From Collinsella sp. An2 (GTDB lineage: Bacteria; Actinomycetota; Coriobacteriia; Coriobacteriales; Coriobacteriaceae), in assembly GCF_002160065.1 (NCBI RefSeq), contig NZ_NFJW01000005.1:1-64000 (forward strand): 64,000 nucleotides of DNA, in the 5' to 3' direction. The notes below the pieces were generated by a model that saw only the letters and a program-made list of their open reading frames with translations, did no database searches and was not told the DNA's origin. Below, one piece after another: positions 1-64,000 of the stretch. How positions within the stretch are numbered: position 1 is the stretch's first letter; every line of letters starts with the position of its first letter. The position numbers and the translations under genes were made by a program.

Positions 1-485
1 CCCGTCCAGTCGTAGTTCTTGACGCAGGTCACGACGTTGGCGAGCTGCTCGATGCCGTCCTCGGCGATGTCGTCGAAGCGGCCCACGAACGGGCTGATGT
101 AGCGGGCGCCGGCGTTGGCTGCCAGCAGCGCCTGCGGGGCGGAGAAGACCAGCGTCATGTTCACGCGGACGCCCTCGGAGGCGAGCTGGTGCGTGGCGGC
201 AAGCGACTCGGCGCAGATCGGCAGCTTAACCACGATGTTGGGCGCGAGCGCAGCGAGGCGACGGCCCTCGGCGATCATGTCGTCGGTCGTGGTAGCGGTG
301 GACTCGGCTGAGACCGGCAGACCCTCGCAAAGCTCGGCGATCTTCACCATGTGGGGCTCAAAGTCGGCCAGCTTGCCACCTGTGCGCGCATAGAGCGACG
401 GATTGGTAGTGACGCCGGCCAGGCAGCCCCAGGAGAGCGCCTCACGAATCTCGTCGAGGTCTGCAGTATCGATAAAGAACTTCAT
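1..485 (-). CDS. fsa: Fructose-6-phosphate aldolase / small transaldolase (partial, 3' end outside window)
   Basis: Class I aldolase of the FSA/TalC family, which makes or cleaves fructose 6-phosphate (dihydroxyacetone plus glyceraldehyde 3-phosphate) or acts as a short transaldolase. The protein starts MKFFIDTADLDEIREAL, the family signature, followed by the conserved GVTTNPSL loop (residues 24-31) and the Schiff-base lysine in VVKLP (Lys87 here). About 161 of the usual 215-220 residues are inside the window; the gene runs off the left edge. The ATG at 485 has an AGAAGGAG ribosome site just upstream. It is last in a minus-strand run after split transketolase and a PTS, which fits a non-oxidative pentose-phosphate role. 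FSA and short transaldolase cannot be told apart from this fragment. Confidence 0.92.
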   Translation of the reverse strand, partial: MKFFIDTADLDEIREALSWGCLAGVTTNPSLYARTGGKLADFEPHMVKIAELCEGLPVSAESTATTTDDMIAEGRRLAALAPNIVVKLPICAESLAATHQLASEGVRVNMTLVFSAPQALLAANAGARYISPFVGRFDDIAEDGIEQLANVVTCVKNYDWT

Positions 486-521
486 ATGCACTCCTTCTGT
501 AATGACAAATTCAGCGTAAAC

Positions 522-601
522 GAGCCCGATGGCGAGACTCTTATACAGCGCCGGCCCAGCCCTCTCGACCTGCGTCCTGTAATCCTTCCGCCATCGGGCT
601 C
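522..601 (-). other. Intercistronic inverted repeat between transketolase and aldolase genes
   Basis: Two perfect 13-bp arms (GAGCCCGATGGCG at 522-534 and its complement at 589-601) enclose about 54 nt. The structure lies in the 151-bp gap between the transketolase C-subunit stop and the aldolase start. There is no clean U-run on the minus strand, so it may be an mRNA-processing or stabilising stem rather than a full terminator. Confidence 0.5.
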
Positions 602-636
602 AACAAATCAGCAAAAGACCGGCATTTCGGCCCGTG

Positions 637-1599
637 CTACCCAAGCAAACCGGCGACCGTCTTGACCAAATCGTCGGCAGTGAGCCCGAATTCTTTCTGC
701 AGGAACGCCGGAGAGCCTACCTGCCCAAACCGCTCGACAACGCCATGGCGGCGGAACGGCACCGCAACCGTATGCTCGGCGAGCACCTCAGCGACAGCGC
801 TGCCCAAACCACCGATTACCCCATGGTTCTCAAACGTGACAACGGCCTTCTTGCCCGCGGACTCCGAAAGTATCAGATCAACATCGAGAGGCTTGATGCA
901 GAACATGTCCACGACCTCGCAGCTTATACCCTGCTGCTCAAGGATTTCGGCAGCATCAAGCGCATCGCTCAACAATTGGCCCGCCGTGATAATCAAGACA
1001 TCATCGCCGGTGCGAACCACATTGCCGTGTCCCATTTCGAACGTTGAGCCCGGTGCGTATACATTGCGCACCGCCTTGCGATTTGCCCGGAAGTAGTGGA
1101 TACCTTGACCCATTGCCGCAAACGAGCGAATAATCCACTCTGTCTGCACGTCGTCGGCTCCGTCGCAAACAACTGCACCGGGAATAGTGCGCATAAGCGC
1201 CACGTCTTCCCAACTGGTATGCGTGCCACCGTTTGTTCCTACGCAAAAGCCAGGATCAGAACCATAGATATTGATGGCGTTCTTTGCATAGGCACCCGAC
1301 AAATACACCTGATCAAAGGCACGGCGCGTCGCAAAAGGAGCAAACGTATGCACAAAGGGAACAAAGCCCTCAGAGGACATGCCGGCAGCAATGCCCATCA
1401 TGTCCGCCTCGGCAATACCGCACTGCACAAACTGATGGGGATTGGTCGCGGCAATCTTGGTAAAACCACTCGCGCCACCAAGGTCCGCCTCAAGCGCCAC
1501 AACGCGCTCGTTATCCTTCATGATGTCCTGAAGGGTCTCGACAACGACCGAGCGCAGCTCACGCCCCATCTCATCGCGATTTTCTGCAAGCTTAATCAT
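637..1599 (-). CDS. Transketolase, C-terminal subunit (pyrimidine-binding and C-terminal domains)
   Basis: 320 residues, matching the stand-alone C-terminal half of split transketolases (usually 305-320). Transketolase moves two-carbon ketol units between sugar phosphates. The N-terminal part carries the pyrimidine-binding fold with the FVQCGIAEADMMGIAAG stretch (about residues 58-74), where the cofactor-activating Glu lies; the C-terminal part is the regulatory fold (GHGNVVRTGDDVLIITAG onward). Its ATG shares one base with the TAA stop of the N-terminal subunit (TAATG), so the two chains are probably translationally coupled at equal stoichiometry. Split transketolases are common in Firmicutes, archaea and Coriobacteriia; here the pair is linked to a PTS. 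Confidence 0.93.
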   Translation of the reverse strand: MIKLAENRDEMGRELRSVVVETLQDIMKDNERVVALEADLGGASGFTKIAATNPHQFVQCGIAEADMMGIAAGMSSEGFVPFVHTFAPFATRRAFDQVYLSGAYAKNAINIYGSDPGFCVGTNGGTHTSWEDVALMRTIPGAVVCDGADDVQTEWIIRSFAAMGQGIHYFRANRKAVRNVYAPGSTFEMGHGNVVRTGDDVLIITAGQLLSDALDAAEILEQQGISCEVVDMFCIKPLDVDLILSESAGKKAVVTFENHGVIGGLGSAVAEVLAEHTVAVPFRRHGVVERFGQVGSPAFLQKEFGLTADDLVKTVAGLLG

Positions 1600-2453
1600 T
1601 AGGCCTCACTCCCTTCAATCTGCGCATCGAGCTCAGCGATTGCCTGCTTTGTTGCATCGATAATTTCGGGAGTGTTGAACTTCACCGAGTGATTGGCCAT
1701 CATCTGCTCAAAGAATGGAACGCCTGCGCCCTTGATGGAATCAAGAACGATACACACCGCACTGTCAGAGACCGCCTTAGCCGCGTCGATGGCAGCGTCG
1801 ATGGCATCGACGTCGTTGCCTTTGACCCGTTGCGTCTCAAACCCGAATGCCCGCATCTTCTCAGCAATGTCAAACGGGTTCATGACGTCTTTCGTATATC
1901 CGTCGAGCTGCTTTTTATTGTCATCAATGATCACGATGCAATGGTTTAAACGATTATGAGCTATGAACTGGAATGCCTCCCAGCACTGCCCCTCGTTCAA
2001 CTCTCCATCGCCCACGATAAGGTATACGTACGCGTCAGACCCTTTTAGCTGCAGCGCCTTAGCGATTCCCGCGGCGGTCGAGGTGCCCTGGCCCAGAGAG
2101 CCCGTAGTCATATCAACACCAGGGGTCTTCGTGCGATCGGGATGCGAAGGCAGGTTGGTGCCTCCATCATTGAGCGTATAGAGCATCTCGCGATTGAAAA
2201 AACCACTCTCGGCGAGCGCAGAATACCAACCCGGCCCCGCATGTCCCTTGGACAGCACGACGCGGTCGCGACCCTCCCAGCGCGGCTCTTTGGGATTGAA
2301 GCGCAGCTGTTTCCCATACAGCACGGCCATGAGCTCAACGATGGAGAGCGAGCCACCCAGATGACCTTGCCCTTCATCAAGTAGCATCGAGAGCACGTCC
2401 CGGCGAATCTTCGCTGCAAGCAGCGTGACATTCGCACGACTCGTATCGTCCAC
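1599..2453 (-). CDS. Transketolase, N-terminal (thiamine diphosphate-binding) subunit
   Basis: Thiamine-diphosphate half of a split transketolase, about 284 residues. Visible signatures are the SKGHAGPG loop, the TGSLGQG stretch and the ThDP/Mg motif GDGELNEGQCWEA. The frame is open to a GTG at 2468, but the GTG at 2453 (VDDTSRANV) has AAAGGGG about five bases upstream and the outer one has no ribosome site, so 2453 is chosen. The stop overlaps the start of the C-terminal subunit by one base. It follows the PTS EIIB gene by 56 bp in the same direction, suggesting one transcript that couples sugar uptake to pentose-phosphate chemistry. Confidence 0.92.
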   Translation of the reverse strand: MDDTSRANVTLLAAKIRRDVLSMLLDEGQGHLGGSLSIVELMAVLYGKQLRFNPKEPRWEGRDRVVLSKGHAGPGWYSALAESGFFNREMLYTLNDGGTNLPSHPDRTKTPGVDMTTGSLGQGTSTAAGIAKALQLKGSDAYVYLIVGDGELNEGQCWEAFQFIAHNRLNHCIVIIDDNKKQLDGYTKDVMNPFDIAEKMRAFGFETQRVKGNDVDAIDAAIDAAKAVSDSAVCIVLDSIKGAGVPFFEQMMANHSVKFNTPEIIDATKQAIAELDAQIEGSEA

Positions 2454-2509
2454 GTAAACCCCTTTCACGGTCTTGCAAGAATCGAGCGATTATCGGAAAA
2501 GTCAGAAAG

Positions 2510-2797
2510 CTACATGCCGAACTTTTCGCGCAGCTTCGCCTCAAGCTCCTTCTTGTCAACAATGTTGGTAAGAATGCAGTGCTGCTCCTCCGGAATATCG
2601 GACGGAATGAACGCCGCAAGGTCACGACCAACTACAAACAGATCGGCAGCACCCAGTCGGATATCTCCGGTTACCGAGTGGAATACCTGCACGTCCTCGC
2701 GGCCGAGCTTCTTCAGCACGTCCTTGATGTTCATCTCGACCAACATGCTCGAACCCAAACCAGAGCCACATGCGCACATGATTTTCTTGATCTCCAT
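2510..2797 (-). CDS. PTS system EIIB component, ascorbate/lactose-type (UlaB-like)
   Basis: 95-residue cytoplasmic phosphocarrier of a sugar PTS. It receives phosphate from EIIA on a cysteine and passes it to the sugar during transport by EIIC. The phospho-Cys loop ACGSGLGSSM is at residues 9-18, with Cys10 as the likely acceptor, matching the UlaB/SgaB pattern. Length is normal for a free-standing EIIB. It lies between the EIIC gene (120 bp upstream) and split transketolase. Start at 2797 has GGAGAACACC upstream. The substrate cannot be read from sequence: L-ascorbate is the family prototype, but no lactonase, decarboxylase or epimerase of the ula pathway is nearby. Confidence 0.88.
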   Translation of the reverse strand: MEIKKIMCACGSGLGSSMLVEMNIKDVLKKLGREDVQVFHSVTGDIRLGAADLFVVGRDLAAFIPSDIPEEQHCILTNIVDKKELEAKLREKFGM

Positions 2798-2873
2798 GGT
2801 GTTCTCCTAACGTCGTGTTAATGCGGAATAACGTCGGCCGCAATGGCCAGCTATCTGCAACGGTTTCCAGACC

Positions 2874-2904
2874 GAGGTGCCGCCGTCTGCCAAGGCGGCA
2901 CCTC
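2874..2904 (-). other. Strong intercistronic hairpin between EIIC and EIIB genes
   Basis: Perfect 11-bp stem (GAGGTGCCGCC / GGCGGCACCTC) with a 9-nt loop, about 14 nt after the EIIC stop on the minus strand. No U-run follows, so it is more likely an mRNA 3'-end stabiliser or processing site that lets the PTS subunits accumulate at different levels. Confidence 0.5.
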
Positions 2905-2917
2905 GTGAAAAGAGGGG

Positions 2918-4345
2918 TTACTCAGCGTCCGCAGCCTTCTTGGGCTTAGGAGCGATGAAGTTGTACAGGATAGGCAGCAGGAAGCAAATCACGCAGATGA
3001 TGAACAGGGGCATACCAGGCGCCATCTGTGCAAGGTTGCCGAAGAGGATGCCCAGCCACGAGAAATCTGCATCCGAGAAGGTTGCGCTCGTGAAGCCCAG
3101 CATGGTGAAGACAGGCATGCAATTTGCAGGAAGGAACGTGATGAACAGGCCATGCACGAATGCGCCAGCGATGCAGCCCTTGAGGCCGCCCTCAGCATTG
3201 CCGAAGACACCTGCGGTGGCGCCACAGAAGAAGTGGGGCACGACACCGGGCAGGATAAGGGCGCACGGAACAACCGCGGCATTGATGCCAGCAAGCACGA
3301 ACAGTCCAACAATACCGGCGACGAACGAGGTGAGGAAGCCAATCAGCACCGCGTTGGGAGCATAGGGGTAGCACACGGGGCAGTCGATAGCGGGAACGGC
3401 ACCAGGGACAAGCTTCTCGGCAATGCCCTTGAAGGCGGGAACAATCTCGCCGACGATCATACGAACACCAGAGAGAATGATGTACACGCCACCAGCGAAG
3501 GACAGACCACTCGTAACAGACCAAACAATCCAGTTGTTCGTCGTTTCGGTGCCAACGTTCAGCAGGTTGTTAAGGTAAGAGAACTGCGAGGGATCCTCGG
3601 AGAGAATGCCGCGGCCCACGGCGACGCCGGTAACGATGACGAACAGAGCAACCATGGTGATGCCAATAGCGACCGTGTTGTCACGCAGGAAGATAAGACG
3701 CTGCGGGAAGTTGATGTCCTCAGTGGACTTGCTGTTCTTAGACTTGAACAGGCTTCCGACCTTGCCCGCGAGAGCATAGCCGATACCACCGAAGTGACCG
3801 AGAGCGATATCGTCGGTGCCCACGATCTTGCGGAATGTGGGCTGGCAGTAGGCCGGAGAGAGAACCATGATGACAGCGAGAATGCAGGAGCCGGCAGCAA
3901 TGAGCATCCAGCCATCCAGGCCACCAATGGAAAGTACAACAGCGAGCATGCAAGCCATGTACAGGGTGTGATGACCGGTAAGGAAGATATAGTGCATGCG
4001 CGAGAAGCGGGCAAGGACAATGTTGAGAACCATGCCAAAGCACATGATGAGTGCGGACGCCTGGCCGAAATCGTTCAAAGCCATCGAGACGACAGCCTCA
4101 TTGTTCGGCACAACACCCTGCATGTTGAACGCATAGTTGAAAACCTCGCCGAAGGCGTTCAGCGAATCGGACTGCAGGAACGCTGATCCAGCGTTGAGCA
4201 CCAGGAAGCCAACGATGGTCTTGATGGTTCCAAGGGCAATCTCTTCAACCGGCTTACGCTGAAGCGCGAGGCCCAAAAAGGCCAACAAGCCAACAAGGAT
4301 GGCCGGCGTAGACAAAATGTTGACGATAAAATCAATTACTGCCAT
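2918..4345 (-). CDS. PTS system EIIC permease, ascorbate type (UlaA/SgaT family)
   Basis: 475-residue polytopic membrane permease forming the sugar channel of the PTS. Many hydrophobic segments span the length, and the stretches MHYIFLTGHHTLYMACML and FCGATAGVFGNAEGG are typical of the UlaA/SgaT family. The frame extends upstream to 4387, but the ATG at 4345 (MAVIDFIVN) follows GGAAAGGAAAGGGAA and starts exactly where UlaA proteins do. EIIA is encoded 51 bp upstream and EIIB downstream, so all three PTS subunits are separate chains. Substrate unknown; the neighbouring transketolase and aldolase favour a pentose, pentitol or similar sugar acid. Confidence 0.9.
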   Translation of the reverse strand: MAVIDFIVNILSTPAILVGLLAFLGLALQRKPVEEIALGTIKTIVGFLVLNAGSAFLQSDSLNAFGEVFNYAFNMQGVVPNNEAVVSMALNDFGQASALIMCFGMVLNIVLARFSRMHYIFLTGHHTLYMACMLAVVLSIGGLDGWMLIAAGSCILAVIMVLSPAYCQPTFRKIVGTDDIALGHFGGIGYALAGKVGSLFKSKNSKSTEDINFPQRLIFLRDNTVAIGITMVALFVIVTGVAVGRGILSEDPSQFSYLNNLLNVGTETTNNWIVWSVTSGLSFAGGVYIILSGVRMIVGEIVPAFKGIAEKLVPGAVPAIDCPVCYPYAPNAVLIGFLTSFVAGIVGLFVLAGINAAVVPCALILPGVVPHFFCGATAGVFGNAEGGLKGCIAGAFVHGLFITFLPANCMPVFTMLGFTSATFSDADFSWLGILFGNLAQMAPGMPLFIICVICFLLPILYNFIAPKPKKAADAE

Positions 4346-4396
4346 TTCCCTTTCCTTTCCAATGACGGGGCAGCGAGCAGGCGCCAAATCGATGCG

Positions 4397-4867
4397 CTAT
4401 TCCACTGCCGGAGCACCAACAAACAGTTCATAGGCAGCATCGGCATCCGGCGCCTCAGCAAGGCGCGTGATGTTGTCGGGATCTCCAAACAAAACAGCAA
4501 GCTGTTGCATAGCGCCGATGTGCGAATCGGCATCAATCGCCGCAAGCGTCACCAACACGCGGACATCCGGACCTTCCGGCTTGAACCGCACGGGGTTGCG
4601 CACAATGGTCAAAGCGACCTGCTGCTTAATGACGCCCTGCTCGGGACGAGCATGAAGCAGGGCCAGATCGGGGCAGAGCACGTAATACGGACCCATTTCA
4701 TGTGTGTTCTCGATAATGCCGTCAATATAGCGCGGCTCGACGAATCCCCCGTCAACCAAAGGCTGCACCGCTACGCGGATAGCCTCTTCCCACGTGTCAA
4801 CTCCGTCCAGAATCTGGACGTTCTCACGAAGAACCATATCGGCGAGCGTCTTGACTTCCTGTGCCAT
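4397..4867 (-). CDS. PTS system EIIA component (UlaC/mannitol-fructose EIIA fold)
   Basis: 156-residue soluble PTS EIIA domain that takes phosphate from HPr and hands it to EIIB. The active-site histidine is in LLHARPEQGV (His72), the UlaC-type motif. A second conserved segment (VLVTLAAIDADSHIGAMQQL) is typical of the EIIA_2 fold. It sits 15 bp after the PRD regulator and 51 bp before EIIC in the same strand. The downstream end of the regulator carries a paralogous EIIA domain, so phosphate traffic here can also set regulator activity. Confidence 0.9.
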   Translation of the reverse strand: MAQEVKTLADMVLRENVQILDGVDTWEEAIRVAVQPLVDGGFVEPRYIDGIIENTHEMGPYYVLCPDLALLHARPEQGVIKQQVALTIVRNPVRFKPEGPDVRVLVTLAAIDADSHIGAMQQLAVLFGDPDNITRLAEAPDADAAYELFVGAPAVE

Positions 4868-4882
4868 CTTTTCTCCTCCTCT

Positions 4883-6937
4883 CTAGCGGTCGGCGTTTTT
4901 CGTTTCAAAATCCGTCACAAAGTCCATGAGCTGTTGAACGTTGTCTGTCTCTGCCAACGTCTGCATGAACTCAGGGGTTGTAAGCAATTCCGCAAGATGA
5001 ACCAGTGCGCGCATATGAGATGTCGCATCCACCGTTGCCAGCATGAAGACGAAGCGAACCGGATCGCGGTCAGCGGCGCCAAAAGCCACCGGCTCCGCCA
5101 ACCGTACACAGGACATAGCAGTGCGATGAACATGCCCTGCACCTGCGGCGTGTGGAAGCGCGACGCCTTGTGAAATGACCACGTAAGGGCCAAGCTCGGT
5201 GATGTTTGCAACAACTAGGTCGATGTAGCCCGAATCGATGGCCCCGCTCTCAACGAGCGGTTCGCCCGAAACGCGGACAGCCTCTTGCCAGCTATGAGCT
5301 TCCTTATCCAGGCGAACGTTGCCCAGAAGCAAATCGCCAAGGGAAGCTCCCATAAGCCCTTCGGCGCTGTCCGCCGTTGCAGGCGACGTCAATCCATGAG
5401 GTGCAGACGACGTTGCCGCTGTGGCGTTCGCCTTTGGCACCTCGGCATCCACGATGAATCCGAACTCATTGAGGGCTCGACGAATGTTGGCGATGTCCTC
5501 GTTCTTCAAAAGCGGGCGAACTTCGACATAGGGAATATCAATTTGCAAAGGAACTGTCGAAATTACCAGATCGATTCCCATGTCTGAGGTAATGCTCGAA
5601 ACCTGATGCGCCGGTATATTTGCAATGAGGTTGACGTCGAACACACGGCTGACCTCTGCTGCCAGCAGCTCGGCCGTTCCGAACCCCGTCGAGCACACCA
5701 CGACAATATTGGGGAGGCGCACCTCAGCCTTTCGGCTGTTGACAATGGACGTCTCGAAATGCAGCAGGATGTAAGCAATCTCGTCCGGTGTTGTCTCGGT
5801 CAGTTCTCCCAGAATGCTCGAAGACACAGCCTCCTTGATGATGGCCGCATGCTCGGCATAGCTGCCCAGAAGCTCATCTCTCAGCGGATTTTCCAGCATA
5901 AGGCCGACTTTCTTGCGGTAGATGCTGCTGGAAATATGCTGCAACAAGCGATTATAGAGATTCATGTCATGGGTCAGATCTACGCCCACACGGTGCGAGA
6001 CCGTAGCAATGAGCGAAATGCAGGCGAATTCAACCCCCACATTCCCGTTCGCCAACGCAGAGGCGACCTCGCCCGAACGGGCGCCCATATGAATCTCGAT
6101 GTAGTAGCGCTCTTCTTCTGGGAGCTTGACATCAAGCTCCTCCTCGATGCGCTTCAAAATGTAGTTCGCCATTTCAAAGTGTGCATCGGAGTCTTCCAGG
6201 AAGGCGTCGATGTTGATGGGTGCATCGATTTTGGTGCCTTGGCGACGCCGTTTTATTGATAGCGCAATATGCACCACCATGGCTTCGAATGCCGTATCGT
6301 CGAGGGTCACGTGGTAGAGGCGCTCGGCATCGCGAACAATCGCCGCAATGCGCTCCAGGTCCTTCTGAGGAAACCAGGTGGTATAGTCCGCAGGATCAAA
6401 ACCAACATGGGAGCTGTCCGTTGCGCGGCAATCTCGAATTGCCTGGGTGAACATTCGGCGGCGATCCTGTTCGCTCGCTACAACCCTGGCACCCTTTCCG
6501 CGACTCCGTTCAATGGCAAGGCCATGTTCCTCACAGTAGCTGTATACCTTGGCAAAATCGCGCGTTGCGGTAGCCCTGCTCACGCCAAATGTGTCAGCGA
6601 ACTCCTGGATGGTCACGAAGTCGTCAGACCAACACAGCATAGAGACAATGATCAGGACGCGTTCACGCTGTGAAAGCGCCTCGTTGTTGAAATCGTCGCT
6701 TCCCGTAGATGAAAGCGCCATAAGCAAGTTGCGCGGAACGCCCTCCTTGAGCCGGGCGATTTTCGACCGCACCACAATGGCGTCGGCCTCGATGATGCCA
6801 TAGAGACGATTATTCAGTTCATCGATGTCGTACCGAACCGAGCGTAGCGTGACGCCATACCTCTCGGCAATGCGCTCCAAACTGAACTCCCCGCGTTCAG
6901 CGAGCAGCCGAAGCTCATGTCGTTGGCGAATGTTCAC
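4883..6937 (-). CDS. PRD-containing transcriptional activator with EIIB/EIIA-like domains (MtlR/LicR/BglG type)
   Basis: 684 residues. Order seen: N-terminal helix-turn-helix (about 1-60) and a second HTH (about 105-145), PRD1 (about 185-290, with His223 and His283), PRD2 (about 300-400, with His334 and His393), a galactitol-type EIIB-like domain (about 408-495, Cys415 in VVVCSTGFG), an Ala/Ser-rich linker, and an EIIA domain (about 535-680, His596 in GVALPHAAG). This is the layout of MtlR/LicR/ManR DNA-binding activators, whose activity is set by phosphorylation from HPr and the cognate EIIs. The GTG at 6937 has AAGGAGG eight bases upstream. First gene of the operon, so it very likely controls the PTS-transketolase genes. 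Confidence 0.92.
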   Translation of the reverse strand: MNIRQRHELRLLAERGEFSLERIAERYGVTLRSVRYDIDELNNRLYGIIEADAIVVRSKIARLKEGVPRNLLMALSSTGSDDFNNEALSQRERVLIIVSMLCWSDDFVTIQEFADTFGVSRATATRDFAKVYSYCEEHGLAIERSRGKGARVVASEQDRRRMFTQAIRDCRATDSSHVGFDPADYTTWFPQKDLERIAAIVRDAERLYHVTLDDTAFEAMVVHIALSIKRRRQGTKIDAPINIDAFLEDSDAHFEMANYILKRIEEELDVKLPEEERYYIEIHMGARSGEVASALANGNVGVEFACISLIATVSHRVGVDLTHDMNLYNRLLQHISSSIYRKKVGLMLENPLRDELLGSYAEHAAIIKEAVSSSILGELTETTPDEIAYILLHFETSIVNSRKAEVRLPNIVVVCSTGFGTAELLAAEVSRVFDVNLIANIPAHQVSSITSDMGIDLVISTVPLQIDIPYVEVRPLLKNEDIANIRRALNEFGFIVDAEVPKANATAATSSAPHGLTSPATADSAEGLMGASLGDLLLGNVRLDKEAHSWQEAVRVSGEPLVESGAIDSGYIDLVVANITELGPYVVISQGVALPHAAGAGHVHRTAMSCVRLAEPVAFGAADRDPVRFVFMLATVDATSHMRALVHLAELLTTPEFMQTLAETDNVQQLMDFVTDFETKNADR

Positions 6938-6993
6938 GTGGCGCCCTCCTTTTCCGCATCATTAATCTACTCATTCACAAAATGCACACACAA

Positions 6994-7032
6994 GCGTCAT
7001 CCATTTCATATCGGCGAGGAAACGGATGACGC
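6994..7032 (-). promoter_or_regulatory. Candidate operator: 14-bp inverted repeat upstream of the PRD regulator operon
   Basis: Arms GCGTCATCCATTTC (6994-7007) and GAAACGGATGACGC (7019-7032) match at 13 of 14 positions around an 11-bp centre. The site lies 57-95 bp upstream of the regulator GTG in an AT-rich stretch with a weak promoter candidate on the minus strand. It is a plausible binding site for the PRD activator; this assignment is inference. Confidence 0.45.
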
Positions 7033-7082
7033 ATGGTGTGAAAAGAATATAAAATTAGCTTTTTATCTGCGGAAATGCTCTA

Positions 7083-7345
7083 TATAAAGAACTTCAGAGC
7101 ACGTCGTAAGCCGCCTGAGCTACCTTTCGCCGGGCGTTCAAACGAAGCTTGTGAGCCATGAGAAGCTGGAAGCCCATCACCTATGGCTCATTACATTAAG
7201 CCCTGCATAGAAGGTGCTGGCTGCTTCCCATATGACGATATCCCAAGGAGCTCCGCAGGGGGCATCATCACGACGCCATCCAGAACAGCAAACTCCCTGA
7301 GATATCGTCAGAAGAACCACCCTGCACGCAATGGCGCAGGGAAGT
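7083..7345. other. Structured non-coding stretch, possible small RNA
   Basis: Part of the 426-bp gap 6938-7363, with no plausible ORF. It contains several nested stems: GAGCCAT (7153-7159) with ATGGCTC (7183-7189); a perfect 10-bp pair TGACGATATC (7233-7242) and GATATCGTCA (7301-7310) whose inner flanks also pair partly (AAGGAG with CTCCCT); and CCCTGC with GCAGGG (7320-7341). It does not show the conserved cores of RNase P, tmRNA, SRP RNA or the riboswitches I can recognise. Either strand could be transcribed. Confidence 0.3.
7320..7341 (-). terminator. Probable terminator after metA
   Basis: CCCTGC...GCAGGG stem about 23 nt beyond the metA stop, followed on the minus strand by a weak U-containing tract (GTGGTTCTTCT). 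A Rho-independent terminator of modest strength. Confidence 0.4.
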
Positions 7346-7363
7346 AAATAGTAGACGCAACCC

Positions 7364-8311
7364 CTAAACCAGGCCCGCCATGGCGCGGGCGTTACGGCCT
7401 GCCTTGCGAATGTCGTAGGGCGTGGTCTGGTAAACGTAGTAGTTGAGCCAGTTGGTGTAGAGCAGCTGGGCCTGACTGCACCAGGTGTTCAGCGGCTCCT
7501 TCGAGGGGTCGTCGTCGGGGAAATAATTCACCGGGATGTCCGGATCGATGCCGCGGGCCACATCGCGCTCGTACTCCAGCTTGAGCGTGTCGGCGTCGTA
7601 TTCCGGATGGCCAAACACAAAGAACCGGCTGCTGTCGGTGCTTTTCACAATGTAGAGCCCCGCAACGTCGGAGGTCGCCAGGATCTCGAGGTCGGGATGC
7701 TTCTGCACGTCCGCCTCGCGCACCTCCGTGTAGCGCGAATGCACCGCAAAGAAACGATCGTCGAAGCCGCGCACGAGCGGAGACTGCTTTTTCACGAGCT
7801 TATGCTCGTACACGCCCGAAAGCTTGCGCGGCAGCTCGTGCTTCTGGATGCCGTAGTGGTGGTAAAGCCCCGCCTGGGCTCCCCAACAGATGTGCAGGGT
7901 GGAGTGGACATTGGTGGTCGACCAGTCCATGATGCGCTCGAGCTCGGGCCAGTAGTCGACGTCGGTGAAATCCAGCTGCTCGACCGGAGCACCCGTGATG
8001 ATCAGGCCGTCGAAGTGCTCGTGCTCGACCTCTTTGAAGGTGCGATAGAAGGTCTCCAGGTGCTGGGCCGACACGTTTTTGGCGTCGTGGCTCTGCGTGC
8101 GCAGCAGCTCGACCTCGATCTGCAGCGGGGTGTTGGAGAGCTTGCGCATGATCTGCGTCTCGGTGGCGATCTTGGTAGGCATGAGGTTCAAGATGAGCAC
8201 CCGCAGCGGACGAATGTCCTGGTGGATGGCGCGATACTCGGTCATGACAAAGATGTTCTCGCCCTCGAGCGCCTGGGTGGCGGGCAGGGCGTCGGGAATG
8301 CGAATGGGCAT
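7364..8311 (-). CDS. metA: Homoserine O-acyltransferase MetA (predicted acetyl-CoA specific)
   Basis: 315 residues, normal for MetA, which acylates homoserine in the first committed step of methionine synthesis. Catalytic Cys142 lies in [10 protein letters not shown], and the His/Glu pair lies in FGHPEYD. Residue 111, in GAPVEQLDF, is Glu. Structural work on MetA enzymes showed that Glu at 111 favours acetyl-CoA whereas Gly favours succinyl-CoA, so this is probably a homoserine O-acetyltransferase despite the usual succinyltransferase label. The start has AAAGGAG upstream. It follows the oxidoreductase gene by 71 bp on the same strand. No SAM riboswitch is seen in that short gap. Confidence 0.95.
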
Positions 8312-8382
8312 GAAGACGCTCCTTTATGGCTTCGGTGAGCCTCAATCTTTTCACGCGCCGAGATGCGCGTCAAGCAACCCTC

Positions 8383-9495
8383 CTACGCTCCTGCGACCGC
8401 AACGCCCGCCGCGGCGGCGAGGTCCGCCTCCTCGGGGTAATAGATGCCCCAGTCGTAGCGCAGCCGCGTCATGGTGTCCATAACATCCGCCGCATAGTCG
8501 ATGAGCTTGGCTTTCGATTCGTCGCCCGCCGCAGCCGCCTCGAGGTCGGCCATCTCATAGGCGAGGGCATACGCCTCCTCGCCCTCCTCCACGATCTCGC
8601 GATGCCCGTCTTCGGTCCACACAATGCTTGCGCGGTCGGCGCGCGGATAGTCGTTGATCTCCAGGTAGCACTTGTCGAAGCTGATGACCGCGCGCTTGGG
8701 CTGCTTGGAATGAAGCGACAGCGAGAACACGCCCAGCTGGCCCTCGGCGTTGCGTGTCACGAAACCGCTCGTCTGGTCGACGCCCGTGACGGCGCGGTTG
8801 GCAAGCGAAACCACCTCGTCGGGGTGGCTCGCCATGAAGATACGCGCCACGGTGAGCGCATAGACGCCAATGTCCAGCATGGCTCCGCCCGCCAGGCGCG
8901 GGTTGTAGAACCGGTTGGTAAGATCGCCGTACTCCTTGAAGCTGCCGAAGTTCACCTGCGCAAGGTTCATGGCGCCAAACTCGCCTGAGGCTGCGCGGGA
9001 GCAGAGCTTCGCATAGAGCGGCATGTGCAGGATGGTCGTGGCGTCCATGAGCACCACGCCGTGCTCGGCGGCAAGGGAGCGGGCCTCGGCCAGCTCGGCG
9101 CTGTTGAGCGTGATGGCCTTCTCACAGAGCACGTGCTTGCCGGCGGCCAGCGCGTCGCGCAGGAAGGAGATGTGGGTGTTGTGCGGCGTGGTGATGTATA
9201 CCGCGTCGATATCGGGGCTCGCATAGAGTTCGTCGAAGCTGCCGAACACGCGCTCTACGCCGTAACGCTCGGCAAAGGCGACGGCCTTTTCGTGCGTGCG
9301 ATTTGCCACGCCGACCAGCTTGCGCCCGGCGAGCCCCATGGTCTGCGCCATCTGGTTGGCGATGGCGCCGCAGCCGATCACCGCCCAGCGCAGATGCGGG
9401 GCGCTAAAGATGTCCTTGGGAAACGGTTTGCCCTGCACCGCTTTATAAGCGGCGGCAGCGGCAGCAGCAGAATCGAGGGGCGTGGACGAAGACAT
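8383..9495 (-). CDS. Gfo/Idh/MocA family NAD(P)-dependent oxidoreductase
   Basis: 370-residue sugar-dehydrogenase-like protein. Rossmann motif WAVIGCGAIANQMAQTM (about residues 37-53) binds NAD(P), and the catalytic-region motif HVLCEKAITLN (EKxx in the family) lies near residue 127. The C-terminal half is the alpha/beta substrate domain. It resembles dihydrodiol/1,5-anhydrofructose-type members, but substrate cannot be set from sequence. The first 20 residues are an Ala-rich extension. Start has GGAGGTCTTCCACC; a TATAAT box at 9570-9575 on the minus strand could be its -10. Co-oriented with metA with a 71-bp gap. Confidence 0.88.
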   Translation of the reverse strand: MSSSTPLDSAAAAAAAYKAVQGKPFPKDIFSAPHLRWAVIGCGAIANQMAQTMGLAGRKLVGVANRTHEKAVAFAERYGVERVFGSFDELYASPDIDAVYITTPHNTHISFLRDALAAGKHVLCEKAITLNSAELAEARSLAAEHGVVLMDATTILHMPLYAKLCSRAASGEFGAMNLAQVNFGSFKEYGDLTNRFYNPRLAGGAMLDIGVYALTVARIFMASHPDEVVSLANRAVTGVDQTSGFVTRNAEGQLGVFSLSLHSKQPKRAVISFDKCYLEINDYPRADRASIVWTEDGHREIVEEGEEAYALAYEMADLEAAAAGDESKAKLIDYAADVMDTMTRLRYDWGIYYPEEADLAAAAGVAVAGA

Positions 9496-9569
9496 GGTGG
9501 AAGACCTCCTCCGACGACATTTGCGACGGGATGCGGACGCGCGCCGTATCCCGTCGTCGTTTCGGAGAA

Positions 9570-9575
9570 ATTATA
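9570..9575 (-). promoter_or_regulatory. Candidate -10 box for the Gfo/Idh oxidoreductase
   Basis: Perfect TATAAT on the minus strand, about 75 bp upstream of the ATG at 9495; no good -35 hexamer is visible at normal spacing. Confidence 0.4.
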
Positions 9576-9629
9576 CCGCGCGGTGCGGACGCCCCTTCTG
9601 CGCGGCGACGGCAGCATCCGCCGCGACGC

Positions 9630-10751
9630 TCACCGTGCAATGTATCGCATGCGGATTTCATCTCCGTGTTTTCTCAGATAGTCACGCATGTAAGGAATCG
9701 AGAACGCCACGAATCCACGCGCCGTAGGCTCGATTACCTGATGCTTGATCAGCATGCGGCGATAACTGGTCAGCGAGCTTGGAGCTACATGCAGGCGCTC
9801 CGCAATCTCCGCCGTTGCGGAAACCTCTTGGTCCTCAGTCATCGCCAGTGCATACTCAATCGCCCGCAAGGGAAGGTCCGCAAGGGCCGTCTCCAGTACC
9901 ACGTTACCAAACTCATCCATAGCACGTGACACGCCTTCTTGAACGTCGTGCTTGTCGATGGCCAGAGATGTCTTGGCGTGTTCCCGCGCGATCGCCCAAA
10001 CGTGGTACCCAACAAGCTGGATGAGGTATGCATAGCCAGCCGTTGCCTGCGCCATGCTGTCAAGAGCCATCGCGTCGATGCTCATCCCCGCGTGTTCGAT
10101 GGTATGGCGAAACGCCCTGGCTACGTCATCGTGCGCGATGGGTGCTAGCTCCTCACTTTTAGCACGACGTAGAAACGTCAACGCCTTTCCGTTGATGAGG
10201 TCGAGCACGCCCGTTGTGATACCTGCAAACACAAATGCAATGTTCTGCCGCTCTCGAATAAGGTGTTGGACCGTCGCCGCAACAAGGCGAATATCGTGTT
10301 CATCGGCATCCTGTATCTCGTCGATGGTCACCAACAGACCACGGCCTTGCTCCGTCTGCTCCGTAGCGATACGCGTCATGATTCCGCGCAGGCTTTCCTC
10401 GCGATACATTGTCGTGCTTGTCCCCTGCACGGAAATCAACCCAAGGTTTGCGCCCAACGACACTTCTTGCTGTTGAGGAGACCCTTCAAGCTCGTAGCGA
10501 ATCGCCTCGGCAACATTGTCCACCGCGGTTACATCAACCACACGCCAGCCTTTATCGCGAGCAATATCCCCTAGTTCAGTGAGTAGCACTGTTTTGCCCG
10601 AACCACGCGGGCCGGTGATGCGCATCAGGCGCGCGGGCGAGCCAATACCCTCTTCAAGGCCGTCGATAAAGTCGTGTGTGACCTTGCTCCGTCCAATAAG
10701 AACAGGCGGCTCGGCGCCCGCTGTGGGGCGGAAGGGATTGAGCAGCGCCAT
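9630..10751 (-). CDS. AAA ATPase / ATP-binding protein with C-terminal winged helix
   Basis: 373 residues. Walker A is ITGPRGSGKTVLL (near residue 45), Walker B is GLLVTIDEIQDAD, followed by sensor-like and lid helices; the C-terminal 80 residues look like a winged-helix DNA-binding domain (EIAERLHVAPSSLTSYRRML). This layout matches the Orc1/Cdc6-like or MoxR-distant bacterial 'ATP-binding protein' group. The frame opens at 10769, but the ATG at 10751 (MALLNPFRP) follows AAAGGAGG and is preferred. No partner gene is adjacent, and the upstream DNA is AT-rich with a 9-bp tandem repeat, so it may have been acquired. Function not assigned. Confidence 0.75.
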   Translation of the reverse strand: MALLNPFRPTAGAEPPVLIGRSKVTHDFIDGLEEGIGSPARLMRITGPRGSGKTVLLTELGDIARDKGWRVVDVTAVDNVAEAIRYELEGSPQQQEVSLGANLGLISVQGTSTTMYREESLRGIMTRIATEQTEQGRGLLVTIDEIQDADEHDIRLVAATVQHLIRERQNIAFVFAGITTGVLDLINGKALTFLRRAKSEELAPIAHDDVARAFRHTIEHAGMSIDAMALDSMAQATAGYAYLIQLVGYHVWAIAREHAKTSLAIDKHDVQEGVSRAMDEFGNVVLETALADLPLRAIEYALAMTEDQEVSATAEIAERLHVAPSSLTSYRRMLIKHQVIEPTARGFVAFSIPYMRDYLRKHGDEIRMRYIAR

Positions 10752-10807
10752 TGAAGCCTCCTTTGGCACCTCGCCTCTCGTTTGTTGTGTTAACCATAGC
10801 TCTAGCA

Positions 10808-10852
10808 GCTATCGTAACTATCGTAACAATAGCAACTATAGTAAGAATAGTA
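10808..10852. repeat. Five imperfect 9-bp tandem repeats
   Basis: Consecutive nonamers GCTATCGTA, ACTATCGTA, ACAATAGCA, ACTATAGTA, AGAATAGTA run without gaps in the 249-bp space upstream of the AAA ATPase. The phase is exact for five units while bases vary. It may be a regulator array or a slippage-prone tract. Confidence 0.7.
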
Positions 10853-11000
10853 AAAGCAGAAGCACCGAACCAGTGATTGTTGATTGCGCAAAACGAAACT
10901 CACAGCCCAGCGAAGGATCAAACGCAGGCACCTCCGCCTGAAGACGCTGATGTGAACGCCCGACAGACCAGAACTTGCCTGCAAAGACACCTGCCAGAAC

Positions 11001-13202
11001 CTACTGTCCCGCTTCAAACGTAGCGATGGCGCCAAGCAGCACCTCGCCGTATTCTTCGGCCTTTCGCTCGCCGATGCCCGTGACCTCGAGCAGCTCGTCT
11101 TTGGTATGGGGACGGCGACGGCAGAGCCCGCGCAACGTCGCGTCGTTGCACACCACGTAGGCCGGAACCTGGCGCTCGTCGGCAAGCTCGCGGCGCAGGA
11201 CACGAAGCTGTTCGAAGAGCTCGGCGTCGTCGCCCACCCGCGGGCGCGCATCCTGCTGAGCCTCGTCGCGCAACAGGTCCACCGCCCGTCGCACGCGCGT
11301 GGCCGCCCGCTTGGACGCACGCCGCTTGATGGTAAAGCGAAACGGCGGGAAGGCGCGGCCGCCGGCAGCGGGTGCGTCTCCTGCAACCAGGTCGCCGGTG
11401 TCGGCGGCCGGCGCCTCACCAGCGGCTCCCAGGCCGTCGGCGATGCCCGGCGCGGCACCGGCCCGCACGTCATCCGCAGCTGCCAGGGCAGCCGCCCACG
11501 CCCCTGGATCCACCAGGGGGTCTCCCGCAAGCGCCTCGGCCGCACGCGGCCCCAGCCCCACCACCGGGTACTGCCCCTGCGAGATCGACAAATAACCGCG
11601 ACCCGCCAGCTGGTCGATCACCTCGCGAATCCGTGTAGCGGGCATGTCGGCAAGCGATCCGTAGCCCGCGACCTCGTCCAGCCGATACGAGCGAACGCGC
11701 TCGTTTTCGGCTCCATGCAGCGCGTCGGCAATGACGGTCTTGCCAAACCGGCCCGGCCGCGCGGCAACAAAGCGAACAGCGGCGCGCGCGGCATCGGTGA
11801 CGTCCTCCACCGCGAAGGACGTCAGGCAATTCGAACAGTTGCTGCACCCTTCCGCAGCGTCGCCCGGAAGGCTTGACGACATCCCCGCCGCCTCATCGCC
11901 AAAATAGCGCAGGATATACTCGCGCAGACAGCCCGTCGTCTTGCAGTACCCCTCCATCTGCGAAAGCAGGCGAAACCGGTTCCGCCTGGCCTGTTCGCGC
12001 TGCTCGGGGTCAAGCGTCTCGTCGTCGCGCTCCTGGTCGATCAAAAAGCGGCGAATGCGAAAATCGTTGCCGTTCCACAACAGCAGACACGATGCCGGGT
12101 CGCCGTCGCGCCCCGCGCGGCCCGCCTCCTGGTAGTAGGCCTCGATGCTCTCGGGCACGTTGTGATGTATGACGTAGCGCACGTTGGGCTTGTCGATGCC
12201 CATGCCAAACGCGTTGGTCGCCACGATCACCGACATGTCGTCGCAGATGAACGCCTCTTGCGCGTGCCGACGTTCTTCGACACCCATGCCCGCATGATAC
12301 CGGCCCACCCGCACGCCATGGGGCCCAAGCGCGCGCCCTAGCTCGGCTGCAAGCTCGTCGGTAGCCTTGCGGGTCGAACAATACACGATGCCGCTTTCCT
12401 GAGCATGCTCGAGCACGTAGTCGCGAATGCGCGTGAGCTTGGCTTTTTCGCCCAACTCTTCCACCCCAAAATACAGGTTCGTGCGATCAAACCCCGTCAC
12501 GACCGTCTCGGGAGCGCGAAGCCCCAGCATAGCGGCGATGTCCGTGCGCACGCGCTCGGTCGCCGTAGCGGTAAAGGCGGCAAGCACCGGGCGCTGCGGC
12601 AGCGCGGCGACGAAATCGGCAATGGCAAGGTACGCCGGGCGAAAGTCCTGCCCCCACTGCGACACGCAATGGGCCTCGTCGACCGCCACCAGGGGCACGC
12701 CGAGCCCTCCCGGAGCCGCCGCATGCTGCGCAAATGCCAAAAACCGCGGGTCCGACAGGCGCTCCGGCGCCACGTACATGATCTGATACCAACCCTCAGA
12801 CGCACGCTTGAGTACGGTGTTCTGCTGTCCGGGCGTAAGCGTGGAGTTGAGATACGCCGGCCGCGCGCCCGCTGCCTTGAGCGAACGTACCTGGTCGGCC
12901 ATGAGCGACACGAGAGGCGACACCACAAGCGTGATGCCCGACATCATGAGCGCCGGCACCTGGTAGCAGATCGATTTGCCGGCGCCGGTGGGCATAACGC
13001 CCAGCGCGTCGCGGCCGGATAGAATGGCCGACACCATACGGTCCTGGCCGGGTCGAAACGAGGTGTAGCCGAAGTAGCGCTTGAGCGTCTCGAGTGCAGC
13101 CGCCGGGCATCCGCACTCGGACGCGCCCTGAAGACGTCCGTCGCCCGCGGACGCAACGCTCGCCACACCTGAGGCCATCGCTGTTCCCGACGTCGCTTCC
13201 AC
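11001..13202 (-). CDS. recQ: ATP-dependent DNA helicase RecQ
   Basis: About 733 residues. A superfamily 2 3'-5' helicase that unwinds recombination and repair intermediates. Motif I is MPTGAGKSICYQVPAL, motif II AVDEAHCVSQWG, and motif VI lies in the EAGRAGRDG stretch; then the RecQ zinc-binding cysteines (CKTTGC ... CSNCSNC), an RQC winged helix, an Ala-rich linker of about 60 residues, and a C-terminal HRDC domain (LRRELADERQVPAYVVCND). The frame is open to 13235, but a TATAAT box at 13253-13258 would leave almost no leader; the GTG at 13202 has GGGAGG eight bases upstream, so it is preferred. Four copies of a 20-bp pseudo-palindrome lie upstream. Confidence 0.95.
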   Translation of the reverse strand: MEATSGTAMASGVASVASAGDGRLQGASECGCPAAALETLKRYFGYTSFRPGQDRMVSAILSGRDALGVMPTGAGKSICYQVPALMMSGITLVVSPLVSLMADQVRSLKAAGARPAYLNSTLTPGQQNTVLKRASEGWYQIMYVAPERLSDPRFLAFAQHAAAPGGLGVPLVAVDEAHCVSQWGQDFRPAYLAIADFVAALPQRPVLAAFTATATERVRTDIAAMLGLRAPETVVTGFDRTNLYFGVEELGEKAKLTRIRDYVLEHAQESGIVYCSTRKATDELAAELGRALGPHGVRVGRYHAGMGVEERRHAQEAFICDDMSVIVATNAFGMGIDKPNVRYVIHHNVPESIEAYYQEAGRAGRDGDPASCLLLWNGNDFRIRRFLIDQERDDETLDPEQREQARRNRFRLLSQMEGYCKTTGCLREYILRYFGDEAAGMSSSLPGDAAEGCSNCSNCLTSFAVEDVTDAARAAVRFVAARPGRFGKTVIADALHGAENERVRSYRLDEVAGYGSLADMPATRIREVIDQLAGRGYLSISQGQYPVVGLGPRAAEALAGDPLVDPGAWAAALAAADDVRAGAAPGIADGLGAAGEAPAADTGDLVAGDAPAAGGRAFPPFRFTIKRRASKRAATRVRRAVDLLRDEAQQDARPRVGDDAELFEQLRVLRRELADERQVPAYVVCNDATLRGLCRRRPHTKDELLEVTGIGERKAEEYGEVLLGAIATFEAGQ

Positions 13203-13252
13203 CGCCGCATCCTCCCCTATCTCCCCTGTGTGCATCCGTGTGTATCGCGAGC

Positions 13253-13258
13253 ATTATA
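13253..13258 (-). promoter_or_regulatory. Candidate -10 box for recQ
   Basis: Perfect TATAAT on the minus strand 51 bp upstream of the chosen recQ GTG. The -35 region is weak. It supports the internal start at 13202 over the outer ATG at 13235. Confidence 0.45.
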
Positions 13259-13340
13259 CCGTCGCCTGCAGACGCGAGAGGAAGCTGCGGTCTGTGCGCC
13301 GATTGTTGGTGTCGGCCCGGACCAAGGCGGCCGGCCTCGC

Positions 13341-13467
13341 GTTGTGTAGCAATTCACACGCTTGCCAAAAGAATTGTGGCAATCCACACGCTCAACCCAC
13401 CTAAAAGGGGCCTCGAACGTGTGAATTGCCACACAACAGACATTGGGCGTGTGAATTGCTACACAAC
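13341..13467. repeat. Four copies of a 20-bp pseudo-palindrome (two direct, two inverted)
   Basis: Copies: GTTGTGTAGCAATTCACACG at 13341-13360; a diverged TTGTGGCAATCCACACG near 13374-13390; and inverted copies CGTGTGAATTGCCACACAAC at 13419-13438 and CGTGTGAATTGCTACACAAC at 13448-13467. Each copy has internal dyad symmetry (GTGTGAATT...ACAC), like a repressor operator, while the whole set could fold into a large cruciform. It fills the 290-bp gap between recQ and the HAD gene. A partial relative (GGATTGCCACACGC) occurs near 50,300. Confidence 0.75.
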
Positions 13468-13492
13468 AGGCTTCGAGCACACGGCGACGCGG

Positions 13493-14332
13493 CTACAGCA
13501 AGCCCAGGTGCTCGAAAGCGTTCCACAGCCCGTCGTCATCGACCGCGGTGGTCACATAGTCGGCCGCAGCCTTGGCCTCCTCGCCGCCCGAACCCATCGC
13601 CACGCCCACGGCACAGGCCTGAAGCATGGGGACGTCCACCTTGGCGTCGCCCATGGCGATGGTGTCGGCCATGTCGGCCCCCAACGCGTCGACGGCTACG
13701 CGGACCGCACGCGCCTTGTCGATGCCCCTCACCCCGAAGTCGCCAAACAGAGCGTGCTCGCCCTTACCGCCCCAGGTACCTACCTTCATGTCAGAGAAGT
13801 CGCGGCGGGCGTCGAGGTAGTCGTCATAGCTGCGGAGTACGAAGCTCACCTTGTTGACGTCGTCGCGATAGAGCTCGCAGCCAAACTGGAGCAGGGGAAA
13901 CACGTCCTCGACCGTGACATCGGCGGGCACCGGAGCACCCGCGCCCTGCGAGTAGGCGACCACGGCCTCGTGCCCGTCCTCGCGGAAGTTCTCGCTCGCA
14001 AAGAGGCCGTTGTTGCTCTCCAGGTAGAAGGCGAGCCCGCGTTCGTGGCACCAGTCGACGATCTTGCGGCATTGCTCTGCCGAGATGTGCTGATGCATGA
14101 CCTCGCGACCCTCGACCTCGACATAGGCTCCGTTGCCGCCCAGCATGCCATCGAAGCCAAGGGCCTCGAGCTCGGGCGAAACTTCTCCCTTGCTGCGCCC
14201 GGTACACATGAGCACCTTGTGGCCGTTTGCCCGTGCCTGGCGGATGGCGCGTGCGGCGGATTCCGGCAGCTCGTTGTCGTAGGTGACGATGGTGCCGTCG
14301 ACATCGAGGAAGATAATCTTGCGGTCGGACAT
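13493..14332 (-). CDS. HAD-superfamily Cof-type phosphatase
   Basis: 279 residues, class IIB HAD hydrolase acting on sugar or nucleotide phosphates. Motif I is FLDVDGTIV (Asp nucleophile near residue 10), motif II is LMCTGRSK, and motif IV is TIAMGDAKVDVPML, with the cap domain in between. The frame extends upstream through a GC-rich repeat to 14527; the ATG at 14332 has AGGAGAGG upstream and starts at the conserved motif, so it is the real start. It is downstream of a VOC protein and a 6-phospho-beta-glucosidase on the same strand, hinting at sugar-phosphate dephosphorylation. Exact substrate unknown. Confidence 0.88.
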   Translation of the reverse strand: MSDRKIIFLDVDGTIVTYDNELPESAARAIRQARANGHKVLMCTGRSKGEVSPELEALGFDGMLGGNGAYVEVEGREVMHQHISAEQCRKIVDWCHERGLAFYLESNNGLFASENFREDGHEAVVAYSQGAGAPVPADVTVEDVFPLLQFGCELYRDDVNKVSFVLRSYDDYLDARRDFSDMKVGTWGGKGEHALFGDFGVRGIDKARAVRVAVDALGADMADTIAMGDAKVDVPMLQACAVGVAMGSGGEEAKAAADYVTTAVDDDGLWNAFEHLGLL

Positions 14333-14399
14333 GAGGCCTCTCCTAGCGGTCTTGGGGTGTTGGATGGTTTGGGGGGGTTGGACGGGCGCTTGGCATGCG

Positions 14400-14590
14400 G
14401 TGTCTGACGGGTGCTGGTGGGCGTCGGGCGGGCGCTGGCGGGCGCCCCCACGGACGCCTGGCGGTGCTTGGGTGAACGTCTGGCGGGTGTCCCACGAGTG
14501 CTGGGCAGGCGCTGGCGGGCGTCCCACGAGTGCCGGGTAGCTACCAGCGGACGTCCCACGGGCACCCGGCGGGTTATTGCCGGGCGCCCA
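14400..14590. repeat. Degenerate GC-rich direct repeats between VOC and HAD genes
   Basis: Recurrent core GGCGGGCGTCCCACGAGTGC with variants spaced roughly 30-35 bp, seen at least four times in the 266-bp gap 14333-14598. The units are similar in size to the array upstream of the GH1 gene but differ in sequence. Spurious ORFs cross it in several frames. No gene is seen. Confidence 0.55.
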
Positions 14591-14598
14591 GCAGACGC

Positions 14599-14997
14599 CT
14601 ACACCGTGATCTCGATGCGATTGCCCTCGGGGCCGGCGACGCAGCTCTCGTAGTAGCCGTCACCGGTGGTGCGCGGGCCGCTCAGCACCTCATAGCCGTC
14701 CGCGGCAAGGCGCGCCGTGAGCTCGTCGACCTCCTCGGCGCTTCCCACCGAAAACGCCAGGTGGGCGAAGCCTTGGCGCTCTGCGGAAAGATCCACGCCA
14801 TCGGAGGCACCTCCGCCCACTCCGGGCTTGGCCATGACCTCCAGGCGCGCGCCGTCGTCAAAGGTTAGAAAATGCGAGCGAAAGCCCGTGCGCTCGTTGT
14901 GATACTCGTCGTTCGCCCTCGCCCCGAAGTAGCGCACGAAGAAATCGCGCGCGGCGGCAAGGTCCTCAACGTAGAGTGCAACGTGTTCGATCCTCAT
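14599..14997 (-). CDS. VOC-family (glyoxalase I / bleomycin-resistance fold) protein
   Basis: 132 residues, one paired beta-alpha-beta-beta-beta VOC module pair. It begins MRIEHVALYVEDLAAARDFF, the usual VOC opening with metal-ligand His5, and ends with GPEGNRIEITV, where the last Glu is the other conserved ligand. These features fit lactoylglutathione lyase-like or related lyases, though many family members have other substrates. The outer frame reaches 15051, but the ATG at 14997 matches the family N-terminus and has GAGGAAGG upstream at a slightly long distance. It follows the GH1 gene stop by 57 bp. Confidence 0.88.
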   Translation of the reverse strand: MRIEHVALYVEDLAAARDFFVRYFGARANDEYHNERTGFRSHFLTFDDGARLEVMAKPGVGGGASDGVDLSAERQGFAHLAFSVGSAEEVDELTARLAADGYEVLSGPRTTGDGYYESCVAGPEGNRIEITV

Positions 14998-15054
14998 GGG
15001 TGTTCTCGCCTTCCTCTCGTAACGTAAAAGCCCCGTCGCAAACCGAATCAAAGG

Positions 15055-16734
<1,680 letters not shown>

Positions 16735-16819
16735 CTACAGTATGCCTGTCAGCGCCCAAGATGAGAATGGGTGTCAGGCAATTGGAGACATCTTTTCTAA
16801 GGTCAACGGCATATTGTCG

Positions 16820-16842
16820 GTATCGTTGATACTTTTTGATAC
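16820..16842. promoter_or_regulatory. Candidate operator in the GH1/rpiR divergent region
   Basis: GTATCGTTGATAC (palindrome GTATC-N3-GATAC) at 16820-16832 followed by a further GATAC at 16838-16842, in the only AT-rich part of the divergent intergenic region. Its position between the two genes suits a site for the RpiR-type regulator; no clear promoter hexamers could be set. Confidence 0.4.
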
Positions 16843-16924
16843 ATTGGTGTCGTGCGGTGCGAAGCTGGAGGTCGTGCGGCGCGGACCTGGGCGCCGCGCG
16901 GTGTGCCGTCGTAGGCGGGCACGC

Positions 16925-16988
16925 CCCGGCGCAGCGCGGCGGCGCGTTGCGCGCGTCCCGGCGTAGCGCGGCGGCGCGTTGCGTGCAG
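16925..16988. repeat. Two 32-bp GC-rich tandem units before the rpiR gene
   Basis: Near-identical 32-bp units (16925-16956 and 16957-16988) sharing the core AGCGCGGCGGCGCGTTGCG. Together with the array at 16534-16708 this makes most of the divergent gap repetitive. Confidence 0.65.
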
Positions 16989-17076
16989 ACACCCCCGCGA
17001 CACGGGACCGCGCTGCGCGCAAACCCCCTCCCGGCGCAACACGTCATCCGACGAGCCAGACCTGCAAGGAGACATC

Positions 17077-17937
17077 GTGGACATCAGACGAAAGATTCAA
17101 GAGGCCCGACACCTCACCCCTACCGAGCAGCAACTGGGGCAGGTGGTACTCGCCCTGGGCGACCGCCTGCAGACCTGTTCCATTAAGGAGCTCTCACAGA
17201 TGGCCTCGGTCTCCATCGCAACGGTGCATCGCTTCTGCAAGAAACTCGGCATCGATGGCTTCAAGCAGCTCAAGGTCGAGCTCGCCCGCTCCGACACGGC
17301 AAGCGCCCGCGCGCAATCGGTCGACATCAATTTTCCGTTCATGACAGGCGAGACGGCGGCGACCATCCTCCCCCACATGCGCGCTCTCTACGACGAAACG
17401 CTTGCCGACACCCTGCAGCTGCTCGACGCCGAGGCGCTCGACCGCGCGGCGGAGCTGCTCGACCGTGCCCGGCGCATCGATATCTACACGCAGTCGCATA
17501 ATCTCTTTCCTGCGCAGATGTTCTTCGAGCGGCTCCTGTCGTCCGGCATCGAAGCCACCTGCCATGAGCGCGACGAGCGACAAATACGGCGCGTGCTTGC
17601 CTCGGACGAGCACGACGTCGCCGTCATGATCTCGTACTCGGGGCTCAACCCACACCTGCGGCGGCTCATCCCCTTGTTGGCGCAGCAAAAAGTACCCGTG
17701 GTGTTTATCGGCACGCCCGCCGGGGCTCGCCGGAACCCTGGGCTCGACGTATACCTGTCAGTGAGCGACCGCGAGGACCTGCAAGGACGCATCACCCAGT
17801 TTGCCAGCCACATCGCCGTGCAGTTTGTACTAGACGCGCTGTTTAGCTGCCTGTTTGCCCGGCGCTACTCCGCATGCGAGACCTTCCTGGAGCGCGCCCT
17901 TCCCTACGCGAGCTTGCCCGGCATCGATCAGGCCTAG
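17077..17937 (+). CDS. RpiR/MurR-family transcriptional regulator (HTH + SIS)
   Basis: 286 residues. The N-terminal HTH_6 domain (about 1-77) reads SVSIATVHRFCKKLGIDGF at the recognition helix, the family signature. The SIS phosphosugar-binding domain (about 110-260) has RIDIYTQSHN and DVAVMISYSG. RpiR regulators bind phosphosugars and control catabolic genes next to them. The GTG start has AAGGAG six bases upstream. It is divergent from the 6-phospho-beta-glucosidase, so that gene is its likeliest target. It is the only plus-strand gene in the first 45 kb. Confidence 0.9.
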   Translation: MDIRRKIQEARHLTPTEQQLGQVVLALGDRLQTCSIKELSQMASVSIATVHRFCKKLGIDGFKQLKVELARSDTASARAQSVDINFPFMTGETAATILPHMRALYDETLADTLQLLDAEALDRAAELLDRARRIDIYTQSHNLFPAQMFFERLLSSGIEATCHERDERQIRRVLASDEHDVAVMISYSGLNPHLRRLIPLLAQQKVPVVFIGTPAGARRNPGLDVYLSVSDREDLQGRITQFASHIAVQFVLDALFSCLFARRYSACETFLERALPYASLPGIDQA

Positions 17938-18100
17938 GGGATGCAACGCAAAGGCTGCTTTCCGGCGCGGACCAGATGCCGCAGGCAGACAATACGTCTT
18001 TGCATGACAGCCGGACGGACTCCGCAAGGCTTCGAGCGCGCCCTTATGCCAAGCGGGGAGAGCGCGGCACCCCCTATAACGGCCCCATATGGCTATCCCA

Positions 18101-18247
18101 GAGAACTCGTTTCGGTTTTATGCAGTTAATTCGCGACAAGCCGAGTAGATCCCGGTTTAACCTTCTCGCGACCTGCGGTTTTGTCGCGAAAAAGTGGCCC
18201 CTACTCGCCAAATCGAGAAATAACTGCATAAAACCGAAACGGGTTTC
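18101..18247. repeat. Hairpin element A (family with internal GAGTAGA motif), copy 1
   Basis: Two halves of about 70 bp are inverted copies: the outer arms share CGTTTCGGTTTTATGCAGTTA and the inner parts share a CGAGTAG motif (left GCCGAGTAGATCC at 18140-18152; right CCTACTCG). The centre contains further pairing (TCGCGAC/GTCGCGA). It lies in the 417-bp gap 17938-18354 between convergent genes; the rest of that gap before 18101 holds nothing recognised. Related copies: 27506-27655 and 50423-50580. Confidence 0.75.
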
Positions 18248-18298
18248 TTTTGACCTCTCTTCGCCTGCACCATGGCGCATACATTGCATAGATACGAC

Positions 18299-18333
18299 AA
18301 AGGCGCGGGCCGCACCATGCAGCCCGCGCCTTT
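18299..18333 (-). terminator. Rho-independent terminator (bidirectional) after the BI-1 gene
   Basis: 12-bp perfect stem AAAGGCGCGGGC / GCCCGCGCCTTT with an 11-nt loop, 21 nt beyond the stop of the BI-1 family gene. The terminal A/T pairs give a short U-run in both directions, so it may also stop plus-strand transcription from rpiR. Confidence 0.75.
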
Positions 18334-18354
18334 CCGGCAAAAAGATCTCGCAGC

Positions 18355-19044
18355 CTAGTCGCGGTTGCCCAAAAGAGACAGTATGCGCAGGAACACGTTA
18401 ATGATGTCCAGATACAGATCGACCGCAAACCACAGGGCGTTCGTGAGCGTCGGTGCCGCTGCGGAGGCGCGGTACACATCGAAGCCAATGAAGCCGCAGA
18501 AGATGAGGATGACCGCGATGTCCGTGAAGTTCTGGCGCACACCCATCACCATGAGCACCAGCTCGACAACAAGAATCGCCAGCAGCGAGATGCTCAGCAC
18601 GCCCTGGATCTTTGCAAAGAAGTTGGGGAACAGGAAACCCGCCGCCCCAAAGATGACCATGATGGCGGCCGTCGCGGCAAACGCGGTCGAGATGCTCTCG
18701 AGCGAGTAAGCCGTAAGGGCAAACGACGTGGTAAACCCAAAGGAAAGCGTGAATAGAGCGTAGCCCACAACCGCAATCGGCATGCTCTCCTTGGAGCGGC
18801 CGATGCTCATGGCAATAAGCCCGCCGATGGACAGCACGAGGCTTCCAATCGTGTATGTAAGCGCGTTGTGGCTCACGAACAGTAGGAAATCGGCCGTGGA
18901 CGTGTAGTACGAGCATGCCGCCATAACCACGAAGGACAGCAGCACGAGCCCGGTAAGGACCGCGTTGTATAGCCGGCGCGAGACGAGCTTGCCAGCCGGG
19001 CGCTCGGCCACGATGGGGCTATCGAAGCGCTCGAGTTCGTTCAT
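18355..19044 (-). CDS. Bax inhibitor-1 / YccA family integral membrane protein
   Basis: 229 residues with seven predicted hydrophobic segments (from about residue 28 to the C-terminus). The C-terminal DIAVILIFCGFIGFDVYRA followed by ALWFAVDLYLDIINVFLRIL is the typical BI-1/TMBIM ending with its conserved acidic residues. Family members are calcium-leak channels or stress-linked membrane proteins; the bacterial role is often undefined. The outer frame opens at 19155, but the ATG at 19044 has TAGGAGTCATC upstream. Monocistronic, with a strong terminator after it. Confidence 0.9.
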   Translation of the reverse strand: MNELERFDSPIVAERPAGKLVSRRLYNAVLTGLVLLSFVVMAACSYYTSTADFLLFVSHNALTYTIGSLVLSIGGLIAMSIGRSKESMPIAVVGYALFTLSFGFTTSFALTAYSLESISTAFAATAAIMVIFGAAGFLFPNFFAKIQGVLSISLLAILVVELVLMVMGVRQNFTDIAVILIFCGFIGFDVYRASAAAPTLTNALWFAVDLYLDIINVFLRILSLLGNRD

Positions 19045-19224
19045 GATGACTCCTAATCTCTCGGCGGCGGCAAGGGACCGCCGCGTAGTTGGCACCAGTA
19101 TACCCAGCGCGCAGCAGCCGCAGGCGATGCGGACAAACGTTGGCTTTCTAGTCACAAATGTCTAGGTTCTGTCAAGCTGCAGCCGCCACCTTGCGACAAC
19201 CTGCCCGCTCGGCGTGGGAAGGCG

Positions 19225-20550
19225 CTACGCCCGACCGGCAAGAGCCTCGCGCACAAGGTCGGCCACGGCGTGGGCATCGTTGATGTCCACGACCCGGGTG
19301 CCCCGCGGCGCCTGACGCGCCACTACGTCGTTGCAGGCAAGCGCGATGGTGCCTTCGTCCATAAGGTCCACTGAGCTCGCGCCGCGGCGCCGATCGACGC
19401 CCGACCGCGCGACCACGATATTGCGCAGCCCTGCCGTCTTGTAGCCCTCGACGATCACCACGTCGACATCGGTGAAGCGCGCAAGCATGTCGCCGAGCGG
19501 CATCTCGGCGGAGGTGTCGGCGTATTCCGCAAAGCGGTCTGCGCTGATGAGGCCCACGTGCCGGCTGCCGGCGTGGGCGTGGCGCCACGAGTCCTTGCCC
19601 GGCACGTCGATGTCAAAGCCCGCGTGCCCATGATGCTTGATGGAACCCACGCGCAGGCCGCGCGCGGTCAGGATGGCGATGACCTTCTCGACAAGCGTCG
19701 TCTTGCCGGAGTTCTGATAGCCCACAAACGCGATGGCCGGAGCCGGATGGCCGCTGGACGGCGCGGCCGGCACGCTCGCAGTTGCGCGCGCAGCCACGGG
19801 CGCCACCTGCGCGACGGCCGGGACGGCGTCGCTGCTGGAAGCCGACTGTGGGGTCGGCACGTCCTCGGCCGCGACCTCGCTTGCCACTGGGGCCGGCGCC
19901 GGTGTCTCGAGGGTTGCGGCCGCCTCGGCTGCGCGGTCGGCGTCTGGTGCGGCGGAAACAGATGCCGCTTGCGCCCCGCGCTCCCACAGACCGCTACGAC
20001 CGCCCTCCTTGCGAAGCAGCCGCACGTCCACGACCTCCATGCCGCGATCGACCGCCTTGCACATGTCATAGATGGTGAGGCACGCGATGCTTGCCGCCGT
20101 AAGCGCCTCCATCTCGATGCCGGTCACACCCGTCACGCCGCAGGTGGCCTGAACACGAAATCCCACGCGCCCATCCTCACGCGCCGGGGCCCACCCTTCG
20201 CGTTCCGAAGCGCCGGAGGCCGCGATGGGCTGAATATCCACCTTACTTTTGGCGATCAGGAGCGGGTGACACATGGGGATAAGCCCGCTCGTGCGCTTGG
20301 ACGCCATGATGCCCGCGACGCGCGCGCAGGCAAGCACGTCGCCTTTTTTGGCGCGGTCCTCGAGGACCATGGCCTGCGTCTCGGGATGCATGAGGATGCT
20401 CCCCTCGGCAATGGCGATGCGATGCGTCTCAGCTTTTTCCGAAACATCGACCATGCGCACATCGCCGCGCTCGTCCACGTGCGTCAACGTGTCGCGATAC
20501 GCATCGCGCGCGCCCACCGCAGAGTCAGTCATGTCGTTGCGAGTCCCCAT
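19225..20550 (-). CDS. MoaC-MobB fusion: cyclic pyranopterin monophosphate synthase + molybdopterin-guanine dinucleotide GTPase
   Basis: 441 residues with two enzymes of molybdenum cofactor synthesis in one chain. Residues about 22-185 are MoaC: MCHPL near 93-97 and the catalytic stretch GVTGIEMEALTAASIACL followed by TIYDMCKAVDRGM. Residues about 190-270 are an Ala/Pro/Ser linker. Residues about 271-441 are MobB, with P-loop VGYQNSGKTTLVEK and VGSIKHHGHAGFDID. MoaC makes cPMP after MoaA; MobB is a GTP-binding helper for the guanine-dinucleotide form of the cofactor. The ATG at 20550 has GGAGG six bases upstream; an open frame continues to 20814 without family similarity. moaA lies upstream on the same strand across a repeat-filled gap. 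Confidence 0.9.
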   Translation of the reverse strand: MGTRNDMTDSAVGARDAYRDTLTHVDERGDVRMVDVSEKAETHRIAIAEGSILMHPETQAMVLEDRAKKGDVLACARVAGIMASKRTSGLIPMCHPLLIAKSKVDIQPIAASGASEREGWAPAREDGRVGFRVQATCGVTGVTGIEMEALTAASIACLTIYDMCKAVDRGMEVVDVRLLRKEGGRSGLWERGAQAASVSAAPDADRAAEAAATLETPAPAPVASEVAAEDVPTPQSASSSDAVPAVAQVAPVAARATASVPAAPSSGHPAPAIAFVGYQNSGKTTLVEKVIAILTARGLRVGSIKHHGHAGFDIDVPGKDSWRHAHAGSRHVGLISADRFAEYADTSAEMPLGDMLARFTDVDVVIVEGYKTAGLRNIVVARSGVDRRRGASSVDLMDEGTIALACNDVVARQAPRGTRVVDINDAHAVADLVREALAGRA

Positions 20551-20857
20551 GCGAACCTCCATGCCCGTCGCTTCAAGCCCTATTGCCATGATTGTATCCC
20601 GAAGCGATACGTACCCGCCATGCAAGGTATCTCTCAAGCACAGTCTTACTGCGACGCGCTTACGGGGGCGCATCCTCCCGGTGGCGCATCCTGTTGCAAA
20701 AGGCGCTCCGGCGCCACCGACCCAGCTTGTCATGCCGTAAAACACGTGGCGCCGGGCGCCTTCGGCGCTGCGGCAGGCTTGTGCACCGCCGCCCCAGAGG
20801 CTCGCGGGGCCCAACCGGCGCCTGGAGACGCCGTGGTCACGCTAAAAATCGTTTCGA

Positions 20858-21043
20858 TGGTCAAAAAGGTCACTGAGGTAGTTTTTGCGGGGTGTTGCTA
20901 TTTTGAATATTTGCCATGTATAAAGCCTGCACCAAATATCAACACCCCAAAACACTCGAAATCACAGCTCCACGAAGCAATGTGGGCGACTTTTCGGCGC
21001 ATATTGGGGAACTGAAAAACTACCTCAGTGACCTTTTTGACCA
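20858..21043. repeat. 186-bp element with perfect 29-bp terminal inverted repeats
   Basis: Terminal arms at 20858-20886 and 21015-21043 are exact complements over 29 bp; the outer 20 bases read TGGTCAAAAAGGTCACTGAG. A nested pair GGGGTGTTG / CAACACCCC (about 20889 and 20941) adds a second stem. It has no transposase gene, and is notably AT-rich in a GC-rich gap (20551-21388), so it behaves like a MITE-sized insertion between moaC-mobB and moaA. Confidence 0.8.
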
Positions 21044-21388
21044 CTGCGATGATATTTAGCGTTGTTGACACCAGCAAAAAGTGAAGGATTTTAATCAGAC
21101 ACCCAATTCTATACATTCTTTAAATGATTTTATGCAATTTACCACCGCGGCGCATCGAATGGGCCCGCGTCACTGCAGCAGCGGGCCAGGCCCCGTCGGT
21201 GCGGCGCGTCGCACCCCGCGTGGCGCCCGCCCGCGCGGCGCAGCGTCTACCGGCACAGCGCGGCACGCCATCCATCGGCGCGGCGCCGCATACGCCGCGC
21301 CTCGACGTACCTCCGACCAGCGCGGACACCCTCTGGACCGCGAACCCCAGTAACGCACCATCACCGCACGCCAAGCGGATCGGCGGCG
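21044..21388. other. Intergenic stretch with no gene recognised
   Basis: An AT-rich part to about 21140 followed by very GC-rich degenerate sequence with scattered GGCGCG and CGGCGC words. No ORF with family features, no terminator with a U-run, and no molybdenum-cofactor riboswitch core that I could recognise. The other side of the element, 20551-20857, is likewise GC-rich and without a gene. Confidence 0.5.
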
Positions 21389-22477
21389 TCAGCCGCCGAT
21401 CTGTGACATAAAGCGCTCGGTGCCTTCGATAACCTCGTGTTCCTGCGGCTTGTGCGCGATTGCATCGCGATAGATGGCCAGCACGCGCGCGTCATCCCCG
21501 GCGCGTAGGGCGTCGCGCACCGAGTATTCCGCATCCGAGAACAGGCAGGGTCGAATAGCCCCGTCGGCCGTCAGACGCATGCGATTGCACTGCGAGCAGA
21601 AATGGTTTGACATAGCCGAAATGAAGCCAACCGTTCCCGCCGCCCCCGGAAAACGCCAATACCGAGCGGGTCCGGCACCCGAGGGGCCGGAGCCCTCCCC
21701 CACCGGCTCGAGCGCGCCCAGGCCGGCGGCAACGCCAGCCTCGGAAATCCGCTCTCGCAGCTCCTCCGAAGGCACCGTATCGCTCGCGTCCCACGCGCTC
21801 GCATCGACGCCGCCCGGGCAATGCGGGTCTGGGCCCTGGCGGGGCGCCTCGGCAACGTCATGGGCGCGCGCCGTACCCGTGCTTTCGTCGCCGATGGGCA
21901 TGTACTCGATAAACCGCACGTGCACCGGCCGCTCCACCGAAAGACGCGCAAGCCCAAACACGTCCTGCTGCAGGCGCCGAACCACCACGCAGTTCACCTT
22001 TACAGGGTCAAACCCCCATGTCAGCGCGGCATCGATACCGCGAAGCGTCTGCTCGAGCCTGCCTAGACGCGTGATCTGCGAGAACTGGCGGGGGTCGAGC
22101 GTGTCCAGAGAAATGTTTACCCGGTCGAGGCCCGCCTCCCTGAGCTCGGGCGCAAGACGCGGCAGCAGGGCACCGTTGCTGGTAAGCGAGATGTCCTCGA
22201 TGCCCGGAATGGCCCGCAGCTCACGCACGAGCGGTACGATGCGATGCGACACAAGCGGCTCGCCACCCGTAAGGCGCACGCGGCGGATGCCCTCATCGGC
22301 AACGAGCCGCACAAAATGGGCAATCTCCTCGGCGGAGAGCAGCTCGCCGTGTGCGCGCGGCGGCACGCCCTCTTCGGGCATGCAGTAGACGCAACGGAAG
22401 TTGCACTTGTCGGTTACGGCAATCCGCAGGTAGGAGATACCGCGACCAAAACCGTCATGAAGTTCATGGGTGGACAT
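21389..22477 (-). CDS. moaA: GTP 3',8-cyclase MoaA
   Basis: 362 residues. A radical SAM enzyme that rearranges GTP in the first step of molybdenum cofactor synthesis. The N-terminal cluster motif is TDKCNFRCVYCMPEEGV (CxxxCxxC), followed by TGGEPLV and the typical SLDTLDPRQF. The second cluster is in CSQCNRMRLTADGAIRPCLF, as in MoaA. Around residues 205-265 there is a poorly conserved Gly/Ser/Pro-rich insertion. The start has GGGAGGGCGC upstream. With the MoaC-MobB fusion it covers early steps and one late step; moaE, moaD and moeA are not in the window. Confidence 0.95.
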   Translation of the reverse strand: MSTHELHDGFGRGISYLRIAVTDKCNFRCVYCMPEEGVPPRAHGELLSAEEIAHFVRLVADEGIRRVRLTGGEPLVSHRIVPLVRELRAIPGIEDISLTSNGALLPRLAPELREAGLDRVNISLDTLDPRQFSQITRLGRLEQTLRGIDAALTWGFDPVKVNCVVVRRLQQDVFGLARLSVERPVHVRFIEYMPIGDESTGTARAHDVAEAPRQGPDPHCPGGVDASAWDASDTVPSEELRERISEAGVAAGLGALEPVGEGSGPSGAGPARYWRFPGAAGTVGFISAMSNHFCSQCNRMRLTADGAIRPCLFSDAEYSVRDALRAGDDARVLAIYRDAIAHKPQEHEVIEGTERFMSQIGG

Positions 22478-22564
22478 GCGCCCTCCCTGCCCGTCTGCTT
22501 ATTATTCCCACATGAGGATAATAACACGGCGCAACAGGCGCAACGTCAACGGGCCAAACGGGCT

Positions 22565-22604
22565 GCGGGGCCCACGCGACCAAGAAACGTCGCGCGGGCC
22601 CCGC
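22565..22604 (-). terminator. Strong hairpin after the ABC exporter operon
   Basis: GCGGGGCCC / GGGCCCCGC stem extended by CGCGAC / GTCGCG, 70 nt beyond the exporter stop. No clear U-run follows on the minus strand, so termination may be partial. Confidence 0.5.
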
Positions 22605-22674
22605 AATGCGTACGGCTTCGGCCAGAGCGGGCGCGCCTGCACAGCCGCAGCCAGCGCGCCCTTATTCCACAGGC

Positions 22675-24795
22675 CTAGTCAAGCTCCTTCAGCCCCTGGC
22701 AGAGCTTCCAGTACTCGCCATGCAGCGCGTAGAGCTCCTCGTGCGTGCCGCGCTCGATGATGCGCCCGTGATCGAGCACCATGATCGCGTCGGCGTTGCG
22801 TACGGTGGACAGCCGATGGGCGATCATGAACGTCGTGCGGCCACGCATAAGTGCATCCATGCCACGCTCGATCAGGGCCTCGGTACGCGTGTCGATAGAG
22901 CTCGTCGCCTCATCCAAAATGAGCACCGGCGGGTCTGCGACCGCGGCGCGGGCGATGGCCAAGAGCTGGCGCTGCCCCTGCGAGAGGTTCGCGCCGTCGG
23001 AGGTGACCATGGTGTCGTACCCCTGCGGCAGACGCCGGATAAAGCTGTCGGCATTTGCCAGGTGCGCCGCGTGACGCACCTCCTCGTCTGTGGCGTCGAG
23101 CTTGCCGAAGCGGATGTTCTCCGCGATGGTGCCCGTAAACAGGTGCGTGTCCTGCAGCACGATGCCCAGGCTGCCGCGCAAGCTTGCCTTCTGGATGTTC
23201 TTGACGTTGATGCCGTCGTAGGTGATCTCGCCCTCGTCTATGTCGTAGAAGCGGTTGATGAGGTTGGTGATGGTGGTCTTGCCGGCGCCCGTGGAGCCCA
23301 CGAACGCGATCTTCTGACCAGGCTTTGCAAACAGGTTGAGGTCGTGCAGCACCTCGTGACCGGCTTCGTAGCCAAAGCTCACGTCGTGGAAGCGCACGTC
23401 GCCGCGAAGCGGGATGAGGCCCGTTGCCAGCACCGTGCCATCCACGCCGATGGCCGTGGTCTGGGCGAGGGCGCCTTGGTCCTCCGCCGGGGCGTGTGAG
23501 GCGGCGTCGATGGCGCCCATGCCGCCCGCGTCAGCCACGGCGCCCGCACAGCCCGCACAGCCCGTACCGCCCGCGCCGACCGCCGCAGCAGCCGTGCAGC
23601 GCACCGTCGCATCCGCGCTGCCCGCGTCGGTCGCGGCGCCCCGGCCGCCCGTGCCGCCCGCGTCAGCCACGGCGCCCGCGGCCATCGCACCAGCCGCACC
23701 GCCCGCCACCGGCACCAGCGCGCCCCAGGCGCCCAGGCCCATGCCGTCGGGCAGCTGCCAGGCCCACGTGTCCTTGCCGGTCTTGACCAGACGAACCTTG
23801 CCCTCGTCCACCTCAGGCTTCTCCTTCATGGCCGCAAACACGCGCTCGGCGCCGGCCAGGGCCGAAAGCAGGAAGTTCGACTGCTGCGTAAACTGGTTGA
23901 TCGGCAGCGCCGTCTGACGCACAAACACCAGGTAGCTCGCCAGCGCGCCCACATCGGTGAGCCCCGCGATGGCCATGAAGCCGCCCAGCACCGCCACGAT
24001 CGCGTAGTTCACGTAGCTGATAGACACGACCGCAGGGATCATCGACGCGGCATAGGCCTGCGCGCCGGTGCCCGCCACGCGCAGCCGCTCGTTCTTCTCG
24101 CGGAAGGCGTCGACGTTGGGCGCCTCGTGGTTAAAGACCTTGACGACCTTCTGGCCGGTCACCATCTCTTCGATATAGCCGTCAAGCTCACCCAGCACGC
24201 TCTGCTGCCGCTGGAAATAGCTGCGGCTTTTCTTGGTGGAGAAGCGAATGTAGGCGAACATGGCAACGTAGCCCACCACCACAAGCAGGCTCAGCTGCCA
24301 GTTCAGCACAAAGATCATGACCAGCGTGCCCGCGATCTGGATGAAGCTCTGGATCACGAGGGCGAAGCTGTTGTTCATGGCCTCGGCCACGGTGTCTACG
24401 TCGTTGGTGAAGTAGCTCATGATGTCGCCGCGGCTGCGCGTGTCGAAGTAGCGCAGCGGCAGCGTCTGGATGTGAGCAAACAGGTCGCGGCGAATGTCGA
24501 AGAGCACCTTCTGCGCCGCGTGCACCATAAGCTGCGTGTAGCCCAGAGCCGCCACCACACCCGTCGCGTAGATGATGGCGGTCGCGATCACGCACCACAC
24601 GAAGCCGTCGAAGTCACCCGCGGCCAGGCGGTCGACCACGGGGCGAATCATGTAGGTGCCCACCAGGTTGGCCACAGCCGAGATACTCACCAGCACGGCC
24701 ACAGCCAGGAAGAGCAGCTTATGCCTGCCCATGTACGACAATAGCTCGCGCAGGGTGCGCATGAGGTTTTGAGGCTTGTTTCCGGGAGCCGGCAT
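22675..24795 (-). CDS. ABC exporter half-transporter (TMD-NBD), downstream subunit
   Basis: 706 residues, multidrug-type exporter half. Six hydrophobic helices fill about 1-320, the nucleotide-binding domain about 465-706: Walker A GSTGAGKTTI, signature NLSQGQRQLLAIARA, Walker B VLILDEATSSIDTR. Between them lies an unusual Gly/Ala linker (about residues 350-455) with repeated VADAGG blocks, not present in the sister gene. It overlaps the upstream half-transporter by one base (TGATG), so the two probably form a heterodimer like BmrCD/LmrCD. Regulated with the MarR gene at the head of the operon. Substrate unknown; drugs, lipids or peptides are possible. Confidence 0.92.
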   Translation of the reverse strand: MPAPGNKPQNLMRTLRELLSYMGRHKLLFLAVAVLVSISAVANLVGTYMIRPVVDRLAAGDFDGFVWCVIATAIIYATGVVAALGYTQLMVHAAQKVLFDIRRDLFAHIQTLPLRYFDTRSRGDIMSYFTNDVDTVAEAMNNSFALVIQSFIQIAGTLVMIFVLNWQLSLLVVVGYVAMFAYIRFSTKKSRSYFQRQQSVLGELDGYIEEMVTGQKVVKVFNHEAPNVDAFREKNERLRVAGTGAQAYAASMIPAVVSISYVNYAIVAVLGGFMAIAGLTDVGALASYLVFVRQTALPINQFTQQSNFLLSALAGAERVFAAMKEKPEVDEGKVRLVKTGKDTWAWQLPDGMGLGAWGALVPVAGGAAGAMAAGAVADAGGTGGRGAATDAGSADATVRCTAAAAVGAGGTGCAGCAGAVADAGGMGAIDAASHAPAEDQGALAQTTAIGVDGTVLATGLIPLRGDVRFHDVSFGYEAGHEVLHDLNLFAKPGQKIAFVGSTGAGKTTITNLINRFYDIDEGEITYDGINVKNIQKASLRGSLGIVLQDTHLFTGTIAENIRFGKLDATDEEVRHAAHLANADSFIRRLPQGYDTMVTSDGANLSQGQRQLLAIARAAVADPPVLILDEATSSIDTRTEALIERGMDALMRGRTTFMIAHRLSTVRNADAIMVLDHGRIIERGTHEELYALHGEYWKLCQGLKELD

Positions 24796-26690
24796 CAGCG
24801 CTCACCCCCTTCCACAGACCCCTGTTGGGGCGGGGTTGTTTTAGATGATTCGGAGACAGAGGGCGCAGGGGCCTCCGCCACAGCGCGGCCCCCTTCGCGG
24901 GCACCATCCGCGGCGCGACCCATTTCGGCCTCTTCCCCCGTTGAGTCCCGAGAGCCCTGTTCGGCTTGCATCTGCTTGGTCTGAGACTCGTAGATCTCCT
25001 GGTAGATGCTGTCGTGCGCAAGCAGCTCCTCGTGCGTGCCCACCGCATGCACGCGGCCGTCGTCCAGCACGACGATCTGGTCGGCAGACATCACGGAGCT
25101 CACGCGCTGGGCGATGATGATCTTCGTCACGCCGGTGAGCGCCGCCAACGCCGCGCGGATGTCGGCCTCGGTGGCCATGTCCACCGCGCTTGTGGAGTCG
25201 TCAAAAATGAGCACCTTCGGATGCTTGAGCAGCGCACGGGCGATGCACAGGCGCTGCTTCTGCCCGCCGGATACGTTCACGCCGCCCTGACCCAGGTCGT
25301 AGTCGAATCCGCCGGGCAGCCGGTCCAAGAACTCGTCCACGCGGGCCTGCCGGCACGCCTCTACCAGGTCTTCCTGCGTGGCGTGCGCGTCGCCCCACAG
25401 CAGGTTCTCGCGCACCGTGCCGCTAAACAGCACGTTTTTCTGCAGCACGATAGAGACGGCGTCGCGCAGCACGGCCAGGTCGTAGTCGCGCACGTCGTGG
25501 CCGCCCACCATCACCGTGCCCTCGGTGGCGTCGTACAGGCGCGGAATAAGCTGCACGAGCGTCGTCTTGCCCGAGCCCGTGCCGCCCAGCACGCCCACGG
25601 TGGAGCCGGCGGGAATGGACAGCGTCACATGCTCCAGCACGTTTGCCTGGGCGTCTGCACGGTACTTAAAGGACACGTCGCAAAACTCGATCGAGCCGTC
25701 CGCGACCTCGGTCGCCGCGCCCTTGGGCGAGGTGAGGTCCACCGGCTCATCCAGCACCTCGCAGATGCGATGGATGCTCGCAAGCGACCGCGTAAGCAGC
25801 AAAAACACGTTCGAGATCATGATGAGCGAGTTCATAATCTGCATCACGTAGGAAAGAAATCCGGTGAGCTCGCCCACGGCCAGCGCGCCGCCCAGGATCA
25901 TCTGGCCACCAAACCACATGATGAGCGTGGTCACGGTGTACATAGACACATAGAGCACAGGCATGTTGAGCACCGCGAACCGGAAGGTATGCTCGCTTGT
26001 GCCGGCCAGCTCCTCGTTCACGCGGCGGAACTGGTCGCACTCGTAGTCGCCGCGCACGTACGCCTTGACGGCGCGCACGGCGGTGAGCATCTCCTGCACC
26101 ACGTCGTTCAGATGGTCGACGGTGCGCTGCAGCACGCCGTAAAGCGGGCCCACGTGCCGCACGATCAGCACGAGCGCGATCGCCATGACAGGTGCCACGG
26201 TCACAAACACCAGCGCAAGCGTAGAGTTGAGGTAAAACGCCAGGCCAAAGCCAATAATGAGCATCACCGGGCCGCGCACCATGGGGCGAAAGCCCGCGTT
26301 GAGGGCGTTTTGGATCACGGTGACGTCGGTCGTCATGCGCGTGACGAGCGAGCTTGTCTCGAAGTGGTCGAGGTTGGTGAAGGAGTAGTCCTGCACGCGC
26401 TCGTATTCGGCTGCGCGCAGATGCGCGCCCAGGCCGTAGGAGGCACGTGCCGCAAAGCGCGCGTACAGAAGGCCCGTGATAAGCGAGAGCACCGCGCACA
26501 CAGCCATGTACATACCCTGGCGCAGGATGTAGTCCACGTCGCGCGTGGCTACGCCCACGTCGATGATGTCGGCCATAAGGATAGGGATGACCATCTCGAA
26601 GGCGCTCTCAACAACAACGAGCAGCATGCCGATAATGGCGTCGCGGCGGTACTGGCCCAAAAAACCCACGATGCGGCGAAACTCATGCAT
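24795..26690 (-). CDS. ABC exporter half-transporter (TMD-NBD), upstream subunit
   Basis: 631 residues. Six transmembrane helices (about 1-310) then an ATPase domain with Walker A LGGTGSGKTTLVQL, signature VSGGQKQRLCIARA and Walker B VLIFDDSTSAVD. The residue after the Walker B aspartate is Asp instead of the catalytic Glu (FDDST), the pattern of the degenerate site in heterodimeric exporters such as LmrC/BmrC, whereas the partner has the canonical DEA. The C-terminus is a charged low-complexity tail. Its start overlaps the end of the MarR gene by 8 bp, with AAGGAGG as ribosome site inside it. Confidence 0.92.
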   Translation of the reverse strand: MHEFRRIVGFLGQYRRDAIIGMLLVVVESAFEMVIPILMADIIDVGVATRDVDYILRQGMYMAVCAVLSLITGLLYARFAARASYGLGAHLRAAEYERVQDYSFTNLDHFETSSLVTRMTTDVTVIQNALNAGFRPMVRGPVMLIIGFGLAFYLNSTLALVFVTVAPVMAIALVLIVRHVGPLYGVLQRTVDHLNDVVQEMLTAVRAVKAYVRGDYECDQFRRVNEELAGTSEHTFRFAVLNMPVLYVSMYTVTTLIMWFGGQMILGGALAVGELTGFLSYVMQIMNSLIMISNVFLLLTRSLASIHRICEVLDEPVDLTSPKGAATEVADGSIEFCDVSFKYRADAQANVLEHVTLSIPAGSTVGVLGGTGSGKTTLVQLIPRLYDATEGTVMVGGHDVRDYDLAVLRDAVSIVLQKNVLFSGTVRENLLWGDAHATQEDLVEACRQARVDEFLDRLPGGFDYDLGQGGVNVSGGQKQRLCIARALLKHPKVLIFDDSTSAVDMATEADIRAALAALTGVTKIIIAQRVSSVMSADQIVVLDDGRVHAVGTHEELLAHDSIYQEIYESQTKQMQAEQGSRDSTGEEAEMGRAADGAREGGRAVAEAPAPSVSESSKTTPPQQGSVEGGER

Positions 26691-27369
26691 GGTGTGCCTC
26701 CTTGCCGGTTGCGACGGCAGAAGCGAAGGCGGCCGGCGCGTCGGTGGCAGCGGGCGTCGGGGTCACGGCGGGTCCGTCGGCAGAGCGGCTCCCGTCGTTG
26801 GTGACGCCCTCGGCTGCTGCCGGCTGCGCGACCCGCACGGCGCGGGCATCGCGGTCGTTGCGGGCGTCGATAAGTTCCCGCTCGTAGGCTCGCAGGTTGG
26901 TACGAGCGCGCGTGAGGTAGTCCGCAAACGCCAGGCGCTCTTCGCGCGTGAAGCCCGTAAGCATTGCCGAGGCCTCCTCGCGGCAGGCGGCGTCCCATGC
27001 GCGGGCCACACGGCAGCCGTCGGACGTGAGGGTCACCACCTTCGCACGGCGATCCTCGGCGTTGGTCTCGAAGGTCACAAAGCCCTTGCGCTCCAACGCG
27101 TCGAGCGCGCGCGACACCCCCGCCGGATCAAGTTCGTAGTAGTCGGCAAGTTCGCGCTGCGAGCACGGCCCAAAATGGTTAAGGTACGAGAGCAGCTTGG
27201 GCTGCCCGGTACCCAGGCCAATGCTTGCCATAAAGGGATGCAGCAGCGCCCGCTGCGCATGGCTCGCTCTAAACAGCAGCGAGCGATAGGTAATGAGGTC
27301 GGGCTCGTCGCCTCCGGGGGCATCGGCGGCCGCACCTCGTCCGGTCTGCACTGGATCATCCTGTGCCAT
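26683..27369 (-). CDS. MarR-family transcriptional regulator
   Basis: 228 residues from the ATG at 27369 (GGAG eight bases upstream); the outer frame reaches 27399. The winged helix is visible as SQRELADYYELDPAGVSRALDALERKGFV, split here as CSQRELADYYELDP and GVSRALDALERKGFV. The family's usual 140-150 residues are followed by a Ser/Ala/Thr-rich tail of about 60 residues that looks unstructured. First gene of a three-gene operon with the two exporter halves, overlapping the first by 8 bp. A promoter (27416-27444) and a 20-bp pseudo-palindrome (27384-27403) immediately upstream suggest autorepression relieved by a transported ligand. Confidence 0.9.
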   Translation of the reverse strand: MAQDDPVQTGRGAAADAPGGDEPDLITYRSLLFRASHAQRALLHPFMASIGLGTGQPKLLSYLNHFGPCSQRELADYYELDPAGVSRALDALERKGFVTFETNAEDRRAKVVTLTSDGCRVARAWDAACREEASAMLTGFTREERLAFADYLTRARTNLRAYERELIDARNDRDARAVRVAQPAAAEGVTNDGSRSADGPAVTPTPAATDAPAAFASAVATGKEAHHA

Positions 27370-27383
27370 ATGACCATCTCCGA

Positions 27384-27403
27384 TTATGTGACTGGTCAAC
27401 TAA
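27384..27403 (-). promoter_or_regulatory. Candidate MarR operator
   Basis: TTAGTTGAC-CA-GTCACATAA on the minus strand, with 7 of 9 bases symmetric in each arm. It lies between the -10 box and the marR start, an ideal place for autorepression. Confidence 0.55.
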
Positions 27404-27415
27404 TTATGCGGCACC

Positions 27416-27444
27416 AGTATACGCCCGCGGTAAAGCGCCCGCAA
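27416..27444 (-). promoter_or_regulatory. Promoter of the marR-ABC exporter operon
   Basis: -35 TTGCGG (27439-27444), 17-bp spacer, -10 TATACT (27416-27421) on the minus strand; predicted start near 27409, giving a leader of about 40 nt. The same -35 hexamer and spacing occur before hisS. Confidence 0.6.
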
Positions 27445-27505
27445 TTGCAACACGGCGACAAGCAGAGCTGTAACAGCGTTGCCGAGCGCTATGGAGGCCC
27501 CCTTT

Positions 27506-27655
27506 GGAACGTTCGTTTCGAAAAAGGGCGTCCAAAACGCGAAGCGGCGAGTAGACCGGATTATTGCAGAACAAAACCGCAGGTAAAACGGTTGGGGCAA
27601 AAGGGTCTACTCGGCGAATCGCAAAAGCGACGCCCTTTTCCGAAACGAACGTTCC
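27506..27655. repeat. Hairpin element A (family with internal GAGTAGA motif), copy 2
   Basis: Outer arms GGAACGTTCGTTTCGAAAAA (27506 onward) and its near-perfect complement ending at 27655; inner arms carry GGCGAGTAGACC (left, about 27547-27558) and GGTCTACTCGGCG (right, about 27604-27616). The outer arm differs from copy 1 but the inner GAGTAGACC motif is shared. It lies in the 401-bp gap upstream of the marR promoter; 27656-27770 holds nothing else recognised. Confidence 0.75.
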
Positions 27656-27770
27656 TGCAAGGGCGAAATAGCCCAAAACGCCTCGCCCGAGCGGGCCGAA
27701 GCACGGCGAAGAGGCGGCGGCCAGCGCCCAGCAGCCAGCGGTGCCGCCCAAACGTTACCAGCCGGCAGCC

Positions 27771-28097
27771 TTACTCGTCGCTCAGGTCCACGGCATAGAC
27801 GTTCGTGGGAAGCGAGGCAGCCTCGGCGTCGCCTTTCATGCGGCGGATGCCGTTGCGCGTGCGCTCGATAGCAAGCTCCTCCAGCTCTTCCTCGCTCACG
27901 CGCTTGATGAGGTCACCGGGCTGGCAGTCAAGCTCTTCGCAGATATCCAGCAGCGTCTTCAGGCGAATGGCCTTGACCTTGCCATTGCGCAGCTTGGAGA
28001 TGTTGGCCGGCGTGTGACCTGTGGCGCGAATTAAATCGGAGCTGGTCTTGCCAGCTTTGAGCAGCTGCGCCTCGAGTTCGATGATCAGATAATCCAC
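27771..28097 (-). CDS. XRE-family HTH transcriptional regulator
   Basis: 108 residues. The Cro/C1-type HTH spans about 10-65 (SSDLIRATGHTPANISKLRN recognition region), with the YozG-like DICEELDCQPGDLIKRV end. An acidic C-terminal tail of about 40 residues follows. GTG start at 28097 with AAGGGGG upstream; an open frame further upstream overlaps the DUF2975 gene and is rejected. It starts 10 bp after the DUF2975 stop; DUF2975 membrane proteins are regularly paired with such small regulators. It closes the lower-GC island and may control it. Confidence 0.88.
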   Translation of the reverse strand: MDYLIIELEAQLLKAGKTSSDLIRATGHTPANISKLRNGKVKAIRLKTLLDICEELDCQPGDLIKRVSEEELEELAIERTRNGIRRMKGDAEAASLPTNVYAVDLSDE

Positions 28098-28107
28098 AGC
28101 CGCCCCC

Positions 28108-28680
28108 TTACACGAGCTCGTCCGTTTGCTCCTGGAGCAGCGCCGCATAACGCCACATGATGGAGATGGAAAAACACACGAGCGCAGCAAGTAGCGACCC
28201 CACATCGATCGCGACGCCGTTCTGCCCGCCCACGAGGAGGACAAACGGGTTGGGCCAATAGGAAATGGAGAGGGTCGGCGCAAAGTCTAGCAGCACATTG
28301 CCTCGAAATATCAAGGCCAGCAGTGCGTTGACCACGAATAGACCACCGAGTCCGGCTATAAGCCGCGCATGCCGCACAGTAAATGGCGATTCGCCGCGCG
28401 ACATGTCTCGAAAGATGCTCAAAAGCGTCGCCTCGAGGACGAGCGCTATGAACAGCCACATAACGGCAGGAAAGATGTGGATGTTAAAGTCCTCGCCCTC
28501 GAGCACACCGAAAGACGTGAAATGCGCACCTAAGCTCATCTGATGCCCAGCAATGACACCACAAGCGACCGCGATGGCAATGGTCACCACCATGAACACC
28601 GCAAAGACGGCGCTCAACACCGACCCCAACCTCTTCAGTCGGCGCATGGAAGCCTCGATATGTTCGACGCTCTTCGACAT
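28108..28680 (-). CDS. DUF2975 integral membrane protein
   Basis: 190 residues with four hydrophobic segments (about 20-45, 70-92, 105-128, 150-175) and short loops. The MSRGESPFTVRHARL segment between helices 2 and 3 is the hallmark of DUF2975, a family of unknown function usually encoded with a YozG-like XRE regulator, as here. ATG at 28680 follows AAGGAGAACC; an artificial in-frame extension reaches 28929. It may sense membrane state for the regulator or act in self-protection; both are inference from context. Confidence 0.85.
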   Translation of the reverse strand: MSKSVEHIEASMRRLKRLGSVLSAVFAVFMVVTIAIAVACGVIAGHQMSLGAHFTSFGVLEGEDFNIHIFPAVMWLFIALVLEATLLSIFRDMSRGESPFTVRHARLIAGLGGLFVVNALLALIFRGNVLLDFAPTLSISYWPNPFVLLVGGQNGVAIDVGSLLAALVCFSISIMWRYAALLQEQTDELV

Positions 28681-28852
28681 GGTTCTCCTTCGACGAGGCA
28701 ATGTTATCGTGAAACACATTCTATCGGTTTGCGCGAAACCCTGCGGCAAACCCATCACCTCCGGAGGAGAAATCAGTCGGCGCACATTGTCGCTCGCGAT
28801 ACGACATGTACGGGTAACGTTCATGTCTGGAAGGGCGCCCAATCTGAAATAA

Positions 28853-29092
28853 TCAGACCCGCTGTAGCAGGCTTTGCACCAAAATGTCGGCCATTTCGTC
28901 ACAGCCATCTTCTGTAACCATGTCACCACGACGCAGCTGCTCGATCAGATCATCGAGGCAATCTGTCTCCCCACGTTCAAGCTGTTTGAACTTGCTGTAA
29001 TATTCGGCGTTCAAACCCAGGACTCCACCGCTGCGCGCATTGAATATGATGGCACCGTCGCCATCTGGCAGCACAACATTAAATTTGGACAT
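28853..29092 (-). CDS. Small protein resembling the isolated N-terminal domain of radical SAM/SPASM peptide maturases
   Basis: 79 residues from ATG 29092 (alternatives at 29098 and GTG 29107). The opening MSKFNVVLPDGDGAIIFNAR, then GGVLGLNAEYY and LIEQLRRGDMV, match the 80-residue segment that precedes the CxxxCxxC core in many SPASM-type radical SAM enzymes that modify ribosomal peptides. No cluster-binding core follows in any frame before the DUF2975 gene, so it is either a stand-alone leader-binding-type module or the stump of a deleted enzyme. A 12-bp tandem repeat (GATATTAGTGAA twice, about 29112-29135) and a 15-codon ORF (29092-29139) ending TGATG over the start lie directly upstream. 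It follows the ABC transporter genes. Confidence 0.55.
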   Translation of the reverse strand: MSKFNVVLPDGDGAIIFNARSGGVLGLNAEYYSKFKQLERGETDCLDDLIEQLRRGDMVTEDGCDEMADILVQSLLQRV

Positions 29093-29162
29093 CACCATAT
29101 GAAACACCGTCTTTCACTAATATCTTCACTAATATCCATGGTCGTTAACTAAGGACGAACAC

Positions 29163-29954
29163 TTAGCTCCGAAGTCGATGGACTCCAAGACACACGGCAG
29201 CTACCGCAACTGCAATCAACGTGCTCGCAAGGGAAAACTGCAGTGTAGGCACGACGTAAGCATCGATGTAAACTGGAGCACATATGTACATCCACCAACT
29301 CATCTGAGCTTGCACGACATGTGGAATCCAAAATCCCAAGTAATTTGCCAGAAGCAACGTTCCGAGAACAAACGTTCCTTTTCCGAGCAACGAGATGGCA
29401 ACTGAAGCGATTATTACGAACGAGATGCAGAGAGACGAGCAGAGCAAGAGACGGAACGCAAACTCGCCAATCTGTGACAGCTGCACCGGTGTGCATAGCA
29501 TCATTGCCATAGCGGCTGCAACGCTATAGAGAACAAACGCTCCCACCACATAGATAGTCGCTACAATACCACGAATAAATAAAATACCGGCATATTCTTG
29601 ACCTTTACCTGCCGACAACTGGCACGCTTTACCGAACAAGCGATCACCATCAAGCCGACCAACCACAAGAAGCGCAATCATCGGGAAAAACAACGAATGA
29701 GCCAGAGGGGCAACACATATGGTAAGCACGTTGGCACCCAAAGGAATCATGTCGACATCCACATACGTTGGATCGGGGAAAAAGCCCCATGCCATAGATG
29801 CCGGTATGTTGTCTACATAGGCAATCCATGGGCCACTTGTCACCATATAACAAAGCGTCACGAGTGAATAGCAAATCAGAAGCATCTGAGGGATCTTGAG
29901 CCTCCATGCGCGACTCATTTCGAAACGCAGCTCACGTGATAACTGTTCCATCAT
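29163..29954 (-). CDS. ABC-2 type transporter permease (second membrane subunit)
   Basis: 263 residues with about six hydrophobic helices, no ATPase motif. Similar in size and context to LanE/LanG-type or other ABC-2 permeases that work with a separate ATPase. Its ATG overlaps the preceding permease stop by four bases (ATGA), so they are translationally coupled and probably form a heterodimeric channel. Base composition is lower in GC than the flanking genes. Role inferred from neighbours: export of, or immunity to, the Cys-rich peptide encoded at the operon head. Confidence 0.75.
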   Translation of the reverse strand: MMEQLSRELRFEMSRAWRLKIPQMLLICYSLVTLCYMVTSGPWIAYVDNIPASMAWGFFPDPTYVDVDMIPLGANVLTICVAPLAHSLFFPMIALLVVGRLDGDRLFGKACQLSAGKGQEYAGILFIRGIVATIYVVGAFVLYSVAAAMAMMLCTPVQLSQIGEFAFRLLLCSSLCISFVIIASVAISLLGKGTFVLGTLLLANYLGFWIPHVVQAQMSWWMYICAPVYIDAYVVPTLQFSLASTLIAVAVAAVCLGVHRLRS

Positions 29955-30817
29955 TTGCCCCGAATCTTAAACGCTGCTACGCCGACTATGAGAGCGACAA
30001 ATACGCTTTCAACTGCATAGACAACTATCGATGAAATGCTCAATCGACCAAAAGCAAGCGCGCAAGAGAACAGCAAATAGGGCGCCGGCGTCAACATAAC
30101 CCAGTCTGCGTTTGCCAGAGGACGGCCGCCTTTATCAAACCAGCTAATCGTCGAAGCATAAAGAAACAACACCGTAATACCAACAACAGAGACGAACGGG
30201 TTACGTGTAACGTGGTATAGCGCCAGCGATTGCGCAACGACTGACATAAGCAGAAACACGTTTATCAAACTGCACCCTGCGAACCTCATCAGAGCGGCAC
30301 CATCAATCACGGCACCGTAACGCGTCGCAGCCGCTAAAAAGCTAACAGCGCACATCACAGCATACCCACTGCCGACTACCAACGAGCAAGCCAAAAACTC
30401 TGAAACAACCCCACGCGCCGCCGTCAATCCTCGCGCTCGCGAGACGCAATAGCTCTTCGAACGGTAGTTGGAAGATGCCATTCCCACAGCGCAGGCAACA
30501 GCCAAGGGAACCCACAGGAACGTCAGAAAAAAAGAATTACGAATGGCGGTTCCGATCAAGTCATGGGGATCAATGCAGTTGGCAACATACCCGATCACGT
30601 TACCGACCACATAAGCATTTGCTATGTCTTGCGACAAGAAAATGTTGTCGCCGGTTGTCATCACCGAGTAGAGTCCAAGCACAATTACACATGCCGCTAT
30701 TACCCATGTTGTCCAGACTGAAGGCAAATGCCTTACATCAGCTGCTAACCTGCGAAGCATCGCTTTCGTGCGCCAGCAGCCTTCCGTAATACTCTTCGAG
30801 CGATTCATGTTCATCAT
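29951..30817 (-). CDS. ABC-2 type transporter permease (first membrane subunit)
   Basis: 288 residues, about six hydrophobic helices (first at about 35-55), cytoplasmic positively charged N-terminus. No recognised motif beyond the ABC-2 permease layout. The first ATG (30817) and the next (30814) have GAAGAGG upstream, giving an 80-bp overlap with the end of the ATPase gene; a later ATG at 30760 would cut this to 23 bp. Such long overlaps suggest tight coupling. Works with the ATPase upstream and the permease downstream. Confidence 0.72.
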   Translation of the reverse strand: MMNMNRSKSITEGCWRTKAMLRRLAADVRHLPSVWTTWVIAACVIVLGLYSVMTTGDNIFLSQDIANAYVVGNVIGYVANCIDPHDLIGTAIRNSFFLTFLWVPLAVACAVGMASSNYRSKSYCVSRARGLTAARGVVSEFLACSLVVGSGYAVMCAVSFLAAATRYGAVIDGAALMRFAGCSLINVFLLMSVVAQSLALYHVTRNPFVSVVGITVLFLYASTISWFDKGGRPLANADWVMLTPAPYLLFSCALAFGRLSISSIVVYAVESVFVALIVGVAAFKIRGK

Positions 30818-31676
30818 ATGCCTCTTCGACAGTTATGCCGTTTTGTACTAAAAGTCCTACGAGAGAGCCAAGACTGCATGCTGGATTCTTGATTTCGAGG
30901 CCTTGATCCCCATCCAGCGCCACTGAGTCTGTATAGCTCTTATCCTCTAGCAACCGTTTTGCCCGGAGAACGTCGGAAACTTTGAGCTTCACGGTAACGT
31001 CGCTCGCGCCGTTCAGCTCTTCCCGTCCAACCTCTTGCAACACCCGGCCATGACTCATAAACACAAACCGTGTGGCAATACGTTGCAGCTCGGGGAGGTT
31101 GTGGCTGGAGAGCAGGATGGTCTTTCCGTCGTCCTCACGCAGCGTACGGATGATTTCACGTACCTCAGCAATGCCCGTGGGGTCCAACCCGTTAATAGGC
31201 TCATCCATGATGATAATTGCCGGGTTCCCCAGCAACGCAGTTGCAATGTCGAGGCGTCGCTTCATGCCCAAAGAATAGCGTTTCACCTTCAGGTTCTGAG
31301 CATCGAGCAGATTGACTTTCTTGAGCACCTCGACAACCTGTCCTTTGGGAACGCCCCACTCCGCACAGCGAACTATGAGGTTGCCACGGGCGCTCATCTC
31401 TTGGTATGCGCCGCTTGCGTCAGGCACGTACCCGATGTTCATGCGTGCTTTCAACAGTCCGCTTTGGCCCGTCGCCCCCAAAAGCGCGATGCTGCCGGAG
31501 GATGGACGTGTAAGGCCAACCAAGATATTGATGAGGGTGCTCTTGCCGGCGCCATTCTCTCCAATGAGTGCGCAGACATCTCCCTCGTAAACGGTCATGT
31601 TCACCGAATCCAATACGACACGCTTGCCATATCGTTTCGTAATGTCATGAACCGTGATGACTCCGTTGTTGTTCAT
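30738..31676 (-). CDS. ABC transporter ATP-binding protein (bacteriocin/lantibiotic-immunity type)
   Basis: 312 residues. Walker A GENGAGKSTLINIL (near residue 37), signature YSLGMKRRLDIATALLG, Walker B AIIIMDEPINGLDP and the H-loop SSHNL. The YSLGMKRRL signature and the C-terminal extension of about 90 residues are typical of ATPases in the LanF/BcrA group that drive ABC-2 permeases for self-protection from, or export of, antimicrobial peptides. No strong ribosome site precedes the ATG at 31676. It is separated from the Cys-rich peptide gene by 137 bp containing a perfect 11-bp hairpin. Confidence 0.88.
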   Translation of the reverse strand: MNNNGVITVHDITKRYGKRVVLDSVNMTVYEGDVCALIGENGAGKSTLINILVGLTRPSSGSIALLGATGQSGLLKARMNIGYVPDASGAYQEMSARGNLIVRCAEWGVPKGQVVEVLKKVNLLDAQNLKVKRYSLGMKRRLDIATALLGNPAIIIMDEPINGLDPTGIAEVREIIRTLREDDGKTILLSSHNLPELQRIATRFVFMSHGRVLQEVGREELNGASDVTVKLKVSDVLRAKRLLEDKSYTDSVALDGDQGLEIKNPACSLGSLVGLLVQNGITVEEAYDEHESLEEYYGRLLAHESDASQVSS

Positions 31677-31726
31677 TTTTACACCGCATTTACAATTCTG
31701 CGCCTTAGCAGGCGTTTTACTGCAAG

Positions 31727-31761
31727 CGGCCCCACTGGAGGATGGCTATTCAGTGGGGCCG
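31727..31761 (-). other. Hairpin between peptide gene and transporter genes
   Basis: Perfect 11-bp stem CGGCCCCACTG / CAGTGGGGCCG with a 13-nt loop, 52 nt beyond the peptide stop. There is no U-run, so it resembles the stabilising or partially terminating stems placed after highly expressed bacteriocin precursor genes. Confidence 0.55.
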
Positions 31762-31813
31762 ACCACCGTTGTCAAGCAATCTGACAGACGTTCGTTAAGA
31801 CAAAACATCAAGC

Positions 31814-31924
31814 CTAGTGAACGTTACAAAAATAGATTCCTTTGCACGCACACGACGGATTGTAGTTAGCACAACCCTTCAGGCCGCAGTTATTACCACC
31901 ACTGACAACTGCATACCATTCCAT
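31814..31924 (-). CDS. Short Cys-rich peptide, candidate RiPP/bacteriocin precursor
   Basis: 36 codons. The peptide starts MEWYAVVSGGNNCGLKGC and ends KGIYFCNVH, with five cysteines at 13, 18, 25, 27 and 33, and few Ser/Thr, which argues against a lanthipeptide. A Gly-Gly pair at 9-10 could be a processing site. The ribosome site AAGGAAGGGAGG lies just upstream, and a TTGAAA/TACAGT promoter (17-bp spacing) lies 39-67 bp before the ATG. The short N-terminus followed by a Cys-rich core recalls sactipeptide precursors such as subtilosin in shape, not in confirmed homology. It heads an ABC transporter operon ending with a radical-SAM N-terminal-like domain. Could also be an unmodified disulfide peptide. 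No database comparison was possible. Confidence 0.65.
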   Translation of the reverse strand: MEWYAVVSGGNNCGLKGCANYNPSCACKGIYFCNVH

Positions 31925-31962
31925 AATTTCCCTCCCTTCCTTCTTTCCTGTTGGACAAACTT

Positions 31963-31991
31963 ACTGTAATTCGATAACTATCAACTTTCAA
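31963..31991 (-). promoter_or_regulatory. Promoter of the Cys-rich peptide operon
   Basis: -35 TTGAAA (31986-31991), 17-bp spacer, -10 TACAGT (31963-31968) on the minus strand, with AT-rich DNA upstream; start predicted near 31955, leader about 30 nt. Confidence 0.55.
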
Positions 31992-32121
31992 GAGTAGTTT
32001 TTTGTTTATGACATTCTTATTACAAAGATTGCTCGCTGACACGCATTGCCGTACATCGGGTACGCGTCCCCAATCGCCGCTCGCCTGCGATACAGACGGC
32101 CATGTCCCTCATAGAGGCCAT

Positions 32122-32260
32122 GTTGCGTGCAGACATACATCCTCGGTGCATAAACAGAAAAAGGGTGCAGCCTTGCACGGAACAGAGCGGAAATCCCTCT
32201 TGTTCCGTGCCTGGCTGCACCCATATTCCTAATTTGCACCGCCGTTGCGTTGCCGCACGC
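32122..32260. repeat. Palindromic element B, diverged copy 3
   Basis: Contains TTGCGTGCAGACATACATCC, CCTCGGTGCA, then the stem GGGTGCAGCCTTGCACGGAA / TTCCGTGCCTGGCTGCACCC. These match the order and sequence of the two 152-bp copies near 45.1 and 46.6 kb with moderate divergence. It occupies much of the 405-bp gap 31925-32329 between the peptide promoter and ligA. Confidence 0.7.
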
Positions 32261-32329
32261 GACACAACAAGGGCGGCTATCCGCCACCCAGGCTTCTTTG
32301 CGTTGCAGGCACATGCGCCCGCGCCGTGG

Positions 32330-34777
<2,448 letters not shown>

Positions 34778-34800
34778 CTAGAACGCGCCGCAAAAACAAT

Positions 34801-34956
34801 GGTGTGCAAAATCGCGATTTTTCGGCTCTTGAAGGCAGTATGCATTACCCATATTGGGGAATTATTGCCCACGAGACACACTTTACATCGGGTTTGTATG
34901 GCCCGAAGGGCCAATATGCCTCCTCTGAGAGCCAAAAAGTTGCGATTTTGAACACC
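34801..34956. repeat. Imperfect long inverted repeat in the ligA-rnf gap
   Basis: Left arm from 34801 (GGTGTGCAAAATCGCGATTT) and right arm ending at 34956 match at about 25 of 29 positions as an inverted repeat. The interior includes CCCATATTGGGGAAT, similar to a segment inside the element at 20858-21043. The rest of the 548-bp gap 34637-35184 is AT-rich (34960-35060) with no gene, then a terminator. Confidence 0.6.
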
Positions 34957-35085
34957 TAGCGATGGATATCTGACTGTCGCCAATATATGCTTACATTTCT
35001 ATGTATATCTTTGTATAAATATCGCATGAATCTGCATATCTATAATTTTGCCAAGGAATGGATCACTGGCGGCCTAGAGATTGAC

Positions 35086-35131
35086 CGAAAAAGGCCCTGC
35101 GGCGGCGCGTAAGCGCCGGCCGCAGGGCCTT
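35086..35131 (-). terminator. Rho-independent terminator of the rnf operon
   Basis: 14-bp stem AAGGCCCTGCGGC.../GGCCGCAGGGCCTT with a further inner GGCGC/GCGCC pairing, followed on the minus strand by five U residues, 54 nt beyond the last gene. Confidence 0.85.
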
Positions 35132-35184
35132 ATTTCGCACTAACCTGCACTCGCAGCAAAACAAAGGTTGCAGGCTCAAACCAG

Positions 35185-35382
35185 CTACGCCCTGGCGGGA
35201 GCCTCCGTCGCAGCCTCAGGTGCCGCGGCTTCAGCCGCGGCAGCCTCTGCCGCCTCCTCGGCGGCGCGCCTCTCCAGCCAGGCCGCGCGACGGTCGCGAC
35301 GCGACACGACGCCCAGCACCACAGCCGGAATAAAGGCAACGACCACCAGCGCCATCAGCGGGGCAAACACGTAGATGAACAT
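35185..35382 (-). CDS. 65-residue membrane-anchored protein at the end of the rnf operon (in the place of rnfB)
   Basis: One hydrophobic helix (about residues 5-27) followed by a basic RRDRRAAWLERR turn and an Ala/Glu-rich tail. The start is 12 bp after the rnfA stop, in the same operon. In many Rnf operons rnfB follows rnfA and encodes a similar N-terminal helix plus a long ferredoxin-like part with three or four 4Fe-4S clusters; here no cysteine at all is present. It may be a small accessory or structural subunit, or the remnant anchor of RnfB. Not recognised as a named family. Confidence 0.6.
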   Translation of the reverse strand: MFIYVFAPLMALVVVAFIPAVVLGVVSRRDRRAAWLERRAAEEAAEAAAAEAAAPEAATEAPARA

Positions 35383-35394
35383 CCAGATACCCCC

Positions 35395-35991
35395 TTACAC
35401 GAAGAGACCGCCGGCAATGCCAGCAACACCCGTAAATGCAAGCGCAACCAGCGAAGCGGTGATAAGCGAGATGGGCAGGCCACGCAGTACGCCGGGAACC
35501 AGGCGCTCATCGATGCGGTCGCGCAGGAACGCGAAGGCGACGATGGCAATGAAGGCACCCAAGCCGGCACCGAAGGAGCTGCCGAGCGCAACGTCGAACG
35601 TCGAGGTGGCAGCCACAGCGGCGTTGCCCATCGGCACGGCAAGCATAGCCGCGTTCACGGCGACCACAGAGGCCGTCATGAAGGTGCGGTCGCGCACCTC
35701 GCGGTCCTTGCCGGCAGCCATAACGGCGGCGATGACGTACGAGACGGTCACGCCAACCACAAGATAGGCCATAGGCGCAAGGTAGGAGATGCCCCACGGC
35801 TGGAACAGACCGGTGTACAGTGGCCATCCGATGAGCCCCACCAGGAAGGACGCGGCCCACACCATGCCGCCGAAGCGGAAGGCGTCCTGCGGGCGCTCAG
35901 CCACAAGCAGCACCGACACCATGCCGACCAGCTGCACAAAAACGAGATTCTGGTCGAGCGCGGCGGTGAAAAGGGCGTTCAGAAGCTCCAT
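35395..35991 (-). CDS. rnfA: Rnf complex subunit RnfA
   Basis: 198 residues, about six transmembrane helices, RnfA/NqrE family. RnfA and RnfE form the pseudo-symmetric membrane core with an intramembrane iron-sulfur site; the LVFVQLVGM loop and LGSSFGAGLGAF segment are in the expected places, though the usual loop cysteine (NCA in most homologues) is not obvious: the equivalent region reads VNAAML. The ATG shares one base with the rnfE stop (TAATG). The gene is followed by the 65-residue anchor protein. Confidence 0.82.
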   Translation of the reverse strand: MELLNALFTAALDQNLVFVQLVGMVSVLLVAERPQDAFRFGGMVWAASFLVGLIGWPLYTGLFQPWGISYLAPMAYLVVGVTVSYVIAAVMAAGKDREVRDRTFMTASVVAVNAAMLAVPMGNAAVAATSTFDVALGSSFGAGLGAFIAIVAFAFLRDRIDERLVPGVLRGLPISLITASLVALAFTGVAGIAGGLFV

Positions 35992-36638
35992 TACCGCTCA
36001 CCTCCCTGGGACGCAGCGCTCTTCTTGGCAGCGTCGACGATGGAATTGATGAAGGTCGTCACAAGCGCCAGCACCAGAAGCGAGCCGGCAGGCGTGCCAA
36101 AGATGGCGATAGGCGTGGCGGCGAGCTCGTTCATGGTGAGGCCAAAGATCTCGCCCGTGGAGAACATGCCGTTGATGAGGCCGACGAACGCCAGCGTGGC
36201 CACCGTGCACACCGCGCCGAAGACAGCGGTGCCGCACGAAGAGGTGCGGGCCGGCGAGGCCGCGTAGCCATCGTCCATGACAAACGCCATGGCAAGCGCG
36301 TTCACCGCGGCGATGGAAACATACATACCAAGGTTCTCGTTGATGAGCGGGTCGACCACGCGCAGCGCAAAGCCGCAGATGGTGGCCACGGCGGAGCTCA
36401 CCATGAGCATCACCGGCAGGTAGGAGAACTTGCCGGTCACGGCGCGCAGCGGGTGCGCAAGGGCAGCCATCACAAGAATGGAGACCGCGCTCACCACGCC
36501 GATCGCAAAGCCGTTCTCAAGCGACGTCGCCACGTACAGACCCGGCAGCGACCCCGCGACGACCACGAACGCCGGCGAATGCACGAGCTCGTGCAGGCGC
36601 GCGTTCTGGTCTTGAAGCACAGATTCATGCAGTGCCAT
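35991..36638 (-). CDS. rnfE: Rnf complex subunit RnfE
   Basis: 215 residues with six predicted membrane helices, RnfE/NqrD family. Segments SPAFVVVAGSLPGLYVAT and AVNALAMAFVMDDGYAA align with the conserved halves of the family (usual loops end in GxCP...; here LPGLYV). It pairs with RnfA in the membrane. ATG at 36638 follows GGGAGG; the longer frame to 36788 overlaps rnfG and is rejected. Coupled to rnfA by a one-base overlap. Confidence 0.82.
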   Translation of the reverse strand: MALHESVLQDQNARLHELVHSPAFVVVAGSLPGLYVATSLENGFAIGVVSAVSILVMAALAHPLRAVTGKFSYLPVMLMVSSAVATICGFALRVVDPLINENLGMYVSIAAVNALAMAFVMDDGYAASPARTSSCGTAVFGAVCTVATLAFVGLINGMFSTGEIFGLTMNELAATPIAIFGTPAGSLLVLALVTTFINSIVDAAKKSAASQGGER

Positions 36639-36639
36639 C

Positions 36640-37263
36640 TTAGTTACCTCCCAACGCGGCATAGGCCTCGAAGGCAATGTTGAGGTCCGACACCACCGCG
36701 GTCGAGGTGAACGTGGCGCCCGAGACGCCGTCCACCTGGGTCTCGCCCGAGCCGGCCTCGTCAAGCGTGAGGGTGCCCGATGCGGCAAGGCCCTCGAAGG
36801 TGCCGAAGAAGTCGTCGGTCAGGGCGTTGGAGCCGATGCCGTCGGTCTCGTCCTCGGCCACGACCTGGATGCCGGCGACGGTGCCGTCGGAGGCGATGCC
36901 GATCATGAGCTCGACGTCACCGTGGTAGCCCGTCGATGACACATCGAAGACGTAGTCGCCGGAATCGGTCTGGTACACGGAGTTCAGGCCGTCGATGGCA
37001 GGAGCGGTAACCTGCTCGAAGGAACCGGCGTCGGGGAACAGCAGAGCGCGCTGCGCACCGCCCTTGGCCTCGTCCAGGCGCTGGTCGGCATCGGCAAAGG
37101 CCGTGCTGCCCCACTCGCCGGCGTAATACACGCCGGCCGTCACGCCGCCGCAAACGCCGGCAGCGATGAGGATGGCAAAAAAGGTGTACAGGGAGCCATT
37201 GCGGTGCCGCTTGATCCAAGAGGGCTTCTTGGGGGCGGCTGAAGTCTCGTTAGACGAGGGCAT
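36640..37263 (-). CDS. rnfG: Rnf complex subunit RnfG (FMN-binding)
   Basis: 207 residues. One N-terminal membrane anchor (about 22-45) and an extracytoplasmic FMN-binding domain. The covalent flavin attachment motif is SGATFTSTAV near the C-terminus (S-G-A-T-x-T/S), with the Thr before F as the likely phosphoester site. The ATG at 37263 has GGGAGG upstream and overlaps the rnfD stop by 14 bp. In Rnf it passes electrons between RnfD and the RnfA/E core while sodium or protons are pumped. Confidence 0.9.
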   Translation of the reverse strand: MPSSNETSAAPKKPSWIKRHRNGSLYTFFAILIAAGVCGGVTAGVYYAGEWGSTAFADADQRLDEAKGGAQRALLFPDAGSFEQVTAPAIDGLNSVYQTDSGDYVFDVSSTGYHGDVELMIGIASDGTVAGIQVVAEDETDGIGSNALTDDFFGTFEGLAASGTLTLDEAGSGETQVDGVSGATFTSTAVVSDLNIAFEAYAALGGN

Positions 37264-38182
37264 TCTTGACACCTCCCACCGGCTGAGACCGCGTGTAGCG
37301 ATCGATCAGCGGAACGAACATGTTCATGAACAGAATGGAGAACGCCACGCCCTCGGGGGCAGAGGCGAACAGACGCACGAGCGAGGTGACCAGGCCGCAG
37401 CCCACACCGAAGATGATCTTGCCCTTGGGCGTCATGGGCGTGGTGGTGTAGTCGGTCGCCATGAAGAACGCGCCCAGCGCAAGACCGCCGGAGAGCAGCT
37501 CGAAGAGCACGTCCTGGCCGGCGATGCCGGTGATGACGGCCACCGTGGCAATGAACGGCAGCGTCGCCCAGGCGTCCACGACCTTGATCGCCAGCAGGAA
37601 GATGTAGCCGATGAGCAGGGTCAGGATGCAGGTCTCGCCGAGCGCGCCCGCATGGTTGCCCAGGAAGAGGTCGAGGTAGCTGTACGGCATGGAGCCCTGA
37701 GCCGCCATGGCAAGCGGCGTGGCGCCGGTCACGGCGTCAAGCGACTTGCCCACGACATCCGGATACGAGGCGAGCGCCGAAGGCAGCGCGACCATCACGA
37801 ACACGCGGCCGGCGACGGCGGGGTTCGCGATGTTGCAGCCGATGCCGCCGAAGAGCATCTTCACGATGACGATGGCGAACGCCGTGCCCAGCATAGCGAC
37901 CCAAAACGGGCAGTTGGCGGGCAGGGTGAACGCAAAGAGCATGGCCGTGACCACGCAGGACATGTCGCCTGCGGTGGACTCGCGCTTCATGATGATGCAG
38001 CACAGGTGCTCACAGACGAGCGCCGTGGCAATGCACACCAGCACAAGCAGCGGAGCGCCCAGGCCGTAGAGCACGGTCGCAGCGATAAGCGTGGGCACCA
38101 GCGCCAGGCACACGGCGCCCATGACCTTGAACGTGGAGCTTTTCCCGTGGAAGTGAGGGGAGGCTTCGTTGATGAGATTCAT
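37250..38182 (-). CDS. rnfD: Rnf complex subunit RnfD
   Basis: 310 residues, eight to ten membrane helices, NqrB/RnfD family. The covalent FMN motif is DAVTGATPLAMAA (S/D-G-A-T context; the Thr in GATPLA), and the segment GGIGCNIANPAVAGR is a family signature. It forms the ion-translocating membrane subunit. Start has GGAGG about 11 bases upstream; only 6 bp separate it from the rnfC stop. Confidence 0.93.
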   Translation of the reverse strand: MNLINEASPHFHGKSSTFKVMGAVCLALVPTLIAATVLYGLGAPLLVLVCIATALVCEHLCCIIMKRESTAGDMSCVVTAMLFAFTLPANCPFWVAMLGTAFAIVIVKMLFGGIGCNIANPAVAGRVFVMVALPSALASYPDVVGKSLDAVTGATPLAMAAQGSMPYSYLDLFLGNHAGALGETCILTLLIGYIFLLAIKVVDAWATLPFIATVAVITGIAGQDVLFELLSGGLALGAFFMATDYTTTPMTPKGKIIFGVGCGLVTSLVRLFASAPEGVAFSILFMNMFVPLIDRYTRSQPVGGVKNALV

Positions 38183-38188
38183 GACGGC

Positions 38189-39526
38189 TTACGCCTCCTT
38201 CGCAGGTTGGGTACGGCGAGCGACGTCGCTGCGGTAGAAGCCCTTGCCCTCGCGGATCGAGGCGGTGATGCGGCGATGCGCCGGGCACGCGAATGCACAC
38301 GAACCGCACTCCATGCAGTTCATGACCGCGAACTCGTCCAGCTTCACCACATCGTGGCTGCGCGAGGCGGCGTCCAGCTGGAAGGGCATAAGGCCCAGCG
38401 GGCAGGCGCGCACGCAGCGGCCGCAGCGGATGCAAGGCGTCTCGTCCGGCAGGATCGCGGCGTCGTCAAGGCACAGGATCGCGTTGTTGGCCTTGAGGAT
38501 CGGGCAGTCGATGTCGGTGATGGTGCGGCCCATCATGGGTCCGCCCATGATGATCTTGCGCGGCTCCTTCACCAGGCCGCCCGTGGCCTCGACCACGTCG
38601 TGCACACTCATGCCGATAGGAACACGGTAGTTGCCGGGGTTCTTCACGCAGTCACCCGCGATGGTCACGGTCTTGCGCACCAGCGGCACGCCGTAGCGGA
38701 AGTACTCCTCGATACGCGAGACGGTGGTGACGTTGAGCACCAGGCAGCCGGCGTCCACGGGCAGACCGCCCGCAGGAACGGCGCGGCCGGTCGTGGCCTC
38801 GATGAGGACCTTCTCTCCGCCGGCGGGGTACTTCGTGGGAACCATGAGCACCTCGACGAGGTCGCCCGCGCCCTTCTCCTCGATCGCCTTGCGCAGGGCC
38901 TCCACGGCCTCGGGCTTGTTGTCCTCGACGCCGATCACGGCGGCGGGAATCTCAAGCGCGCGGGCGATGCGGACGACACCGTCCACGACGCGTCCGGGGT
39001 GCTCGATCATCTGGCGATAGTCGCTCGTGATGAACGGCTCGCATTCCATGCCGTTCACGACCACGAACTCGAACTTCTTTCCCGGAGGGCACTTCATCTT
39101 GAACCACGACGGGAACGATGCGCCGCCCAGGCCCACCACGCCCGAGGCGCGGACGCAATCGATGAACTCATCCTTGTTGGAGTACGTCGGCTTGGTGAGC
39201 GACGGATCGTTCTCCATCTTGCCGTCGGACTCGATCTGCACCACCGGCGCATGCTGGCCCGTGGGCAGCGTCTCCTCGGCGACCGAGGTCACCGTGCCCG
39301 AAACCGTCGCGTGGATGGGCGCGCACAGTCCCGTGCCGTCGCCGATGAGCGTACCGATGTAGACGTGGTCGCCCACGCTGACCACCGGCTTGCACGGAGC
39401 TCCGATATGCATGTTCAGCGGGATGCGAACCTGCTTGGGGGGCTCGATCGACGTGACGGGACAGTCTCGGGTGTCCTTACACTGGGGCGGATGTACACCG
39501 CCCAACGTCTTGTGCAGAGAGAACAT
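38189..39526 (-). CDS. rnfC: Rnf complex subunit RnfC (NADH-binding)
   Basis: 445 residues, cytoplasmic peripheral subunit. N-terminal sandwich-hybrid domain, then a Rossmann-like FMN/NADH domain (GLGGASFPSWFKMK, VVNGMECEPF), a soluble ligand-binding SLBB domain, and two 4Fe-4S motifs: CIRCGRCVRACPLGL and CMECGSCAFACPAHR. It oxidises or reduces NAD(H) at one end of the complex. The ATG at 39526 (MFSLHKTLGG) follows AGGGGATCT. First gene of the operon C-D-G-E-A; the order matches other Rnf operons except that rnfB is not found. Confidence 0.95.
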   Translation of the reverse strand: MFSLHKTLGGVHPPQCKDTRDCPVTSIEPPKQVRIPLNMHIGAPCKPVVSVGDHVYIGTLIGDGTGLCAPIHATVSGTVTSVAEETLPTGQHAPVVQIESDGKMENDPSLTKPTYSNKDEFIDCVRASGVVGLGGASFPSWFKMKCPPGKKFEFVVVNGMECEPFITSDYRQMIEHPGRVVDGVVRIARALEIPAAVIGVEDNKPEAVEALRKAIEEKGAGDLVEVLMVPTKYPAGGEKVLIEATTGRAVPAGGLPVDAGCLVLNVTTVSRIEEYFRYGVPLVRKTVTIAGDCVKNPGNYRVPIGMSVHDVVEATGGLVKEPRKIIMGGPMMGRTITDIDCPILKANNAILCLDDAAILPDETPCIRCGRCVRACPLGLMPFQLDAASRSHDVVKLDEFAVMNCMECGSCAFACPAHRRITASIREGKGFYRSDVARRTQPAKEA

Positions 39527-40001
39527 AGATCCCCTTCCCTCTTTCCCCTTCTGTAGCGAGGCGTGGCGTCGCCTCGCAACCCAGCACAATGCAAATATGC
39601 CAGCCATACAGTTTACCGTATTGCTTCACATTTTGAACACTTATTTGGGGTAATGCGTGCACCTCACACGCGATGTACGTGCGGGTTGATTGTTTGCGCG
39701 CGGGGATGAGGGGGCGCAGGCGCGGCTTGGCGAGCGCGAGACGGGCCGTCACCCGCGCGCCGCCGGGGAGGTGATGGCCAGGGTACGTGGGCCAAAGACT
39801 GGCAGGTACGGGCATCACCTGGCGGGCGGAGCGGTGCCTGGAGCGAGTGTGCGGTGGGCGGCGCCCGGAGCAGGGCGGGTGCGAACGCGAGTTGTGCTCG
39901 AGGCAGGCGCGCACTCAAACCAAGCACGGCACCCAAAGCAAGCGCTGCGCCCCATGCGATCGCACCCGAAACAAACGCCCGCCGTTCATACGATCGGAAT
40001 C
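39527..40001. other. 475-bp intergenic region upstream of rnfC
   Basis: Near rnfC there is a small GCGAGGCG/CGCCTCGC hairpin (about 39557-39580) and an AT-rich patch (39585-39655) likely to hold the rnf promoter. The rest is GC-rich, degenerate and repetitive, including three loosely related words of the type CACCCAAAGCAAGCGC at 39915-39985. No gene is seen. Confidence 0.5.
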
Positions 40002-40472
40002 TTAGTCCTCCACCGAAACGGCTCGATAGGTAATGCCGCATCGGTCGAGGATGCTCTTGGAGATGAGGTTGTCCTCGGTGCCCTCGTACTTGTCGCTGAG
40101 ATACACCACCTCGCCGATGCCAGCCTGCACGAGCGTTTTTGCGCATTCGTGGCACGGGAACAGCGTCACATACACCGTGGCGCCGCCCATGTCCTTGAGC
40201 GATCCGCGATAGTTGAGAATCGCGTTCGCCTCGGCGTGGATCACGTAGCTGTGCTTGTCGTGGAGCGGATCGTCGGCGGTGTCCCAGGGGAACTCGTCGT
40301 CGTTAAGCGCCGAGGGCGTGCCGTTGTATCCCACCGAGAGAATACGATGGTTGGTGTCTGCGATACAGGCCCCCACCTGCGTGTTGGGATCTTTGCTGCG
40401 CATGCTGGCCGCCATGGCCACACGCATGAAGAACTCGTCCCAGCTGATGACATCCGTGCGCTTGCCCGGCAT
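40002..40472 (-). CDS. Deoxycytidylate (dCMP) deaminase family protein
   Basis: 156 residues. Zinc-dependent deaminase with the ligands in YVIHAEANAIL (His and proton-shuttling Glu) and FPCHECAKTLVQAG (PCxxC). The N-terminal MRVAMAASMRSKDPNTQVGA is the dCMP/ComE-type signature. It converts dCMP to dUMP for thymidylate synthesis; ComEB-like roles are also known. ATG at 40472 follows GGAGCGCGCC; longer frame rejected. Stands alone on the minus strand after the htrA gene. Confidence 0.92.
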   Translation of the reverse strand: MPGKRTDVISWDEFFMRVAMAASMRSKDPNTQVGACIADTNHRILSVGYNGTPSALNDDEFPWDTADDPLHDKHSYVIHAEANAILNYRGSLKDMGGATVYVTLFPCHECAKTLVQAGIGEVVYLSDKYEGTEDNLISKSILDRCGITYRAVSVED

Positions 40473-40605
40473 GGCGCGCTCCTTTCCGTCGTGTCCACTG
40501 CCCGTTGTATATCTTGCTCGCATCAAACCATAGCGAGGCGGGCGCTGTCAAAACAGCGTGCGGGCTTGGGCCGTCTCCCCCACCCCGCACGCCCGCAAAA
40601 CAACG

Positions 40606-40639
40606 AAGGCGGCGGGGCCGAGTCACTCCCCGCCGCCTT
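40606..40639 (-). terminator. Terminator after htrA
   Basis: 12-bp perfect stem AAGGCGGCGGGG / CCCCGCCGCCTT with a 10-nt loop, then CGTTGTTTTG on the minus strand, 64 nt past the htrA stop. Confidence 0.75.
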
Positions 40640-40702
40640 GCGGTCTTGTTGCGGCCCCTGCGGCCGCTGCACCAAAGCTCCTAGAAGCTCCGGCTGCCGT
40701 TG

Positions 40703-42175
40703 TTAGAAGCCCTGGCCACCGTTTTGGCCATAGCCCTGGTTGCCGCCCAGCAGGTCCTCCAGGTACTGACGCAGCTCCTCCTCGGAAAGCGAGTTGCCCG
40801 CGCCGTTACCCGTGGTGTTGTCCTGCTGCTCGGACTGCAGCGCCTCATCGGACCCCAGGGTCACGTCGACATCCTGGTCCTTGCCGTCGCGGTTGATGGT
40901 AAGCGTCACCTTATCGCCCACCTCGTGCTCGCGCAGAGCGATGATGAGGCCGTCGGCCGAGGTCACCTCGTTGCCGTCGATGGCGGTCACGATGTCGCCT
41001 TCCTGGATGCCCGCCTCGGCCGCGGGACCACCCTCGGTTACCGCGGCAATCTGCGCGCCGCTGCTCGTAGAGAGTCCCTGCTGGCGCGCGGACAGCGCGT
41101 TCACCGAGGTCACGGACACGCCGAGGTACGGATGCACCGGGGTCTTGCCGTCGATGATCTGGTTAGCGATATTGATCGCGTAGTTCACCGGAATCGCGAA
41201 CCCGACGCCCGAGCTGGAGCCCGAGTAGCTCTCGATGATCGAGTTGATACCGATGAGCTTGCCCTCGTCATTCACGAGCGCGCCGCCGGAGTTGCCGGGG
41301 TTGATGGCCGCGTCGGTCTGGATCATGTTGGCATAGATGGTGGTGCCGCTCGTGGCCTGCATAGCGGTGGAGCGATACAGCGCGCTCACGATGCCGGTGG
41401 AGACGGACTGCTCGTTGCCGAAGGGGCTGCCGATGGCCATGACCCACTCGCCCACGGTCAGGTTGTCGGAGTCACCGACCTCGATCGGGGTAAGCGCAGA
41501 GGCGTCGGCGTCCTTGAGACGGATGACAGCCAGGTCACTGGACTCGTCGCTACCCACGACGTCGGCCTCGTAGGTCGTGCCGTCGTCGAGCGTTACCACG
41601 ATGCTCTGGGCGCCCTCGATAACGTGGTAGTTGGTGATGATGTTGCCGTCGGTGTCCAGAATCACGCCGGAGCCGATGCCGCCGCCGTCACTCGTGGTGG
41701 TGGCGATGGACACCACCGAGGGCAGCGCCTTTGCCGAGACGGCCTCGGCGAGCGTGGTGTCCTCGGGGTCGATGTCGATGGTCTGCACCGAGTTGGACGC
41801 GGGCTCGACGTCGGTGTTCGTGATGCGGAAGGCCCCCGTCATGGCCAGCGCGATAACCAGCACCGCGCCCACCACGAGGCCGCCGAGCGACGCCAGGAAG
41901 ACCGGCAGCGCCTTGGCCTTGGTCTTCACCACCGTGCGGGTGACGGTCTCGGTCGATGGCACAAACGGCACCTGCTCGGTCGTGCCGGGCTTGGAGCCCT
42001 GCCCGCCTGCGCTTGCACCGCCGTCTGTGGACGAGCCGCCGGGCATCTGCGTGGTCTTAGCCGTGTCGTCCTCGGGACGACGCGGGGTCTGCTCTATCTC
42101 GACGCGCGGGGTGGACGATCCCGTCCCGGCGTTCTCGCCCATCCCATCCGGGCGACGAGGCGTGTTCTCACTCAT
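40703..42175 (-). CDS. Membrane-anchored HtrA/DegP-like serine protease with PDZ domain
   Basis: 490 residues. Cytoplasmic Thr/Pro/Ser-rich N-terminus of about 75 residues, one membrane anchor (near 90-110), trypsin-like protease domain and a C-terminal PDZ domain. Catalytic residues: His in TNYHVIEGAQ, Asp in SSDLAVIRLKD, Ser in INPGNSGGALVN. The PDZ runs from about LGVSVTSVNAL to TLTINRDGK. The last 40 residues are Gln/Gly/Asn-rich. Such proteases degrade misfolded envelope proteins. ATG 42175 has AGGAAGAGGAT upstream. The 439-bp gap before it (42176-42614) is GC-rich apart from 42240-42310 and holds only a terminator for the GlnR-like gene. Confidence 0.93.
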   Translation of the reverse strand: MSENTPRRPDGMGENAGTGSSTPRVEIEQTPRRPEDDTAKTTQMPGGSSTDGGASAGGQGSKPGTTEQVPFVPSTETVTRTVVKTKAKALPVFLASLGGLVVGAVLVIALAMTGAFRITNTDVEPASNSVQTIDIDPEDTTLAEAVSAKALPSVVSIATTTSDGGGIGSGVILDTDGNIITNYHVIEGAQSIVVTLDDGTTYEADVVGSDESSDLAVIRLKDADASALTPIEVGDSDNLTVGEWVMAIGSPFGNEQSVSTGIVSALYRSTAMQATSGTTIYANMIQTDAAINPGNSGGALVNDEGKLIGINSIIESYSGSSSGVGFAIPVNYAINIANQIIDGKTPVHPYLGVSVTSVNALSARQQGLSTSSGAQIAAVTEGGPAAEAGIQEGDIVTAIDGNEVTSADGLIIALREHEVGDKVTLTINRDGKDQDVDVTLGSDEALQSEQQDNTTGNGAGNSLSEEELRQYLEDLLGGNQGYGQNGGQGF

Positions 42176-42519
42176 ATCCTCTTCCTTTCCGAATGCTTGG
42201 CGGCAATGCCGCGGTCGCTCTCTGTGAGTCTGGAACCGTTGTACCCCATGTCTTGGCCTGCATATATCCTCGTGTAGCCAGTTTTAGTGGAGCTTAAGTA
42301 TTTCGACGCTGCGGCGTAAGAAAGTGGCCCATCCCGACCATCACGCCGACACAATCGAATCCGCGACCTCCGCGTGCAGGACGCTCTGCAGCAATCCGCC
42401 AGCCACCGCGCCCGCCGTGGGCGGAACACCGGGCGCAGAACCGGAGGCGCACCCGCCGGCTACCCGAGGCCCGCCGCGCGCCACACATGCCGGCCGCCGC
42501 GCCCGCCGCACACAGCAAA

Positions 42520-42561
42520 GGGCGACCCCGACGCTTCTCAGCCGAAACGCCGGGGCCGCCC
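42520..42561 (-). terminator. Terminator after the GlnR-like regulator
   Basis: 14-bp nearly perfect stem GGGCGACCCCGACG / CGCCGGGGCCGCCC, followed on the minus strand by CUUUGC; 54 nt past the regulator stop. Confidence 0.65.
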
Positions 42562-42614
42562 CGTCCACATCGTATTAGTTATACAAGACCCGCCCACGGA
42601 GGGCAGCCCTCTGG

Positions 42615-43283
42615 CTACTCCTTGAACAGGTAGCCCACGCCGCGCACCGTGGTGATGTGCGCTGCAATCTGCGGGCCCACCTTGGAGCGGATGCGTCGAA
42701 TGTGCACGTCGACCGTGCGCGTGCCGCCGCAGTACTCGAAGCCCCATACCCGGTGCAGCAGCACCTCGCGCGAGTAGGCGCGGTTGGGATGCGTCGCCAA
42801 AAACGACAGCAGCGAGTACTCCATAAGGGTGAGGTCCACCGGCTCGTCGTCCAAATAGACCTGATAGGTCGCCAGGTTGATCACAAGGTTGTCGATTCGC
42901 AGCACGTCGTCCACCGCAAACGACTCCTCGTCGCCCAGCAGACGCCGCACGCGAACCTCGAGCTCGGTCGTGCTCGCCGTGGAGCAAATGAAGTCGCAAC
43001 GCGCATGCGGGGGCATCCGAAGCCCGCCAAGCGCCTCGTCGTCAACAATAAGCAGCATCGGAATACCGCCGCGATCGTCGAGCCACTTGCTAATCTGCTC
43101 GATGCGGTCGTTGCGCACGCCATCGGCATCCAGCAGCAGTAGGCTAAAGTCGTGCGCGGCGGTAGGTGAGTCGGGTGTGGCAAGGCTAACCTCGACACCC
43201 ATGCTGGTGGTTAGCGAACGCACAAACTCATGAAATCGCGTCGTGCGCGCCATAAACAAAATACAGGTCTCAGTCTCGGGCAT
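42615..43283 (-). CDS. GlnR-like OmpR-family response regulator
   Basis: 222 residues: a degenerate receiver domain (about 1-105) and an OmpR-type winged helix (about 125-222). The DNA-binding half has MEYSLLSFLATHPNRAYSR, VLLHRVWGFEYCGGTRTVDV and HIRRIRSKVG, strikingly like actinobacterial GlnR. The receiver keeps an Asp in LLLLDADGV but lacks the usual acidic pair and the conserved Lys context, as in atypical GlnR receivers that act without phosphorylation. No histidine kinase gene is adjacent. It is downstream of glnA on the same strand, and a GlnR-box match precedes glnA, which supports a nitrogen-control role. Confidence 0.8.
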   Translation of the reverse strand: MPETETCILFMARTTRFHEFVRSLTTSMGVEVSLATPDSPTAAHDFSLLLLDADGVRNDRIEQISKWLDDRGGIPMLLIVDDEALGGLRMPPHARCDFICSTASTTELEVRVRRLLGDEESFAVDDVLRIDNLVINLATYQVYLDDEPVDLTLMEYSLLSFLATHPNRAYSREVLLHRVWGFEYCGGTRTVDVHIRRIRSKVGPQIAAHITTVRGVGYLFKE

Positions 43284-43430
43284 GCCACACCTCCTTGTAC
43301 AGGTACATCATATCGTATGCATCCATCCTGCAGGTAAATATCCCGCAAATAAGTGACTAGACCAATAGGAATATGGGTAACGAACGCCCCCGAGCAACTT
43401 CGGAGGCCTTCTCCCCTTTCGTAAAGGTCG

Positions 43431-44771
43431 TCACGAGTTCGCCAGGTAATGGCGAATCTCCCACTCTGTGATGGTGGAGGCATACTTCTCCCACTCATCG
43501 CGCTTCTTCTTAAGGAAGAACGAGTGGATATGCTCGCCCAGAACATCTTTCATGAACTGGGACTTTTCAAAGATGTCGAGCGCCTCGTCCAGGCTGCGCG
43601 GCAGACGCGTGTAGCCCAGGGCCTCCAGGTCGGTCGAAGTGCGACCGAGGGCGTCCACCGGGGTCTCGGCGGGTAGCTCCAGCTTGCGCTCGATGCCGTC
43701 CAGGCCGGCCGCCAGCGTCACGGCGTTGGCCAGATACGGGTTTGCCATGGGGTCGGGCGAACGCAGCTCGATGCGCGTGGAGAGCTGCTTGCCCGGCTTG
43801 TAGATGGGCACGCGAATCATCGCGGCGCGGTTGCGCAGGCCCCAAGTGGCGTACTCCGGCGTCGGCCCCTCCTTGGCAAGCAGGCGCTTGTAGGAGTTGA
43901 CGGTGGGGTTCGTGATGGCCGAGATCTCCGGCGCATGCGCCAGGATACCCGCCATGTAATGCTTGGCGATATCCGACAGGTGATACACCGGATCGTCCTC
44001 GCCCCAGAACACGTTGTTGCCGTCGTAGTCAAACAGCGACTGATGCAGGAACATGGCGCTCGAAGCCTCGCCGGCGATCGGCTTGGGCATAAACGACGCG
44101 TGCACGCCCGAGGAGAACGCCTCAAGACGAATGATGTGCTTGGCGGTCATGATGGCGTCGGACGCCGTAAGCGCCTCTGCGTGGCGCAGCGAGATGCCAT
44201 GCTGCGAGGGACCGGACGAATGGAAGGTGTACTCCACCGGAATGCTCATCTTCTCGAGCATGAGCACCGTGTCGCGGCGCAGGTCGCGCGCGGAGTCAGA
44301 CGGCGTGAGGTCGAAGTAGCCCACCTCGTCGAGCGGCTCAGGGGTGCGCTCGTCCGGGAAATGATAGAACTCGATCTCGGAGCCCACGTTCATGATGAAG
44401 CCGGCCTCTTCGGCGCAACGGAACATGTGGCGCAGGCATTCGCGCGGGTCGCCCATAAACGGCTTGCGGTCGGGCGTGCAGATGTCGCAGAACACGCGGG
44501 CCACGCCGTCGCGCGAGGGGCGCCACGGCAGCACCTGGAACGTCGAGGGATCCGGGAACGCCAGCATGTCCGCCTCCTCGGGCGGGGTAAAGCCCTCGAT
44601 GGCCGAGCCGTCGAAGCCGATGCCTTCCTCGAAGGCGACCTCGAGGTCCTCGGGGCTGATTGCAAAGCTCTTGAGGCGCCCCAGCACATCGGTGAACCAC
44701 AGGCGAACGAACCGGATGCCGCGCTCTTCGACCGTACGCAGGACGAAATCGATATTCTGCTGCTGGTCCAT
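43431..44771 (-). CDS. glnA: Glutamine synthetase type I (alpha, short form)
   Basis: 446 residues, the length of GSI-alpha enzymes, which lack the adenylylation loop; no KNLYDLP-type Tyr is present. It joins ammonia to glutamate using ATP. Signatures: FDGSAIEGF near the N-terminus, the Glu-rich metal site NVGSEIEFY, the ATP region HSSGPSQHGISLRH and the NPTVNSYKRL latch. In Bacillus GS, Arg62 is important in glutamine feedback; the aligned position here reads FTPPEEADM, with Pro in place of Arg, so feedback may differ. Upstream lies a GTAAC-N6-GAAAC site. The gene is followed by the GlnR-like regulator after 147 bp. Confidence 0.95.
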   Translation of the reverse strand: MDQQQNIDFVLRTVEERGIRFVRLWFTDVLGRLKSFAISPEDLEVAFEEGIGFDGSAIEGFTPPEEADMLAFPDPSTFQVLPWRPSRDGVARVFCDICTPDRKPFMGDPRECLRHMFRCAEEAGFIMNVGSEIEFYHFPDERTPEPLDEVGYFDLTPSDSARDLRRDTVLMLEKMSIPVEYTFHSSGPSQHGISLRHAEALTASDAIMTAKHIIRLEAFSSGVHASFMPKPIAGEASSAMFLHQSLFDYDGNNVFWGEDDPVYHLSDIAKHYMAGILAHAPEISAITNPTVNSYKRLLAKEGPTPEYATWGLRNRAAMIRVPIYKPGKQLSTRIELRSPDPMANPYLANAVTLAAGLDGIERKLELPAETPVDALGRTSTDLEALGYTRLPRSLDEALDIFEKSQFMKDVLGEHIHSFFLKKKRDEWEKYASTITEWEIRHYLANS

Positions 44772-44846
44772 GAAGCAACACCTTCCTATCTCGTCGGCGC
44801 CTGCGCGCCCACGCCATACTATGCGCGTCTACTGTCTCATAGGATT

Positions 44847-44862
44847 GTTTCGGAGCGGTTAC
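44847..44862 (-). promoter_or_regulatory. GlnR-box match upstream of glnA
   Basis: On the minus strand GTAAC-CGCTCC-GAAAC, an exact fit to the actinobacterial GlnR half-pair gTnAC-N6-GaAAC, followed eight bases later by GAGAC. It is 76-91 bp upstream of the glnA start. Together with the adjacent GlnR-like gene this suggests direct regulation. Confidence 0.6.
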
Positions 44863-45043
44863 CCATGGATTGCAACGGTATAGAAGCGTCGGCAGGCGGA
44901 GGCGGCAGAGACACGGGCGACTCGGTTTGGAGCATACAACGGAAACGTGGGCGGTTCAGCCTGGAGCCTTAGCGGCATGAGGTGGCGACGCGTGAATGAG
45001 CTTTGGCTAGGGGCAACGGTTTCGGGCAACGGCTGCACGCCAT

Positions 45044-45195
45044 CGACAAACTTCGGTGCAGAAATGAAACCTCGGTGCAATTCCGGAAATCGGGTGCAGC
45101 CATGCACGGAAACGGGCGGTCGAGGCCTGGATTCCGTGCGGCGCTGCACCCATTTTCAGCTTTTGCACCGAGGTTTCATTTCTGCACGCAATTTC
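45044..45195. repeat. Palindromic element B, copy 1 (upstream of the AbiEi-like gene)
   Basis: 152 bp. Outer arms GTGCAGAAATGAAACCTCGG and its complement near the right end; inner stem GGGTGCAGC...GCTGCACCC with GCACGGAA/TTCCGTGC. The core (82 bp between the arms) is the reverse complement of the core in copy 2 with about four mismatches, while the outermost flanks (CGACAAACTTCG left, GCAATTT right) keep the same orientation. It lies in the 754-bp gap 44772-45525; 45196-45525 holds three GTAAGA words and an AT-rich promoter-like zone. Confidence 0.85.
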
Positions 45196-45525
45196 TTGAG
45201 GACACCTTGCATCGCTATCGCAGCGTCGATGCATCGTCCTTTCGTCCCGCAAGCACAACACGAATTATTAACTGTAGGAAACCCACATCGCCAGAGACTT
45301 GCAACCGTTTACTAGCTATTCGCAACCGTCCACCGAGTCGACATCAGCCCGTCGAAAGCATACACGCGACCTGAACTGCCCTTGTAAGAAAGTGGTGAGA
45401 ATCTGGTAAGAGACCTGTAAGATACCTTCCTGCTATGGTTCCTCAAAAGCGCTGGTCAACGGTTTAATTACGCCTCGATTAAAGAGACGTTAAGCTTTCA
45501 CGACCGCCCAATCTGGGGAGGAACC

Positions 45526-46500
45526 ATGTCCAAATCACTCGAAGAGAATCTGTGGAAGCGCATCGCCCATGAAGAACAACGAGGTCGATATCTCGTCCCA
45601 TCAAATCGGGAGGAGCGACAAGCACTCGAGCGGCGCGTGCGCGCAGGAATGCTCATCTCGCCGTATAAGGATATGTTCGTCCGTCCGGAATACCTCACGC
45701 AGCTCTCTGCGCGCGCACGCACGCTGCACACCGTCAAGGCTTTGGCAGCGCTTCATCCCGATTGGACCTTTTGTTTCAGCACCGCAGCGCTTTTACATGG
45801 CCTGCAAGTCTCAAATAAGCTGCTTCAACCTATTGATATCGCCATTGAGCCAACGGGAAATCGCCGCAGGGCCTCTGGAATTGCCGCATGTCACGTCGTT
45901 CCCCATCAGGAGGCATTGCTTGTTGCGGGCGTGCGCGCCACCGCATTGTTACAGACGCTTCTCGACTGCGCCTGCGCATATCCCTTTGCCTATGGACTTG
46001 CCATTGTGGATTCCGCCCTGCACTGGAAGCTCACCACCAAAGAGGAAGTAACGGAGTTCTTCCTTCAACGGGGAAAGGGACGACACGGCATTGAAACCGC
46101 ACGAAAAGTTGCTGCGTACTGCGACGGCAGAAGTGACAACGGAGGAGAGTCCATCGCACGGGCTATGATCATCGAACTTGGCTTCGCGGTGCCCGAACTG
46201 CAAGTTGAGATCTATGACCCCATGGAGCCGTCCGTCCCAAAGGTTGCCGACTATTATTGGCGTCGTCCAGATGGACACGAGATTATTGGTGAGCTTGACG
46301 GTCTGGGAAAGTACCAGGGCGTCTTGTCGCATCAGAATTCCGATGCAAGTGATATCGTTCAGGCATTTTCACGCGAACGCATTCGTGAGTCGCACCTTAA
46401 CCTCACCGGAGCAACCGTAATACGCTTCACGATTGCTCAAGCTCAGGACGAGGACTATATGTTAAAGCTACTCTCGACCGCAGGAGTTCCGCTTCGATAG
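45526..46500 (+). CDS. AbiEi-like antitoxin-domain protein with C-terminal PD-(D/E)XK-like nuclease fold
   Basis: 324 residues. The N-terminal 100 residues look like the AbiEi winged-helix family (RRVRAGMLISPYKDMFV, FCFSTAALLHGLQ). The C-terminal part has SDNGGESIARAMIIELGF and then VADYYWRRPDG ... IIGELDGLGKYQG, a D-x-ExD-x-K arrangement like Vsr/DUF559-type nucleases. Proteins of this shape are multicopy in Bifidobacterium and Collinsella and are sometimes mislabelled CTP synthase. Start ATG has GGGGAGGAACC. It is alone on the plus strand between two copies of palindromic element B. Defence or selfish function is possible but unproven. Confidence 0.65.
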   Translation: MSKSLEENLWKRIAHEEQRGRYLVPSNREERQALERRVRAGMLISPYKDMFVRPEYLTQLSARARTLHTVKALAALHPDWTFCFSTAALLHGLQVSNKLLQPIDIAIEPTGNRRRASGIAACHVVPHQEALLVAGVRATALLQTLLDCACAYPFAYGLAIVDSALHWKLTTKEEVTEFFLQRGKGRHGIETARKVAAYCDGRSDNGGESIARAMIIELGFAVPELQVEIYDPMEPSVPKVADYYWRRPDGHEIIGELDGLGKYQGVLSHQNSDASDIVQAFSRERIRESHLNLTGATVIRFTIAQAQDEDYMLKLLSTAGVPLR

Positions 46501-46564
46501 TCAAGAGGCGCGTCGACGGCGCAGCGTGCAGTCAAGGCGTTAAACGCTCGCCCGCCACAGATGC

Positions 46565-46716
46565 TCGACAAACTTCGGTGCAGAAATGAAACCTCGGTGC
46601 AAAAGCTGAAAATGGGTGCAGCGCCGCACGGAATCCGGGCCTCGACCGCCTACTTCCGTGCATGGCTGCACCCGATTTCCGGAATTGCACCGAGGTTTCA
46701 TTTCTGCACGCAATTT
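46565..46716. repeat. Palindromic element B, copy 2 (downstream of the AbiEi-like gene)
   Basis: 152 bp with the same outer flanks as copy 1 but with the core reversed. It begins 65 bp after the AbiEi-like stop. Its stems could terminate that gene's transcript. The gap 46501-46846 has no other recognised feature. Confidence 0.85.
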
Positions 46717-46846
46717 TCCGACCCCAGGCATCAATACGCCGCGCACGGGTCAGCTCCGGCGTCACAGCATCGCCCGCGTGCGCCTATCGCCCAGACAACA
46801 CGCGCCCTGGCGCCCAACGCTGCCGGAGCGATGCGCCAACGGCACC

Positions 46847-47053
46847 TTACTTCACGCCGTGGCCAAGCTCGTCGGCAACCTGATCGACGCCCTTCATCGC
46901 CGGGCAGCTCTTTCGCTCGGCCGAGCTGCACCGACCGGAGCACGTGCCTCCCTGGGCGCAATCCGCGCACGACCCCTTGCGACGCACGCGCACGCAGACG
47001 GCCACAAAGGCGACGGCGACCAGCGCCAGAATCACAAAGTCGATGAGGCCCAT
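46847..47053 (-). CDS. FeoB-associated Cys-rich membrane protein
   Basis: 68 residues: one N-terminal membrane helix (about 3-22), a basic stretch, then the cluster GSCADCAQGGTCSGRCSS and a last Cys near SCPAMKG. This matches the small Cys-rich proteins often placed after feoB. They may help ferrous iron transport or bind metal; the role is not settled. ATG at 47053 has GGAGGAGCCC upstream. It is 95 bp after the feoB stop with a terminator-like hairpin between, so expression is likely lower than feoB. Confidence 0.82.
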   Translation of the reverse strand: MGLIDFVILALVAVAFVAVCVRVRRKGSCADCAQGGTCSGRCSSAERKSCPAMKGVDQVADELGHGVK

Positions 47054-47094
47054 GGGCTCCTCCAATCTAGCTCGTCACCACTGTACCCAAAAAC

Positions 47095-47129
47095 GCCTCC
47101 CCGACGCGGCATGCTGCCGGCGGGGAGGC
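47095..47129 (-). terminator. Terminator/attenuator between feoB and the Cys-rich gene
   Basis: GCCTCCCCG / CGGGGAGGC-type stem followed by GUUUUUGGG on the minus strand, 20 nt beyond the feoB stop. Confidence 0.7.
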
Positions 47130-47148
47130 GGGACAGAGGGAGGCTTGT

Positions 47149-49374
47149 TTACGCTGCTGCGGCAGCAAATGCCTCGTCGTCCTTCCAGGCATCCTTCGGC
47201 ATGGGCCGGAAGAGCTGGAAGAGGATCAGCGCCGCAAAGATCACGGCCACGACGGTCCACACGCTAAAGACGCCCGTGGCAGCCAGGTAGAACTGGTTGA
47301 TCATGAGACCCACGACCCACGCGAAGGCGCACTCGTAACCGATGGCGATCGCGGTCCACTTGCCGGACTGCATCTGGGCACGGATGGTGCCCATGGCTGC
47401 AAAGCACGGGGCGCACAGCAGGTTGAAGGCGCCAAAGGCGGCGATGGCACCCACCGTGGGGAACATGCCGGCAAACGCGGTCCACAGGTTCGGGTCCGTC
47501 TCGGTGCCGTCGGCGATGTGCAGCAGCGAGCTTGCGGTCGCAACGACGTTCTCCTTGGCCACCAGGCCGGTGATGGACATGGCCGTCGCCTGCCAGGAGT
47601 CAAAGCCCAGCGGGGCAAAGATGAAGGCGATGGCGCCGCCCAGCATCGCGAGCACGGAGTAGTCGGTGAACTCCTCGGGGATGCCGGCCATATCGGGCAG
47701 GAAGCCGAAGGCGCCGTCGTACACGCCGAAGTTCGACAGGAACCACACCACGATGGTGGAGGCGAAGATGATCGTGAACGCCTTCTTGATGTAGGCAGAG
47801 ACGCGCTCCCACACGTGCAGCCACCACGACTTCAGCGACGGGAAGTGGTAGCTCGGAAGCTCCATGACAAACGGCGTCGGACGGCCGGCAAAGAGCTTCG
47901 TCTTCTTCAGCATGATGCCCGACACGATAACGGCAACCACGCCCAGGAAGTAGAACAGCGGAGAGATCCACGGCGCCTCGGCATCGCCCACAAGCGCGCC
48001 CATGAGCAGCGCGATGATGGGAAGCTTCGCGCCACACGGGATAAACGTCGTGGTCATGACCGTCATGCGGCGGTCTTTCTCGTTCTCGATCGTCTTGGTT
48101 GCGAGCACGCCCGGCACGCCGCAGCCCGTCGAGACAAGCATGGGAATGAACGACTTGCCCGAGAGGCCGAAGCGGCGGAACACGCGGTCCATGACGAAGG
48201 CGACGCGGGCCATGTAGCCGCAGTCCTCAAGGAAGGAGAGCAGCACAAAGAGGACGAACATCTGCGGAATGAAGCCGAGCACGGCGCCCACGCCCGCCAC
48301 GATGCCGTCGAGCACGAGGCTCGAGACGAGCGGGCTCGCACCGCCCGCGGTCAGCAGGCCCTCGATGGCACCGGGAATGGAGGGGAAGCTCATGCCGAAC
48401 AGCTCGAAGCCCTCGCCGAAGAGGTTGTCGTTTACCCAGTCGGTGCCGGCCGTTCCGATGGCGCCCGACGACGTGGCGATGAAGTAGACGGCGAACATCA
48501 CCACAAGGAAGATCGGCAGGCCCAGAATGCGGTTCGTGACCACGCGGTCGATCTTTTCGGACACGGACATCTTGGCAGGCGCCTTCTTGACGCACTCGTC
48601 CATGATGTGCGCGATTACCGCATAGCGCTCGCCCGTGATGATGGATTCGGCGTCGTCGTCGCAATCCTGCTCGCACTGCTTGACGAGCCGCTCGACGGTC
48701 GCCGCGCCCTCCTTGGTGAGGTTCACGAGCTTGGCGGCGTCGCGGTCGCGCTCGAACAGCTTCACAGCATAGTAGCGGCGCTTGCCCGCTGCGACGGAGG
48801 ACGGCAGCAGCGCCTCGATCTTTTCGAGCACGTCCTCGATCGCGGAGTCAAACTTGTGCTCGGGCACCCTGTCTTTGGACGCGGCTGCGCGCTTGGCCTC
48901 GGCGATGAGCTCGTCGATACCGGTGTTCTTGAGCGCCGAGATCAAAACGACCGGCGCGCCCATGCGCTTCGAAAGCGCGCGAGTGTCGATCTTGTCGCCA
49001 TTCTTCTCGACCAGGTCGGCCATGTTGAGGGCAATGACCACCGGGAGCCCCGTCTCGACCACCTGCAGCGCCAGGTACAGGTTGCGCTCCAGGTTCGTGG
49101 CATCGATGACGTCGATGACCACGTCGGGCTCGCCGCTCATGAGGTAGTCGCGGCTTACGCGCTCCTCGGGGCTATAGGGAGACAGCGAATAGATGCCGGG
49201 GAGGTCGGTGATGGTCACGCTCTTGTCGCGCGACAGCTTGGCCTCCTTCTTTTCGACCGTGACGCCGGGCCAGTTGCCCACGTAGCCGTTTTGGCCGGTA
49301 ATGAGATTGAAGAGCGTCGTCTTGCCGCAGTTGGGGTTACCCGCCAACGCGACATGAAGCGAAGATGCTGACAT
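47149..49374 (-). CDS. feoB: Ferrous iron transport protein FeoB
   Basis: 741 residues. An N-terminal GTPase domain: G1 GNPNCGKTT, G2 GNWPGVTVEKK, G3 DLPGIYSL, G4 NMAD; then a GDI-like helical domain and two Gate domains with multiple membrane helices (FIPMLVSTGCGVPG, FIPCGAKLPI). It imports Fe2+. The ATG at 49374 has GAAGGAG and places the P-loop at the normal distance; the frame continues to 49482 without family match. Two FeoA genes precede it and a Cys-rich protein follows. A terminator and two DtxR-like palindromes lie before it, suggesting its own iron-controlled promoter. Confidence 0.96.
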   Translation of the reverse strand: MSASSLHVALAGNPNCGKTTLFNLITGQNGYVGNWPGVTVEKKEAKLSRDKSVTITDLPGIYSLSPYSPEERVSRDYLMSGEPDVVIDVIDATNLERNLYLALQVVETGLPVVIALNMADLVEKNGDKIDTRALSKRMGAPVVLISALKNTGIDELIAEAKRAAASKDRVPEHKFDSAIEDVLEKIEALLPSSVAAGKRRYYAVKLFERDRDAAKLVNLTKEGAATVERLVKQCEQDCDDDAESIITGERYAVIAHIMDECVKKAPAKMSVSEKIDRVVTNRILGLPIFLVVMFAVYFIATSSGAIGTAGTDWVNDNLFGEGFELFGMSFPSIPGAIEGLLTAGGASPLVSSLVLDGIVAGVGAVLGFIPQMFVLFVLLSFLEDCGYMARVAFVMDRVFRRFGLSGKSFIPMLVSTGCGVPGVLATKTIENEKDRRMTVMTTTFIPCGAKLPIIALLMGALVGDAEAPWISPLFYFLGVVAVIVSGIMLKKTKLFAGRPTPFVMELPSYHFPSLKSWWLHVWERVSAYIKKAFTIIFASTIVVWFLSNFGVYDGAFGFLPDMAGIPEEFTDYSVLAMLGGAIAFIFAPLGFDSWQATAMSITGLVAKENVVATASSLLHIADGTETDPNLWTAFAGMFPTVGAIAAFGAFNLLCAPCFAAMGTIRAQMQSGKWTAIAIGYECAFAWVVGLMINQFYLAATGVFSVWTVVAVIFAALILFQLFRPMPKDAWKDDEAFAAAAA

Positions 49375-49463
49375 GTACTCCTTCTTCCATAGGCTTTGAA
49401 ACTTTTGCCAAGTTGCCGAGTCAGCGCGGACGATGGAGTGTGAGGCCGCACATCCGCCGGGAG

Positions 49464-49520
49464 TTTTAACCCGGGCTAACAAATGCTACTGCGTATGTGC
49501 TATTTGTTAGCTAACGCTAA
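49464..49520 (-). promoter_or_regulatory. Two DtxR/IdeR-like palindromes before feoB
   Basis: TTAGCGTTAGCTAACAAAT (49502-49520, minus strand) has the perfect core GTTAGCTAAC and matches the DtxR-box consensus at roughly 12 of 19 positions. A second dyad GTTAGCCCGGGTTAAAA lies at 49464-49480. Both are in the leader of feoB. Iron control by a DtxR-family repressor is inferred. Confidence 0.5.
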
Positions 49521-49530
49521 CTCTACCTGT

Positions 49531-49572
49531 AAAAAAAGAGGCTCCCCTGCCATCGTGCAACGGCCCAGGAGC
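49531..49572 (-). terminator. Rho-independent terminator between feoA and feoB
   Basis: GCTCCTG / CAGGGGAGC-type stem followed by seven U residues on the minus strand, 9 nt beyond the second feoA stop. Confidence 0.75.
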
Positions 49573-49580
49573 GCCCGCCA

Positions 49581-49802
49581 CTACTGGACCTCGACGATCG
49601 CGGCCTCCTCCTTGCGGATGGAGAGCTCGTAGCCGCGCACGTTGATCTCGACCGGATCGCCCAGCGGCGCAACCTTGACCACGTTGAACTTCGTACCCTT
49701 GATGAGTCCGAGGTCCATGAGGTGACGACGAAGCGCGCCCTCGCCATGCAGCTTGACGATGGTGGCAGAATCCCCCACCTTCACATCTCCCAATGTTTTC
49801 AT
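49581..49802 (-). CDS. feoA: FeoA domain protein (second copy)
   Basis: 73 residues, an SH3-like FeoA domain: MKTLGDVKVGDSATIVKL, the RRHLMDLGLIKGTKF turn and the DPVEINVRGYELSIRKEEA strand. FeoA supports FeoB-dependent iron uptake, probably by binding the FeoB cytosolic part. ATG at 49802 follows a GGGGGATGTA ribosome site; an outer frame to 49844 is rejected. It lies 57 bp after the first feoA copy. Confidence 0.92.
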   Translation of the reverse strand: MKTLGDVKVGDSATIVKLHGEGALRRHLMDLGLIKGTKFNVVKVAPLGDPVEINVRGYELSIRKEEAAIVEVQ

Positions 49803-49859
49803 TACATCCCCCTTCCCGGTGTGTCGTTTGGATACGGCGCGCAAAGGCGCGCTGGCGCC

Positions 49860-50099
49860 CTAGACCGCCATGACGTGGCTTGCGACCTTGCTGTCCAGGC
49901 CGAAGCGTGCGCCCTTGATGGTCACGATGATGTTCGAGCCGCCGGCAGCCACCACATGGACCTCGGACCCCTCGACAAAGCCCAGATTCTCCAAGTGATG
50001 TTTGATGCTCTCGCCACCGCGCACGCGCGTGACGGTGACCGTGTCGCCGCTATGTGCCAGCGACAATGGCATGGCAGGCATTCGCGGGCCTTCAGTCAT
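49860..50099 (-). CDS. feoA: FeoA domain protein (first copy)
   Basis: 79 residues from ATG 50099 (alternatives at 50105 and further out to 50168). FeoA fold with the motifs GESIKHHLENLGFVEGSEV and NIIVTIKGARFGLDSKVASH. It differs clearly from the second copy, so the pair is not a recent duplication; paired feoA genes are common in anaerobes. A TTAGCCTTGGTCAAC site and a TTCACA/TAGTTT promoter candidate precede it. Confidence 0.88.
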   Translation of the reverse strand: MTEGPRMPAMPLSLAHSGDTVTVTRVRGGESIKHHLENLGFVEGSEVHVVAAGGSNIIVTIKGARFGLDSKVASHVMAV

Positions 50100-50174
50100 T
50101 TCCATCACCCTATTCGTCGCATCCAACATGTCGAAAGCGGTTGCCGTTGGGCGAAACCGCTTGTTCACCTCAGT

Positions 50175-50225
50175 AAACTATCACGTCACATCATGCTTGT
50201 GAAGTAAAAATTAGCCTTGGTCAAC
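50175..50225 (-). promoter_or_regulatory. Promoter candidate and DtxR-like site of the feo operon
   Basis: -35 TTCACA (50198-50203), 17-bp spacer, -10 TAGTTT (50175-50180) on the minus strand. GTTGACCAAGGCTAA (50211-50225) just upstream resembles half of a DtxR box. Iron control is inferred. Confidence 0.4.
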
Positions 50226-50422
50226 AAAAAAGTTAGTCACTACGCACTTTAGCAGGGAAAACACGTACGGGCGTTGGGGCTGTGGCCTTGCCTTGTCGTG
50301 TTGGATTGCCACACGCGACGCTAACACATGCAGCGATCGGCACTTTGGGTCACCTGAGGCCTCGCTCAGTGCACGCCATGCCGCGCGCAACGGGTGCCAT
50401 GCCCCCCACGAGAGGGCTGAAA

Positions 50423-50580
50423 GAAAACTCGTTTCGTTTTTATGCAGTTAATTCCTGACTCGCCGAGTAGACCCCTGTTTTTGCACCAAAAAGGGCGCCA
50501 AAACACCAGGTAAGCACTTTATCTTACTAAAGTGTACTTCGCATATCCCGAACTAACTGCATAAAAACGAAACGAGTTTC
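50423..50580. repeat. Hairpin element A (family with internal GAGTAGA motif), copy 3
   Basis: Outer arms AACTCGTTTCGTTTTTATGC (left) and its complement ending at 50580, nearly identical to copy 1 at 18101-18247. The left inner arm holds CGCCGAGTAGACCCC (about 50461-50475); the right inner arm is degenerate (GAAGTACAC). It lies in the 612-bp gap 50100-50711 between feoA and manA, where nothing else is recognised besides a GGATTGCCACACGC word near 50302. Confidence 0.75.
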
Positions 50581-50711
50581 CTGAACGGGCGATTTCGAGC
50601 TATCGACAAGGGGCGCGGCGGCCCCGCCCTGCTTATCAACCACAAACACAGGCGGCCCCGAGGCAGTTTGCATTGCCCCGGGGCAGCCACTTGCCCGTAT
50701 GTGGTTTCGCG

Positions 50712-51656
50712 TTACAGATGCGAGGTGACGACAGTCATGGCCCCCTCGAATGCAAGCTCGTCACACGCAGAGAGCGCCAACAGGTGCGAGCCCTTCTTGA
50801 CCGGCATGCCACAGCAGGTGCCCTCGCCCTCGACCACGCTCACGCAGGTGAAGGGATAGGGCGTCGGCATGGTAAGCGCGGAGGGGCAGCCGTCCTCCCC
50901 CACGCGCACAAGCTCGACGGTGTAGCAGCTGTTGGACTCCAGCTGGGCCACCGGCGCATCGCCCAGGTCGATCGCGCCCGAGGTGGGCGGGACCTGCTCG
51001 AAATCGATGACGTCGAGCGCCTGCTGCATATGCAGCGGACGCAGCGTTCCGTCGTCCTGCTTGCGGTCGTAGTCGTAGACGCGGTAGGTCACGTCGCTCG
51101 ACTGCTGCGACTCCAGAATCACCGTACCGCCCTTGATGGCATGCACGGTACCGGGGTCGATCTGGAAGAAGTCGCCGGTCTTGATTGGCAGCTCATTGAG
51201 CAGGTCGCTCCAGCGGCCCTCCTCGACCATCTGTGCGAACTCCTCGCGAGAATGGGCGCGCTGGCCCACGATGATGCTACCGCCCTCCTCGGCCGACAGC
51301 ACGTACCAGCACTCGCGCTTGCCCAGGGAGCCGTTCTCATGTTCGGCGGCATAGGCATCATCCGGATGTACCTGGATAGAGAGGTCGTCCTTGGCGTCGA
51401 TGATCTTGATGAGCAGCGGGAAGCGGTCGCCGCCCTCGTTGCCAAAGAGCTCGCGATGGACATCCCAGAGCCACGAGAGCGTCTTGCCCGCGTACTCGCC
51501 CGACGTGATGGTGCAGTCGCCGTTGGGGTGGGCAGAAATTGCCCAGCACTCACCGACGGGGCCGTCCGGGATCTGATAGCCGAACTCGGTCTCGAGCTTG
51601 CGACCGCCCCAGATCTTCTCCTTGAAGACGGGCTCAAGCGTGATGATGGATTCCAT
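50712..51656 (-). CDS. manA: Mannose-6-phosphate isomerase, class I
   Basis: 314 residues, the short (Firmicutes-like) class I form. It interconverts mannose 6-phosphate and fructose 6-phosphate. Zinc ligands and core: LSIQVHPDDAYAAEHE (Gln and His), KRECWYVL (Glu) and GTVHAIKGG (His). ATG at 51656 has TAAGGAGCG; the longer frame to 51728 is rejected. It lies after the HPr gene, separated by a perfect 30-bp palindrome; both genes serve sugar uptake. Confidence 0.94.
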   Translation of the reverse strand: MESIITLEPVFKEKIWGGRKLETEFGYQIPDGPVGECWAISAHPNGDCTITSGEYAGKTLSWLWDVHRELFGNEGGDRFPLLIKIIDAKDDLSIQVHPDDAYAAEHENGSLGKRECWYVLSAEEGGSIIVGQRAHSREEFAQMVEEGRWSDLLNELPIKTGDFFQIDPGTVHAIKGGTVILESQQSSDVTYRVYDYDRKQDDGTLRPLHMQQALDVIDFEQVPPTSGAIDLGDAPVAQLESNSCYTVELVRVGEDGCPSALTMPTPYPFTCVSVVEGEGTCCGMPVKKGSHLLALSACDELAFEGAMTVVTSHL

Positions 51657-51767
51657 GGAAGCGCTCCTTATCGGACGAGAACGACGCGGTTGGACATCTT
51701 GAAAACGTCCTGTCCTAGGATACCGCAACGCAGCATCGCGCTACAGATACCCATGTCATTGGGACTC

Positions 51768-51830
51768 GCCATTGGGGACGGGTACATTTGGCGAATGGCA
51801 CATTCGCCAAATGTACCCGTCCCCAATGGC
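51768..51830. repeat. Perfect 30-bp inverted repeat with 3-nt loop (REP-like)
   Basis: Arms at 51768-51797 and 51801-51830 are exact complements; the arm includes CCATTGGGGACGGGTACATT. It lies 5 bp beyond the HPr stop, so the transcript would end in a very stable hairpin. The GGGGACGG word resembles the REP sequences associated with RAYT transposases in other bacteria; no RAYT gene is in the window. Confidence 0.85.
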
Positions 51831-51835
51831 AAAGG

Positions 51836-52093
51836 TTAAAGGCAGGCGGCGAGGGTGGTGCGCAGACGGACGGCAGCGTCTTCCTCTTCCGGGCCCTCGA
51901 CCGTGATATGCAGCGTATCACCCTGGCTTGCGTTCAAACTCATGAGACCCATGATGTCGGTCGCCGCGACCTCCACGCCCGATAGCGCTACGGTAATCTT
52001 GCCCTCGTAGGAGCCGGCAAAAGAGCCAATCTCGGCCACGGGGCGAGCATGCAGCCCGGCTCGGCTCTGTATTACATGGGTGAACTCGACCAT
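51836..52093 (-). CDS. ptsH: HPr phosphocarrier protein with Asp at the regulatory site
   Basis: 85 residues, the normal HPr size. It carries phosphate from Enzyme I to PTS EIIA proteins, such as the one at 4397-4867. Active His15 is in SRAGLHARPVAE. The regulatory serine (Ser46 in low-GC HPr, in KSIMGVMSLG) is replaced: the same stretch here reads ATDIMGLMSLN, with Asp46. That removes the HPr-kinase target and could mimic the phosphorylated state. ATG at 52093 has AAAGGAGGGG. It may be the general HPr or a specialised paralogue; ptsI is not in the window. Confidence 0.92.
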   Translation of the reverse strand: MVEFTHVIQSRAGLHARPVAEIGSFAGSYEGKITVALSGVEVAATDIMGLMSLNASQGDTLHITVEGPEEEDAAVRLRTTLAACL

Positions 52094-52196
52094 GGCCCCT
52101 CCTTTGGGATCGCAACCCGGAATCGGGAACGCCCCGATGCGCGGGCGTATCCGCATTGTACCGTCGCCACGCCAACGGAAGTTCCGGGCCCACAAG

Positions 52197-52231
52197 AAAA
52201 GGGGCACCGTCCTCAAGCGATGCCCCTTCTT
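52197..52231 (-). terminator. Terminator after aspS
   Basis: AAAAGGGGCA / TGCCCCTTCTT stem with a 14-nt loop, ending UUUUCUU on the minus strand; 104 nt beyond the aspS stop. Confidence 0.75.
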
Positions 52232-52334
52232 AGACAGATTGGTTGAGCGAGCGGAACAGGGTGTGACCCAGCCGCACCGCGCGGCAAGCGCCGGCAGCCA
52301 TAAGCAACACGGCCCCACTCGACGGCCCTGCCCG

Positions 52335-54116
52335 CTACATGAGGCGCAGGCCAACCTCCTTGAGCTGTGCCATGGAGACCTCGCTCGGCGCGGCGCTCAT
52401 GAGGTCGGAGCCGGACGACGTCTTGGGGAATGCCATGACGTCGCGGATGGAGTCCACGCCGGCCAGCAGCATGCACACGCGGTCCAGACCAAGCGCGAAG
52501 CCGCCCATGGGAGGCGCACCGAACTCGAGCGCGTCCATGAGGAAGCCGAACTGCGAACGTGCGCGCTCCTCGGTAAAGCCCATGAACTCGAGCATCTTGA
52601 GCTGCAGCTCGGAGTCGTGGATACGCATGCCGCCACCGCCGGCCTCGAAGCCATCCATGACGAAGTCGTAGGTGCAGCTGCCCATGGCCAGCGGATTGGT
52701 CTCCAGCAAATCGAGCTCGTCGACGTGCGGCAGCGTGAACGGCTGATGCTCGGCCTCGTAGCGCTTGGCCTCGTCGTCCCAGTGGAACAGCGGGAAGTCC
52801 ACGACCCACAGGAAGTCGTGGCCCTCACGCGGAAGCTCGAGCGCGTCGGCCATATGGCAGCGCATGCCGCCCAGAATCTCGTCGGAGGCAAGACGCGGAC
52901 CGGCGGCGAACATCACGAGGTCGCCGGGCTCGACGTCGCAGCGACGACGCAGCTCGTCCATCTCTTCGTCGGAGAAGAACTTCACAATCGGCGAGTTCAT
53001 GGAGCCGTCCTCGCGGAAGGCGATCCACGCCAGGCCCTTGGCGCCGAAGGTCTCGGCGACCTTGCCCAGCTTGTCGATCTTCGCGCGCGGCCAGGTGCCG
53101 GCGCCCTTGGCGTTCAGCGCCTTGACGACATGACCCTCGGTGTTTGCGGCGCTCGAGAACACCTTGAACTTCGACTCGCGGAACACGTCGGTCAGGTCCA
53201 CAAGATGCATGCCGTAGCGCGTGTCGGGCTTGTCGGTGCCGTAGGTGTCCATTGCATCCCAATAGGAGATGCGACGCAGCGGCGTGGGCATCTCGACGCC
53301 CATCTTGGCGAAGGCGTCCGAGAGCACGTCCTCGAGCTCGGACATGACGTCGTCCTGGTCGACGAAGCTCATCTCGATGTCCACCTGCGTGAACTCGGGC
53401 TGGCGATCGGCGCGCAGGTCCTCGTCGCGGAAGCACTTGGCCACCTGGTAGTAGCGCTCGACGCCGCCCACCATGAGCAGCTGCTTCAGGAGCTGCGGAG
53501 ACTGAGGCAGGGCGTAGAAGCTGCCCGGCTGCAGGCGGCTGGGGACGATAAAGTCGCGCGCACCCTCGGGCGTGGACTTGAAGAGGCTCGGGGTCTCGAC
53601 CTCCATGAAGGCGCGGTTGTGCAGCGCCTCGCGGATAGCGAAGGTGAAGTTGGAGCGCAGCTGCAGGCGGCTCATCATCTCGGGACGACGGATGTCCAGG
53701 TAGCGATAGCGCAGACGCGTGTCCTCGGACGTCTCGATACCGTCCTCGATCTGGAACGGAGGAGTCTTAGAGCGGTTGAGGACCTCGACGTGGTCGACGA
53801 GCACCTCGATCTCGCCGGTGGCGAGCTTGGGGTTGACCGTCTCCTCGTCGCGGGCGATCACGGTGCCGTGCACCAGGATGGGCCACTCAGGACGCATGGT
53901 CTCGGCGATCTTGAAGGCCTCGCCGCCGGAATGCTCGGGGTCGAAGGTGCACTGGGTCATGCCCGTGCGATCGCGCAGGTCGCAGAAGATCAGTCCGCCG
54001 TGGTCGCGGCGGCGCCACACCCAACCGGTGAGCTTGACCTCTTCGCCGATGTTCTCGGCGCGCAGCTCTCCTGCGGTGTGGGTGTGCATGGAATGCAAGG
54101 TGTGGGTGTCTGCCAC
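52335..54116 (-). CDS. aspS: Aspartyl-tRNA synthetase
   Basis: 593 residues, bacterial type. An N-terminal OB fold (KLTGWVWRRRDHGGLIFCDL), class II motif 2 (FRDEDLRADRQPEFTQVDIE), the GAD insertion (about 290-420) and motif 3 (GGFALGLDRVCMLLAG). It charges tRNA-Asp, possibly also tRNA-Asn depending on the genome. GTG start with AAGGGGG ten bases upstream. The 287-bp gap to the HAD gene contains direct GCGGGCT repeats but no gene. Co-oriented with HPr and manA, with a terminator between. Confidence 0.96.
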   Translation of the reverse strand: MADTHTLHSMHTHTAGELRAENIGEEVKLTGWVWRRRDHGGLIFCDLRDRTGMTQCTFDPEHSGGEAFKIAETMRPEWPILVHGTVIARDEETVNPKLATGEIEVLVDHVEVLNRSKTPPFQIEDGIETSEDTRLRYRYLDIRRPEMMSRLQLRSNFTFAIREALHNRAFMEVETPSLFKSTPEGARDFIVPSRLQPGSFYALPQSPQLLKQLLMVGGVERYYQVAKCFRDEDLRADRQPEFTQVDIEMSFVDQDDVMSELEDVLSDAFAKMGVEMPTPLRRISYWDAMDTYGTDKPDTRYGMHLVDLTDVFRESKFKVFSSAANTEGHVVKALNAKGAGTWPRAKIDKLGKVAETFGAKGLAWIAFREDGSMNSPIVKFFSDEEMDELRRRCDVEPGDLVMFAAGPRLASDEILGGMRCHMADALELPREGHDFLWVVDFPLFHWDDEAKRYEAEHQPFTLPHVDELDLLETNPLAMGSCTYDFVMDGFEAGGGGMRIHDSELQLKMLEFMGFTEERARSQFGFLMDALEFGAPPMGGFALGLDRVCMLLAGVDSIRDVMAFPKTSSGSDLMSAAPSEVSMAQLKEVGLRLM

Positions 54117-54403
54117 AGAAATCCCCCTTCATCTGTGCCGCCCCGTGCCGGAGCGGGCGGCGTCGGTACAGATCGGCCCGCCTGCGTAGACCGCACAGGC
54201 AGGCCGGGGCACACGGCCCCGCGGCGCTGCGCCCCCAGAGGTCGGCGCGTGCGCACGTGATTGTCGATAGTACCATCTGCCCGCATGTATCGCCACAAAA
54301 GCCTGTAATCTACGCCATTGTTAACGTATTGGATTGCGGGCTGCGGGCTGCGAATTGGATGAGCTTGCGGCCCTCCCGCGGACCGCGGCGCGTGCCTCAA
54401 CCT

Positions 54404-55216
54404 CTAAAACGGCCACGACCCTGCTGCAAGGGCAAACATGGCATCCGCCACGGCATCGTCCTCGCAACGCCCGATGTGCCAGCGCGCAGCCGCGGCGGCC
54501 TCGGGCGTCGCCCCGGCCACCGCCACGGAATTCGGCACCACGTCGAACATGGCAAGGTCGTTCCCCGCGTCTCCAAATACCACAACTTCGTCCAGGCCGA
54601 TACCCATGTGCTCGCACAAACAGCGCACGGCCGCGCCCTTGTTCCACCCCGACGGCATGATGTTCGTGTAGCCCACCATGGGCATATCGAAGTCCAGGCC
54701 CTCGATGCGCTCATTCAGATCTGCAACCAGACCGACCGTGCCGGCGGCATCCGTGTTCATAAACACATTCGCCTTGAGCACGGGGAAATCGGGAAGGCCG
54801 TCGCAGGGCAAGCATGCGCGAGCATACGCAGAAAAGACCGCGTCCAAGTCTTCGCGCTGCCCCGCACACAGCAAGGGTTGAGCGCCTTCGAAGCAGATGA
54901 GACCGGCACCCGGCAGCTCCTGCAGGTACGCCATGAGCTGCTCCAACGACGTCCGGGGAAGCAGCTTCTCGCAGATCTTCTCGTTGTGCAGATACACCTC
55001 AAGACCGTTCGTGGCGATGCACGTATCACAGCACGCGCGGTCCCCGCCAAAGAACGGCGGAATCTGCGCCTTGCCACGTCCGCTTGCAGGACCAACCACC
55101 AGGCCGGCGTCCAGGGCGGCATGAATCGCCTCGACCGTTCGCGAAGACACCTCATGCTGGCCCGTGGGGAGAATCGTCCCGTCGATATCCGTAAGAATGA
55201 GCTTCACCTGATGCAT
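54404..55216 (-). CDS. HAD-superfamily hydrolase (Cof-like)
   Basis: 270 residues. Motif I is LILTDIDGTILPTG, motif II VGPASGRGKA, the late motif VVVFGDAGNDLAMFD and GATPEAAAAARWHIG. Class IIB phosphatase acting on phosphosugars or similar small molecules. The Cys-rich cap (CCDTCIATN) is unusual. ATG at 55216 has GGGGGTATCTC; an artificial frame runs on to 55522 through GC-rich non-coding DNA. It is distinct from the HAD gene at 13493-14332. Between it and ppc (55217-55566) only a terminator and an 18-bp duplication are seen. Confidence 0.88.
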   Translation of the reverse strand: MHQVKLILTDIDGTILPTGQHEVSSRTVEAIHAALDAGLVVGPASGRGKAQIPPFFGGDRACCDTCIATNGLEVYLHNEKICEKLLPRTSLEQLMAYLQELPGAGLICFEGAQPLLCAGQREDLDAVFSAYARACLPCDGLPDFPVLKANVFMNTDAAGTVGLVADLNERIEGLDFDMPMVGYTNIMPSGWNKGAAVRCLCEHMGIGLDEVVVFGDAGNDLAMFDVVPNSVAVAGATPEAAAAARWHIGRCEDDAVADAMFALAAGSWPF

Positions 55217-55479
55217 GAGATACCCCCGTTCAACGTCACCCGCACAGTATAGCCGCACCGGACGCGCGGCGGCGCGGGCGCGACCGGACGTGGCGGCGGG
55301 ACCGCGCCGACCCCCGGCGCGCCGGACGCCTGAGCGGCTATTGCATCGCGTGGAAGGCGCGCTAACCAATCCCGCCGCGCCGCACACTAAGCGCTCCTCA
55401 ACCGTCGACCCCCGGCGCACCGGTCGCACAGCGGCGCTGCCCCGAGCCCCACGTTCCAACCTCCACGCTCCAAAACAGC

Positions 55480-55514
55480 AAAACGCCGCCGGCAAGAAAG
55501 CCCTGCCAGCGGCG
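55480..55514 (-). terminator. Terminator after ppc
   Basis: CGCCGCTGGCAGGGC / GCCGGCGGCG-type stem followed by UUUUGC on the minus strand, about 55 nt beyond the ppc stop. Confidence 0.7.
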
Positions 55515-55533
55515 CATACCATGCAAAAACGCT

Positions 55534-55569
55534 CTCAGCGATTCGCCATCACTCAGCGATTCGCCATCA
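55534..55569. repeat. 18-bp tandem duplication spanning the ppc stop codon
   Basis: CTCAGCGATTCGCCATCA occurs twice in a row (55534-55551 and 55552-55569). The copy nearer the gene contains the ppc stop TGA, so the duplication produced a second in-register stop-like block without changing the protein. Confidence 0.9.
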
Positions 55570-58404
55570 CCCGGTGTTCTGGAGGCCGGCAGAGACGCCG
55601 GCCACGGTGGACAGAATCAGCGACAGATACTTCGCCTTCGCCTCGTCCGAGAGCTCTTCCTGCTCCTCGCGCACGATGCGCAGCGCACGGACCTGCGCAA
55701 GCGAAAGCGCGTCCACATAGGGGTTGCGCACGCGGACGGCGCGCCCCAGCACGCGACGATGTTCGAGCGGCCAGTCGTCGCCCACGATGGCGAGCGCCCA
55801 CTTGCGCGTGAGCATCATCTCGTCGTACACCTTCTGAGCAAGGTCCTCGCGGTCGCCCAGAGCCAGGTACATCTTGGCGATGCGCCCGTCGGTCTTGGCA
55901 ATCGACATCTCGATGTTGTCGATGAACGTGTTAAAGAGCGGCCACTCGTGATAGGCGCGACGCAGCAGGTCGAGGTCGCCCAGCCGCTCGCAGGCGGAGC
56001 CCAGGCCATACCAGGCGGCAAGGTTGATGCGCGCCTGCGACCACGAGAACACCCACGGAATGGTGCGGAGGTCGTCGAGCGACTGCGCGCCCAGGCCGCG
56101 CTTGGCCGGGCGGCTGCCGATGGGCAGCAGGCCAACCTCGGTGAGCGGCGTCACCACCGAGAACCACGGCGCGAAGTCGTTGGTATGCAGCAGGTCGAGG
56201 AAGTGCTCCTGTGCCGTCGAGCTCAGACGATCGGCCATGTCGGCATAGCGCTCGGTGGTCTCCATGTTGGTGCGCTCCACCGACGGCGCGGAGTTGAGCA
56301 GCGTCGCCGCCGCGACCGACTCGATGTGGCGCTCGGCCAGCACCGGGTTGCCATAGCGGGCGAAGATGACCTCACCCTGCTCGGTGACCTTGAAGAAGCA
56401 GTTGACCGAGCCCTTGGGCTGGGCCAGCACCGCGCGGTTGGCGGGACCGCCGCCACGGCCCACGGCGCCGCCGCGGCCATGCATGAGCACCAGGTCGATG
56501 TCGTGCGCCTCGGCCCACTCGGCAATGCGGCGCTGCGCCTCGTGCAGCACAAAGGTCGCCGTCACGGGGCCGGCATCCTTGGAGGAATCCGAATAGCCGA
56601 GCATGACCTCCATCTTGCGGCCGGTTTCCGCCAGGCGACGCTGCACATCGGGCAGCTCAAGCATCTGGTCCAAAACGTTGGTGGCGTTCTCCAGGTCTTC
56701 GACCTGCTCGAACAGCGGAATCACGTCGAGCGTGGGCACGTCTTCGGCATGGGCGAAGGCCAGGCGCGCAAGCTCGTAGACGTCGGCCACGTGCTGGGCG
56801 CTTTTGGTGAAGGAGATGATGTAGCGGCGCGCCATCTTTTCGCCGTAGCGACGCTGGATGAAGCCGATGGCACGGAAGGTGTCCAGCACCTCGCGCGTCA
56901 TGGGCGCAAGCTCGCCACGCTCGCCGTGCAGACCATGCTCGCGAATGTCTTCCAGCGCACGCGAGTGCACGAGCGAGTGCTGACGGAACTCCATCTCGAC
57001 CATATGGAAGCCAAAGGTCTCGACCTGCCAGATGAGGGTCTGAACAGGACCGTAGGCAGCGCGCGGAGCGCCGGCGCTTGCCAGCGAACGCTGCACAATG
57101 CGCAGGTCGGCCAGGAAGTCCTCGGGGGACTTGTACATGGTGTCGGCGTTGCGACGCACGGTGGCATCCAGACGGTCGGCCATGACGAGCATCACGGCGC
57201 GATGCGGCTCCGAGGCCGAGATGGCGTCGGCGCGGGCAGTGAGCACCTCGCTCATCTCCACCTGGTGGCTCCACAGGTTAAGCAGCTCGTCCGACGGCTT
57301 CGTATAGCGCGACTCCAACGTAAGGTTGCGCGCGATACGACGGCACTTTTCGGCCAGCTTCTGCACCATATGGGTGGCGAACTTCGCAGCTACCTGGCGG
57401 CTCACCTTCGCGGTGACGTTGGGGTTGCCGTCACGGTCCGAGCCGATCCAGCTGCCCGGATGGAAGAACGCGGGGCACACCGGCGGAACCGAGCCGGCAT
57501 ACTCGCCCAGCACCCAGTCGTCGAAACGGCGGTACACAAGCGGCACCGTGTCGAACAGGGTGTTGTCGAAGATATCGATGATAGTGTCGGCCTCTTCCAC
57601 CGGCGTGGGCTTCTTGATGGCCGTGGGGCTCGTACGCACCAGGGCGTCGATCTCCTGCAGCATGTGGCGCTCGTTTTCCACCAGCGCCGAGCCGCCCAGG
57701 TGCGGATGCTCCTCGAGCAGGCGCGCGATGCGACGGATCTTGCCCTCGACCGCCTTGCGGCGCGCCTCGGTGGGATGCGCGGTGAAGACCGGGTGGAACT
57801 CGAGCTTGGCGAGCAGGCGCGTCGCGGCGCCGCCGCCCACCTCATCGGTGAGCTGCTTGAACGCCACGGTGAGCTCGTTGGTGGAGTCGACCTCGGAGTC
57901 GAGCGTCACCTCGCGCTCGCGCTCGTGCAGCGTCTGGACGCGGTAGTTTTCCTCGGAGAGATTCGCCAGGTGGAAGAAGGAGGTGAATGCACGCACCACC
58001 ACCTGTGCCTGGTCGATGGTCAGCAGGTCCAGCAGCTTCACAGCGTGGCGGAACGCACAGGCCCCCGGCGCGTCGGACGTTGGAATGCCCTGCTCGTCGG
58101 TTGGCTCGTCGGCCGCCTCGGCGCCCGGGTCACCGGCGTTTGCCTTGATAACGTTGTTGAGCAGCGTGTCGAAGACGGAACAGGTGTCGGGGTCGTACTC
58201 CTTGAGCACCCGTCGCTCCAGACGCAGGAACAGCGCGAGGCTGTCGCGCAGGCCCTCGGGGATATCGATCTCCGAATAGGCCTCAATCGCGGCGTCGGTA
58301 TCGGCGGCGCCAAGATCGCGGTCGGGTCGTGGACCGGACTGCACGCGGGGCGTTGCCTCGTCCTGCTTCGTGTCGCTGCGGTCGATTTCGTTGGTTTCGG
58401 CCAC
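55567..58404 (-). CDS. ppc: Phosphoenolpyruvate carboxylase
   Basis: 945 residues, full-length. It fixes bicarbonate onto PEP to make oxaloacetate. Key motifs: FTAHPTEARRK with the catalytic His, GSDRDGNPNVT, GYSDSSKDAGPV, and the Gly-rich HGRGGAVGRGGGP loop; the extreme C-terminus ends in LQNTG, the usual catalytic tail. An acidic N-terminal extension of about 60 residues precedes the fold. GTG at 58404 has AAGGGGGCAAT; alternatives at 58425 and beyond lack a site. A TATAAT box lies 38 bp upstream. It competes with pyruvate kinase and PTS for PEP. Confidence 0.96.
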   Translation of the reverse strand: MAETNEIDRSDTKQDEATPRVQSGPRPDRDLGAADTDAAIEAYSEIDIPEGLRDSLALFLRLERRVLKEYDPDTCSVFDTLLNNVIKANAGDPGAEAADEPTDEQGIPTSDAPGACAFRHAVKLLDLLTIDQAQVVVRAFTSFFHLANLSEENYRVQTLHEREREVTLDSEVDSTNELTVAFKQLTDEVGGGAATRLLAKLEFHPVFTAHPTEARRKAVEGKIRRIARLLEEHPHLGGSALVENERHMLQEIDALVRTSPTAIKKPTPVEEADTIIDIFDNTLFDTVPLVYRRFDDWVLGEYAGSVPPVCPAFFHPGSWIGSDRDGNPNVTAKVSRQVAAKFATHMVQKLAEKCRRIARNLTLESRYTKPSDELLNLWSHQVEMSEVLTARADAISASEPHRAVMLVMADRLDATVRRNADTMYKSPEDFLADLRIVQRSLASAGAPRAAYGPVQTLIWQVETFGFHMVEMEFRQHSLVHSRALEDIREHGLHGERGELAPMTREVLDTFRAIGFIQRRYGEKMARRYIISFTKSAQHVADVYELARLAFAHAEDVPTLDVIPLFEQVEDLENATNVLDQMLELPDVQRRLAETGRKMEVMLGYSDSSKDAGPVTATFVLHEAQRRIAEWAEAHDIDLVLMHGRGGAVGRGGGPANRAVLAQPKGSVNCFFKVTEQGEVIFARYGNPVLAERHIESVAAATLLNSAPSVERTNMETTERYADMADRLSSTAQEHFLDLLHTNDFAPWFSVVTPLTEVGLLPIGSRPAKRGLGAQSLDDLRTIPWVFSWSQARINLAAWYGLGSACERLGDLDLLRRAYHEWPLFNTFIDNIEMSIAKTDGRIAKMYLALGDREDLAQKVYDEMMLTRKWALAIVGDDWPLEHRRVLGRAVRVRNPYVDALSLAQVRALRIVREEQEELSDEAKAKYLSLILSTVAGVSAGLQNTG

Positions 58405-58441
58405 ATTGCCCCCTTTCAAGTGCATGTTCGCACGCGCACAC

Positions 58442-58470
58442 ATTATACGGAAGTTACCGTATCGCATGTG
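58442..58470 (-). promoter_or_regulatory. Promoter candidate of ppc
   Basis: Perfect -10 TATAAT (58442-58447, minus strand) with a poor CACATG at -35 spacing; a dyad TACGG-TAACTT-CCGTA (58446-58461) overlaps it and could bind a regulator. Confidence 0.45.
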
Positions 58471-58634
58471 AAGCACCCATGAAATGCTGGAAGGTTAACA
58501 AGGCTGTAGCGCACGGCGTCGACTGCGCGTGCGCCGACAAGCGCGCCGGTACGCGCGACGGCACGCGGCTCAATATGCAGGCGACGAGGTGGCAACCAGG
58601 GCCGGAACGCGACCGGCCTCCCTACAAACATGCA

Positions 58635-58672
58635 GCCGGCGGGTGCAAGGAGCTCGCCTCACACCCGCCGGC
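58635..58672 (-). terminator. Hairpin terminator after hisS
   Basis: 11-bp stem GCCGGCGGGTG / CACCCGCCGGC, 42 nt beyond the hisS stop, followed by UGCAUGUUUG. The remaining 58405-58634 up to ppc has no recognised gene. Confidence 0.55.
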
Positions 58673-58713
58673 ACACAGCTTATCTCCAACCAGGAGCAAT
58701 GTATAACCGGGAG

Positions 58714-60027
58714 CTACAGACGCTCTTGGACGGCGGCGACCACCGCATCGACGTCGACGAGCGTCTCCTCGTGGGAAACCATGTCGCGCAGCCGCACCTT
58801 GCCCTGGGCAAGCTCGTCGCCGCCCAGCACCACCACGAGGCGCGCACCCAGCTTGTCGGCCTGCTTAAACTGGCTCTTGAGCGAACGGCCCTGGTAGTCG
58901 GCCTCGGTGCGCACGCCTGCAGAGCGCAGCTCATGGGCCACCGAGAACACGCGGTCGCGCAGCTCGGCCCCTGCGTTTGCCACATAGACGCAGCTCTCAG
59001 GCTCGCCGCCCATCTGGACGCCCTGGGCCTCAAGCGCAAGCATCACGCGCTCGAATCCCACCGCAAAGCCGACGCCCGGCGTGGGCTTGCCGCCCTCGAG
59101 CTCCACGAGCCCGTCGTAACGGCCGCCGCCGCCGATGGAACCCACTCCGGCGCCCGGAGCCTCGACCTCAAAGACCGTGCGCGTGTAGTAGTCCAGGCCG
59201 CGCACCAGCGTCGGGTCCTCGACATAGGCGATGCCCGCCTCGTCCAGATAGCGCTTTACCTGCTCGTAGTGCGCGCGGCAGTCGTCGCAGAGATTGTCGG
59301 GCGCAAGCGGGGCGTCCTTCATAATCTCGCGGCAGTGGTCATTTTTGCAGTCGAACGCACGCAGCGGATTCACCTCGGCGCGCTCGCGGCACTCGTCGCA
59401 CATCTCGTCGGCGTGGTCCAGAATGAAGGCGCGCACCTTGTCGCGGTAGGCCGGACGACACGCCGGGTCACCCATAGAGTTGATGAGCAGGCGCAGCTTG
59501 GACAGGTCAAAGCCCAGGCGCTTGTAGAACTCCATGAGCATGATGATGCACTCGGCGTCCGCTGCCGGATCGGGTGCGCCGAGCCACTCGATGCCCACCT
59601 GGTGGAACTGGCGCAGGCGGCCCTTCTGCGGACGCTCGCCGCGGAACATCGCCTCCGCGTACCAGAGCTTTGCCGGGCTGGCACCCTGCGGAACCAGGTT
59701 GTTCTCCACAACCGCACGCACCACGCCGGCTGTGCCCTCGGGGCGCAGCGCCAGACGCTGCTTGGGCTTGAGCTTGGTGTCGGTGCCCTCCGAGAGCGCG
59801 CGCTCGAGGTTCGCGCCCGAGAACACGCGGAACATCTCTTTGCGCACGACGTCGGTCGAGGTACCGATGCCGTGGACGAAGACGTCCACCTGCTCGATGG
59901 CCGGCGTCTCCACCGCGTCGAAGCCGTAGGGGCCGAACACCTCGGCCGCGACGGTTTGCATCTGCTGCCAGGCGCGCATGTCGCGCCCGATGAGGTCTTT
60001 CGTTCCCTCTGCCTTCTGTGCCTGCAT
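58714..60027 (-). CDS. hisS: Histidyl-tRNA synthetase
   Basis: 437 residues, class II. Motif 2 with the HisRS loop (LWYAEAMFRGERPQKGRLRQFHQVGIE, given here as LWYAEAMFRGERPQ and GRLRQFHQVG), the HisA signature LVRGLDYYTRTVFEVE and the GGGGRYDGL motif are all present, followed by the anticodon-binding domain. It charges tRNA-His. Several cysteines in the 220-275 region (DECRERAE, CDDCRAHY) are common in this subfamily. ATG at 60027 has GGGAGG; a clean promoter is at 60086-60114. Transcribed divergently from the threonine aldolase-like gene. Confidence 0.96.
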   Translation of the reverse strand: MQAQKAEGTKDLIGRDMRAWQQMQTVAAEVFGPYGFDAVETPAIEQVDVFVHGIGTSTDVVRKEMFRVFSGANLERALSEGTDTKLKPKQRLALRPEGTAGVVRAVVENNLVPQGASPAKLWYAEAMFRGERPQKGRLRQFHQVGIEWLGAPDPAADAECIIMLMEFYKRLGFDLSKLRLLINSMGDPACRPAYRDKVRAFILDHADEMCDECRERAEVNPLRAFDCKNDHCREIMKDAPLAPDNLCDDCRAHYEQVKRYLDEAGIAYVEDPTLVRGLDYYTRTVFEVEAPGAGVGSIGGGGRYDGLVELEGGKPTPGVGFAVGFERVMLALEAQGVQMGGEPESCVYVANAGAELRDRVFSVAHELRSAGVRTEADYQGRSLKSQFKQADKLGARLVVVLGGDELAQGKVRLRDMVSHEETLVDVDAVVAAVQERL

Positions 60028-60085
60028 GGCCCAGCCTCCCCTCGCGCGCCTCCCCGGCGCCGGCGGTCTCGTCGTTCGGCCACTC

Positions 60086-60114
60086 ATTATATGGGCAGCG
60101 TGGTGGCCCCGCAA
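60086..60114 (-). promoter_or_regulatory. Promoter of hisS
   Basis: -35 TTGCGG (60109-60114), 17-bp spacer, -10 TATAAT (60086-60091) on the minus strand; leader about 50 nt. The divergent gap 60028-60342 holds no gene. Confidence 0.65.
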
Positions 60115-60342
60115 ACGCTCAGTTTTTCTCCGCGCGAACGTGTCTTGGCGCATTGCGGTACCATGTCCCGCGGGCGCTCGAAACCGGTCACGGTAAGGCG
60201 CGCAGCTTCAGCGCGACGCACGGATGACGGACGCGCAACACCTGCGCGACACCCGGCACGCACGGCTTCGGCCCATAAGCGCCGGCCAAGGTGCCCGGAT
60301 GCGCCCGCCCACCACATAACAACCTCAGAGACGGGAGCCGTC

Positions 60343-61428
60343 ATGCACCAGTTTCGAAATGACTACAGCGAAGGCGCCGCGCCACAGATTCTCGACGCGC
60401 TTCTGCGCACCAACCTCGAGCAATGCCCGGGTTACGGCACCGACGAACACTGCGCACACGCCGCCGAGCTCATCCGCGGCGAAATCGGCCAGCTCGACGC
60501 CTTCGTAAGCTTTGTGCCGGGCGGAACACCGGCGAACATCCTCGCCATCACCGCTCTTACCGAGGAGTTCGAAGGCCCGCTCTGCGCTGCCGACGCCCAC
60601 CCGACGATTCACGAGACGGGCGCCATCGAGGCGCATGGCCGCCGCCTGCTTGCAACGCACGATCCCCTGGGCAGGCTCACCGTCGCAGGCATGCAGCCCC
60701 TCTGGGACGCCGCCGTCGCAAACGGCAACGCGACCACGCGGCCCGGCATGCTCTACTTCTCGCACACAAGCGAGCTTGGCTACGTGTACACCCGCGCCGA
60801 GTTCGACGCGCTCTGCGACTGGGCACACGAGCGCGAGCTGGCCGTCTACGTCGACGGCGCGCGCATGGCGAGCGGCATTATGGCGGCAGGAAGCGACCTC
60901 ACCATCCAACACATCGCCGAATGTGCCGACGTCTTCACCCTGGGCGGCACCAAAAACGGCATGTTGTTTGGCGAGGCGCTCGTGGTGAGCCCGCGCACCG
61001 CGCGCGGGCGCCGTGCGATAGAGCGCCTCCCCTATCTCACGAAGCGTGCCGGCCAGCTTACCGCCAAGGGCCGTGTCATGGGCGTCATGTACGAGGCCGC
61101 TTTCGACCCCACAACGCGCGACGATGATGGCCTTGTGCTGTACTGGCAGCTTGCCAAACAGGCCAACAGCTGCGCCTGCCGGCTTGCCACGGGCATGGCA
61201 CAGGCGGGGTTCGAGCCGGTGCTCGAGACCGCGGGCAACCAGCAGTTCTTCTGGGTCACGCCCGAGCAGGGCGAGCGATTCTCCGAGGTCGCGGGCGCGG
61301 AGCTGCAGGTACAGCCCGACCCCACCGGAGCCGGCCGCATCGTCGCGCGCTTCGTGACGAGCTGGGCCACCCGCCCAGAGGATGTCGACGAACTCGTCAC
61401 CTTCGCCCGCGAGGTCACGGAGAGATAA
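60343..61428 (+). CDS. Threonine aldolase-family PLP enzyme (beta-eliminating lyase fold)
   Basis: 361 residues, fold type I. It starts MHQFRNDYSEGAAPQILDAL, has GGTPANILAI near residue 60, the Asp in VYVDGARMAS and the PLP lysine in FTLGGTKNGML. This is the low-specificity L-threonine/L-allo-threonine aldolase group, which splits threonine to glycine and acetaldehyde, though some members act on other beta-hydroxy amino acids. A much longer in-frame extension upstream is an artefact of the GC-rich opposite strand of hisS. The ATG has GGGAG upstream; a clear terminator follows. Confidence 0.88.
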   Translation: MHQFRNDYSEGAAPQILDALLRTNLEQCPGYGTDEHCAHAAELIRGEIGQLDAFVSFVPGGTPANILAITALTEEFEGPLCAADAHPTIHETGAIEAHGRRLLATHDPLGRLTVAGMQPLWDAAVANGNATTRPGMLYFSHTSELGYVYTRAEFDALCDWAHERELAVYVDGARMASGIMAAGSDLTIQHIAECADVFTLGGTKNGMLFGEALVVSPRTARGRRAIERLPYLTKRAGQLTAKGRVMGVMYEAAFDPTTRDDDGLVLYWQLAKQANSCACRLATGMAQAGFEPVLETAGNQQFFWVTPEQGERFSEVAGAELQVQPDPTGAGRIVARFVTSWATRPEDVDELVTFAREVTER

Positions 61429-61446
61429 CAACACCAGAAACATGCA

Positions 61447-61473
61447 GAAAGGGGCCCGCACGAGCCCCTTTCT
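61447..61473 (+). terminator. Terminator after the threonine aldolase-like gene
   Basis: GAAAGGGGC / GCCCCTTTC stem with a 9-nt loop and a short T-containing tail, 18 nt beyond the stop; near-symmetric, so it may act in both directions. Confidence 0.75.
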
Positions 61474-61567
61474 ACTCAACACCGCAAGCAACGAGCACCT
61501 ATGACGAAGCGGCTCCATCGCTTGCGATGACCGTCTGATATCGCCAAAACGAGTCCCTGAGAAAACC

Positions 61568-61601
61568 GGTGGGCGTGCCCGCGCTTGCAGGCACGCCCAC
61601 C
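61568..61601 (-). terminator. Terminator after pyk
   Basis: 12-bp perfect stem GGTGGGCGTGCC / GGCACGCCCACC with a 10-nt loop, then GGUUUUCUC on the minus strand, 74 nt beyond the pyk stop. Confidence 0.75.
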
Positions 61602-61674
61602 ATCGCTCCAGAACTCATACCCACCGTGACTCGCGCGGCGAGTTCACATCCCGTGGCGCTACAGGACCCGCGCC

Positions 61675-63135
<1,461 letters not shown>

Positions 63136-63251
63136 TCGTACCTCCTGTGTTTGTTTCTACGTTCTCATGTGGCCTTCACGTCGCACCGACACGGGCCGGT
63201 GCCCATAGGAATCGGACCGCCGGCAAGCCGACGGCCCGGAATCATCCAACG

Positions 63252-64000
63252 TTAATACGTCTTGCGCGCTTCGGCGCCCTTGGCACGGACCTCGGAAACG
63301 AAGACCACGTTGGTGGAATAAAGCCCGTCAGGCAGAAGCACCGAGGTGCGGGGATCGCCGACCGTGATGACGGCGATGTCACCCTCCTTGATAAGCTCAG
63401 TCTGCTCGGCCACCTTCACGGCGTTCTCCACCGTCGGCGTGACCCAGTCGCTCTGGAAGTCGTCGAGCACAGGGTCGACGCCCCAGTACACCGTCATGCG
63501 GCGCTGCGCCCAATCGTTGTGCGTGACCGCCTGAATGGGCAGCGACGGGCGGAAGTTGGAGACGAGCCGCGCCGAGCGTCCCGAGGAGGTCGGCGTGAGA
63601 ATCGCTCGCGCACCTACGCTGTAGGCGGTGGTCACCGCGGCAAGGCCGACGGCGTTGTTGATTACGTTCGAGCCCTTCTCGTTGGTGTGGATGTCGAGGC
63701 GGGCGTGCTCGGGCATGATCGCCTCGGCGATGAGCGCCACGTTTGCCATCATCTGGACCGCCTTGAGCGGGTACTTGCCAGCGGCCGTCTCTCCGGAGAG
63801 CATCGTGGCGTCCGTACCGTCCGCAATGGCGTTGGCCACGTCGGTGACCTCGGCGCGCGTGGGCCGGGGGTTGCGAATCATGGAGTCGAGCATCTGGGTG
63901 GCGGTGATCACGGGCTTGTAGGCCGCGTTGCACTTGGAGATGATCTCCTTCTGGATCGTGGGGCACACCTCGGGCGCCACCTCGACGCCCAGGTCGCCGC
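63252..64000 (-). CDS. pyk: Pyruvate kinase (copy 2, 5' part outside window)
   Basis: C-terminal 248 or so residues of a second pyruvate kinase, cut by the right edge inside RGDLGVEV. It shares long stretches with copy 1 (ITATQMLDSMIRNPRPTRAE, GRSARLVSNFRP) but the last 80 residues differ strongly (VDPVLDDFQSDWVTPTVENA against the other copy), so it is an old duplication with a divergent regulatory C-domain. The copies are head to tail with 116 bp between; a GC-rich imperfect hairpin at 63216-63238 lies in that gap. Confidence 0.93.
   Translation of the reverse strand, partial: GDLGVEVAPEVCPTIQKEIISKCNAAYKPVITATQMLDSMIRNPRPTRAEVTDVANAIADGTDATMLSGETAAGKYPLKAVQMMANVALIAEAIMPEHARLDIHTNEKGSNVINNAVGLAAVTTAYSVGARAILTPTSSGRSARLVSNFRPSLPIQAVTHNDWAQRRMTVYWGVDPVLDDFQSDWVTPTVENAVKVAEQTELIKEGDIAVITVGDPRTSVLLPDGLYSTNVVFVSEVRAKGAEARKTY

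Follow-up and report, generated by a model that had tools for sequence, protein, structure and literature searches.

A probable decayed radical-SAM/SPASM cassette for a Cys-rich peptide in Collinsella sp. An2, with a retained ABC transporter that probably confers resistance

Does a short Cys-rich ORF at the head of an ABC transporter operon mark a working RiPP locus? We asked this question of a stretch of 64,000 nucleotides of Collinsella sp. An2 (contig NZ_NFJW01000005.1; hereafter the window), in which an earlier sequence-only reading had proposed a RiPP or disulfide bacteriocin locus. The ORF in question, 36 residues with five cysteines and one Gly-Gly pair (MEWYAVVSGGNNCGLKGCANYNPSCACKGIYFCNVH), is indeed present at 31814..31924 and lies on the minus strand, which had not been specified; the ribosome site claimed for it was also found and is strong, immediately 5' of the ATG (GGAAGGGAGGGA). 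ORFs that start with ATG, are 25-60 aa long, and have five or more Cys and a comparable ribosome site numbered 2 in the window, compared with 0-1 in each of 20 shuffles, and the second one (36780-36908) is an Arg-rich, GC-type frame. The proposed promoter TTGAAA-17-TACAGT does exist upstream of the peptide (31963..31991, minus strand), but sites of this type are not more frequent than in shuffles (1 found in the window vs 1.8 expected), so that a lone site is no more than chance, the one point in its favor being its position.

The peptide matched no Pfam or NCBIfam family, and tblastn of its 36 aa, a check that the sequence-only reading had suggested for Collinsella and other Coriobacteriia, returned only the peptide itself from 3 genomes of the genus and 67 of the family. 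Related cassettes were instead reached via the transporter and a maturase remnant described below. When the 1,835 small ORFs in the window were compared, the peptide ranked first against the precursors of G020 (score 66; next ORF 44), G031 (score 60; next ORF 38), and G015 (score 43; next ORF 39). The score of 66 against the G020 precursor was reached by 11 of 100,000 shuffles of the peptide in which the first residue and the cysteines were kept fixed, while the similarity to more distant precursors, taken one by one, was not above chance. That the small ORF is a chance frame is therefore highly improbable: its absence from Pfam and NCBIfam and the lack of relatives in plain tblastn of the 67 family genomes would speak for such a frame, but it is the top match among the 1,835 ORFs to two independent precursors, and its position and hairpin are the same as in relatives. 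Judged by these comparisons, the ORF is a real gene, the predicted precursor of a cassette found in related Coriobacteriaceae. A RiPP origin of the peptide is likewise supported, as matching precursors occupy the same place in relatives having a complete radical-SAM/SPASM maturase, where the precursor is also followed by a similar hairpin.

The hairpin described between the peptide and the transporter genes was found in the intercistronic region 31677..31813 (minus strand) as an 11-bp GC stem located before the ATPase (region z -2.6); because it has no U-tract, it is not an obvious terminator. Most related cassettes have a hairpin after the precursor, with a different sequence each time, and an Rfam search of 27.5-32.35 kb gave no match. 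As had been described, an ABC ATPase (312 aa, 30738..31676) and two permeases follow on the same strand as the peptide, permease A (288 aa, 29951..30817, about 7 hydrophobic segments) and permease B (263 aa, 29163..29954, about 6 hydrophobic segments). Beyond an 84-aa ORF, the minus strand continues with a 190-aa membrane protein that is a companion of the cassette (28108..28680, about 4 hydrophobic segments) and a Cro/C1-type HTH regulator (PF13443; 27771..28097), 65-75% identical to the HTH proteins beside related cassettes. A permease query in the search for related loci gave no match. Further downstream of the HTH, on the same strand, we noticed a radical-SAM gene of MoaA-like type and two paired half-size ABC exporters (21389-26690), which we judged unrelated because MoaA-like matches occur in nearly all relatives.

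The ATPase retains intact Walker A, signature, and Walker B motifs, and its closest relative is the ATPase of G020 (56% over 207 residues). Its best NCBIfam model is TIGR03740 (lantibiotic protection), and both this match and the layout of one ATPase with two distinct permeases beside a peptide gene recall LanFEG transporters. However, the match is under the model's cut-off (191.5 bits, cut-off 309.75), and the locus is probably not a lanthipeptide one; among the cassette genes, no LanB/C, LanM, or similar dehydratase/cyclase was found. In LanF proteins, moreover, Glu replaces the Q-loop Gln (E-loop), whereas this position is Asp in the window ATPase and in all 14 aligned relatives.

A full cassette in relatives consists of a Cys-rich peptide, a hairpin, the ABC ATPase, two permeases, an RRE-type radical-SAM/SPASM maturase of about 430 aa, and an ABC exporter, and it additionally holds the membrane protein/HTH pair. 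The order in G020 (L052) is membrane protein, HTH, peptide, hairpin, ATPase, permease A, permease B, maturase (428 aa), and ABC exporter; the same gene set is found in G015 (L053) and in G026 and G039 (L047, L049), the last two with two peptides. The G052 cassette (L051) begins at a contig edge with the maturase, followed by the exporter, the membrane protein, and the HTH, the arrangement that an intact counterpart of the window locus should show. Precursors of intact cassettes are Cys-rich, 36-42 residues long, and start with M-x-W-I/V; peptides of G033 and G031 start with MNFY and MNIY, and those of G019/G027 with MEYI and MDWI. The radical-SAM domain PF04055 was present in all four full-length maturases checked with Pfam, and the SPASM model TIGR04085 was over its cut-off in full-length maturases where listed. 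In relatives, an RRE-like N-terminus, a CxxxCxxC radical-SAM core, and SPASM are joined in one protein, of which the window has the N-terminus alone. The G026 cassette also contains a stretch of undetermined bases, and the start of its ATPase is repeated (L047:10416-10937), probably an assembly gap. A second arrangement was seen in G019 and G027 (L055:8400-8743, L056:8250-8593), where two longer Cys-rich precursors of 54-56 residues (MEYIQKP..., MDWIQPT...) directly precede a 428-aa maturase of the same family.

The 84-aa ORF at 28853..29107 (minus strand) had been read as a radical-SAM N-terminal-like domain, and this identification was correct, but the truncation of the maturase had been overlooked. 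Among NCBIfam models, it best matches the N-terminal part of the radical-SAM RiPP maturase model TIGR04463 (E 9e-5, 21 bits), and its homologues in the 399 genomes of the order searched form the N-terminal 80 or so residues of proteins around 430 aa long, which adjoin permease A homologues in G026, G039, G020, G015, and G011. It shares 29-41% identity with residues 1-81 of full-length maturases and, aligned with five of them, stops at residue 80-81, just short of the radical-SAM core; by alignment, it amounts to the initial fifth of a maturase and comprises only the RRE/PqqD-like part. AlphaFold, run without alignment on the 80-residue remnant, gave a poor, low-confidence model (pLDDT 46). When maturases were used as tblastn queries on 26-33 kb of the window, residues 1-81 alone were matched and no catalytic part was found in any frame, and exporter queries on the same region fell on the ATPase gene and detected no exporter. 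A frameshifted rather than truncated maturase was also considered and rejected, as the catalytic part is absent from every frame of 26-33 kb. We infer that a deletion, and not a split gene, lies behind the loss, with a breakpoint that would become readable only against a close intact relative.

We then considered whether the missing enzyme might be supplied from another place in the genome (2.54 Mb, 99.87% complete). Searching all of it with the TIGR04463 model and a maturase profile revealed no replacement maturase, the matches being the remnant itself and generic or weak radical-SAM proteins such as MoaA. The remnant, used as query against the genome and viral contigs, found no related locus. 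ABC exporters are numerous, and the best matches among possible stand-ins for the lost exporter are just 20-30% identical. It is very unlikely that the RRE-like protein works with a maturase encoded elsewhere and that a modified peptide is still made. The truncation near the domain boundary, with a complete reading frame left, is compatible with such a function, and other RiPP systems do have discrete RRE proteins, RRE domains being known to bind precursor leaders (PMC11002830). Nevertheless, the genome holds no second enzyme of this type, and its sole SPASM match is a 381-aa protein between glycosyltransferase-like and acyltransferase-like genes, the others being MoaA-like or weak. Maturation of the window peptide is probably impossible, because no other maturase of TIGR04463 type was found in a genome of this completeness. 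With catalytic part and exporter missing and no replacement maturase found, the earlier view of a working RiPP locus is unsupported, and a precursor-plus-transporter pattern by itself is no proof of a working RiPP cluster.

The same genes have been lost in relatives. Maturase and exporter are jointly missing, with peptide and transporter kept, in the window, in G033, and in G041, and the breakpoints differ among the three. In G033 (L057; ATPase, peptide, permease A, permease B, scar, membrane protein, HTH), maturase residues 1-32 lead directly into the exporter's final 24 residues at the scar. G041 (L062) differs from the producer G015 by a single clean gap that opens at the maturase start and closes just beyond the exporter stop, and its peptide is identical to that of G015. 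A gap like that of G041 together with loss of the peptide was found in seven cassettes (G008, G009, G017, G043, and the second cassettes of G019, G020, and G027); G042 also has the maturase/exporter gap, its contig starting inside the ATPase. In an ATPase tree, which is a guide only as bootstrap is not settled and several branches are long, the window stands beside G020, G041 within the G015 group, and G033 apart, and the starred branches imply that the maturase label changed three or more times. The comparison covers one genome per species, which leaves the loss in the window without a date, and other strains of the window species may be intact. A possibly fourth decaying locus was noticed in G237, from another family of the order, with two related peptides (L059:6494-6640, 9350-9469), one of them with several cysteines replaced, an ATPase, and permease A, and no maturase within the 16 kb read.

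The seven cassettes without a peptide give a mixed answer to the expectation that the ORF would be conserved wherever the transporter is kept, as they retain the transporter; even so, the scar in G017, the one peptide-less cassette read base by base, still carries the peptide's ribosome site and start codon. The persistence of an intact ORF with a strong ribosome site after loss of the maturase, in the window as in G033 and G041, could suggest that the peptide now acts as a bacteriocin, either unmodified or with disulfide bonds, that leaves the cell through the ATPase/permease complex and needs no maturase. We regard this as unlikely, considering that the number of cysteines is odd (five), that intact cassettes encode their exporter as a protein of its own, which was lost along with the maturase, and that the peptide of the G015-type cassette is gone in seven cases lacking the maturase. 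Since the peptide opens the operon, a strong hairpin precedes the ATPase, and a conserved HTH gene lies nearby, the peptide might also be a signal or regulatory leader for the transporter genes and not a bacteriocin precursor; this is distinctly improbable, however, as the equivalent peptide in intact relatives accompanies a maturase and an exporter, and the seven cassettes do without it.

The transporter is under purifying selection in the relatives measured. In eight G015-type cassettes, ATPase, permeases, and HTH have no internal stops. Pairwise dN/dS is mostly 0.04-0.14 for the ATPase (with exceptions up to 0.26 in low-dS pairs and 0.94 in one nearly unchanged pair) and 0.17-0.40 for the permeases, and for the HTH it is under 0.1 in most pairs; in the cassettes lacking the peptide, the transporters measured are intact, with permease values mostly of 0.17-0.38. 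If non-producers keep an immunity pump, a transporter selected in the absence of peptide, maturase, and exporter is as predicted. Enterococci are known to carry orphan immunity transporters (PMC10598978), and a producer-to-cheater series is known in pneumococcal blp loci, where a secretion gene with a frameshift in the transporter is lost and immunity kept (PMC4739721). The window locus would follow the same pattern, but with a joint deletion of maturase and exporter and a different peptide chemistry.

We therefore favor, as the probable explanation, a decayed radical-SAM/SPASM Cys-rich peptide cassette in which the peptide and a recognition domain are left beside a pump that probably gives resistance. 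In the intact form, with the precursor ahead of the hairpin, the ATPase, two permeases, a maturase with an N-terminal recognition domain, and an exporter, the maturase would, by analogy, cross-link the peptide by thioethers that start from its cysteines, the exporter would release the finished and presumably antimicrobial product, and the ATPase and permeases would most likely serve as a self-protection pump, as their selection and position suggest. A deletion in the window genome would have taken the maturase from about residue 81 onward together with the exporter, while sparing the peptide, the pump, and the recognition domain. The window peptide, if made, would stay unmodified, and the pump would probably confer resistance to the product of related strains. 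The series of cassettes fits such a decay from producer to resistant non-producer, giving within one bacterial family a readable natural history from complete producers, through loss of maturase and exporter, to loss of the peptide with the pump under selection, and it singles out the ATPase/permease trio as a candidate immunity determinant. It is a rather remote prospect that the peptide, with or without the free recognition domain, was co-opted after loss of the maturase, for example as a decoy, sensor, or inducer tuning the pump to the peptides of producers.

Regarding known systems, TIGR04463 (rSAM_vs_C_rich) is the best NCBIfam match of five full-length maturases of relatives (240-308 bits) as well as of the remnant, and its partner peptide is Cys-rich like the nearby window precursor; all of these maturase matches are under the curated cut-off of 525, and the window keeps residues 1-80 only. 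The Clo7bot maturase TIGR04334 is the second-best match of the relatives' maturases (222-273 bits, cut-off 600). The Clo7bot peptide TIGR04333 weakly matches most of the length of the G015 precursor (E 0.7; 9.8 of 31 bits) and did not match the window peptide. Ranthipeptides are defined by a thioether from Cys to a non-alpha carbon, and among solved structures the maturase profile best matches a synthase of this kind, 5wgg (E 8e-24), which we take to be CteB (SCIFF). The PapB family was matched by the relatives' maturases as well, but the cut-offs of ranthipeptide families were not reached and the catalytic part of such synthases is absent in the window. Our literature search found no paper for Clo7bot, nor for Collinsella with radical SAM and bacteriocin. 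The locus would thus be a decayed representative of a known kind of RiPP, from a subfamily that has not been curated, and the comparison names a precursor family and a maturase subfamily that curated models miss.

A few neighboring observations may be added. Beyond ligA, the window holds on the minus strand an Rnf-type electron transport gene cluster (35185-39607), named by eye from the translations. In the window's genus, G001 carries a different cluster (L104:414-5019) with a 460-aa RRE-type radical-SAM enzyme and a second protein that has SPASM-like cysteines. Finally, G049 (L105:7844-9281) encodes a related maturase of 439 aa with a short ORF, MELIYSPVVEEDRIDYGVETCAGDYGQECGYACMGSDN, immediately after it, a candidate precursor placed after rather than before its enzyme.
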